Below, one piece after another: positions 1 to 37,013 of a stretch of 37,013 nt of DNA. Position numbers and translations under genes: made by a program. The notes under the pieces were generated by a model. That model was given only the letters and a program-made list of their open reading frames with translations. It did not search any database and was not told the DNA's origin. The first letter of the stretch is position 1. Each line of letters starts with the position of its first letter. The DNA is from a bacterium. Lineage in GTDB: Bacteria; Gemmatimonadota; Glassbacteria; GWA2-58-10. The stretch is taken from the NCBI GenBank assembly GCA_021372515.1, contig JAJFUG010000108.1, forward strand, positions 1-37,013, written 5' to 3'.

Positions 1-1298
1 CGGGAGTCGATATGGTTCACGTACTTGCGGTAATCGACCGGCGTGAACTCGGTTTCCGACTTTTTTACCTCCCGGATGAACTCGTCCGGGTCGGCCGCCT
101 CGTTGAAACCGATATAGGTCCTGGCCCCGTGACCGGTCGCCACCACGTAATAGCTTTCATCCTGACGGCCGTGCTCGCCGAAATTGTCGACATTGTAGGC
201 GTGGCCGGAATGCACCTGGATCGACATGTTCCCGCTGCTGTGATAGCTGTCGTCGTAGTTGAACCGCAGGGGGAAATAGCCCTTGAATTTCCGCACGCAC
301 GCGGCTCCCATCAGTGCTTGCCCCTGTTTCTGGGCGAAAGTGAAAAACGGGAACTCCAGCAACTTATTTCCCGCCTCCACCACGAGGCTCACCTCCAGAG
401 GGATGAAGTCGAAGACCCAGGCGCAGTTGTGCATGGAATCGGGCAGATGGCGCAGCTTTTTGATGTAATGGCCGCCCCAGACCCCCTCCAGGTAGACCGG
501 CTTGCAGCGGAGCGGGTATTTCGCCAGGGCCGCCAGGATGGAATCGAATGCAGCTCTCGGGAGCAGTTTCAAGTCATCCGGGACGGTGCTGTCGAGGTAG
601 AAATCGATGGCATCGGCCTTGATCAGGTCCCACCTCAAATGTCCGGCGATTTCGAAATCAACGTAGTAACACCGTCGCAGGAGGGCTTTTATGGGTTTGG
701 AAGTGCTGTCCCCGAGGTTGGCGAAAGAGCCTCGGCGCGCGCGCAGGATCGTTTCTTTCGGACTGAGGTCGAACCAGCAGATGAGATCGTACAACTGGCG
801 CAGGGCCCGAGCGCTGCACCCGCACCCGTAGACCACGACCACCCGCGGCGCGTTGTCCTTCTTCAGGCTCTCCATCTCACCGCGGAAAGCTTTCAGTTTA
901 CCGGCGTCGAAAAGGTCTTCATAACCGCCTTTGAACAGTTTCCCGAACAGGAGCACCGGGTCTTTTTCGCGGTCTTCTTTCAGGTTGTCCGCCAGCTCTT
1001 TATCAAGCTGGGAGCCGGGCTTGAAAAGACGGCTGATGTCGACCGCTTTCACCTCGATTGCTGCCTGCTTCAGGTGCTGGGAGATCAGGTTGACCGTCTG
1101 CGTGAACTGCGCCCCGATGTAGCCGTCCAGGGCGACCAGCACCGTGCCCCGGGCGGCTTTTTCGATCAACAGCCGGCCGAGGTGCCCGGCGGTTTCTTTG
1201 GCTCCGGTCACGATCGAGGCCACTGTCCCGTCGTCGAGGGCGGGACGGTTGACAGCGCTGGGGTCGTTGTAGGGGTGCGGGTTGAACATGAAACTCAT
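1..1298 (-). CDS. Class I mannose-6-phosphate isomerase-like protein, two-domain form (3' end outside window)
   Basis: The reading frame runs from ATG at 1298 to the window edge, giving 432 residues without the C-terminus. A GAGGAG ribosome site lies about 8 nt upstream; a second in-frame ATG follows at 1289. The C-terminal part resembles cupin-type phosphomannose isomerases, which interconvert mannose-6-P and fructose-6-P in the cytoplasm. It carries EGVWGGHYIKKL (about residues 271-282), the metal-binding SIQVH (359-363), then DNFGEHGRQDESYYVVATG (371-389) with the usual acidic ligand region. The first ~250 residues form a separate domain with VLVALDGY (53-60) and RVVVVYGCG (152-160) strands, resembling the kinase-like N-terminal half seen in the long phosphomannose-isomerase homologues of some Bacteroidetes-type bacteria. 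It is third in the operon after the MFS transporter and the isomerase-like gene, so a role in sugar-phosphate catabolism fits. The exact substrate is not shown by the sequence. Confidence 0.7.
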   Translation of the reverse strand, partial: MSFMFNPHPYNDPSAVNRPALDDGTVASIVTGAKETAGHLGRLLIEKAARGTVLVALDGYIGAQFTQTVNLISQHLKQAAIEVKAVDISRLFKPGSQLDKELADNLKEDREKDPVLLFGKLFKGGYEDLFDAGKLKAFRGEMESLKKDNAPRVVVVYGCGCSARALRQLYDLICWFDLSPKETILRARRGSFANLGDSTSKPIKALLRRCYYVDFEIAGHLRWDLIKADAIDFYLDSTVPDDLKLLPRAAFDSILAALAKYPLRCKPVYLEGVWGGHYIKKLRHLPDSMHNCAWVFDFIPLEVSLVVEAGNKLLEFPFFTFAQKQGQALMGAACVRKFKGYFPLRFNYDDSYHSSGNMSIQVHSGHAYNVDNFGEHGRQDESYYVVATGHGARTYIGFNEAADPDEFIREVKKSETEFTPVDYRKYVNHIDS

Positions 1299-1342
1299 AT
1301 CAGTCTTCTCCTCTATCGTTTGCCGGCGGAGAAGGTCCGCCT

Positions 1343-2785
1343 CTAATCGATTGCGTGGAACTCGAACCCCAGCAGCCCGGCCAGAATGGAAAGCTCTTTC
1401 CGGTAGTCACCCTCCACCAGCGCGAAGTGCTGGGTCGCCCCGATCTTCAGAATTCTGTCGAACAAATCCCCGACCGGGCCGTAGGGCCTGAATATCCCGT
1501 GCGAGTAGCCGGCCAGGCGATGCCCGCCTTCCAGTGAGTCGACCAGGGTGGCGACGATTTTATAGCTGCCGTTGTTCTCGGACAAATGCGCCATGGTCTT
1601 CCGCCCCGGTGGAATCCTGGTCCAGGCGAACGGCGCGCCGGCATAGCGGTAGCCGCTCTTGGCGAAACGGACATCCCGGGCGATTATCACGTTGCCGGCA
1701 AAGGCGGGGTCGTTGTGGTCGTTGGGCCCGGCGTGCCCGCCAGCAAAGGTGTTGTCGGCGGCCTCGATGTGGAACGGCTCGATGAAATTCACCTGCCTGC
1801 CGCTCAGCAGCTTGAGGATGTAGGTAATGAGGCAGGCCCCGGTGTCGGCTTCCGGGACCAGCACAGAAAGGTTCCGGTTGAGGGCGGGATGGTAGAACCC
1901 CGGCCGCAGGCCGACCAGCTTGAACATGGTGGGATCGAGGTCGTTGAACACCATGGCGTCGACACCGCTGGCCTCGACCAGCCGCGCCAGGCCGAGCGAG
2001 GCCCGGGCGGAGGCGAAGAGCAGGCCGGGGTCCACATCCTCCGCCACCCGATAGGACGAGGTCAGCTCGGCCACATATTCTTTCGTGTGGGCCTCGCTCA
2101 CCGAGCCGATCTCATCCGCCAGCGTGGTGTAAGTGACGAATTTCATTTCCGGGCCGACCCGGACGAACAGGTTGTAGGGGTCGATATAGGTCGACCACAT
2201 CAGGGGATTGTAGTTGGCCAGCAGCCCCAGGGTCGACCGCCGCAGCACGCTCCGCACTTTCGCCGCCCTGGCGAAAGTGAGAATCTGTTCGATCAACTCC
2301 AGCCTGCTCCCGGTGATTATTTTGATGTTTTTCCGGCCCAGCCGCGGGATCGAGCCCGAGGCCTCCAGCGAGCCGACCAGGGTCCCGGAGCAGAGGAAGT
2401 CGATGAAATCGTCCTCCTCCAGCGTGCTGTCGAAGGTCATCCTGTCTTTCACCGGGTTGATGAAAACCACCGGCGCCTCGGGCATGTCCCGCAGAAAGCG
2501 GATCCAGGCGAAGTCCTCCGACCAGGAAAGGAACTCCGCAATGATGAAATCCACTTTTTCGGCATAGAAGACATCCATCGCCCGCTGGATATCTTCACGG
2601 CTGTAGACGATCTCCGGGAAAACCACCTCCAGCGGTTCCCGGAGCGCTCCGAGGATGGCTTCCACATCCCGGCTTTTACGTTCGCCGTAAGTCCCCCGGC
2701 TCAAGCCCTCTCCCAAGTCCTTGAAGCGAGGGGAGGCGATCAGCAGTAAGCCCGCTTTCGGTTTTTCAAATTTCTTAATGTCCAT
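1343..2785 (-). CDS. L-fucose/L-arabinose isomerase-family protein
   Basis: A 480-residue cytoplasmic protein with the layout of the L-fucose/L-arabinose isomerase superfamily, which converts aldoses to ketoses with a divalent metal. The N-terminal part has alternating strands typical of the family (KAGLLLIASPRF near 10-21, VDFIIAEFLSW near 78-88). The C-terminal part has FIEPFHIEAADNTFAGGHAGPND (around residues 340-362), whose GGH resembles the conserved C-terminal metal-ligand histidine of arabinose isomerase. The family's glutamate ligands are not obvious to me, so activity on a particular sugar is unproven. The gene lies 30 nt after the MFS transporter and 44 nt before the phosphomannose-isomerase-like gene, which supports one transcript for sugar uptake, isomerisation and phosphosugar conversion. 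Confidence 0.72.
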   Translation of the reverse strand: MDIKKFEKPKAGLLLIASPRFKDLGEGLSRGTYGERKSRDVEAILGALREPLEVVFPEIVYSREDIQRAMDVFYAEKVDFIIAEFLSWSEDFAWIRFLRDMPEAPVVFINPVKDRMTFDSTLEEDDFIDFLCSGTLVGSLEASGSIPRLGRKNIKIITGSRLELIEQILTFARAAKVRSVLRRSTLGLLANYNPLMWSTYIDPYNLFVRVGPEMKFVTYTTLADEIGSVSEAHTKEYVAELTSSYRVAEDVDPGLLFASARASLGLARLVEASGVDAMVFNDLDPTMFKLVGLRPGFYHPALNRNLSVLVPEADTGACLITYILKLLSGRQVNFIEPFHIEAADNTFAGGHAGPNDHNDPAFAGNVIIARDVRFAKSGYRYAGAPFAWTRIPPGRKTMAHLSENNGSYKIVATLVDSLEGGHRLAGYSHGIFRPYGPVGDLFDRILKIGATQHFALVEGDYRKELSILAGLLGFEFHAID

Positions 2786-2815
2786 ATAATCGACCTTTAA
2801 GTTGCAGGGGCATGC

Positions 2816-4057
2816 CTAACCCACAGTAAGATGGACCTTCTCGTAATCCTTATTGAAAAAGTATTTATAGGCGACCAGCAGAAGAATCCCGCAAATCACC
2901 CAGACGACTGACAGCAGCGATATCTCCAGCGAAAGACCGATGCGTTGCTTCAGATAGCCCAGCACGGCGGGAGACAGCGATCCCACCCCGAATCCTGTCA
3001 TCAACATGATCCCGGAGGCCGAGGACTGATATTTCGCCGGGATCACATCGTACAGCACGGTGTAGGTGTTGGCGTCAAAAAACGCCCTGGCGAACCCGAA
3101 ACCGGCCAGGCCCAGATAGATCAAGGCCAGAGTGTTGGATATGCCCATCATGACTATGAACGGCGTGGCGGCCAATAAGCTTAACGCCTGCATCAACATA
3201 CGGTTTCCGGGATTTTTCCGGGCCAGTCTGTCCGAGAGTTTCCCGGCCAGAATAATTCCGAAAAAGGCAAAGAGGTGCGTATAGAACATGGAGTGGAAAC
3301 CGGCGCGCGAAAGGCTCATGTTGAATTTTTCAAACAGATATGTGGGCATCCAGGTCAAATAGCCGGTCAATACGAAGATCAAGCCGCTGAAGCCGACGGT
3401 GAGAATCAAGGCCGTCGGTGTCTTAAAGAGGACCTGAAGGGCTTCGAGGGCTTTCACTCTCTCCCTCCCGCCGATTCCCTCCCGGTCCGCCGCTTTGTCT
3501 TTCAGCCTCAATATCAATACGGTCCCGTGAACGATGCCGATAGCGCCGAATACGTAGAATGCGCTCCTCCAGCCCCAGTGCTCACCGATGTACCCAGCCA
3601 CGTACCCGCTTATGATTATACCGAGGTAGTACGAGGTCTGGTGGACGGACATTGCATACGCCCGCGTATCCTTGTGGTATGCGGCCAGCAGGGTGTAGTT
3701 GGCCGGCCCGAACAGAGATTCCCCTCCCCCCGTGGCGATACTCCTCAGCAGGACCAACATCAGTATTCCATTGCTGAAACCGGTGAACACCGTGGCGGTG
3801 CTGAAAAGAAGAATGCTGGTCACTATTATCCATTTTTTGCTGAACACATCGCCAATGTATCCCGCGAATGGAACCAGCAAGGCAAAAACCATGTTGAATA
3901 CAGTGGCGATTGTGCCTATCTGCAGGTCGGTCAGCCGCAGGTCGGTTTTTATCAGTGGTAAGACCACATTGAAGACTTGCCGGTCGGCCTGGTTGAGGAG
4001 GAAGGCAACCCAAAGCAAGGCGAGGACTTCCCACTTGTATTGCGGATATGTTTTCAT
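2816..4057 (-). CDS. MFS transporter (sugar/organic-anion type)
   Basis: About 413 residues with roughly 12 hydrophobic segments, the major facilitator superfamily pattern. TM1 carries LLNQADRQVFNVVLPLIK, like the hexuronate/organic-anion cation symporters. The loop between TM2 and TM3 has GYIGDVFSKKWII, a form of the MFS signature, and the matching second-half loop has GKLSDRLARKNPGNR. I chose ATG 4057 (MKTYPQYKW) because membrane helix 1 begins right after it. An in-frame ATG at 4075 would add six residues, and neither start has a clear ribosome site. This is the first gene of the minus-strand sugar operon and faces the GntR-type regulator. Its bases are visibly more AT-rich than the window average, as are those of the regulator gene. 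Confidence 0.82.
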   Translation of the reverse strand: MKTYPQYKWEVLALLWVAFLLNQADRQVFNVVLPLIKTDLRLTDLQIGTIATVFNMVFALLVPFAGYIGDVFSKKWIIVTSILLFSTATVFTGFSNGILMLVLLRSIATGGGESLFGPANYTLLAAYHKDTRAYAMSVHQTSYYLGIIISGYVAGYIGEHWGWRSAFYVFGAIGIVHGTVLILRLKDKAADREGIGGRERVKALEALQVLFKTPTALILTVGFSGLIFVLTGYLTWMPTYLFEKFNMSLSRAGFHSMFYTHLFAFFGIILAGKLSDRLARKNPGNRMLMQALSLLAATPFIVMMGISNTLALIYLGLAGFGFARAFFDANTYTVLYDVIPAKYQSSASGIMLMTGFGVGSLSPAVLGYLKQRIGLSLEISLLSVVWVICGILLLVAYKYFFNKDYEKVHLTVG

Positions 4058-4113
4058 TCCCGGGCGCCGGGGCATCGATTATTTGTAGCCATCGGCAGGC
4101 CTCGAATTTGTGG

Positions 4114-4133
4114 GTGTGGTGTAGTGTGGTGTA
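4114..4133. promoter_or_regulatory. Perfect 10-bp tandem repeat, candidate operator of the sugar operon
   Basis: GTGTGGTGTA occurs twice head to tail (4114-4123 and 4124-4133), bordered by AATTT on both sides (4105-4109 and 4133-4137). It lies directly downstream of the -10 box of the MFS operon promoter and covers the expected start site. That is a typical repressor position, and the divergent GntR-family regulator is the obvious candidate to bind it. Binding is inferred. Confidence 0.5.
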
Positions 4134-4138
4134 ATTTC

Positions 4139-4167
4139 AATATAAGGGGCTCAAAATGTATCTGCAA
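4139..4167 (-). promoter_or_regulatory. Sigma70-type promoter of the MFS/isomerase operon
   Basis: Read on the minus strand: TTGCAG (4162-4167), a 17-bp spacer, then TATATT (4139-4144). Both boxes are close to consensus and the spacer is ideal. The predicted start near 4132 leaves a leader of about 75 nt before the MFS start codon. Confidence 0.6.
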
Positions 4168-4231
4168 CAAAAATGTTTTTCCGACGGCGCGCCGGTATCT
4201 TACCTGAAATGTCGGTGGCAGGGAGCGACTC

Positions 4232-4260
4232 TTGACTAAAGGCGGCATGGGAAGTATTTC
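4232..4260 (+). promoter_or_regulatory. Possible promoter of the GntR-family regulator
   Basis: TTGACT (4232-4237), a 17-bp spacer and TATTTC (4255-4260) on the plus strand. The -35 box is good and the -10 box weak. The start would be near 4267, about 100 nt before the regulator's start codon. Confidence 0.35.
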
Positions 4261-4368
4261 TTTTATCTGAACAGGGGCGGGCCTGGACCGGTCGTGGGCT
4301 TTCACCTGCGGCCGCCCGAGTCCTGGCTGAACGGGACATTCCGATTCCACATAGAGAACCGCGTTTAC

Positions 4369-5400
4369 ATGAAACCGAAAATCAAAATCGACAAAGCCTC
4401 ACAGATGCCTGTCTACAAGCAGCTTATCCGGTCGGTGCAGGAGCTTGTTGACAGTGGCCGCTATGCTCAAGGGGATTTTCTCCCCTCGATGAACGTGCTT
4501 TCGGAAGAACTGGAGATATCGAAAGAGACCGTTAAAAAGGCCTATTCCATCCTCAGGCAGATGGGGGTAATCGACTCCTCGCACGGAAAGGGCTTCTATG
4601 TAACCGACAGGAAGGGTGCAGCTTTCAGGATATTGATGCTTTTTGATAAACTGAGCACCTACAAGCAGGTACTATACAGTTCGTTCGCGGATGAATTGGG
4701 TGAGCTTTCCGAAATCACTATCCGTCTGCACAATCAGGATATAGAACTCTTTGAGCACTATTTGCAGGAGAACCTGGATCGCTTCGATTACTATATTGTC
4801 ACTCCGCATTTTCCTCTGCAGCCCGCCGTTCAGAAAAGAGCGATAAAAGCCCTGAAGAGAATCCCGAACCGCAAACTCATATTGCTGGATCATTATATCA
4901 AAGGCTTAACTGGGAATTTCGGCGTTGTGTACCAGGATTTTGCGAACGACATTGTTGACGGGCTGGCCCAGGCTGCCGAAAGATTGAATAACTACAGCAA
5001 GCTGAATGTTGTTTCGATGCCGAGCAGTATGTACGCTCCGCTGATTGAGGATGGTATCAGGCGGTACTGTTCCAGTCGGGGGCTGGTTTGCGAGATCTAC
5101 AAAAAAATGGCGCCGGAAAAGATCGAGAAAAACCAGGCTTACCTGATCCTGAACGGCCAAATGGACCGGGAGCTTATAGAGCTTATCAAGACCGCCAAAG
5201 CCAAAGGCTGCAAAATAGGTGAGGATATCGGCATCATTTCGTACAACGAATCGCCGATCAATGAGGTAATACTCGACGGGCTGACGGTCTTTTCCACCGA
5301 TTTCAAACAGATGGGGCAGGTGGCGGCGCGAATGATTCAGGAGAAATCGCTGAAAAAATTCAGGTGTGATTTCCGGCTTGTGAAAAGGAATACTTTTTAG
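4369..5400 (+). CDS. GntR-family transcriptional regulator with LacI-like ligand-binding domain
   Basis: The protein is 343 residues. Residues 1-75 form a GntR winged helix: QMPVYKQLIRSVQELVDSGRY, GDFLPSMNVLSEELEISKETVKKAYSIL, then GVIDSSHGKGFYV. The rest reads as a periplasmic-binding-protein/LacI-type sugar sensor (RILMLFDKLSTYKQ, DRFDYYIVTPHF, IGEDIGIISYNESPINEVI, TVFSTDFKQMGQVAARMI). This GntR plus LacI-like sensor layout is known from arabinose/rhamnose-type regulators of Firmicutes and Bacteroidetes. It is divergent from the MFS/isomerase operon with a 0.3-kb shared control region and very likely represses it until a sugar binds. ATG 4369 was chosen because the domain starts immediately after it; an open frame continues upstream to 4294. 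Confidence 0.85.
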   Translation: MKPKIKIDKASQMPVYKQLIRSVQELVDSGRYAQGDFLPSMNVLSEELEISKETVKKAYSILRQMGVIDSSHGKGFYVTDRKGAAFRILMLFDKLSTYKQVLYSSFADELGELSEITIRLHNQDIELFEHYLQENLDRFDYYIVTPHFPLQPAVQKRAIKALKRIPNRKLILLDHYIKGLTGNFGVVYQDFANDIVDGLAQAAERLNNYSKLNVVSMPSSMYAPLIEDGIRRYCSSRGLVCEIYKKMAPEKIEKNQAYLILNGQMDRELIELIKTAKAKGCKIGEDIGIISYNESPINEVILDGLTVFSTDFKQMGQVAARMIQEKSLKKFRCDFRLVKRNTF

Positions 5401-5735
5401 AAACCTTTCCTGCGGCTGCGGTCAGCCGGGCTGCCGGTTGTTAATGTTCTCCATCGGGCAAGGTGATTGAAATATCAAGATTTCTGTTTTCATTAGATTC
5501 CGCGCGGTGAGATATTTTTTTGCTTCTCGTCTGAAAACCGGCCACTCCCTCCGCTCCCCCGCCTGCTGCTTTTCGGGCCCGGTAGTTAAATCCCGCCGGA
5601 AGCTCCAAACCGGATCGAGGTCAAACGGGCGCACGGCAGGCCGGTCTGTCTTGAGACAGGACAACTCTCTGCCGAAGAACTTCCAAACCATATCAAATGT
5701 GCTGATGGAGCGGATTGCCAGGAATCTCGACCTGT
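5401..5735. other. Intergenic stretch between convergent genes
   Basis: This 335-bp stretch lies between the regulator (+) and the last Ehr-operon gene (-). It starts AT-rich and becomes GC-rich. A short inverted repeat, CTGTC-TTGA-GACAG, sits near 5645-5658. I found no convincing gene and no T-tracted terminator for either strand. Confidence 0.5.
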
Positions 5736-6503
5736 TCAGCCCAACCTGTCGAGCAGCCTCAGCAACCCGTCCAGAATGGACCAGGGGTGGGGCGGACAGC
5801 CGGGGACATACAGGTCGACCGGGAGACACGGGCCCACCCCGTCCAGCGTCTCCGGGCGCCCGCGGTACGGGCCGCCGGAAATGGCGCAGGCCCCCACGGC
5901 GATGACCAGTTTCGGCGCGGGCACCGCGGCCCAGGTTTTTTCCAGGGCCAGGCGCATGTTTTCCGTGACCGGGCCGGTCACCAGCAGGCCGTCGGCGTGA
6001 CGGGGGCTGGCGACAAACTGGATCCCGAAGCGACCCAGGTCGAAAACCAGGGTGTTGAGCACGTTCACATCGGATTCGCAGGCGTTGCAGCCGCCGGCGC
6101 TCACCTGGCGCAGTTTCAGCGAGTGCCCGAACAGCTTGAGCGCCTTGCGGTCCAAGGCGCTGGCCAGGCGAAGGGTGTCCTCTTTCAGCAGCAGGTCCTG
6201 CCTTTTGCTTGCCGCCAGGCGGTATTCACGGGTGAACCGGATCGCACCGTTCGGGCAGACAGCGGCGCACTCGGCGCAGAACAGACAGCAGCCCAGGTCC
6301 AGGGTCACGCCTTTTTCCGTGCGGGACAGCGCTCCGGTCGGACAGGCTTTCAGGCAGGCGTCCCCGCAATCCCGGCCGCAGCGGGCGGTGTCGAGCGACG
6401 GAAGTCCGCGGAAACGCTCGGGCAGCTCGGGGTCCGCCTCCGGGAACGGGAAAGTGCGGCGGCCCTGTCTCAACCTTTCCAGCAACGGCTTTATCATCTT
6501 CAC
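5736..6503 (-). CDS. Ferredoxin-HycG/NuoB-like fusion subunit of the Ehr-like complex
   Basis: A 255-residue electron-transfer subunit joining two modules that are separate in most formate-hydrogenlyase-type complexes. Residues 38-90 are a 2[4Fe-4S] ferredoxin: C42, C46, C50, C54 and C73, C76, C79, C83. The first set is spaced CX3CX3CX3C instead of the usual CX2CX2CX3C. Residues 130-250 are a NuoB/HycG domain with four cysteines for the proximal cluster: C139 and C142 (GGCNACES), C206 (VGACAISGGP) and C236 (PGCPPHP). It should pass electrons between a soluble carrier and the membrane arm on the cytoplasmic face. Numbering is from GTG 6503; ATG 6497 has a better-placed GAGG site and may be the real start. 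It is the last gene of the operon. Confidence 0.82.
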   Translation of the reverse strand: MKMIKPLLERLRQGRRTFPFPEADPELPERFRGLPSLDTARCGRDCGDACLKACPTGALSRTEKGVTLDLGCCLFCAECAAVCPNGAIRFTREYRLAASKRQDLLLKEDTLRLASALDRKALKLFGHSLKLRQVSAGGCNACESDVNVLNTLVFDLGRFGIQFVASPRHADGLLVTGPVTENMRLALEKTWAAVPAPKLVIAVGACAISGGPYRGRPETLDGVGPCLPVDLYVPGCPPHPWSILDGLLRLLDRLG

Positions 6504-6506
6504 GCC

Positions 6507-8006
6507 TCAGAGGTCATGGCCGCAGTACGACAGGTTGAAGCTCTTGTTGCAGAGCGGAAAATCCGAAATCTGCTGGCCCCGCAGGGCCTGGGCCAGCCCG
6601 GCCCAGTTGTGGAACGACGGATCGACGGCTTTGTAGCGGCTGAACCGTCCATCCGCGCCGGTCATGGCCACGTGGCAAATCTCGCCGCGCCAGGCTTCGA
6701 CCAGCACAGCCGCCAGGGACTCGGGCGCTGGGCCCGGTATCGCGGTCAGGATTTCCTCCGGTTGCAGGGATTCCAGCTCGGCCCGGATGAACTCGGCCGA
6801 GTTCAGTATTTCCTGCCAGCGCACCCAGGCCCTGGCGAAAACATCCCCGCTGGACCAGGTGGCGACCGGAATCTGCGAGAAACGGTATTTCCCCGAGGGC
6901 AGCTCGAAACGGACATCCCTGGACAGACCGCAGGCCCGGGCCGCCGGTCCGACCAGGCCGAGCTCCACCGCCTGTGCGGCGGTCAGCGCGCCGGCGCCCT
7001 CAAAGCGGGCCAGCACCGAGGGGGTGTTCCAGAGCAGGTCGACCGCGCCGGTCAGGTCGCGGACTATCTTTTCCAGCCGCTCCAGCAGCCTGTCCCGCGT
7101 GGCCCAGTCGATATCGAAACCCACGCCGCCCGGACGAATCCAGCCGCGCCCGAACCGGCTGCCCGAGACGAGGGCTGTCAGGTTCAGGATGTCCCCGCGC
7201 AACCGTCCGCAGAACGAGGCGGTGGGCAGGTAGCCGATATCTCCGGCCAGTGCCCCCAGGTCGCCCGCGTGGTTCGCCATCCGCTCCAGCTCCAGGGCCA
7301 CCGCCCGCAAGGTCTGGGCCCTGAATCCCGGGTTTTTCCCCCCCAGCGATTCCATGACCTGGGCATAGGCGGTAGCGTGTCCGACAGTGGTGTCCCCGGC
7401 CAGGGTCTCCATGTAATGCACTGTCCGTTTGTCCGGACCTCCGGCCAGGGCGCGCTCCACCCCGCGGTGCTGGTATCCCAGCGATATCTCGAGGTGCAGC
7501 ACCTCCTCCCCGCTGGCCTGGAACCGGAAATGCCCGGGCTCGATTATCCCGGCGTGCACCGGCCCCACGGCCACTTCGTGGACCTGTTCGCCCTCGGTCC
7601 GATAGAAATCGATCATTCCGATTTCCGCCGGGCGCGGCGCCCCGTTCTCCCGGTGCGGGAACCGGACCGGCTTGAGCCAGGGGTGTCCCTCCGGCAGAAT
7701 GCCGTAATCCTCGGCCAGCTCGCGCTCGAACAGGTGCACCTGCGGGCAGTCCGGGGTGAGGGCCGGGTAACTCGGGCCCGCCTCGCTGGAAAACACCGCG
7801 ATCTGCCCCTGGCGCGGGTGGGCCAGGAGCATGTACAGCCGGGTCCGTCCCCCGGCCGCCGGACAGCCGAACAGGGCGCAGACACGCGCTCCCTCCGCCA
7901 CGCAGTCCAGGGTGGCCCGGCGGAAATCCTCCGGCGGAACCGAGGGGATGTCTTTGAGCGCAGCCGCCTGGCCGTTAAGTATGTGCAGTGGCTCGAACGA
8001 CGGCAT
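6507..8006 (-). CDS. hyfG: HyfG/HycE-like large subunit lacking most [NiFe] ligands
   Basis: A 499-residue protein joining a NuoC-like part (about 25-150; HLFERELAEDYGILPEGHP at 91-109) to a NuoD/hydrogenase-large-subunit part (about 165-499; LHLEISLGYQHRGVE). Where group 4 hydrogenases have E-x-x-C-G-x-C-x-x-x-H, this protein has ETLAGDTTVGH (200-210): both cysteines are replaced (A203, T206) while E200, G204, H210 and the flanking TAY remain. At the C-terminus (FPLCNKSFNLSYCGHDL) the position of the first CxxC cysteine is leucine and only C495 is left. A Ni-Fe centre therefore looks impossible, as in complex I NuoD and in energy-converting-hydrogenase-related complexes. The start overlaps the preceding stop by one base (TGATG) and has a GGAGG site. 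Confidence 0.85.
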   Translation of the reverse strand: MPSFEPLHILNGQAAALKDIPSVPPEDFRRATLDCVAEGARVCALFGCPAAGGRTRLYMLLAHPRQGQIAVFSSEAGPSYPALTPDCPQVHLFERELAEDYGILPEGHPWLKPVRFPHRENGAPRPAEIGMIDFYRTEGEQVHEVAVGPVHAGIIEPGHFRFQASGEEVLHLEISLGYQHRGVERALAGGPDKRTVHYMETLAGDTTVGHATAYAQVMESLGGKNPGFRAQTLRAVALELERMANHAGDLGALAGDIGYLPTASFCGRLRGDILNLTALVSGSRFGRGWIRPGGVGFDIDWATRDRLLERLEKIVRDLTGAVDLLWNTPSVLARFEGAGALTAAQAVELGLVGPAARACGLSRDVRFELPSGKYRFSQIPVATWSSGDVFARAWVRWQEILNSAEFIRAELESLQPEEILTAIPGPAPESLAAVLVEAWRGEICHVAMTGADGRFSRYKAVDPSFHNWAGLAQALRGQQISDFPLCNKSFNLSYCGHDL

Positions 8007-9481
8007 CAGTAGCCTCCCAGAAGGCGGGATGCGTTTGTCAGCATTTCGGTCAGGACCGGCGGGGACCAGAGACCCAGTATCAGCACCAGCAGGCCCAGGA
8101 CCAGCGGCGGGACGATCGAGCTCGCCGGCTCGGACCCGGTCGCCGGCCCGCTCAGGACCGGGGCCTCACCCTGGGACATCCGCAGCATCCTGGCGCTCAT
8201 GCCGGCGAATATCACCCCGAGAAGGGCCAGGAGCAGCGCGGCCTCCCACATCTGCCCGCGCTCCACCGCGGAGCGCAGGATGGTCCATTCGCTGAGGAAC
8301 AGCCCGAACGGCGGTGTGCCGGTGATCGCGAAAAGCCCCGCCAGCCAGAGCGCGCCCGAGACCGGGATGACCCGCAGTGCGCCGGACACCCTGTCGATAC
8401 TGCGGCTGCGGTAGACCGCCAGGATGTTCCCCGCGGTCAGGAACAGCATGCCCTTGGTCAGGGAGTGGTTGATCGAGTGCAGCAGGGCGCCGTAGGCGCC
8501 CGCGCCGCCCAGGCCCACCCCGAGGATCAGGATGCCCATGTGCTCCACGCTCGAATAGGCCAGGAGCCTTTTGTATTCGCTCTGGCGCAGGATGAACATG
8601 GCTGCGGTCACCAGGGAGAGGAAACCGAACAGGACCAGGAGTTCCCGGGCGAAAGCCGCCTGGCCCGCCGCGACGCAGACCTGCATGACCCTGAGCAGCC
8701 CGAGGAAAGCGCAGTTGAGCAGGGCGCCGGACAGGAGCATGGAGACGAAAGAGGGCGACTCGCTGTGTGCGTCCGGCAGCCAGGAATGCAGCGGAGCCAG
8801 GCCCATTTTCGTGCCGTAGCCCACCAGGAAAAGCAGGAAAGCGGCTTTGAGCCACTGCACGTGAAGGTGCCCGGCATGTTCGAGCAGGGCGCTCAGCACG
8901 AGAGGCGTGCGGGCGCCGCTCGGGTCGGCCGCGGACACGGCCAGGAAGAAATTCCCGAGCAGGGCGAGCGCGATGCCGACCGAGCAGAGGATCAGGTATT
9001 TCCAGGTCGCCTCGAGCGACCGCTGGTTGCGGTGAAAGAAGATCAGCGGGGCGCTGAACAGGGTTGTGGCCTCCACCGCCACCCAGAGCAGACCGAAATG
9101 CTGGCTCAGCGTGACCAGGGTCATTGCGGCCAGGAATTCGAGCAGGCAGGCGGTGAAAATGGCCTCCGGCGAACGGGCGAACACCGTGCCCTCGAGGATG
9201 TCCGGCTGCGGCGAGCCCTGCTCCCGGTTCAGGTAGCCGGTGGCGTAGACCGACGAGAGCAGGAACAGCAGGCTCAGGATGCTCAGGAATATAAGGCCGA
9301 GGGGGTCCAGGGCCAGATAGTCCTCCAGGCCCGGCGGCGGCGAATCGACCCAGGCCCGCGCGGTCAGAAGCGCGTGAGCCGAGGCGGCGGCGAGCAGGAT
9401 GGCACGGCGCAGGGTGTTCCCGCGCACGAAGAGGGAAACGAGACCGGCCAGGGCCGGGATCAGTATGAGACAGGCGAGCAT
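8006..9481 (-). CDS. hyfF: HyfF-like proton-pumping membrane subunit
   Basis: A 491-residue polytopic protein of the NuoL/M/N and Mrp antiporter family, closest in layout to hydrogenase-4 subunit F. It has about 13-14 hydrophobic helices and the family's conserved middle segment with GTKMGLAPLHSWLPDAHSESPS (lysine and histidine of the proton channel) and LLAYSSVEHMGILILG. Such subunits move H+ or Na+ across the inner membrane, driven by electron transfer in the peripheral arm. It lies three bases after the HyfE-like gene stop, with GAGGAAAG before ATG 9481, and overlaps the large-subunit gene by one base. Confidence 0.85.
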   Translation of the reverse strand: MLACLILIPALAGLVSLFVRGNTLRRAILLAAASAHALLTARAWVDSPPPGLEDYLALDPLGLIFLSILSLLFLLSSVYATGYLNREQGSPQPDILEGTVFARSPEAIFTACLLEFLAAMTLVTLSQHFGLLWVAVEATTLFSAPLIFFHRNQRSLEATWKYLILCSVGIALALLGNFFLAVSAADPSGARTPLVLSALLEHAGHLHVQWLKAAFLLFLVGYGTKMGLAPLHSWLPDAHSESPSFVSMLLSGALLNCAFLGLLRVMQVCVAAGQAAFARELLVLFGFLSLVTAAMFILRQSEYKRLLAYSSVEHMGILILGVGLGGAGAYGALLHSINHSLTKGMLFLTAGNILAVYRSRSIDRVSGALRVIPVSGALWLAGLFAITGTPPFGLFLSEWTILRSAVERGQMWEAALLLALLGVIFAGMSARMLRMSQGEAPVLSGPATGSEPASSIVPPLVLGLLVLILGLWSPPVLTEMLTNASRLLGGY

Positions 9482-9484
9482 GGG

Positions 9485-10186
9485 TCAGCTTTCCTCTGCC
9501 GATGCGGTGGAAACGGGCAGGTCGTTTTCCTCCCCGCCGGGCCAGTCTTTGAGGCTCGAAAGACGGTCCATGTCCAGGTGCTCGAAATCCCGGCTGATGT
9601 GGAAAATTATGATGCCCAGGATGAACACCAGCATGAACACGTCCAGCAGGATGGCCAGCTCGACCAGCAGAGGGGCCTCGAGGGCCAGGCCGGCGCCGAA
9701 GATGTAAATGCCGTTCTCGAGCACCAGGTAGCCGAGCACCTGGGTCAGGGCTTTCTTGCGGCTGGCCAGGACGAACAGACCGACGAATATGTTGAAAAAG
9801 GCCATCGAAAGCACCGAGGGCCAGAGAGACGGAATGGTCAGGGGCAGGCGCGAGCCGATCCAGAACGAAACGATGAGCATGCCCACGCCGGCCAGCAGCG
9901 AGAAAGAGTAGCCCACGAACGGCTCCACCTCCCGCCGCACGTTGCCGTCTCGCATGGCCCGGAACAGCAGGCCGGGGAAAACCAGAAGCTTGAGCGAGAT
10001 TCCGGCCAGCGAGATCACCAGCACCTGCGGTGTCAGCTCCGCCTGGTGCAGGATCAGCGGCAGAAGGCCCATGAGCGCGCCCTGGACCGCCACCAGCCGG
10101 ATGCAGAAACCGATGCGGCTGGAGGCCAGCAGCAGGAGGTCGGTCACGACCACGAGAACGAAAATCGCATCCACCCACATGGACAT
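9485..10186 (-). CDS. hyfE: HyfE-like membrane subunit
   Basis: About 233 residues with several hydrophobic helices (DAIFVLVVVTDLLLLASSR, VLVISLAGISLKLLVFPGLL, VGMLIVSFWIGS, LLVELAILLDVFMLVFILGIII). This matches hydrogenase-4 component E, which pairs MrpC/NuoK-like helices with extra segments and helps anchor the pump subunits. ATG 10186 is preferred because GAGGTG precedes it at good spacing. A GTG at 10195 would overlap the HyfC-like stop in a GTGA. The C-terminus (DMDRLSSLKDWPGGEEN...) is hydrophilic and probably cytoplasmic. It sits between the HyfC- and HyfF-like genes, the usual hyf order. Confidence 0.8.
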   Translation of the reverse strand: MSMWVDAIFVLVVVTDLLLLASSRIGFCIRLVAVQGALMGLLPLILHQAELTPQVLVISLAGISLKLLVFPGLLFRAMRDGNVRREVEPFVGYSFSLLAGVGMLIVSFWIGSRLPLTIPSLWPSVLSMAFFNIFVGLFVLASRKKALTQVLGYLVLENGIYIFGAGLALEAPLLVELAILLDVFMLVFILGIIIFHISRDFEHLDMDRLSSLKDWPGGEENDLPVSTASAEES

Positions 10187-10191
10187 GTGTA

Positions 10192-11103
10192 TCACCTCAG
10201 AACCAGGATCAGCGCCAGGGCCATGAACACCGAGGCCCCCAGCAGCAGGCGCGGGACGCTGAGAAGCTTGAGCCGCGCCATCGAGGATTCGATCACCCCC
10301 ACTCCCGCCGCCAGAGCGGCCAGGGCGCCCAGGGAGATCAGTGTGTCAGGCCACAGACCGCCGCTGCGGAACGGCACGCCCACGCCCGTGATCAGACAAC
10401 CCAGCACCCAGAGTTTCAGCGCCGCGGTGTACTGGATGAGGGCCAAATCCGGGCCGGAATGGTCCAGCACCATCACCTCGTGGATCATGGTCAGTTCGAG
10501 GTGCGTGTTGGGGTCATCCACCGGGATACGGGCGTTCTCGACCAGGAAGACGACAAAGAAGCCGGTGCAGATCAGCACCAGGGAGGGTGCGGCTTGGAGC
10601 CACAGCGACAGGTCCAGCCTGTTGTACATGGACTGGAGCGACAGGCTGCCGGTCAGGGCGGCCACGGCGGCCAGGCCCAGAAGCAGGGCCGGCTCGGACA
10701 GGGCCGAGAACTGCACCTCGCGGCTCGCCCCCATGCCCTCGAAACTGGAACCCGTGTCCAGGGCGGCGCTTACGGTGAAAAACCGCAACAGTCCCAGGGC
10801 GTAGGCCAGCAGGATCAGGTCGCCCTGGAAGCCGAGCAGAGCGCCGGGGCCGGCCAGCGGAACGATGGCCGCAGACAGAATGGCCGCGGCCAGGCCCAGC
10901 GACGGGCTGGCGCGGAACACCCAGGTGGTCGTGCGGCTGAAGACCGCTCCCTTGCGCAGCAGCTTGAACAGGTCGTGGTAAAGCTGCAGCAGCGGCGAGC
11001 CGCGGCGCCCGGCGAAAAAGGCCTTGACCCGGTTCACTATGCCGGACAGCAGCGGCGACAGAAGCAGCGCCAGGACCAGGCTTATCAGGCCGGAGGCTCT
11101 CAC
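10192..11103 (-). CDS. hyfC: HyfC/HycD-like (NuoH-type) membrane subunit
   Basis: A 303-residue NuoH/HycD family protein that connects the peripheral electron-transfer arm to the membrane arm. Visible family features are RRGSPLLQLYHDLFKLLRKGAV in the first cytoplasmic loop, EGMGASREVQFSALSEPALLLGL in the middle, and FLVENARIPVDDPNTHLELTMIHEVMVLDHSG, the conserved acidic loop of group 4 hydrogenase D-type subunits. The start is GTG 11103, whose last bases form a GTGA overlap with the stop of the preceding HyfB-like gene, indicating translational coupling. The frame stays open upstream inside hyfB, but that part is an antisense-type artefact of high GC. Confidence 0.85.
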   Translation of the reverse strand: MRASGLISLVLALLLSPLLSGIVNRVKAFFAGRRGSPLLQLYHDLFKLLRKGAVFSRTTTWVFRASPSLGLAAAILSAAIVPLAGPGALLGFQGDLILLAYALGLLRFFTVSAALDTGSSFEGMGASREVQFSALSEPALLLGLAAVAALTGSLSLQSMYNRLDLSLWLQAAPSLVLICTGFFVVFLVENARIPVDDPNTHLELTMIHEVMVLDHSGPDLALIQYTAALKLWVLGCLITGVGVPFRSGGLWPDTLISLGALAALAAGVGVIESSMARLKLLSVPRLLLGASVFMALALILVLR

Positions 11104-13097
11104 AGTCCCACCCCCAGTTTCCAGATCAGCAGCGCCAGAAGGGTGACGGCGATGTAGAGCACGTAGATGTGGATGTTCCCGTGCTGAAGCCGCAGGAACG
11201 AGTCGGCGACACGGGCGATACCCCGGAAAACCGGGTCGTACAGGTATTTCCTGAAAAAGTCGACGGCGGTCGAGACCAGCTTTCCACGACGCGGGAACAG
11301 CTCTCCCGGCGTGTCGCGGTGCGTCTCGGCCGGCACTATCTGGCGGAAAAGGTTGGCCAGCGGCCTGGAGAAGGAGGCGGCGGTGTACTGCATGCGCGGG
11401 TCGGGGGCGATGTAGCCGCAGTCCCAGGTGCCCGCCTCCCCGACTGTCCGGCGGGCCAGCAGGCCCCGGCGGAAAAGGTAAATCCCCGCGGCCAGGATCA
11501 GCAGGCCGGCCCCGGCGGCGCTCACGTACATGAGGGTCGAGGCCGAGGCGGCGAGCGAGCTGTCCACGCTTTCGGCCGGCAGGCCGGTCAACAGCGCGAG
11601 CAGCGGCCCGAGGCAAAGGAGCAGCCAGGGAGCCAGCAGGCCGAGTCCGAGACAGAGTGCGGAAAGAATGATCTGCGGCAGGCGCATCCGCCAGCCCGGG
11701 TCGTGCGCTTTGGAACAGCTTTCACTGCGCGGCTCACCCAGGAAAACGATCCCGAACGCCTTGGTGAAGACGGCCGCAGCCAGCCCGCCGATCAGGGCCA
11801 GGGTGCCGATCACCGCGAGCGCCGGGATGCTGAGCGGACGCAACGGCTGGATTACTCCCCGCAGGCAGGCCTGGTAGATCAGGAACTCGCCGACAAAGCC
11901 GTTGAGCGGCGGCAGCCCGGAGATGGCCACCGACCCGACCAGGAAACTGAAGCCGGTCCAGGGCATCCGCTTGTATAGACCGCCCAGCGAGTCGAGGCTT
12001 TTCTTTCCGGCGGCGCGCAGCACCGCCCCGGCGTCCAGGAACAGCAGGCCCTTGAAAACAGAGTGGTTCAACACATGGAGGAGCGCCCCCCCGAACCCGG
12101 CCACGGCCAGCGGGACCGAACCAGCGTAGCGGCCCAGCTCGCCCAGGCCCAGGCCGAGGAAGATGATACCGATGTTCTCGACGCTGGAGAAGGCGAGCAG
12201 CCGCTTGAGGTCGTGCTGGGCCAGGGCGGAGATCACGCCGAAAAGCCCCGAGCTGATCCCGACCCCGACCAGCAGCCAGCCCCACCAGGCGGGCGGCGGA
12301 CCCAGGAAGACGAGGGTGCGGACCAGACCGTAAACCCCGGTCTTTATCATCACCCCGGACATCAGGGCGGAAACATGGCTGGGCGCCGCCGGATGGGCCT
12401 CCGGCAGCCAGACATGGAACGGGACTATCCCGGCCTTGGAGCCGAACCCGACCAGGGCCAGCAGGAACAGAAGCCCTCCGGCCGCGGCCCCCTGAGAGGC
12501 CGGGCCCGCGAAATCCGCGAACTCGAGCGAGCCGGCCCGGCTGCCCAGCAGCAGAAAGAAGACCAGCAGGAACGCTGTCCCCAGGTGGGTCGCCACGAGG
12601 TAGATCCAGCCGGCCTGTCGCACCCGGCCCTGCTCGTGCTCCTGGCTGACCAGGAAAAACGAGGTGATCGCCATTATCTCCCAGGCGACCAGGAAAAGAA
12701 GGGCGTTCCTGGCGGTCAGAACGACTGCCATGCTGGCGGTCAGTCCGTTGAAAAACAGCCAGGCGGCACCCTCGGACCCAGGTCTGACATGGTTTTCGAG
12801 GTATTCCTCTCCGTACAGCGCGGCCAGCCCGGACAGGCTGAAAAGGGCGAGAAGAAAGAACGCGGACAGGGGGTCCATTCCCAGGTGCAACGAACCGCCC
12901 TGGACCGACCAGGGAAGGTTGAGGTCCCAGCCAGTACGGGGGCCGAGGCCCGCGAGCGCGGACACGAGACCGAGCAGGCTGCCCGCGACAGCGCTCCAGG
13001 CGCCGGCCCTTGAGGCCCGCAGGCCGGACCCGGAAAGGCACAGGGATAGAACGCCACCGGCAAGCAGAATGAGCAGGGAACCAACAAAGAACCACAT
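11100..13097 (-). CDS. hyfB: HyfB-like proton-pumping membrane subunit
   Basis: A 665-residue NuoL/M-family protein of the hydrogenase-4 subunit B type, with about 15 hydrophobic helices. Conserved parts include AWEIMAITSFFLVSQEHE, GSKAGIVPFHVWLPEAHPAAPSHVSALMSG, LLAFSSVENIGIIFLGLGLG and LFLDAGAVLRAAGKKSLDSLGGL. The long C-terminal extension ends in a last hydrophobic anchor (IHIYVLYIAVTLLALLIWKLGVGL) after GTWDCGYIAPDPRMQYTAASFSRPL, typical of HyfB and not of plain NuoM. It begins immediately after the HTH-PtsN stop and couples to the HyfC-like gene by a 4-nt overlap. Confidence 0.87.
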   Translation of the reverse strand: MWFFVGSLLILLAGGVLSLCLSGSGLRASRAGAWSAVAGSLLGLVSALAGLGPRTGWDLNLPWSVQGGSLHLGMDPLSAFFLLALFSLSGLAALYGEEYLENHVRPGSEGAAWLFFNGLTASMAVVLTARNALLFLVAWEIMAITSFFLVSQEHEQGRVRQAGWIYLVATHLGTAFLLVFFLLLGSRAGSLEFADFAGPASQGAAAGGLLFLLALVGFGSKAGIVPFHVWLPEAHPAAPSHVSALMSGVMIKTGVYGLVRTLVFLGPPPAWWGWLLVGVGISSGLFGVISALAQHDLKRLLAFSSVENIGIIFLGLGLGELGRYAGSVPLAVAGFGGALLHVLNHSVFKGLLFLDAGAVLRAAGKKSLDSLGGLYKRMPWTGFSFLVGSVAISGLPPLNGFVGEFLIYQACLRGVIQPLRPLSIPALAVIGTLALIGGLAAAVFTKAFGIVFLGEPRSESCSKAHDPGWRMRLPQIILSALCLGLGLLAPWLLLCLGPLLALLTGLPAESVDSSLAASASTLMYVSAAGAGLLILAAGIYLFRRGLLARRTVGEAGTWDCGYIAPDPRMQYTAASFSRPLANLFRQIVPAETHRDTPGELFPRRGKLVSTAVDFFRKYLYDPVFRGIARVADSFLRLQHGNIHIYVLYIAVTLLALLIWKLGVGL

Positions 13098-13808
13098 CTA
13101 TTCCACCACAGCCCGTTTCTCGCCGTTTGGCATTTTATTATTCAGCATCTCATCCAGACGGCGCGCCTCGGTCAATATCTCATCCCTGGCGCCAGGAAGG
13201 AGAATCACCTCTTTGAAGCGGGAATCGTGGATGGCGAAGGACAGCCGTGAAAGCAGCAGCAGGTGCCCGCGCACAGTCGGGCTGACCAGGGTGAACAGCA
13301 CACGCACGGGCTGGTTGTCGATTGCACCGAACTCGACCCGGTGCTCCAGAAAGCTCAGGTTTATCGCGGGGCGGTCCACATGCAGGACCAGCGGGCTCCG
13401 CGGGTGAGGGATCGCCATGCCGTCTCCCACCGCGGTGGAGCACAGTTTCTCACGGGCCAGGATGACCTGGTACAGGAACTCCCGGTCCACCCCGTCCGGC
13501 AGGCGCATGGAATTGACCACCTCACGCAGCACGCTGTCCCGGTCACGGCCCTCCACGCGATAGAATATCCCCCCGGCCTCCAGGGCATCCACCAGGCTGA
13601 CCGGCTGGCCGGACGCTTCCGGCTCCTGGAATATCTCCTCGGAAACCCGCATCTTGCGCGTAGTCACCCATTCGAGCAGCTCCGCGCGGTGTATGCGGTA
13701 CTGGTCCTGGACCCGGTAAACCGGGATCACCCCCTGCTTGATCCAGCGGTAGACAGTCTTTTCCGAGACTGCGAGTATTTTTGCGACTTCCCGAACGCCG
13801 AGTTGCAT
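13098..13808 (-). CDS. HTH-PtsN: excisionase-type DNA-binding domain fused to PTS EIIA (fructose/nitrogen class)
   Basis: A 236-residue protein. Residues 1-50 are a MerR/excisionase-type helix-turn-helix (LGVREVAKILAVSEKTVYRWIKQGVIPVYRVQDQYRIHRAEL). Residues 70-220 are an EIIA domain of the fructose/PtsN class with VGDGMAIPHPRSPL, where H135 is the predicted phosphorylation site. Family knowledge says EIIA domains take phosphate from HPr-like proteins and act as regulatory switches. Here the DNA-binding fusion suggests a transcription factor that senses PTS phosphorylation. It is the first gene of the Ehr-like operon, with AGGGAAG before ATG 13808 and its own strong promoter, so it may control its own operon. 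No PTS EI, HPr or permease gene lies in the window. Confidence 0.85.
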   Translation of the reverse strand: MQLGVREVAKILAVSEKTVYRWIKQGVIPVYRVQDQYRIHRAELLEWVTTRKMRVSEEIFQEPEASGQPVSLVDALEAGGIFYRVEGRDRDSVLREVVNSMRLPDGVDREFLYQVILAREKLCSTAVGDGMAIPHPRSPLVLHVDRPAINLSFLEHRVEFGAIDNQPVRVLFTLVSPTVRGHLLLLSRLSFAIHDSRFKEVILLPGARDEILTEARRLDEMLNNKMPNGEKRAVVE

Positions 13809-13832
13809 TGGGCTTCCCTGGCTCCAGATTCA

Positions 13833-13914
13833 GACATTGGACATTTAAGGATCAAAAATAGCATCCCAGATCCTTGTTGTCAATAGGCGACACAAAGTGA
13901 CATTTATGGACATG
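13833..13914. promoter_or_regulatory. Four ATGTC-type repeats bracketing the Ehr promoter, candidate operators
   Basis: On the minus strand a pair of ATGTC motifs lies just upstream of the -35 box (13899-13914, spaced by a few bases) and a second pair just downstream of the -10 box (13833-13846). Two pairs flanking one promoter resemble sites for a dimeric or looping regulator. The HTH-PtsN protein encoded directly downstream is the natural candidate; this is inference. Confidence 0.4.
13855..13883 (-). promoter_or_regulatory. Strong sigma70-type promoter of the Ehr-like operon
   Basis: On the minus strand TTGACA (13878-13883), exactly 17 bp, then TATTTT (13855-13860). The -35 box is perfect. 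Initiation near 13848 gives a ~40-nt leader with AGGGAAG just before the HTH-PtsN start. Confidence 0.7.
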
Positions 13915-14572
13915 CGCTGGTGTGGGGTTGCGGAGGTGATGCTCGGGGCGGCTGCAGGAGCATGCTGGAAACGGAGTCAATGGCCGGACAATTCCGGGTC
14001 CGGGTTCGTTCCTGCGGGTATGCGTCCGGGAACACGCATCTCGGGCCGAGGCATAAAAGCGTTACCCGCGCGGACATGGCCGGGCGTGGAGCGGCGGGCC
14101 CCTGCTGCCCTCAAGGCGCGTGCCGTGGGTGTCGGCGCAAAAACGGTGCGCCTCTGCAAGGGGCCGCGGGGCCAAAACTTAATTCTTTCCATTTATTGCA
14201 AGTTGAATTATAATGACTGCATAATCCAAATGCCGGATCGACACGATCTGTCATTGTTTCCACCCTCCCCAGATCGAATCGAATTCTGCAGATAACCGGT
14301 GTGTGCGGCCGCTGTTATCTCGGACATTCTTGCATGGCGGCGCCGGGCCTGGCGGCGTGCGCGTTCTCTCTCTTTGATCATATTCTCTTCGGCTGCAATG
14401 TGCTCCCTTGCTGAACAGGCTTAAGATCGCTTTTGCAGGCGCGGGACCCGCTGGATAACGGGGTCCAGGTCAGTAAAAACGTTTTCCACGGCCAGCGGCC
14501 GGATTCGGAATGCCATCATCCAACCGCAGGATTACTTCAAACTCTCTGCCCTGTTCCATGAAAGGAGCGGTC
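13915..14572. other. Non-coding region between divergent Ehr and macroglobulin loci
   Basis: No convincing gene. The part next to the Ehr promoter is GC-rich. After ~14180 it turns AT-richer and contains the macroglobulin promoter. The transcribed part holds an inverted repeat with arms AGATAAC (14290-14296) and GTTATCT (14314-14320), and another with arms GGACCC (14444-14449) and GGGTCC (14461-14466). I recognise no known riboswitch. Confidence 0.5.
14186..14214 (+). promoter_or_regulatory. Probable promoter of the macroglobulin-pbpC pair
   Basis: A perfect TATAAT (14209-14214) follows TTTCCA (14186-14191) after 17 bp. The -10 box is strong and the -35 box weak. It would give a leader of about 350 nt before the macroglobulin start, unusually long. 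Confidence 0.45.
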
Positions 14573-17500
14573 ATGCCTGGATACTGGAGAAACGGATTCG
14601 CACTGAGGGCCGGCTCGCTGCTTCTTCTGTTTCTTCTTGCTGCCGGCGGCTGCAAGAAAGAGGGTTCCTCATGGGAGACGGGCGGTCCACCCAGGAAAGT
14701 GGCCTTGGAGGAGCTGATCAGCTATCTGCCGGCGGAGGTCATCTCGGCCAAGGGGCCGATCCGGATCCGGTTCCTCAATATGGAGGCCGAACCACGCCAG
14801 TTCGGGGTCAAAATCTCGAAGCGGCCTCTCACTTTCGACCCCGGCATCCCCGGCTACCTGGCCTGGGAGGATGGGAACACCCTGGCCTATTACCCTGAGG
14901 AAAAACTCGAGCGGGGCCGTCAGTACACCGGAACGCTCGATGTGACGAAGCTGCTGCCCAGGATCGAGGTCGGCGCGCCGGTCACTTTCACTTTCCGGCC
15001 CGCCGATTTCGAGCTGGAAAAGATCGACGCCAAGCTGATCACGGTCGGCGACACCTCCTCCCGCAAGATGCGGCTGACAGGCGAGCTGACCTTTTCCGCG
15101 GCGGTCAAGCCCGAGGAGCTGCGGGACAAGATCGTTTTCACGGTGGATGACGACCGGGTCGACCTGCGCCTGGACCCGGGCGGCGATGAGCGGACCCTGC
15201 TCGTCCGCTCGGAGGATATCGAGCGGACGGATGAATACCGGGTCGCCCGGCTCACTGTCGACGGCTCGATTGCCGGGGGGAAGGAATATGTCCAGAACTA
15301 TTCGATATACCCGGACCAGGAGTTCGAGGTCAGCAGCATAACCACGAGCGAGGAGGACGATCCCTGCGGGATCGACATCCAGTTCACCGAGCCGCTGGAC
15401 AAGAGCCGGGACTTGAGCGCTTTCGTGGCGGTCGATCCCGAGCCCGAGGGCGGGATGACGGTCACGGTGCTGGACCAGACCCTGCGCGTGCGCGCCTCGT
15501 TCGAGCGCGGGGTCGACTACCGCTTCGAGCTGCGCCCCGGAGTGCGCAGCGCAGCCGGGGCCTGCACCCGCAAGACAGATGTCCGTAATTTCCAGTTCAG
15601 GCACCTCGACCCGGGACTGCGTTTCGATCAGACCGGCATATTCCTGCCTTTTTCCGGCAAGCGCAGCGTCTCGTTCCGCGCCATGAACTTGGACTCGCTG
15701 GTGCTGGACGTGCAGCAGGTGTTCGCCTCCAACCTGGGCCAGTTCCTGCAGGTCAACCAGCTTGATGATTCCGACCCGGACCGCTGGTATTACGGCGACC
15801 TGCAGCGGGTGGCCAAGAGCGTGCACACCCAGGTCATCCGGCCGGGGACGAAACGGGACATCTGGGAGCGTTTCGAGCTGGACCTCGGGCAGCTCCTGGA
15901 CAGCCGCCGCAAGGCCGCGTTCGTGGTGCAGGTCCGGGGCTGGTCCCCCAGCCGGGAATGGCCCTACAACAGCTCAAAGCTGCTGATCAGCACCGATCTG
16001 GGCCTCACGGCCAAATGGTCGGAGAAGAAGCTGTATGTCTTTGTCAGCTCGATCTCGGGCGGCGGGCCGGTCAGTGGGGCCCGGGTCCAGTTGTTCTCCA
16101 AGCAGCTCCAGGTGCTCGCCGGCGCGACCACCGACAGCGACGGCAAGGTGGAGTTCGACCTCGAGGACCACGACGCCCTGTACGTGGCGGCGGAAAAGGG
16201 CGAGGACCGCTCCTGCCTGAAGACCTTCCAGGACTCCTGGCGGATAAGCGGTTTCGAAACCGGCGGGGTCGAGGTCGATCCGGCCGGGGTCAACGCTTTC
16301 ATCTACACCGACCGCGGGGTCTACCGTCCGGGTGACACCGTGCACCTGAGCTGCGTGGCGCGCAACCGTGACAAACCTTTCCCGGCCGACCACCCGGTCA
16401 CCCTGAAACTGTTCAACCCGCGCGGGCAGCTGATCGACACCCGGGTCAACAGCCAGGGACACAATGGCCTGTACTGTTTCGACCTGGCCGGCAACAGCAC
16501 CGACATGACCGGCGCCTGGATGGCCGAGTTGCTGGTGGGCGACCGCAGTTTCAGCCACGAGATCAAGGTCGAGACCGTGATCCCGAACCGGTTGAAAGTC
16601 GAACTCAGCCTGCCCGACACGGTGGAGTTGAAGGAGTTCAAGGTGGCGGTGGACTCGCGCTGGCTGTTCGGGGCGCCTGCCGCCGAGCTCAAGTGCGAGG
16701 CCGAGATGTGGCTGCGGCCGGTGGAGCGGCGGTTCAAGCGCTACCCGGAGTTCGTTTTCACCAACCCGCAGCTCCAGTTCGAGCAGTCCCGGGTGGACCT
16801 CTGGACGGGCGCCCTGGACGCGGGCGGCAAAGCCTCTTTCGCGGCCCGGCCCACCCAGGAGCAGACAGTGCCCTCGGCCCTGGAGGGCTTTGTCAAAGTG
16901 CGGGTGTTCGAGAAGGGGGGCAATTTCACCGAGGAGGTGAAGCCACTATTCGTAGAGGCCTACGACACCTACCTCGGTATCCAGCCGCTCGAATCCCGCT
17001 GGGGCTGGATGCGGGCCGGCCAGGTGCAGAAAGTCCCGCTCCTGGTCCTCGACCGCAGCGGCGCTCCGGTGGCCGGGCACCAGATCAAGGTGCGGCTGTA
17101 CCGCAACAGCCGTTACTGGTGGTGGGATTTCGAGTGGGGCCGCTCGGACCGTTTCCGTTTCCGCGACGATGATTTCACCCGCTGTGTCAGTGAGGCCACC
17201 CTGTCCTCCGGACCGGAGCCGGTGGAGTTCTCTTTCAACCCCGATTACTCCGGCATGTATTTCCTCGAAGCCCGGGATGAGGTGTCGGGCCACAGCACGG
17301 GCTGGATGTTCTACGCCTCCTCCTGGGGTTCGAACGCCCGGAGCGTGCCCGGCCGGGCGGATGTGCTGAACGTGCTGTGCGACCGCAAGGTCTACGCTCC
17401 CGGCGAGACCGCCCGCCTGCGGGTGGAGGCCCCTGGGCCCGGCCACGCCCTTCTGACCCTGGAGAAAGGCGGCGAGATACTCTGGAGCCGCTGGCAGAAA

Positions 17501-20008
17501 GTCGAGACCGGCTGGCTGGAGTTCGACATCCCGGTCACCCGTCAGCTGCTGCCCAACGCCTATGTCTCGGTGTCGCTGCTCCAGGCGCAGTCGCAGCGGA
17601 ACAACGATTTGCCCCTGCGCCTTTACGGGATTGTCCCGCTGATGGTGGAGGACCCCAAGACCCGTCTGCCGCTTAAGCTGGCTCTGCCGGACAAGCTGGA
17701 GCCGAACCGTGATTTCACGGTGGAGCTGTCGCTGGAGGGCGGGCGTGACGGCTGGGCCACGGTGGCGGTGGTGGATGAGGGCCTGCTCGACCTGACCGAT
17801 TTCACCACCCCCGACCCGTGGAAACATTTCTACGCCAAGCAGCGGCTGGATGTCGAGACCTCCGACCTGTTCGACAACGTGCTGGATGCGGTCCGGGGCA
17901 ATATCGGCCAGCGCTACACGATCGGCGGCGATTTCGACTCGGCCCGCCGCAAGCGGGCCGCCCCGGAGCAGGGCCAGAGGTTCCGGCCGGTGGCGCTGTT
18001 TTCGGGGCCGGTGCATATCGAGGCGGGCCGGAGCGTTAAAGTCCCCCTGCGCATGCCCGGCTACATCGGGGCCGTGCGCGTGATGGCGGTCTCGCTGTGG
18101 GACGGGGCCTATGGCTCGCAGGAGAAGTCGGTGCCGGTCCGCACCCCGCTCATCGTGCTGCCCACGGTGCCGCGTGTGATCGGCCCGGGTGAGGAGTTCG
18201 ACCTGCCGGTCACGGTGTTCGCCCTGGAGGGAGTGCCGCTGAGCGCCCAGGTGCGGCTCGAAACCGACAGCCTGCTCACCCGGACCGGCGAGCCCACCCG
18301 CAGCCTGAGTTTCGACAAGACCGGGAGCCAGCTTGTAACTTTCCGGCTCAAGGCGGCCGAGGCCGTGGGGCAGACCCGGATCAAGGTGAGCGCAGTCTCC
18401 GGCTCCAACCGCTCCGAGGAGACGGTGAACCTGACAGTGCGCCCCTCCAGCCCGCTGGTGAGCCGGGCGCGGGAGGAGCTGCTCGAAAGCGGCAAGCCCC
18501 TGACGCTCGATATCCCGGCCCTGGGACTGCCCGGCACCAACAGCACCCGTCTGGTGGTCAACACCCTGCCGGAGCTGAATCTCGCCTACCGTCTGGACCA
18601 GTTGATCCACTATCCTTACGGCTGCCTGGAGCAGACCACCTCCGGCGCGTTCCCGCAGCTTTACCTCAAGGACCTGGCCGTGCTGGACAAGCGCCAGGCC
18701 GAGGCAGTGGATGATAATATCAACGTGGCGCTGGCCAAGCTGCGGCGATTCCAGCTTGGGGACGGCTACCTGGCCTACTGGCCGGGCTCGAACTACCGCG
18801 AGGACTATTCCTGGACCCACGCCTGGGCCGGGCATTTCATGCTGGCGGCCCGGGAAAAGGGCTACTACGTGCCGCCCGGACTGCTGGACAGTTGGATCGC
18901 CTGCACCAGCCGTATGGTCAAGAAATGGCCGGAGCAGGACTGGGAGTACAAGGTTATGACCTACGACCTGTTCCTGCTGGCCCTGGCCGAGCGCCCCCAG
19001 ATGAGCAGCATGAACTGGCTGCGCGAGAACCACCTGGACGGTCTGGAAGAGGCGGACCGCTGGCTGCTGGCCGCGGCCTACCATCTGGCCGGGCGGCCGG
19101 ACATGGCCAGGCGTCTGGCCACAGTACCCTCCGACAACCCCCGGGCCTACCGCGAAACCGGCCGGACTTTCGGCTCCGATTTCCGCGACCGCGCCCTGAT
19201 CCTCTACCTGGCCGACCTGATGGGCGACGACCTCAACGCCGCCCGCCTGTTCCAGACTGTCGGCGCGCGTTTCAGCAAGGCGAACGACTATTTCAGCACC
19301 CAGGAGACCGCCTTCGCCCTCCTGGCGTTCGGGCGCTACCTGCACAAGCACGGCGGCGAGCTGTCGGGCGGCCAGGCGCAGGTGAGCCTGAGCCTGGACG
19401 GCGGTGCGGCCAAGCCGCTCGAGTTTAGCGGCGGCCGCTGCGCGGTCGAGCTGACCGGCCGCGAGGGTGGGAAGCTGAAACTGAATTCCAGCGCAGGAAA
19501 GCCACTCTACGTGGTGCTGCAGAGCGACGGTGTCCCGCTCGATCCACAGATCAAGACCGAGGAGAAGGGGCTGAGGCTGAAAGTCGACTGGATGGACGAG
19601 GATGGGGCGGCGCTTGATCCGGGCGCCCTGGCCCAAGGCCGCTCGTTCTGGGCCCTGTACACGGTGGAGCGCACCAGCAGCGAGGAGTTGAGCTCCCTGG
19701 CCCTGAGCGCCGTGTTCCCCTCCGGCTGGGAGATCGACAACCTGCGGCTGAACGAGGAGAACCGTCCCGACTGGATGAAAAAATTCAACCTGGGCGGCGA
19801 GGACTACGTGGACATCCGGGACGACCGGGTGAACTGGTTTTTCAACCTGAATGACGATTCCGATCAGAAACGGCAGTTCGTCATCCGTCTGACCGCCACC
19901 TACTCGGGCCGCTACACTCTGCCGGCGGCCTCGGCCGAGGCGATGTACGACCCGCGGCTGTTCGCCCGGGTGGCCGGGCGGAGCGTCACAGTCAGCGGCG
20001 GGCAGTGA
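14573..20008 (+). CDS. yfhM: Alpha-2-macroglobulin-like lipoprotein (YfhM family)
   Basis: An 1811-residue protein, slightly longer than E. coli YfhM. ATG 14573 follows AAGGAG and gives a lipoprotein signal (LLLLFLLAAGGCKK) with C27 as the likely lipidated cysteine. Repeated beta-rich macroglobulin domains follow, including VDPAGVNAFIYTDRGVYRPGDTVHLSCVARN, the hallmark MG segment, and ADVLNVLCDRKVYAPGETARL. The thioester motif is intact: YGCLEQ with C1351, followed by the helical thioester-domain repeats (LRRFQLGDGYLAYWPG). The family traps attacking proteases in the periplasm, forming a covalent bond through the thioester. pbpC follows 168 nt downstream, the classic pairing thought to defend the cell wall and repair it after breach. 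Function is well supported by family; target proteases are unknown. Confidence 0.93.
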   Translation: MPGYWRNGFALRAGSLLLLFLLAAGGCKKEGSSWETGGPPRKVALEELISYLPAEVISAKGPIRIRFLNMEAEPRQFGVKISKRPLTFDPGIPGYLAWEDGNTLAYYPEEKLERGRQYTGTLDVTKLLPRIEVGAPVTFTFRPADFELEKIDAKLITVGDTSSRKMRLTGELTFSAAVKPEELRDKIVFTVDDDRVDLRLDPGGDERTLLVRSEDIERTDEYRVARLTVDGSIAGGKEYVQNYSIYPDQEFEVSSITTSEEDDPCGIDIQFTEPLDKSRDLSAFVAVDPEPEGGMTVTVLDQTLRVRASFERGVDYRFELRPGVRSAAGACTRKTDVRNFQFRHLDPGLRFDQTGIFLPFSGKRSVSFRAMNLDSLVLDVQQVFASNLGQFLQVNQLDDSDPDRWYYGDLQRVAKSVHTQVIRPGTKRDIWERFELDLGQLLDSRRKAAFVVQVRGWSPSREWPYNSSKLLISTDLGLTAKWSEKKLYVFVSSISGGGPVSGARVQLFSKQLQVLAGATTDSDGKVEFDLEDHDALYVAAEKGEDRSCLKTFQDSWRISGFETGGVEVDPAGVNAFIYTDRGVYRPGDTVHLSCVARNRDKPFPADHPVTLKLFNPRGQLIDTRVNSQGHNGLYCFDLAGNSTDMTGAWMAELLVGDRSFSHEIKVETVIPNRLKVELSLPDTVELKEFKVAVDSRWLFGAPAAELKCEAEMWLRPVERRFKRYPEFVFTNPQLQFEQSRVDLWTGALDAGGKASFAARPTQEQTVPSALEGFVKVRVFEKGGNFTEEVKPLFVEAYDTYLGIQPLESRWGWMRAGQVQKVPLLVLDRSGAPVAGHQIKVRLYRNSRYWWWDFEWGRSDRFRFRDDDFTRCVSEATLSSGPEPVEFSFNPDYSGMYFLEARDEVSGHSTGWMFYASSWGSNARSVPGRADVLNVLCDRKVYAPGETARLRVEAPGPGHALLTLEKGGEILWSRWQKVETGWLEFDIPVTRQLLPNAYVSVSLLQAQSQRNNDLPLRLYGIVPLMVEDPKTRLPLKLALPDKLEPNRDFTVELSLEGGRDGWATVAVVDEGLLDLTDFTTPDPWKHFYAKQRLDVETSDLFDNVLDAVRGNIGQRYTIGGDFDSARRKRAAPEQGQRFRPVALFSGPVHIEAGRSVKVPLRMPGYIGAVRVMAVSLWDGAYGSQEKSVPVRTPLIVLPTVPRVIGPGEEFDLPVTVFALEGVPLSAQVRLETDSLLTRTGEPTRSLSFDKTGSQLVTFRLKAAEAVGQTRIKVSAVSGSNRSEETVNLTVRPSSPLVSRAREELLESGKPLTLDIPALGLPGTNSTRLVVNTLPELNLAYRLDQLIHYPYGCLEQTTSGAFPQLYLKDLAVLDKRQAEAVDDNINVALAKLRRFQLGDGYLAYWPGSNYREDYSWTHAWAGHFMLAAREKGYYVPPGLLDSWIACTSRMVKKWPEQDWEYKVMTYDLFLLALAERPQMSSMNWLRENHLDGLEEADRWLLAAAYHLAGRPDMARRLATVPSDNPRAYRETGRTFGSDFRDRALILYLADLMGDDLNAARLFQTVGARFSKANDYFSTQETAFALLAFGRYLHKHGGELSGGQAQVSLSLDGGAAKPLEFSGGRCAVELTGREGGKLKLNSSAGKPLYVVLQSDGVPLDPQIKTEEKGLRLKVDWMDEDGAALDPGALAQGRSFWALYTVERTSSEELSSLALSAVFPSGWEIDNLRLNEENRPDWMKKFNLGGEDYVDIRDDRVNWFFNLNDDSDQKRQFVIRLTATYSGRYTLPAASAEAMYDPRLFARVAGRSVTVSGGQ

Positions 20009-20103
20009 GATGGTTCGATGTTCTCCAGCGGCGGGTAAGCCGCCGCAGTTGGCTCGATGACCACACGTGTCCGAGCCTGAACTTCAATCCGGCAAATCGA
20101 CTG

Positions 20104-20129
20104 CAGGGGCACGGCGCGCCGTGCCCCTG
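20104..20129. repeat. Perfect 26-bp palindrome between the macroglobulin and pbpC genes
   Basis: Each 13-base arm begins CAGGGGCACGGCG and the second arm is its exact reverse complement, with no loop. No T-tract follows, so a simple intrinsic terminator is unlikely. A GC-rich palindrome of this form resembles dispersed REP-type repeats in high-GC genomes; I saw no second copy in this window. A smaller inverted repeat (GCGGCG/CGCCGC) lies just upstream near 20031-20049. Confidence 0.7.
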
Positions 20130-20176
20130 AGAAATCACTCCGGTCAGGATCGACTGTACCCGGCCTGGGAAAGGCT

Positions 20177-22525
20177 ATGAAAGTCAAGATCACGCGCAGG
20201 CATCTGGTCCGGACGGTCGGTATCGGTGCGGGGCTTCTGGCCCTGGCGCTCCTGCTCACCCCCACACCCCGGTTCGCCGAGGATTACGGCCGTCTGGTGC
20301 TGGACCGCAGCGGGCGGCCCTTGAGCGTGTTTCTGGCCCCGGACGAGCAGTGGCGCCTGCCCGCGGACAGCCTGCCCGAGAAATACCGCCGCGCGGTGAT
20401 CCAGTACGAGGACCGCCGGTTCTACCTGCACCCCGGCGTGGACCCGCTCTCTCTGGCGCACGCCGCTTTCCAGTGCCTGGGGGCCGGGCGCTACGTGCGC
20501 GGGGCCAGCACTATCCCGATGCAGATAGCGCGGCTGTCGCAGCCCAAGGAGCGCACCGCGCTCAACAAGGGCCTGGAGATCGTGCAGGCCCTGAAACTGA
20601 GCCTGATGCGGCCCAAGCGCGAGCTGCTGCGCCTGTACGCCAGCCGGGCGCCCATGGGTGGCAACACGGTGGGATTGGAGGCGGCCTGCCTGCGCTGGCT
20701 GGGCAAGAGCCCCGGGATGATAAGCTGGTCCGAGGCGGCCCTGCTGGCGGTCCTGCCCAACTCCCCCACCCTGATCCACCTGGACCGTGAGCGGGAGGCC
20801 CTGCGGGACAAACGCGACCGCCTTCTGCACCGTCTGCACGCGGCCGGGGCGCTGGATGAGGCCGACCTGGCCGAGGCCCTGGCCGAGCCGCTGCCCGCCG
20901 GACGCCAGCCCATGCCGTTCGAGGCGCCCCAGGCCTGCCGCTGGCTGATCGAGACCCATCCCACCGAGCCCGTGATCCGCTCCAGCCTCGACCTGACACT
21001 ACAGCGCGAGGTCCAGGCCGCGCTGAGCGACCACATGCAGAGCCTCGGCCGTTTCGGGATCACCAACGCCGCGGCCCTGGTGGCCGAAACCGCCACTGGC
21101 AAGGTGCTGGCCTATGTCGGCTCGGCCGATTTCTTTGCCGCGGCGGACCAGGGGCAGGTGGACGGCGTGCGGGCGGAGCGCTCCACCGGCTCGCTGCTCA
21201 AGCCGTTCCTTTACGGGGCGCTGTTCGACCGGGGGGATGTCCTGCCGCAGAGCCTGATCCGGGACGTGCCGGCTTTCTTCGGCAGCTTTGTCCCGGTGAA
21301 CGCGGGCAACGAGTACAGCGGCATGGTCCCGGCCAGCCAGGCCCTTCTGCGCTCGCTCAACGTGCCCGCGGTGATGCTGCTCCAGCAGTACGGGATCGCA
21401 CCGTTCCAGGAATTGCTGCGGCAGGCCGGGATGAGCACCCTGTTCCGCCGTCCGGACGACTACGGTCTGACCCTGATCCTGGGCGGAGCCGAGGGCACGC
21501 TCTGGGAGCTGTGCGGCCTGTACCGCATGCTGGGCCGTGGCGGGCTGCGCGCGCCGCTCAGCCTCAGCCCGGAGGGGCCGGACAGCACGGCCGGGCAGCC
21601 GCGGATACTGTCGGCCGGGGCTTGCTGGCAGGTGCTCGAAATCCTGAAAGACCTGCACCGCCCGGACAACGAGTACTACTGGCGTCAGTTCGAGAACCAG
21701 CGGCTGGTGGCCTGGAAAACGGGCACCAGTTTCGGGCAGCGGGACGCCTGGGCGATCGGGGTCTCGCCGCGCTGGACAGTCGGGGTCTGGGTGGGCAATT
21801 TCGACGGGCTGGGCAACCCGGAGCTGGGCGGGGCCAGGAGCGCCGGCCCGCTGCTGTTCAAGATACTGGCCCGTCTGCCGCGCGCCGGCGCGCTGGAGTG
21901 GTTCACCCGCCCGGAATACGACCTGCGCCGGGTGAAAATCTGCGCGGCCAGCGGATATCCCGCCTCCAGCCGCTGCCCCCGGACCGAGTGGGCCGAGGCG
22001 CCCGCCGGGGCCGGCCCCGGACGGCTGTGCCCCTATCATCTTGTCTGCCGCCTCGACTCCGCCGGCGACCAGACCTGCTCGCTCTGTTGGGGCAGCGGCC
22101 CGGTTCGCACCGACACCCTGCTGATTTTCCCCCCGGATGCCGCCGGGTACCTCAGAAAGCGCGGTTACAAGGCCGACGAGCTGCCGCGCCACTGTCAGTC
22201 CTGCCCGACCCAGGCCGGAGAGAACCCGCTGCAGATTGTCTACCCTCCGCCCGGCTCGGGTATCTGGATACCGCGCGGCAGCGGCGGTGAGCCGCAGAAA
22301 GTGGTGCTCAGGGCCGCCCACAGCAACACGGAGGCCACTGTCCACTGGTACGTGGACAACCGCTACCTGGGGGCGACCGCGGGGCTGCACGAGATGGCGG
22401 TGTTCCTTCCCCGCGGCGAGCACCGTCTGACCCTGATCGACCTGGAGGGCCACCGCCGCGCGGTGACTTTCACCGCGGCCCAGGGGGCGCGGCCGGACAG
22501 GGTCGTGGGCGCGGGGCCGGATTAG
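20177..22525 (+). CDS. pbpC: Penicillin-binding protein 1C, bifunctional glycosyltransferase/transpeptidase
   Basis: A 782-residue inner-membrane protein with a short cytoplasmic tail and one anchor (TVGIGAGLLALALLLTP). The GT51 domain has the catalytic glutamate E78 in QYEDRRFYLHPGVDP and RGASTIPMQIARL. The transpeptidase domain has the serine nucleophile in STGSLLKP (S339, K342), SLN at 393-395 and KTG at 514-516. The C-terminus (about 690-782, QIVYPPPGSGIWIPRG) matches the BiPBP_C domain specific to PBP1C. A cysteine-rich insert (ICAASGYPASSRCP, CPYHLVC, CSLCWG) sits between the two, as usual for PBP1C. It follows the alpha-2-macroglobulin gene, with GGGAAAGG before ATG 20177. It polymerises and cross-links peptidoglycan, presumably in repair. 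Confidence 0.95.
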   Translation: MKVKITRRHLVRTVGIGAGLLALALLLTPTPRFAEDYGRLVLDRSGRPLSVFLAPDEQWRLPADSLPEKYRRAVIQYEDRRFYLHPGVDPLSLAHAAFQCLGAGRYVRGASTIPMQIARLSQPKERTALNKGLEIVQALKLSLMRPKRELLRLYASRAPMGGNTVGLEAACLRWLGKSPGMISWSEAALLAVLPNSPTLIHLDREREALRDKRDRLLHRLHAAGALDEADLAEALAEPLPAGRQPMPFEAPQACRWLIETHPTEPVIRSSLDLTLQREVQAALSDHMQSLGRFGITNAAALVAETATGKVLAYVGSADFFAAADQGQVDGVRAERSTGSLLKPFLYGALFDRGDVLPQSLIRDVPAFFGSFVPVNAGNEYSGMVPASQALLRSLNVPAVMLLQQYGIAPFQELLRQAGMSTLFRRPDDYGLTLILGGAEGTLWELCGLYRMLGRGGLRAPLSLSPEGPDSTAGQPRILSAGACWQVLEILKDLHRPDNEYYWRQFENQRLVAWKTGTSFGQRDAWAIGVSPRWTVGVWVGNFDGLGNPELGGARSAGPLLFKILARLPRAGALEWFTRPEYDLRRVKICAASGYPASSRCPRTEWAEAPAGAGPGRLCPYHLVCRLDSAGDQTCSLCWGSGPVRTDTLLIFPPDAAGYLRKRGYKADELPRHCQSCPTQAGENPLQIVYPPPGSGIWIPRGSGGEPQKVVLRAAHSNTEATVHWYVDNRYLGATAGLHEMAVFLPRGEHRLTLIDLEGHRRAVTFTAAQGARPDRVVGAGPD

Positions 22526-22872
22526 GACTGAACCGTTGCGTATTTTCTTCATGGGCGGATATATTTATTTAAGCTACATGTACGTGTGAAAAGAAAATCA
22601 TAACTGCACCAAAAGCGGGGTTATAAAGCGTTAATGATGAGCCGTTCATTGAGATTGGTATCAAATGGAACCATTTATTTGGCCTTGAATTTGGGAAGTT
22701 ATATGGAGGGCCAGATAACATTATTACAAGGCTAAATTAGGAGATATGTGCCCGAGTGATCATTGGCAATGAACATAGATTGGGTATTGAGAAAACAGCA
22801 AAATATCTCATTTATTGCTTGGATAATTTGATTCTTTTAACAATAAGCACACTATAACTGTTCGGAGGTCTT
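22526..22872. other. AT-rich left flank of the kinase-Nudix island
   Basis: The sequence changes abruptly from very GC-rich pbpC to AT-rich DNA within about 20 bp of the pbpC stop. Apart from the possible ORF remnant I see no gene. TTGATT (22828-22833) and TATAAC (22853-22858) are promoter-like but 19 bp apart and too near the start codon to be convincing. Confidence 0.45.
22627..22857 (+). pseudogene. Possible decayed small ORF in AT-rich DNA
   Basis: One frame reads 76 sense-like codons interrupted only by TAG at 22738: about 37 residues (including EIGIKWNHLFGLEFGKLYGG) before it and about 38 (including IIGNEHRLGIEKTAKYL) after it, ending at TAA 22855. It has no ATG, GTG or TTG start with a ribosome site. 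The composition is like a real protein and it is in the same frame as the downstream kinase-Nudix gene, so it may be the remnant of an upstream gene or N-terminal extension. I do not recognise the family. It could also be chance. Confidence 0.2.
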
Positions 22873-24231
22873 GTGAAATCCGATCTTCAATTGCGAGCAG
22901 AACTTGCTGCTCAACGATTTGCAGAGGCTGGGCGTAAGCCACTTGTTATCGAATTTGCGGGAGTGCCCAAAGCAGGTAAAACAAGTACTCTCATGCAGGT
23001 TCAGGCATTTCTTAAACGTTGCGGATTTCAAACCGAAATTGTTGTAGAACGCGCGTCTGTGTGTCCAATTAGAGATAAAAAGCATGCCAATTTTAATGTT
23101 TGGACGGCATGCATGACTCTCGCACAAGTTTTAGAAAAGACGCAGGATCCGCCCCGTGTTGGCGACCCCCACGTTTTGATATTAGACAGAGGTATATTCG
23201 ATTCAATTTGTTGGATGTCCATGTTAGAAAGACTTGCAAGAATTCGCGGGGCTGACCGTCGATTAATTGAACAGTTTTTGTGTGTTGACGATTGGAAAAA
23301 ACGCATTTCGGCTGTTATTGTTATGATAGTTTCTCCTGAAGATGCCATGAAGCGTGAACAAGGAGTGCTGCCTGTCGAGAATGGGAAGGGGTCAATTATG
23401 AATCCAGAAGTTCTCCAGCAGTTTAAGGAAAAAACATTGGAATGTGCTAAGCGGTTGGAAAATGACTTTCGAATTTTCAGAATTGATACTTCTTTTGGCG
23501 AAACAAAGGACAATCCTAAGCGAACGGCCGAGATTATTGCAGATATAATTTTGAATTTAGTAGAAGAACAAATAAAAGAAGAAATCCTATATTTGCCCAA
23601 GAAAAACGTTAAGCCATTGTTTAAAGGGAAAAATTATATTGACGCGTCGGAGGCTGAAAAGTTGATAAAATTATACGCTGAAAGAGGAGAGTTTCTGTCT
23701 CGAGACAGCATAGAAAAAAACAAAGATGTTGTACAGGCTCTTCCGATAGTAATTGTTCGCAATGCAAGTGGTGATGTTTTGAGGCTGCGCCGTCGAGAGA
23801 AATCCAAGGAAAGTCCTTTACATGAAAAGGTTGTTATATGGGCTGGAGGCCACGTTCGACGCGAGGATGCAAGTAGAGGAAATCCTATTTTTCAATGCGT
23901 CGGACGAGAGCTAGGAGAAGAACTACGTCTCAACATAGAAACTGAAAGTTTGAGATTAATCGGTGCTATTTATATAGATGAAGAGATTGGTACATCAAAA
24001 CATGTTGCTATTGCGTTTGAGTGGCGTGCGGAATCGGACGATGTTGCAGTCGCTTTAAGTAGTGCCGAATTTTTTGAGAGAAGGGGCACTTCACTTAGTG
24101 GCAGTTTTATTAAACTGGAGAAACTCGCAATGGACGTAGACCAAGAAAAATTGAATGAACCTTGGTCCAAAGAGTTGGTAAGAGAGTTTCTTGCGAAAGA
24201 TACTTTCGCTTTTACCCCTAGACTTCTTTGA
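22873..24231 (+). CDS. P-loop nucleotide-kinase-like domain fused to a Nudix domain
   Basis: A 452-residue protein starting at GTG 22873 after GGAGG. Residues ~20-235 form a P-loop kinase fold like thymidylate or deoxynucleoside kinases: Walker A GVPKAGKT at 30-37, strand plus DRG (LILDRGIFDS, 102-111), and a LID-like AMKREQG (158-164). Residues ~285-420 form a Nudix domain (ALPIVIVRNASGDVLRLRRR) with GGHVRRE (325-331) and RELGEEL (345-351). The spacing between the two halves of the Nudix box is about six residues longer than GX5EX7REUXEEXGU, so hydrolase activity is likely but not certain. Nudix enzymes hydrolyse nucleoside-diphosphate-linked compounds, and a kinase-Nudix pairing suggests nucleotide or modified-nucleotide handling. 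The gene is far more AT-rich than its neighbours and is alone in its island, a sign of transfer. Function is otherwise unknown; a defence role is only a possibility. Confidence 0.7.
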   Translation: MKSDLQLRAELAAQRFAEAGRKPLVIEFAGVPKAGKTSTLMQVQAFLKRCGFQTEIVVERASVCPIRDKKHANFNVWTACMTLAQVLEKTQDPPRVGDPHVLILDRGIFDSICWMSMLERLARIRGADRRLIEQFLCVDDWKKRISAVIVMIVSPEDAMKREQGVLPVENGKGSIMNPEVLQQFKEKTLECAKRLENDFRIFRIDTSFGETKDNPKRTAEIIADIILNLVEEQIKEEILYLPKKNVKPLFKGKNYIDASEAEKLIKLYAERGEFLSRDSIEKNKDVVQALPIVIVRNASGDVLRLRRREKSKESPLHEKVVIWAGGHVRREDASRGNPIFQCVGRELGEELRLNIETESLRLIGAIYIDEEIGTSKHVAIAFEWRAESDDVAVALSSAEFFERRGTSLSGSFIKLEKLAMDVDQEKLNEPWSKELVREFLAKDTFAFTPRLL

Positions 24232-24329
24232 TGGTTGATTTTGGCTGATCGTGATTATTGCAGTTAGTGAGTGTAAGGTCAGTATTATATTATTTCCCCG
24301 TCTGTGTTGTTCTTGGAGCCAAACATAGC

Positions 24330-24361
24330 AAAGCCGCACACCCCGCGGGGTCTGCGGCTTT
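24330..24361. terminator. Bidirectional terminator between convergent genes
   Basis: AAAGCCGCA ... TGCGGCTTT, with an inner ACCCC/GGGGT stem separated by one C-C mismatch, forms a long GC-rich hairpin with A/T-rich ends. It lies between the kinase-Nudix gene (+) and the glycosidase gene (-) and could serve both. T-tracts beyond the arms are short. Confidence 0.6.
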
Positions 24362-24402
24362 CATGTTTTGCGGGAGAAAGTCATCCCTGAATGCGCTTTC
24401 CG

Positions 24403-26904
24403 CTATTTCCGCTCGAAGGCCACCCGCCACCGGACCTCGGCGTTGCGCGCGCTGTCGAGTGACAGGCGAGCCAGGCCGTTGCCCAGCGCGGTGACTTTGA
24501 TTCCGGCCCCGGCGTCCGCGCTGGCCGGGCCCGGCTTGAACCCGTTCAGCGCGAGCGTGATGTTGAAAGTCTCACCCCCCACCACTTTCGCCACTCCCGC
24601 CAGCTCACCCTTGCCCGCGTCCCAGACCGGCTGACCGGCGAAGTCCACATAGCCCTGCATCAGGTGACGGTCCGTGGAGATGAATTGCGGGTTGGGTTCC
24701 TGCTCATGGACCGAGAGCATCCGGGCCTCGCCCGGGCGCAGGTCCTCAACCAGGCAACTGTCACCGCGGAACGTGCCCACGAAACAGTCGTTCCAGAAAT
24801 CGTAGACATAATAGTTCTTCACCGGGTCGAGGGCCAGGCCGCCCGCTACGTTCTCCGCGCCCAGGCTCACCCGGAACGTGTTCGCCACCGGTACGCCCCG
24901 GCCTTTTTCCTCCCCGTTGATTGAGGGCCACTCGCCGCCCTCCGTTTTCGTGTTGAACAGGGTGAGCTGGCGCCAGCGGTCGTTCACCTTGAAATCGTAT
25001 ACCGCGGGGTACTTGCCGCCGCTGAAAGCATCCAGCGGGCGGGCGGACTGCGGCGCGGTGTGGAACGGGAACACGCGGGACAGGTCGTGCAGCTCCTCGG
25101 CGGTCATCCGGGAGAAACTGAGCCCCAGCAGCAGCCGTCCCGAGGCCACGTAGCACATGGTGTACATGGCCCGCACACCGTCGCGGCCCGCCGGGAACAC
25201 GTGGTTCGGGTTCTTGGCATCGGTGTCGTAGCTCAGCACCACGCGGTTCTTGTACCAGCGCAGGCCGGAGGGGGTGATTATGGCGGGGTTGAACTCATCG
25301 TTGTCGCCCATGGTGCGCTGGGAGGCGACCAGCCCCAGGGTCACATCCGAGCCGCGCGACAGGGTGCGCTCGTGGATGTAGTTCGGCTTGGCCAGCCCCT
25401 CGTGGGCGAAACGGAAAATGTTGCGGTAGGCTACAGCCGTGGTGGCATAGGGGTCCTCGAACCCGCCGTCCGGGAACCAGCCCGACTCGGCGGGATAATC
25501 GTACATCAGGCCGCGCACACCGCCTGAGTTCAGGTTGGCGTAGACCTGGCGCAGGTGCGCGATGAACGAGGAGTCGGTGAAATCGTAGCCCACCAGCGGC
25601 GGCTGGTCATCGTCCCACCAGAACACGCGCCCTCTCTCCTCCGGTTTCAACCGTCGGCCGGGATCGTTGAACAGCATGTGCTCCGGGTGCGAGTAGCAGT
25701 AATCCTCGGAGCGCCGCGCCGACTGGAAATAGGTCAGCGGGATTCCGCCCAGCTCGGCCACCGCTCCGGCCCACTTGGCGGTGGTCTCGTAGGGTGGACG
25801 GTAGCAGGGTCCCATGCTGCTGGCGGTGTTGGGGCTTATCTGCCAGTGCGCGTCATCCCACCAGCCCTGCTGGTTGTTGGTCTGATAGTTGTCCGGCACC
25901 AGGCGCACCGCCACCCGCGAGTATTTCTGGAACCCGCTCGCCCGGATCCGCTCCATCTCCTCCACAGCGCCGGCAGAGTTGTTGTTCTCCGGCCCGCCGC
26001 CGTACTGGGGCATGCCCGCGTACCAGAGGCAGAGGGTCGGGAAATCGTACGGGGCGGGGTCGATTTTCTGGGCGGCCTTGAGCGCCAGGCCGTACTGCTC
26101 CAAGGCCGCGAAGGGGTCGGGGGTGGAGAAATCGACATAGCAGCGCTCATCGGGAAGGTAGCGCGTGCCCGGGTCGACCCGCCGTCCCACCGGGTCCTGG
26201 CTCCAGAGGTCCAGGCTCAGGCTGCCGGCGGATTTTGTCACCGCGGCCCATTTCTCGAATTCGTGATAAGTGAGGCCGCCGATGACCAGGGAACGCCGTG
26301 CCTTGCCCGCGCCGAACGTGGCCAGAAGGTTGTTCCAGCACTTGAGCGTGCTGTCGCGCCGCACCTCGGTGCGCACCCCGCCGCCGTTGCCGTCCAGCGT
26401 GGCCCAGCCGCTGTCGAGGTCGCAACCCTGGAACGCGGCCGCCTTGAGCGGGTGTATCTGACAGAGTTGCACCCGGAACCCGGTCCGGTTGTCCAGGCCC
26501 GCGTTAAGGACCAGGAAAGTGCGGCCCTCGTACAAAGTGGCCTGCCAGATCAGCCCCGGGGCCTTGACGCTGCTGCTCGTGACCGTGATTTTCTGGCCGG
26601 AGCCCAGCTCGTCGCTCACCGCCTCGCTGGTCCAGGCGTGGGATAATCCAGGGTCCGAGGAGCGGCTGGAGCCGTAGACATCCGCCACCTCGCAGACCGC
26701 GTACTCGATGACCGGGCGTCCGCCGGAGTTGTCGCCCACCCGGTAGGTGCCGTGCTCCAGGTCGTACTCCAGTCTCACGTAGCGGTTCGACAGCTCCAGG
26801 GTCTGGCCGTTCTGGGCGACCCGCACCTCGGCGCGGGCTGCCGCGCCCAGGCCAAGGGACAGGGCGCAGATAAGGGCTGCGAGTCTGGAAAGAGTTGTTT
26901 TCAT
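24403..26904 (-). CDS. Secreted glycoside hydrolase, clan GH-D-like (GH27/GH36 relatives)
   Basis: An 833-residue exported protein with signal peptide MKTTLSRLAALICALSLGLG and cleavage near AARA-EV; AAGGAG precedes ATG 26904. The N-terminal ~270 residues are beta-rich (ELSNRYVRLEYDLEHGTYRV). A (beta/alpha)8-type catalytic region follows with FPTLCLWYAGMPQYGG, VRLVPDNYQTNN, and GVRGLMYDYPAESGW, whose Asp sits where clan GH-D enzymes have the nucleophile. A C-terminal beta domain follows LSRVFPFHTAPQSARPLDAF, a segment like that closing alpha-galactosidase barrels. Family assignment is by pattern only, and an alpha-galactosidase-type activity is likely but unproven. It is the last gene of the SSS-UroD-glycosidase operon, so it probably releases a sugar that the symporter imports. 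Confidence 0.58.
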   Translation of the reverse strand: MKTTLSRLAALICALSLGLGAAARAEVRVAQNGQTLELSNRYVRLEYDLEHGTYRVGDNSGGRPVIEYAVCEVADVYGSSRSSDPGLSHAWTSEAVSDELGSGQKITVTSSSVKAPGLIWQATLYEGRTFLVLNAGLDNRTGFRVQLCQIHPLKAAAFQGCDLDSGWATLDGNGGGVRTEVRRDSTLKCWNNLLATFGAGKARRSLVIGGLTYHEFEKWAAVTKSAGSLSLDLWSQDPVGRRVDPGTRYLPDERCYVDFSTPDPFAALEQYGLALKAAQKIDPAPYDFPTLCLWYAGMPQYGGGPENNNSAGAVEEMERIRASGFQKYSRVAVRLVPDNYQTNNQQGWWDDAHWQISPNTASSMGPCYRPPYETTAKWAGAVAELGGIPLTYFQSARRSEDYCYSHPEHMLFNDPGRRLKPEERGRVFWWDDDQPPLVGYDFTDSSFIAHLRQVYANLNSGGVRGLMYDYPAESGWFPDGGFEDPYATTAVAYRNIFRFAHEGLAKPNYIHERTLSRGSDVTLGLVASQRTMGDNDEFNPAIITPSGLRWYKNRVVLSYDTDAKNPNHVFPAGRDGVRAMYTMCYVASGRLLLGLSFSRMTAEELHDLSRVFPFHTAPQSARPLDAFSGGKYPAVYDFKVNDRWRQLTLFNTKTEGGEWPSINGEEKGRGVPVANTFRVSLGAENVAGGLALDPVKNYYVYDFWNDCFVGTFRGDSCLVEDLRPGEARMLSVHEQEPNPQFISTDRHLMQGYVDFAGQPVWDAGKGELAGVAKVVGGETFNITLALNGFKPGPASADAGAGIKVTALGNGLARLSLDSARNAEVRWRVAFERK

Positions 26905-26954
26905 CCGGCCGCTCCTTCTCGAAAAGTGAATGGCTGCATTTATCGGCCCGCCGG

Positions 26955-28037
26955 TCAGCGGCAGGGGGTGTTCAGGATAGCCTCGTGCATGGCCCGGAAA
27001 TTCTCCAGCGGGGTGTCGAGCTGCACGTGGTGCGTGGGCCCCAGGATCAGGCCCCCGTCGCGGCCGACCGTGTCCAGGCGGGTGAGCACCTCGGCCCGCA
27101 CCTCCTCAGGGGTGCCGAAAGGCAGGGTCGCCTGCTCGTCGATACTGCCCCAGAAACACAGATTCTTTCCGTAGCGCCGCTTGAGCCGGGCCGGGTCCAT
27201 GCAGGCCGGCTGCACGGGGTTCAGCACATCCAGCCCGATCTCCACCAGGTCATCGATAATCGGCTCGATGTCGCCATCCGAATGGTAGGCGATCTTGAGC
27301 GCGGGGTTTTTGGCTTTGAGCCGGGCGTAGAACTCGGCCATGCGGGGCTTGAAAAATTTCCGCCAGACATCCGGCGAGAGCAGCATCCCGGTCTGCGCCC
27401 CCACGTCATCCCCGGTCCAGATCATGTCCACGCCCAGGTCCACCAGACGTTCGGCGGCGCGAAGGTGGTAGCGGAACGGGATGTCCAGTATCCGCCCGGC
27501 CAGCTCCGGGTCCAGAAGGAGATCGGTCAGAAGGTTTTCCAGGCCGCGCAGGGCCCAGGCGGTTTCGAACACGGTGCAGACAGTCACCCCCACGATCCAG
27601 TACTCCTCCTTGTATTTTGCCACCGTCTCCGCGGCGTCACGGTACAGCTCGGGCCGCTCCGGGTCGGGGGGGCGGTAGGTCTCGATGGCGCCCTGGCGCG
27701 CCAGGGGGAAACCTTTCATCTCGGTGTAATGGCCCTTGCCGTAGGGAGTCGAATACTCCGCGATGTTGAAAGCCACCCCCCACTCATCGGTGTAGGGCTC
27801 CGGCTTTTCGTAGTAGCTGTTGGCCCAGCCGACCGAGCTGAGCAGCATATCCACCCCCAGCGCCCGTTCGAGCGCGTAGGTGTTCCCTCCCCCGTGTGGG
27901 TTGTGCTGCCCGGCCTCGCCCAGGCCCAGCTCGGCCTTGAGCCGTAGCGCGAACTCGGGGGTGAAACTGATCTGCATCGGGCAGCGGTCGGGACTTTCAT
28001 GGTTCAGTGCGGTCAGCACCCGCTCGCGGTGTGTCAC
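26955..28037 (-). CDS. Uroporphyrinogen decarboxylase (URO-D) family protein
   Basis: A 360-residue protein of the UroD/methyltransferase superfamily. It starts with RERVLTALNHESPDRCPMQISF, the typical opening, and later has LGVDMIWTGDDVGAQTGMLLSPDVWRKFFKPRM and KIAYHSDGDIEPIIDDLVEIG. Corrinoid methyltransferases such as MtaA use a zinc site starting HxC; here it is HSD, so that zinc-cysteine pattern is absent. True HemE is also unlikely, because the heme context is missing and the sequence is of the diverged UroD-like type. The start is GTG 28037 with AGGAAAGAGA upstream. It lies between a Na+/solute symporter and a glycosidase, so it probably works on a substrate of that pathway. The reaction is unknown. 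Confidence 0.8.
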   Translation of the reverse strand: MTHRERVLTALNHESPDRCPMQISFTPEFALRLKAELGLGEAGQHNPHGGGNTYALERALGVDMLLSSVGWANSYYEKPEPYTDEWGVAFNIAEYSTPYGKGHYTEMKGFPLARQGAIETYRPPDPERPELYRDAAETVAKYKEEYWIVGVTVCTVFETAWALRGLENLLTDLLLDPELAGRILDIPFRYHLRAAERLVDLGVDMIWTGDDVGAQTGMLLSPDVWRKFFKPRMAEFYARLKAKNPALKIAYHSDGDIEPIIDDLVEIGLDVLNPVQPACMDPARLKRRYGKNLCFWGSIDEQATLPFGTPEEVRAEVLTRLDTVGRDGGLILGPTHHVQLDTPLENFRAMHEAILNTPCR

Positions 28038-28055
28038 TTGATCTCTTTCCTTTTC

Positions 28056-29684
28056 TCAGAAGAACCGGATGTATAGAAATACCACAATACCGATCAGCAC
28101 TGTGCTCCAGAGCTTGAACTGCTTGAACCAGGGTAGACTTGCCCTTTCCGCCAGCGCCTCGGCGCTGAAAGAGCGGTCCACCACCGCGCCGGCCGGGATT
28201 TCCGGGCCCCTGTGCCTGAGGGAATAGAGAATCAGGCAGCAGAACAGGAAATCCAGAGTGGCCCGGTTGAGAAAAGCCAGGCGGGGAACAAGCTCCAGGG
28301 AGTCGGCCAGGGTGAAAAGCAGGGCCCAGACCGGCCCGGCGACCAGAGCGACCAGGCTGCCCCGCGCCGTGGCCCGCGGGTAGAAAAACCCGGCCAGGAA
28401 CACGGCGGTCACGGCGGGCCAGGCGATGGACCAGAATTTCTGGATGTAGGTGAAAATCGCGCTCAGATCGCGCAGGAAATAGCCGAACACGGTGGCGATC
28501 ACCAGCACCACCACGGTCACGGCCTGCCCGATCCGGATCAGCTTGCGGTTGTCCGCCCCAGGGTCGAGATGCCGCTTGTAGATGTCGAAAGTGAAAATCG
28601 AGGCGCTGGAGGTGAGCAGCGAGGCGATGGTGGACATCACCGCGCCCATCAGGCCCGCCATCACCAGGCCCGACAGGCCCGCGGGCATCAGGTTCTTGAC
28701 CAGCGTCGGGAAAGCCAGGTCGGCCTTGCCCAGCGTGAACTCATCGCTCAGCAGCCCCGAGCCGGGAGCGTACAGCCGGTAGGCGATTATCCCGGGCAGG
28801 ACCACCAGCACCGGCACGAGCAGCTTGAGATAGCCGGCGAACACCACCCCCATCTGGCCGTGCCAGACACTCCTGGCGGCCAGGGTGCGCTGGGTGATGA
28901 ACTGGTTGCAGCCCCAGTAGAACACGTTGGCCAGCCACATACCGCCGAAAAACACCCCCACCCAGGGCAGCTCCGGGTGGTTCCACGACTGGACCATGTG
29001 GAACTTTTCCGGGCTGCCGTCCAGCACCGCCCGGAGGCCGCCCAGCACGCTGGCGCTGTAACCGGGGCTCACCGAGCCGACTTTGATCAGGCCCATCACG
29101 GTGACCGCCAGGCCGCCCAGGATCAGCACGGTCACGTGGAGAATGTCCGTGTAGACCACCGATTTCAGCCCGCCGTAGAATGTGTAGCCCCCGGCCACCA
29201 GGCAGAGGATCGCCAGGCCCCAGGTCAGCGGCAGCCCGAAGATCGACTCCATGGCCAGCGAACCGGTGTAGAGCACCACGGCCAGCTCGATGAACACGTA
29301 GCCGACCAGGCTGATCACCGCGAACACCAGCCGCACCTTGTGGTCGTAGCGCAGCTCCAGGAACTCGGGCATGGTGGTGATCCGGCTGCGCAGGTAGTAG
29401 GGCAGGAAGAACTTGCCGTAGAGGATCAGAGCGATCGCCGCCAGCCACTCGTAACTGGCGATCGCCAGCCCGATGGAATAGCCCTGGCCCGACATGCCCA
29501 CGAAATGATGGGTCGAGATGTTGGCCGCGATCAGCGATCCGCCGATCAGCCACCAGGTGAGGTTGCGTCCGGCCAGGAAATAGTCGTCCGACACGTCTTT
29601 CTTCCGCACGGCCAGCAGGCCGACCGCGAACACGAATGCCACGTAGCTGACGAAAATGACAAGGTCGAGGTTGACTTTACCCAT
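28056..29684 (-). CDS. Sodium:solute symporter (SSS family)
   Basis: A 542-residue inner-membrane protein with about 13-14 helices. Family marks include SDDYFLAGRNLTWWLIGGSLIAANISTHHFVGMSGQGY near the N-terminus and GLMGAVMSTIASLLTSSASIFTFDIYKRH, the conserved SSS segment with the Na+-binding serine/threonine run. It resembles the sugar-transporting (SGLT-like) branch more than the proline branch. ATG 29684 is chosen because GGAAAGGA precedes it; the frame extends upstream to 29759 without a ribosome site. It is the first gene of the operon with the UroD-like and glycosidase genes and is divergent from the AraC regulator. Likely role: Na+-driven uptake of a sugar or glycoside. Confidence 0.88.
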   Translation of the reverse strand: MGKVNLDLVIFVSYVAFVFAVGLLAVRKKDVSDDYFLAGRNLTWWLIGGSLIAANISTHHFVGMSGQGYSIGLAIASYEWLAAIALILYGKFFLPYYLRSRITTMPEFLELRYDHKVRLVFAVISLVGYVFIELAVVLYTGSLAMESIFGLPLTWGLAILCLVAGGYTFYGGLKSVVYTDILHVTVLILGGLAVTVMGLIKVGSVSPGYSASVLGGLRAVLDGSPEKFHMVQSWNHPELPWVGVFFGGMWLANVFYWGCNQFITQRTLAARSVWHGQMGVVFAGYLKLLVPVLVVLPGIIAYRLYAPGSGLLSDEFTLGKADLAFPTLVKNLMPAGLSGLVMAGLMGAVMSTIASLLTSSASIFTFDIYKRHLDPGADNRKLIRIGQAVTVVVLVIATVFGYFLRDLSAIFTYIQKFWSIAWPAVTAVFLAGFFYPRATARGSLVALVAGPVWALLFTLADSLELVPRLAFLNRATLDFLFCCLILYSLRHRGPEIPAGAVVDRSFSAEALAERASLPWFKQFKLWSTVLIGIVVFLYIRFF

Positions 29685-29888
29685 GCTTGTCCTTTCCCCG
29701 GGGTAAGGGCGCGGATATCCGGCTGCGGTTTCAATGGGATGTTGCAAGCGATAGATCAAAACCGGAAGAGGGCCTTTATCGGCACCCGGGCCAGTAGCCG
29801 GGCCGCGGCCTCTCCGCGTTCAGTCGGGGGATGGGTCTGCCTGTGCCGGTGTTGCCGTTGCGAAACAGCCTCTATATGCACATCCCTG

Positions 29889-29916
29889 TTGCGGGATGCC
29901 GATATTTGGATATAAT
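29889..29916 (+). promoter_or_regulatory. Probable promoter of the AraC-family regulator
   Basis: TTGCGG (29889-29894), 16 bp, then a perfect TATAAT (29911-29916), about 65 nt before the regulator start codon. The rest of the 297-bp divergent region should also hold the SSS promoter on the minus strand, but I could not find clear boxes for it. Confidence 0.45.
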
Positions 29917-29981
29917 AATCACGGGCCGGAAATTCTAATGCGGTAACGGTAAAGATAATAACTCAGAACGGCGGGATTGGA

Positions 29982-30875
29982 ATGGATATTATTATACTAT
30001 CGCATGCCAATACCAAACAGAGCTACAAGGACCTGACAGTCAACCCGGTCCGCAAGGAGGGCGACTACCTGGTCCACCAGATACCGGAGGGCGAGCAGCC
30101 GGTGCACGCCGATTACGGCCTGCGCATCTTCTCCGCGATCCAGGGCCAGCGCTCCGCGGCGCGGGATACGATCCATCCCCGCTACCTTCAGTTCTACGGC
30201 ATCTCCCACCTTTACAAGGGCCGGGGCTGGTACTGGACCCCTGAGAAAGGGGCCGAGATTTTCGAGCCCGGGCGGGCCGTGTTCACCACCCCGGGGTTCG
30301 TGCAGGACTACGACGGGTACAAGGCCGACTACGTGCAGGACTATATCTGTTTCTGCGGGCCGCTGGCCGACCACCTGTTCAAGAGCGGGATCATAACCAA
30401 CGGCCTGCACGCGTTCGGCGAGGCCCGCCTTCTGCTGCCGATCATCCAGGAGGTGCGCGACCCCTCGTTCACCTCCCAGATCAAGGCCAACCGTCTGCTC
30501 CAGAACCTGCTGGTCGACCTTTTCCTCAAGCGTTTCGAGGGCGAGGCCAGCGAGAAATATCCACAGGTCGCCCGTCTGCTGGAACTGTTGCGTCAGGAGC
30601 CGGCGCGTAACTGGACCAACCTGGAGATGGCGGAGCTTTGCAACATGAGCCTCTGCCAGTTCCATCGCGTTTTTTTCCGCAAGACCGGCTACACGCCGAA
30701 GCGGTATCTGGACATGCTGAAAATCAAGCAGTCCGCCGAGCTGCTGTGCGTGGACGGGCTCTCGGTGGCCGAGGTCGCCTCCCGGCTGGGTTACGCCGAC
30801 CCGTTCCATTTCAGCCGCCGTTTCAAAACGATGACCGGCATCTCGCCCCAGAGTTACCGCAGACAGTTCGGCTGA
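29982..30875 (+). CDS. AraC-family transcriptional regulator
   Basis: A 297-residue protein. The N-terminal ~170 residues form a cupin-like sensor (HPRYLQFYGISHLYKGRGWYWTPEKGAEIFEPGRAVFTTPGFVQDYDGY). The C-terminal ~100 residues form two helix-turn-helices: NWTNLEMAELCNMSLCQFHRVFFRKTGYTPKRYLDMLKI, then AELLCVDGLSVAEVASRLGYADPFHFSRRFKTMTGISPQSYRR, the AraC/XylS signature. It is divergent from the SSS/UroD/glycosidase operon and is presumably its sugar-responsive activator. The ribosome site before ATG 29982 is weak. Confidence 0.88.
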   Translation: MDIIILSHANTKQSYKDLTVNPVRKEGDYLVHQIPEGEQPVHADYGLRIFSAIQGQRSAARDTIHPRYLQFYGISHLYKGRGWYWTPEKGAEIFEPGRAVFTTPGFVQDYDGYKADYVQDYICFCGPLADHLFKSGIITNGLHAFGEARLLLPIIQEVRDPSFTSQIKANRLLQNLLVDLFLKRFEGEASEKYPQVARLLELLRQEPARNWTNLEMAELCNMSLCQFHRVFFRKTGYTPKRYLDMLKIKQSAELLCVDGLSVAEVASRLGYADPFHFSRRFKTMTGISPQSYRRQFG

Positions 30876-30946
30876 GAGAGGGCGAGCTGACGGCTGCCTG
30901 TCGAGAACGAGAACTCTTTCCGCGAAACAGTGTATCATAAGTCAGA

Positions 30947-30966
30947 CCGCCCGCAGAAGCGGGCGG
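30947..30966 (+). terminator. Hairpin downstream of the AraC gene, possible terminator
   Basis: CCGCCCG-CAGAAG-CGGGCGG, a perfect 7-bp GC stem 70 nt after the AraC stop. No T-tract follows, so intrinsic termination would be weak. Confidence 0.3.
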
Positions 30967-31097
30967 AATATCGAACAGTCAGCACGCCAGCCGGTCTTCC
31001 ATACCTTCCGGTCAAGGGTCTCCATGCGAGAACCAGCCTGGCCTTTTCTGACGCTGAATACTATTCCACGTGTTCCGTGTCACGCACAGGCCCGAAC

Positions 31098-31703
31098 GTG
31101 TCCTTTAAAATCAAGCACAGCGGCAGTACGGATGCGTCCCCCCGCGAGGCCGTGCCCGACCTTCAGGCCCCGGGTGCGTTCAGGGACTTTATCGAGCGGC
31201 ACCAGGAGCGGGTCAGGAATATCTGCTACCGTTTCCTGGACAGCGTGGAGGATGCCGAGGAGATCGCCCAGGATGTGTTCGTGGAGGTCTACCGCTCGCT
31301 GGAGCGCTTCCGCGGCGACTCCAGCCTGTCGACCTGGGTCTACCGGATCGCGGTGACCAAGTCCATCGACAGTTTGCGCAAGCGGAGGCGCATTAAACGT
31401 TTCGGCACGATCAAAATGATGTTAGGTTTGGCGGAGGTGGAAAACCAGGTGGCTGCGCCGGACAACTGCAACCCCGAGCGTGCGCTGGAGGACAAGCAGC
31501 GGCGCGAAATCCTGCAACAGGCCCTCGACAGTCTGCCCGAGAACCAGCGGGTGGCGATCACGCTGATCAAGTACGAGGACCTGAGCTACAAGGATGTCGC
31601 GACTGTAATGGGCCTGAGTGTCCCCGCGGTCGAGGCGTTGGTGCACCGGGCCAAGCTCGGCCTGCAGCGCAACCTGACCCGCGGCTTCGAGAAAATCCTG
31701 TAA
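31098..31703 (+). CDS. ECF-type RNA polymerase sigma factor
   Basis: A sigma70-family protein of about 201 residues from GTG 31098. Region 2 is clear (FRDFIERHQERVRNICYRFLDSVEDAEEIAQDVFVEVYRSLERFRGDSSLSTWVYRIAVTKSIDSLRKRRR), and region 4 ends the protein (LDSLPENQRVAITLIKYEDLSYKDVATVMGLSVPAVEALVHRAKLGLQRNL). There is no sigma1.1 or region 3, the ECF layout. The start is uncertain: the frame is open from GTG 30930, which would add 56 residues with no ribosome site and no recognisable domain, and 31098 also lacks a good site. Directly followed by a one-TM protein and a periplasmic Spy-like protein, it is probably held by the former until an envelope or metal signal arrives, as in CnrH systems. 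Confidence 0.85.
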   Translation: MSFKIKHSGSTDASPREAVPDLQAPGAFRDFIERHQERVRNICYRFLDSVEDAEEIAQDVFVEVYRSLERFRGDSSLSTWVYRIAVTKSIDSLRKRRRIKRFGTIKMMLGLAEVENQVAAPDNCNPERALEDKQRREILQQALDSLPENQRVAITLIKYEDLSYKDVATVMGLSVPAVEALVHRAKLGLQRNLTRGFEKIL

Positions 31704-31759
31704 AAAAGCGCAGGATTATTCCGCGGATGTCGTCTAAGTGTGTAAAAGGGGCTCATGTC

Positions 31760-32092
31760 GTGAACAGAGCGCGGAAAATACAGGCGGAAGTCCAGAGGAC
31801 TCTGGACTGTCTCGACCGGGTCGAGCGGATGCCGGAGGACCCCTTTTTCGCCGCCCGGGTGCTGGCGCGTCTCGAAAACCTCGAGGGCCGGCGATCCCAG
31901 GCCGTGGTGATCCGGCTGGCCGGCCGTCTGATCCGGCCGGTGTTCATCATATTCCTGCTCATGCTGAACATCCTCAGCGCCATGGTGCTGCTGAACCGGC
32001 ACACGCAGAGCGAGAACCAGAGCCGCACGCAGTATATCAGTTCCCTGGCCGAGGACGTTTCGCTGAACCAGAGCCAGAGTATCCTTTACTGA
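31760..32092 (+). CDS. Small one-TM protein, probable anti-sigma factor (CnrY-like position)
   Basis: About 110 residues from GTG 31760, which has AAAGGGG upstream; ATG 31727 in the same frame is an alternative. The N-terminal ~60 residues are charged and helical (KIQAEVQRTLDCLDRVERMPEDPFFAARVLARLE), as expected for a cytoplasmic sigma-binding part. One hydrophobic span follows (PVFIIFLLMLNILSAMVLL), then a short polar tail (NRHTQSENQSRTQYISSL). I see no zinc-binding HXXXCXXC motif, so it is not a ZAS-type anti-sigma. Its position, 57 nt after the sigma gene and 12 nt before a CnrX/Spy-like sensor, supports an anti-sigma role. Function is inferred from layout, not from sequence similarity. 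Confidence 0.6.
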   Translation: MNRARKIQAEVQRTLDCLDRVERMPEDPFFAARVLARLENLEGRRSQAVVIRLAGRLIRPVFIIFLLMLNILSAMVLLNRHTQSENQSRTQYISSLAEDVSLNQSQSILY

Positions 32093-32104
32093 CAGGGTCG
32101 AACG

Positions 32105-32686
32105 ATGGAAGTCCTTTTCAAGCAGCGGGCGGCCGCCTGGATGATATTGCTTCTGCTGGTGCTGAATGTCGCCACCCTCTCCACGCTCTGGTACCGGGAG
32201 CTGCGGCGGCCCGATTTCCGTCCTCCGCGATTCCCCGGCAGACAGGACAACGTTGCCCAGTTCCTGAAAGAGGAGCTCCAGTGGAGCGACAGCCAGGCCC
32301 AGGCTTTCGAGCGGCTGCGCAGCGCCCACCAGGAGCGGGTCCGCAGCCTGATGGGTGAGAGCATGGAGCTGCGGCGCCAGTTGCTGGATGGCCTTTTCGA
32401 GGCTGCGCCCGATTCGGCGGCGGCGGCAGAGCTGCTTCGGCAGATCAGCCTCAAGCAGGGCGAGCTGGAAACTCAGAACTACTCATATTTCCTGGCCCTG
32501 AAACAGCTTTGCGGCAGCGATCAGACCGACCGTCTGCGCCGCCTTATGACCGAGGTGATCTTCCACGACCATCCGGGTGGCGGCCCGGGCGGCCTTCCCG
32601 GAGGCGGTCCGCTGTCTCCGCGCGATGACCCTCAGCCGGAGCGCCGTCCCGACTCGCCCGGGAGCCGCAGCGAAAGCTCGCCCTGA
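32105..32686 (+). CDS. Membrane-anchored Spy/CnrX-like periplasmic sensor
   Basis: A 193-residue protein with an N-terminal anchor (AWMILLLLVLNVATLSTLWY), so the bulk faces the periplasm. The body is an all-helical hairpin like the CnrX/Spy/heavy-metal-resistance family (NVAQFLKEELQWSDSQAQAFERLRSAHQERVRSLMGE, then AAAAELLRQISLKQGELETQNYSYFLALKQL). The C-terminal tail is disordered, rich in Gly, Pro and Ser, and begins with HDHPGGG, which could bind metal. CnrX proteins sense metals and control a sigma/anti-sigma pair, and the gene order here (sigma, one-TM protein, sensor) is the same trio in a different order. The ligand is unknown. A terminator follows the gene. Confidence 0.68.
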   Translation: MEVLFKQRAAAWMILLLLVLNVATLSTLWYRELRRPDFRPPRFPGRQDNVAQFLKEELQWSDSQAQAFERLRSAHQERVRSLMGESMELRRQLLDGLFEAAPDSAAAAELLRQISLKQGELETQNYSYFLALKQLCGSDQTDRLRRLMTEVIFHDHPGGGPGGLPGGGPLSPRDDPQPERRPDSPGSRSESSP

Positions 32687-32716
32687 TCGAGCGGGTCCCC
32701 GCTCTGTTTCGCAGCC

Positions 32717-32749
32717 AGCCCTTTTCCGGACCCCGGAGAAGGGCTTTTT
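32717..32749 (+). terminator. Intrinsic terminator after the sigma/anti-sigma/sensor operon
   Basis: AGCCCTT-T-TCCGG, ACC loop, CCGGA-G-AAGGGCT, followed by TTTTTC: a 13-bp stem (one U-G pair) with a T-tract. It separates the sigma operon from the EF-hand gene. Confidence 0.8.
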
Positions 32750-33394
32750 CTTTGCCCTCCTCCGGTTGAAAAAATCCTTTGGTTTTCGGCGATTTTCCGC
32801 AAGGAACCGAACGCAAAGAGCGTCCAACCCAGCAATGTCCGGTTAGGAACTTGCCGTGAGAAGCCGAAAGACTCTGTTCTGCTTTGGTTTCGGCCAAAGC
32901 AGCAAAGCCAGCGGGGGCCGCAAACTCGTCCCAGCCGAGCCTCTCCTTCAACCTCGGTGTGCTTGAAGCTCCGATTCCGCTGCCGCGATGCAGCGGCGGC
33001 GCTGCCGCGAATCGCCGCCGGACCATGGGGAATTACTGAACCGGCCGTTTCACACTCGATTGCACGCTGCCCTGGCGGGAGGCTCAGACAGGTGCGGCCC
33101 CCAAAGGCGCAACTGCGGCGGCCTGACAGCCGCAAGCCGGTTTCGCCTCCTGGGATGCCAGGCGATGTCGAGGGGGTAAACCTTGAGTTCGCCCGTAAAA
33201 CTGATATGAAAAACCTAACCGGACATCACTACGTCCAACCCCCACAGTCGACAGGTTGTTCGCAGTGCCGGGAAGACAGCGACAAAGCGGAGGTGAAAAC
33301 GGACTTGTCGTCCCGAGACGAGACTGACTGCAGGTGGCCCTGCAAATAGGGATGTAATTTCAACTTTGCCAGGGATGGCGATGGAGGTGCCAGT
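32750..33394. other. Gene-free stretch ahead of the EF-hand gene
   Basis: About 650 bp with no credible gene. Most of it is element A. The last ~200 bp (33180-33390) lead into the GGAGGTG ribosome site of the EF-hand gene and would hold its promoter, but I see no clear -35/-10 pair. Confidence 0.5.
32811..33140 (+). repeat. Element A: ~330-bp diverged repeat, forward copy
   Basis: Blocks shared with element B (35.3-35.67 kb, opposite strand): GGTTAGGAACTTGC (32841-32854), GGGGCCGCAAACTCG (32914-32928) and a 21-base block starting GGCTCAGACAG at 33081. The blocks occur in the same order and at nearly the same spacing. Between blocks 1 and 2 is a perfect hairpin (CTGCTTTGG/CCAAAGCAG, 32879-32902). 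After block 2 is a second one (CTTCAA/TTGAAG, 32946-32968) with CGGTGT in its loop. No protein frame is shared by the two copies. It may be a structured RNA or a palindrome-bearing mobile element; it is not one I recognise. Confidence 0.6.
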
Positions 33395-34519
33395 ATGGTT
33401 ATCCAAGGAACAAGCGGCATCACACCCATGTGGCAATTATTTGGAACGGGAAGGATGGCTGGAAATCTTACCATCAACGGAACCAACAGCCAGTCCGTTT
33501 CAGGTGATTCCGCCGCCGGTGGTAATGTCTCCGCAAGTGTGTCCGCTTTCGGGGACAGAGTGGAGATCAGCGGGGCCGGGCGGCTGGCCGGTGCGCAACA
33601 GGTGCAGTCGATGCAGCGGCCGCCCGACGGGCCGGAGCCCGATGTGTCCGGTATGAGCCAGAACTTTATGGACCTGCTGGATACGGACGGTGACGGGAGC
33701 CTGAGCAGCGAGGAAATCGGCACCCTGACCGGACAGCTCGAGGGCGCGGATTCGGACAGCGACGGCCTGGTCAGCCAGGATGAGCTGCTCGCGGCCCTTT
33801 CGGCCGGGATGCAGAACAGCCAGGCCATGGCCGGACCGGGCATGATGGCCGGTCCGCCGCCGCCCCCGGACTCCGGTCAGATCAGCGCCCAGATGATAAG
33901 CAGTCTGGACACGGACGGGGATGGAAGCCTGAGCCAGACTGAACTCGGCGATCTGGCCGAGCAGTTGGCCCCGGCCGACACGGACAGCGACGGCCTGATC
34001 AGCGGGGATGAGCTTGCCTCGGCGATCGAGGCCCAGATGCAGAGTCTGTCCGGCGAGGAGGAGGCCTCCGGGATGCAGCAAGCCGGCCCGCCGCCACCTC
34101 CGCCGCCTCCGCCCGCCCAGATGGATGCGACCTCGATGAGCGACCAGCTGATCAGCCAGCTCGACACCGACGGGGATGACGCCCTGAGCCTGGATGAACT
34201 CGGCGACCTGAGCGAGAATTTCGCCGCGGCCGACACGAACGGCGACGGGGTAATAAGCCGGGAGGAGCTTCTCAATTCCCTCTCCTCCAAGCTGGATGAG
34301 ATGGGTGGCCTGCCGCAGATGGGCAAGAGCGGAACGCAGGAGTTGAACGCGTTCAAGCAGATGATAGGCAAGACGATAGAACAGAGCGGGGATACCTCGG
34401 AGGCCGAGAGCAACATTTCGCGCATCACCGACCTGCTGGGTGAACTCGGCCTGTCCGGGGAAGAAACCCGGAGCGTGCTGAACCTTATTCAGAACGCCCG
34501 GTTCGATATGTCCGCCTGA
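33395..34519 (+). CDS. Six-EF-hand calcium-binding protein
   Basis: A 374-residue acidic protein with no signal peptide. After a Ser/Gly/Asn-rich start (residues 1-65) come three EF-hand pairs separated by proline-rich linkers (PPPPPDSGQ near 151-159 and a run of nine prolines near 232). The calcium loops are DTDGDGSLSSEE, DSDSDGLVSQDE, DTDGDGSLSQTE, DTDSDGLISGDE, DTDGDDALSLDE and DTNGDGVISREE. All keep the key Asp/Glu positions, but the fifth has Asp for the usual Gly at position 6. The pairs resemble each other closely, suggesting internal triplication. The C-terminal ~80 residues are helical. It starts at ATG 33395 after GGAGGTG. The sigma operon lies upstream and a Spy-like gene downstream, suggesting a calcium- or metal-related envelope role, but cytosolic or exported location is unclear. 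Confidence 0.85.
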   Translation: MVIQGTSGITPMWQLFGTGRMAGNLTINGTNSQSVSGDSAAGGNVSASVSAFGDRVEISGAGRLAGAQQVQSMQRPPDGPEPDVSGMSQNFMDLLDTDGDGSLSSEEIGTLTGQLEGADSDSDGLVSQDELLAALSAGMQNSQAMAGPGMMAGPPPPPDSGQISAQMISSLDTDGDGSLSQTELGDLAEQLAPADTDSDGLISGDELASAIEAQMQSLSGEEEASGMQQAGPPPPPPPPPAQMDATSMSDQLISQLDTDGDDALSLDELGDLSENFAAADTNGDGVISREELLNSLSSKLDEMGGLPQMGKSGTQELNAFKQMIGKTIEQSGDTSEAESNISRITDLLGELGLSGEETRSVLNLIQNARFDMSA

Positions 34520-34650
34520 CCGATTGTGGGGCCACCGCAGTCACAGATAATGCCTGTTTTATGTTGGATGGGATCCGGGACGGAGCCGGCCTGGCGCCCG
34601 GATATTTATACGGAAGATGCGTTCAATATCAAGCTGAAAGGGGTGGGAAG

Positions 34651-35067
34651 ATGAACTGGAAGACTCTCTTATTGACTCTGTTCATGGCCCTGGCCACGGT
34701 CGTTTTCGCGCTGGCGCAGCAGGGTCCTCCGCCGGATGGCGAGGGCGGTGGAGGCGGCCAAAGAGGAAAGGCGCCCTCGGTCGAGGACCGTCTGGAGCGC
34801 ATGCGGAAAGACCTGGACCTGACCGATGACCAGGTGGCGAAGATAAAGCCGATCCTGGAGGACATGCAGAAACAGATGGAGTCCCTGCGAGAGAACAGCT
34901 CCGGCGACCGGGAGCAGTCCATGGAAGCGATGAAAAAGCTGATGGACTCCGAGGAAGAAAAAATCTCGGCCCTGTTGACCGATGAGCAGAAAACCAAGCT
35001 CGCCGAGATGAAGAAGGAACGTGAGAAAAACCGTCCCGGACCGGGGCAGGGACGTCCGCCGCGCTGA
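34651..35067 (+). CDS. Exported Spy/CpxP-like protein with LTxxQ motifs
   Basis: A 138-residue protein with signal peptide (MNWKTLLLTLFMALATVVFA, cleavage near ALAQ). A Gly-rich spacer is followed by a helical hairpin with two LTxxQ-type motifs: LDLTDDQVAKIKPIL and LLTDEQKTKLAEM, the Spy/CpxP/P pilus-chaperone-like signature. The charged helix between them (DMQKQMESLRENSSGDREQSMEAMKKLMDSEEEK) fits the family's cradle shape. Such proteins bind unfolded proteins or metals in the periplasm and are usually induced by envelope stress, so it may be a target of the upstream ECF sigma factor. ATG 34651 follows GGTGGGAAG. The tail is Pro/Gly/Arg-rich. Confidence 0.82.
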   Translation: MNWKTLLLTLFMALATVVFALAQQGPPPDGEGGGGGQRGKAPSVEDRLERMRKDLDLTDDQVAKIKPILEDMQKQMESLRENSSGDREQSMEAMKKLMDSEEEKISALLTDEQKTKLAEMKKEREKNRPGPGQGRPPR

Positions 35068-35101
35068 GCGCGGCGGCAGCAGCGCGCGCTGGCCCCGGAA
35101 C

Positions 35102-35146
35102 AAAGGCCCGGGCGGGAGCTGAAATCGGCCCTCCGTTCGGGCCTTT
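35102..35146 (+). terminator. Terminator-like hairpin after the Spy-like gene
   Basis: AAAGGCCCG and CGGGCCTTT form a perfect 9-bp stem enclosing 27 nt, with an inner GGAG/CTCC stem. The arm itself ends in TTT, then CCG. This is plausible for the EF-hand/Spy transcript. Confidence 0.5.
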
Positions 35147-35180
35147 CCGTGCCCGGCACCATCCCCCACCGATCAGCGTT

Positions 35181-35199
35181 GTCCGGCTTAGGAAGTTGC
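35181..35199 (+). repeat. Possible third fragment of the repeat element
   Basis: GTCCGGCTTAGGAAGTTGC matches the start of element A (GTCCGGTTAGGAACTTGC, 32837-32854) with one inserted base and one substitution. The similarity fades afterwards, so this is a fragment or chance. Confidence 0.3.
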
Positions 35200-35299
35200 A
35201 GGCAGGGTCGTAAGGAAGCTAAGCCGTGCCCGGCATGCCGTGTCGCTACAGGAAATACAGATGTTTAAGGCCTATCATGTATCCAGGCCTGCGTCAGGG

Positions 35300-35670
35300 C
35301 CGGGCTGCTTCTGGAACATCTTCCGTATCCTGGCTTTGTTCCCAAGCGGCCCGCAGGGCCGTCCGGGGCCGTTCTGTCCGAGCCGCACAAGAGGAGCGCA
35401 GTAACAGACCCGTGCACAGCGGAGGCAAATGAAGCCCCCGAAGCCGGGCGGGCAATCAGCGTCAGCGTCGCCCCGCAACACAGGCAGCGGCCAGAGGTGC
35501 TCCGCGTACACCGCGGGCGGAAGAAAAGCCGAGGCCAATGCGAGTTTACGGCCCCGAAGCGTCTTTTAGTCCTTTTCCACAAGCCGGAAAAGGACAAGAA
35601 AGTAGTTGCCCTGCGATTCCGGGATGCAAGTTCCTGACCGTTCAAAGCTGCCACCGCTCTTTTTTGGAAG
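35300..35670 (-). repeat. Element B: diverged inverted copy of element A
   Basis: On the minus strand the same three blocks appear in the same order: GGTCAGGAACTTGC (35639-35626), GGGGCCGTAAACTCG (35555-35541) and GGCTCGGACAGAACGGCCCC (35384-35365). Block spacings are 84 and 171 nt, against 73 and 167 nt in element A. A perfect 10-bp hairpin (GTCCTTTTCC/GGAAAAGGAC, 35569-35595) occupies the place of element A's first hairpin with different bases. The second hairpin (35501-35521) keeps the CGGTGT loop but has a GC stem (TCCGC/GCGGA). Paired changes with a constant loop argue for selection on structure. Confidence 0.6.
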
Positions 35671-35816
35671 CGGACCTCTAACACTCCCCTAATAAAAGCG
35701 CAAGGAATCGCACAAAACGACGTCTCAACCACAGAATTGTTCTGCCGGGGCGTCGAACGTTGTGACCTGTCCCGGGCAGTTGTGGTGGATAATCGGTTTT
35801 ACCGCGGGAGTGGACT

Positions 35817-37013
35817 ATGAGAGGAAAATGGACGCAGTTCCTGGGGGCTTGGGTTTTCGTGCTGTGCCTGTTCATCGCCTGCGGCGGCGGCTCCGACCCG
35901 GTGTCCGCCTCGGGCGGCGATGACAGCGGTGGGGCGGGCTCGGGCAGCGGCAGCTCGAAGACCGTGCCGGACGCGGAATCGGACAACGGAGTCAGCCATG
36001 ACGACGCTGCGGACTACACCTGGGACGGCGAAAAAGCGGTGCAGATCGTTCTCAACGGCGGCTCGGCCAGCGTGAGCGCGGCCGGGGCAACGGCCCAGGG
36101 CGGCACGGTGACTGTAAACTCCGCCGGAACGTATGTGCTGAGCGGCACGCTGAGCGACGGCCAGGTGGTGGTCAACACCGAGGAAACCGGGATGGTCCGG
36201 CTGATCTTGGACGGGGTGGATATCACCAGCTCCTCCAGCGCCCCGATCTATATCAAGAAAGCCGATAAGGCCATGCTCGTGCTGGCCGACAACACTACGA
36301 ACAAGCTGAAGGACGGCAGCTCCTATGTCTACGACGACGCGGCGGAGGAGGAGCCCAACGCCGCGGTGTTCAGCAAGAGCGACCTGACTGTCTACGGCAA
36401 CGGCGCGCTCACCGTGGAGGCGCGGTTCGACGACGGGATCACGAGCAAGGACGGGCTCGTGATCGCGAGCGGCACCCTCACGGTCAGCGCCAAGGACGAC
36501 GGTATCCGGGGCAAGGACTATCTGATAGTCAAGGACGGCCGTATCACGGTGAGCGCCTCCGGTGACGGGCTCAAGTCGGACAACGAGAAGGACGCCAGCC
36601 TGGGCTACGTGCTGATCGAAAACGGCACGCTCACTGTCACCGCAGGGGGGGACGCCCTCTCGGCCCAGACCGACGCCCTGATACGGAACGGCGAGCTCAC
36701 CCTCACCGCCGACGAGATCCGCTACAACGACCAGGCCCACCAAGCCACCGCGCACGGTCACCTCGTCCTCACCCGCGGCGCCGTCCGCCTCATCGCCGAC
36801 GAGGGCACCTACGCCCTCGACACCGGGAAAGTCCGCCTTACCAATACCCGCGCCGGCTACTACCCGCTCTATCTCCAAGGCCGCGAGCTCGAGGGTAATA
36901 TCCAGGAATTCACGCTGAAGGACGCCACCGTCACCTACGGCGAGCCCACCTCCTTCAGCCCCCAACTCCGCGCCAACGCGCTCGACTTCACGGAGGGCAA
37001 GAGCTTCCGCGCC
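35817..37013 (+). CDS. DUF4353 (carbohydrate-binding) lipoprotein joined to an OstA/LptA-like segment (3' end outside window)
   Basis: 399 residues are visible from ATG 35817, after GGGAG. The N-terminus is a lipoprotein signal (WVFVLCLFIACGGGSD, C22 likely lipidated) and a Gly/Ser-rich linker. Residues ~68-290 are a repetitive beta-helix of the DUF4353 type, known from cellulose/pectin-binding Cthe_2159: GTYVLSGTLSDGQVVVN, DDGITSKDGLVI, DDGIRGKDYLIV, SGDGLKSDN and GDALSAQTD. From about residue 294 the sequence reads LTLTADEIRYNDQAHQATAHG, then VVLTRG-like HLVLTRGAVRLIADEGTYALDTGKV, which is the OstA/LptA pattern of LPS transport proteins. In that part leucine codons become almost all CTC. 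Either a real fusion or a mis-assembly joins two unrelated genes near 36.68-36.72 kb. Confidence 0.75.
   Translation, partial: MRGKWTQFLGAWVFVLCLFIACGGGSDPVSASGGDDSGGAGSGSGSSKTVPDAESDNGVSHDDAADYTWDGEKAVQIVLNGGSASVSAAGATAQGGTVTVNSAGTYVLSGTLSDGQVVVNTEETGMVRLILDGVDITSSSSAPIYIKKADKAMLVLADNTTNKLKDGSSYVYDDAAEEEPNAAVFSKSDLTVYGNGALTVEARFDDGITSKDGLVIASGTLTVSAKDDGIRGKDYLIVKDGRITVSASGDGLKSDNEKDASLGYVLIENGTLTVTAGGDALSAQTDALIRNGELTLTADEIRYNDQAHQATAHGHLVLTRGAVRLIADEGTYALDTGKVRLTNTRAGYYPLYLQGRELEGNIQEFTLKDATVTYGEPTSFSPQLRANALDFTEGKSFRA

Follow-up and report, generated by a model that had tools for sequence, protein, structure and literature searches.

The window considered here, the whole 37,013-nt stretch of Glassbacteria DNA that was analysed, carries a block of EF-hand/Spy genes with a repeat element on either side of it, A and B, the two lying in opposite orientation (Table 1). 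An earlier note on this DNA had drawn attention to three sequence blocks and two hairpins shared by the two copies, and all of these were located exactly where that note had put them, including a perfect hairpin in each copy, here termed H1, that is made of unlike sequence in the two. The observation is confirmed as real, and it is larger than described; the interpretation given to it is partly supported. Both copies are complete insertions bounded by terminal inverted repeats (TIRs), A being 402 bp long with its own 9-bp target duplication and B 477 bp long with a target duplication of its own that matches at 7 of 8 bp. The sequence at 35181 that had been taken for a possible third fragment is not a further copy but belongs to B, as its other terminal repeat.

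Table 1. Elements A and B in the window and their component parts.
Feature	Position	Strand	Evidence or remark
Left target-site duplication of A, CGTCCAACC	32821–32829	.	TSD test 8/8; same 9 bp at 33232–33240
Element A, complete, non-autonomous, TIR-bounded	32830–33231	+	terminal repeats, duplication, 43 own-genome matches
Left terminal inverted repeat of A, CAGCAATGTCCGGTTAGGAAC	32830–32850	+	resembles IS end CAGTAGTGTCCGGTTAAGG
H1 hairpin of A, CTGCTTTGG[TTTCGG]CCAAAGCAG	32879–32902	+	IS landing loop in other copies
Closing stem of A, 5' half, GGGGCCGCA	32914–32922	+	97% paired in 56 copies, 41 two-sided changes
AACTCG of A, first half of conserved loop	32923–32928	+	whole loop present in other phyla
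Inner hairpin region of A's core insert, GGCGGCGCTGCCGCGAATCGCCGCC	32994–33019	+	support moderate
GGCTCAGACA of A, second half of conserved loop	33081–33090	+	
Closing stem of A, 3' half, TGCGGCCCC	33093–33101	+	covariation count
Right terminal inverted repeat of A, AAACCTAACCGGACATCACTA	33211–33231	+	TSD/end test
Right target-site duplication of A, CGTCCAACC	33232–33240	.	TSD test
Target-site duplication of B, low side, CCACCGAT	35166–35173	.	7/8 vs CCACCGCT at 35651–35658
Element B, TIR-bounded, older copy of second subfamily	35174–35650	-	26 genome matches, ends
3' terminal inverted repeat of B (the supposed third fragment)	35174–35194	-	
Closing stem of B, 3' half, AACGGCCCC on minus strand	35365–35373	-	covariation count
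Closing stem of B, 5' half, plus AACTCG, GGGGCCGTAAACTCG on minus strand	35541–35555	-	
H1 hairpin of B, GTCCTTTTCC[GGCTTGT]GGAAAAGGAC on minus strand	35569–35595	-	
Target-site duplication of B, high side, CCACCGCT	35651–35658	.	TSD test

A and B belong to a dispersed family. Searches of the host genome found 43 places with copy A as the query and 26 with copy B, and at least 76 distinct cores (the structured central portion described below) are present there, so that further copies, for which the earlier note had proposed to search, do exist, part of them with target-site duplications. For the end sequence TGTCCGGTTAGGAAC 34 occurrences were counted in this genome and for its reversed control none, and left and right TIRs are found in A, B and many other copies. 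Target duplications matching at 7 or more of 8 positions flank 11 of 24 candidate copies, compared with 3% of mismatched flank pairs; clear duplications are absent from about half of the copies tested, these being old or rearranged. The copies are numerous and share no conserved coding frame, and A, B and part of the others have both TIRs and a target duplication, the features by which MITEs are recognised; our verdict is that A and B are copies of a large Glassbacteria family of gene-less MITEs containing a structured module.

The opposite orientation of A and B on either side of the gene block had suggested that the pair could mobilise the genes between them, as a composite transposon. However, A and B are flanked by separate target duplications, so the two inserted independently, which led to rejection of this candidate. 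Their spacing is also within chance, given that with 76 cores some 3.5 pairs closer than 3 kb are expected and the inverted pair in the window lies 2.3 kb apart. Composite mobilisation is accordingly regarded as extremely improbable. As a separate observation, tight convergent pairs of cores recur elsewhere.

A candidate autonomous partner is encoded in the same genome by an IS4-family insertion sequence (IS), on contig C114, whose ends (CAGTAGTGTCCGGTTAAGG and CAGTACTGTCCGGTTAAAATTT) match those of the elements. Contig ends interrupt the IS, and its full length was therefore pieced together from junctions. Its 392-aa transposase contains DDE_Tnp_1 and DUF4372 domains, scores 260 bits against the NCBIfam IS4 model NF033592 (cut-off 115), and has both the DDE residues and a YREK signature of the form Y(2)R(3)E(6)K, read in the protein as YKHRWQIELFFKWIK. 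Members of subgroup IS4Sa have ends of the form CA......T and generate duplications of 8–10 bp (PMC2266710); the ends of the partner IS start with CA and have T at position 9, in keeping with this subgroup, and the direct repeats of about 8 bp were measured on the MITEs, the two flanks of the IS itself being on different contigs. It is tempting to suggest that the IS4Sa-type transposase would cut and paste the MITEs, duplicating about 8 bp at each new site, and from the similarity of their ends we infer mobilisation by this particular IS. With TIRs, target duplications of about 8 bp, dozens of copies and an IS4-family IS with matching ends, the alternative raised in the earlier note of a palindrome-rich, non-autonomous mobile element is borne out.

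The IS and the elements also have landing sites in common. Three of seven IS junctions lie within the H1 loop of an element, and in many copies of the elements the flank at the left end is GTCCTTTCGGTCTTGCC or its mirror image GTCCTTTCGGGCAAGACC, that is, half of another H1. H1 loops serve as landing sites both for the IS and for the elements, the latter inserting into H1-type loops of older core copies; the many copies that retain only a left end were probably left behind by recombination between nested cores.

The core itself comprises, in order, the H1 hairpin and then a covarying stem capped by AACTCG...GCTCARACA, a loop whose two halves stand about 154 nt apart. H1 occurs in nine stem types, all of them perfectly Watson-Crick, and eight of its nine stem positions vary. 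The closing stem is 97% paired over 56 copies, with 41 two-sided changes (counted as alignment cells) against 14.9 after shuffling, and versions of it slid out of register are 36–52% paired; in B it is formed by GGGGCCGTA and AACGGCCCC, with an innermost A-A pair that is A-T in most relatives. The length of the core is held to 187–193 nt in nearly all of 80 copies despite their divergence. The conservation of structure proposed in the earlier note therefore stands for H1 and for the closing stem; the CGGTGT hairpin that it had described is less well supported than this second stem. A tree-aware covariation test on the inner columns of the core gave no significant inner pairs, so no inner fold is claimed, and apart from H1 and the closing stem the structure has weak support. 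Folds computed by subfamily agree on the closing stem and disagree elsewhere, and RNAalifold on mixed subfamilies was uninformative because the MAFFT alignment puts H1 and the 3' arm out of register.

In related genera the core also occurs alone, as in genus g4, where copy-to-copy homology begins before H1 and stops past the closing stem, and it is found inside GAGGTTATTTCAAAAC-ended elements of 387–394 bp that are mostly flanked by TA. No autonomous partner of the TA-flanked element of genus g4 was found among 10 fetched loci, and the G003 and G005 copies that were compared have no shared flanks. Since the core is found by itself as well as within another, unrelated transposon of a sister genus, it is a separate module and not a product of the IS4Sa-type transposon. 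We hold with good confidence that A and B arose as independent insertions of a non-autonomous DNA transposon (MITE) family in this Glassbacteria genome, putatively moved by an IS4Sa-type transposase, and that the core is a separate module that would have been captured and spread by different transposons.

Stem-loops resembling that of the core occur in at least four phyla beyond that of the host (Proteobacteria, Bacteroidota, Bacillota and Fusobacteriota). The first search across phyla was made with a motif query, and its matches were computed. Variovorax, Ilyobacter and Parabacteroides have H1 followed by a stem-loop with the loop AACTCGCTNCGCTCARACA and without the 154-nt insert, and Butyrivibrio has the stem-loop without H1. 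Of the 27 unique loop sites in these other phyla, 14 combine the loop with a closing stem of 6 bp or more (0.7% with swapped flanks), and an H1 of at least 8 bp is present at 15 of 26 (2.3% after shuffling). The contiguous 19-nt loop is absent from the Glassbacteria cores, where about 154 nt separate its halves; a loop insert is also found in one Butyrivibrio copy. The apparent link between phyla rests on H1, the stem register and the split 15-nt motif, the 154-nt insert aligning to nothing. No match was found in E. coli, and comparison of the whole elements with plasmids and phages gave nothing, or one match at chance level.

Convergence or chance likeness, with a core confined to Glassbacteria, would account for several results: the strict long-core pattern was found only in this Glassbacteria family (4 of 395 genomes of the phylum), on the searched genome contigs the H1 hairpin accompanied only matches from this family, and the joined loop pattern was absent from 17 further genomes except for one match in a genome of the same family. 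It is disfavoured by the identical order of H1 and then a stem closed on AACTCG...GCTCARACA, by the identical stem register, by the similarity of the H1 arms, which are CTTTT-rich, and by the loop insertion in Butyrivibrio, and is considered unlikely. Most likely the core is the form that a structured intergenic element of several phyla has taken in this lineage, enlarged by the insert. A broader proposal, to which we give somewhat less than an even chance, is that it represents an unnamed, phylum-spanning structured mobile or hitch-hiking DNA, with a 5' hairpin whose loop is able to pair just downstream and then a long variable hairpin with the near-invariant loop AACTCGCTNCGCTCARACA, which has been captured by unrelated transposons and depends on a loop-recognising factor shared across bacteria.

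How the core acts is a further matter. The earlier note had put forward a structured RNA as one of two readings, and a transcribed non-coding RNA gene merely spread by transposons would fit the conserved core length, the covarying stems, a candidate pseudoknot between the H1 loop and downstream sequence, and folding below shuffled controls both in Glassbacteria cores (z -1.9 to -2.8) and in 14 cross-phylum cases (z -2.8 to -18). Against this, on crude ORF calls the copies are randomly oriented to neighbouring genes, G-U pairs are in no excess over A-C in the stems, no consensus promoter adjoins A or B, the copy number is very high, and a search of Rfam at gathering and relaxed thresholds gave no relevant family. 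RNA is neither shown nor favoured for the core, and we rate this explanation improbable; the hairpins probably function as DNA, either in single strands or in a cruciform. The Watson-Crick-only stems suit DNA hairpins, and it is conceivable, though on balance doubtful, that core-only copies are mobile units in their own right, moved as single strands by a hairpin-recognising enzyme of the HUH/Y1 type in REPIN-like fashion, with H1 and the closing stem-loop as end hairpins. Such copies lack TIRs and share sequence from just before H1 to just past the closing stem, five convergent core pairs lie within 300 nt of each other where about 0.3 are expected, and convergent pairs about 350–400 nt apart occur in Variovorax and Parabacteroides as well; REPs are described as occurring in such pairs in REPINs (PMC3116915). 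Nevertheless, there is no GTAG-type tag, the elements are far longer than REPs, and no insertion-site rule was found. Descent of both copies from a single protein-coding gene was also considered. Open frames are to be expected at high G+C, and some are seen in many copies, but none is shared by more than 43 of 79 copies, core lengths fall into all three classes modulo 3, and the stems change by compensating pairs; this candidate was rejected, its likelihood being negligible.

A literature search for the loop and H1 strings returned no exact-string or relevant match, and the core-type element is apparently widespread and undescribed. The usual view of MITEs is that they are the hollow remains of an IS. 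In this family a module conserved in shape is independent of any one transposon, occurring alone, in an IS4Sa-type MITE and in a TA-flanked MITE, and its hairpin loops also receive insertions of the very elements that belong to the transposase. If the cross-phylum match holds, a near-invariant 19-nt loop carried on freely changing stems would point to a common binding partner, which is directly testable.

The elements resemble other bacterial MITEs in being short and gene-less, with TIRs, target duplications, many copies and an autonomous partner in the genome, and differ from them in their interior, a structured module that also occurs without TIRs and within another TIR element unrelated to the first. 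Likeness to subgroup IS4Sa (PMC2266710) lies in the DDE and YREK residues of the partner transposase, the CA-starting ends with T at position 9, and the duplications of about 8 bp on the elements, but the elements in the window encode nothing and their structured core is unrelated to the IS interior. Multi-copy Rfam RNAs likewise combine a conserved, covarying fold with many copies, but the core matches no Rfam family at gathering or relaxed thresholds. REP, BIME and REPIN sequences (PMC3116915) are also intergenic hairpin repeats that recur as inverted pairs, and ISRm22, a REP-targeting IS4 member (PMC1525189), provides a parallel for an IS4-type IS inserting into the hairpin of a repeat. Whereas REPs and REPINs are recognised by a palindrome of 20–40 bp with a GTAG/CGTC-type tag and by a RAYT transposase, the core is about 230 nt long, with no such tag seen, and has two hairpins, a conserved split loop and an H1 that varies with compensation.

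The inverted, recurring sequence blocks that the earlier note had remarked upon are real, and represent two complete insertions, elements A and B, while the possible third fragment that it had placed at 35181 is the second end of element B. The proposal of a two-copy element gives way to that of a dispersed family with many copies in the same genome. Used as queries against this genome, copy A found 43 places, mostly with 78-88% identity over long stretches, and copy B found 26; there are 34 occurrences of the element end sequence and none of its reversed control, and at least 76 distinct cores were counted in the fetched loci. Many contig ends of the assembly, which comprises 222 contigs, fall inside an element copy. 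The 2.3 kb separating A and B is within chance. At 29982-35067 the window encodes in a row an AraC-type regulator, an ECF-type sigma factor, and Metal_resist (CpxP/Spy-like), EF-hand repeat and second LTXXQ/Spy-like proteins, with element A located between the Metal_resist and EF-hand genes.

Positions, ends and flanking sequences of the two insertions in the window
Element	Position	Strand	Ends	Flanks
A	32830-33231	+	CAGCAATGTCCGGTTAGGAAC to AAACCTAACCGGACATCACTA	CGTCCAACC on both sides
B	35174-35650	-	more worn than those of A	CCACCGAT and CCACCGCT

Both ends could be placed in 24 copies, 11 of which are flanked by 8-bp direct repeats that agree in at least 7 of their 8 bases, compared to 3% of mismatched flank pairs; as the right end is poor in six of the 24, which are probably incomplete, this figure underestimates the rate for complete copies. 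A single DDE_Tnp_1 gene was found in the genome, within an insertion sequence (IS) that has a left end, CAGTAGTGTCCGGTTAAGG, similar to those of the elements; the gene encodes a 392-aa IS4-family transposase bearing the YREK signature. Members of the IS4Sa subgroup have CA------T ends and produce duplications of 8-10 bp (IS4 survey, PMC2266710), in agreement with the ends of this IS and with the duplications measured at the elements, and we infer that this IS moves the family.

Between the ends lies a core consisting of a 5' hairpin (H1), GGGGCCG(C/T)(A/G)AACTCG, some 154 nt, GGCTC(A/G)(A/G)ACA and a complementary CGGCCCC arm, the closing stem lying 187-193 nt from its partner in nearly all of 80 copies. 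Nine stem types of H1 occur, each with perfect Watson-Crick pairing, and 8 of the 9 stem positions differ in one type or another. In 56 copies 97% of the closing stem is paired, and two-sided changes number 41, compared to 14.9 in shuffled data, a comparison inflated by related sequences; a slid-register control, which keeps that relatedness, gives 36-52% pairing. The core likely contains an inner hairpin, but no full fold is claimed, because a tree-aware covariation test gave no significant inner pairs beyond it. In H1 and the closing stem G-U mismatches are no commoner than A-C, so the stems speak no more for RNA than for DNA.

Cores also occur outside IS4-type ends. Genus g4, which belongs to the same family (one genome being MAG Dive96_bin10.104, called Gemmatimonadales; Candidatus Glassbacteria RIFCSPLOWO2_12_FULL_58_11 is another family member), has core copies that are alike only in the stretch beginning shortly before H1 and ending shortly after the closing stem, and the copies compared have neither terminal repeats nor shared flanks. 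One g4 genome also houses the core inside elements of 387-394 bp, mostly TA-flanked, whose ends, GAGGTTATTTCAAAAC...GTTTTGAAATAACTTC, are quite different from those of the A/B family; the module is therefore carried by two unrelated transposon types. At L189:1498-1540, a g4 locus (genome G003), an IS4Sa-type end, CAGTACTGTCCGGTTAAAATTTGA, occurs within a GAGGTTATTTCAAAAC-type terminal repeat, a few bases in, so that the two types are nested. Of 395 genomes of the phylum, 4 have the strict long-core pattern, all of them from this family, and in a scan of 84,980 species, with one genome for each, H1 accompanied only hits in the family; the remainder resemble chance matches and mostly fall in apparent coding sequence.

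The hairpins also serve as landing sites. In three of the seven visible IS junctions an element copy has the IS in its H1 loop, with CTGCTTTGGTTTCGGCC directly before it, and many element copies lie directly 3' of GTCCTTTCGGTCTTGCC or its mirror image GTCCTTTCGGGCAAGACC, which constitute one half of another H1 type, GTCCTTTCGG[TCTTGC]CCGAAAGGAC. In copies with an intact other side, such as that at locus L047, the right end is followed by the second half of the GTCCTTTCGG-type hairpin and a core start. Some copies show only the left end beside the half-hairpin, with varied right-hand sequences, as would be expected from recombination between inserted and host cores. Many cores in the Glassbacteria genome G000 adjoin repeats of two other palindromic families, GGGGCACGGCGCGCCGTGCCC and GTAGGGGCGAACCTTGTGTTCGCCC (e.g. 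just before H1 in L082 and L091), and B-type cores frequently start right after a GGGGCACGGCGCGCCGTGCCC repeat.

A suspicion that AACTCG and GCTCARACA also occur joined was the basis of a cross-phylum query comprising a generic stem and AACTCGCTGCGCTCAAACA, which matched plasmids. In the Variovorax, Butyrivibrio, Ilyobacter and Parabacteroides matches this 19-nt loop is closed by different perfect stems (e.g. AAAAATCAA/TTGATTTTT and AGGGTCCG/CGGACCCT), with an upstream H1, such as GTTACTTTTC[CTTGAT]GAAAAGTAAC, in all but Butyrivibrio; Variovorax and Parabacteroides each have a second loop copy. In Butyrivibrio the copies form long hairpins that are almost perfectly paired and are tipped by the loop; one of them bears an insert in the loop, a smaller version of what is seen in the Glassbacteria cores. 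When viral contigs were scanned, 26 had the loop. Among 27 unique loop sites, 14 are closed by a stem of 6 bp or more (0.7% when flanks are swapped), and 15 of 26 have an H1 of 8 bp or more (2.3% in shuffled sequence). In 11 of those 15 (14% when shuffled) a stretch shortly downstream is complementary to 5 nt or more of the H1 loop, which often reads CTTGA(T/A), a possible pseudoknot. Roughly half of all the loop sites have neither closing stem nor H1, and may be something else. In viral contigs L212, L214, L215, L216, L220, L221 and L226 the loop occurs, with closing stem and H1 absent, in another constant context (GAACTCGCTTCGCTCAAACACTGGCGCACTTCGTTTGCGGTTCGACTGGT), possibly integron-like cassette ends. 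No Rfam family matches the cross-phylum stem-loops, and a text search of open-access papers did not find the loop strings. Viral contig L207 has a manA RNA match at 2297-2520, just below the gathering score (54.3 against 55.2 bits).

The ordinary part of our reading is that A and B are two MITE insertions with an IS4-type partner; the unusual part is a structured module carried by different transposons, for which it is also a landing site, and similar to stem-loops in other phyla. For this module we think a putative DNA-level recognition of hairpins more likely than an RNA function. Within the IS4 family there is a precedent for targeting of hairpin repeats in ISRm22, which targets REP sequences in Sinorhizobium meliloti (PMC1525189). 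Convergent core pairs less than 300 nt apart recur at L047, L058 and L059, and by BLAST also at L043 and L049 of G000, where 0.2 to 0.6 neighbour pairs in any orientation are expected; convergent inverted pairs within ~400 nt are also found in Variovorax and Parabacteroides plasmids (L196, 1511/1920; L199, 1501/1865). The convergent core pairs resemble the organisation of REPIN/BIME elements.
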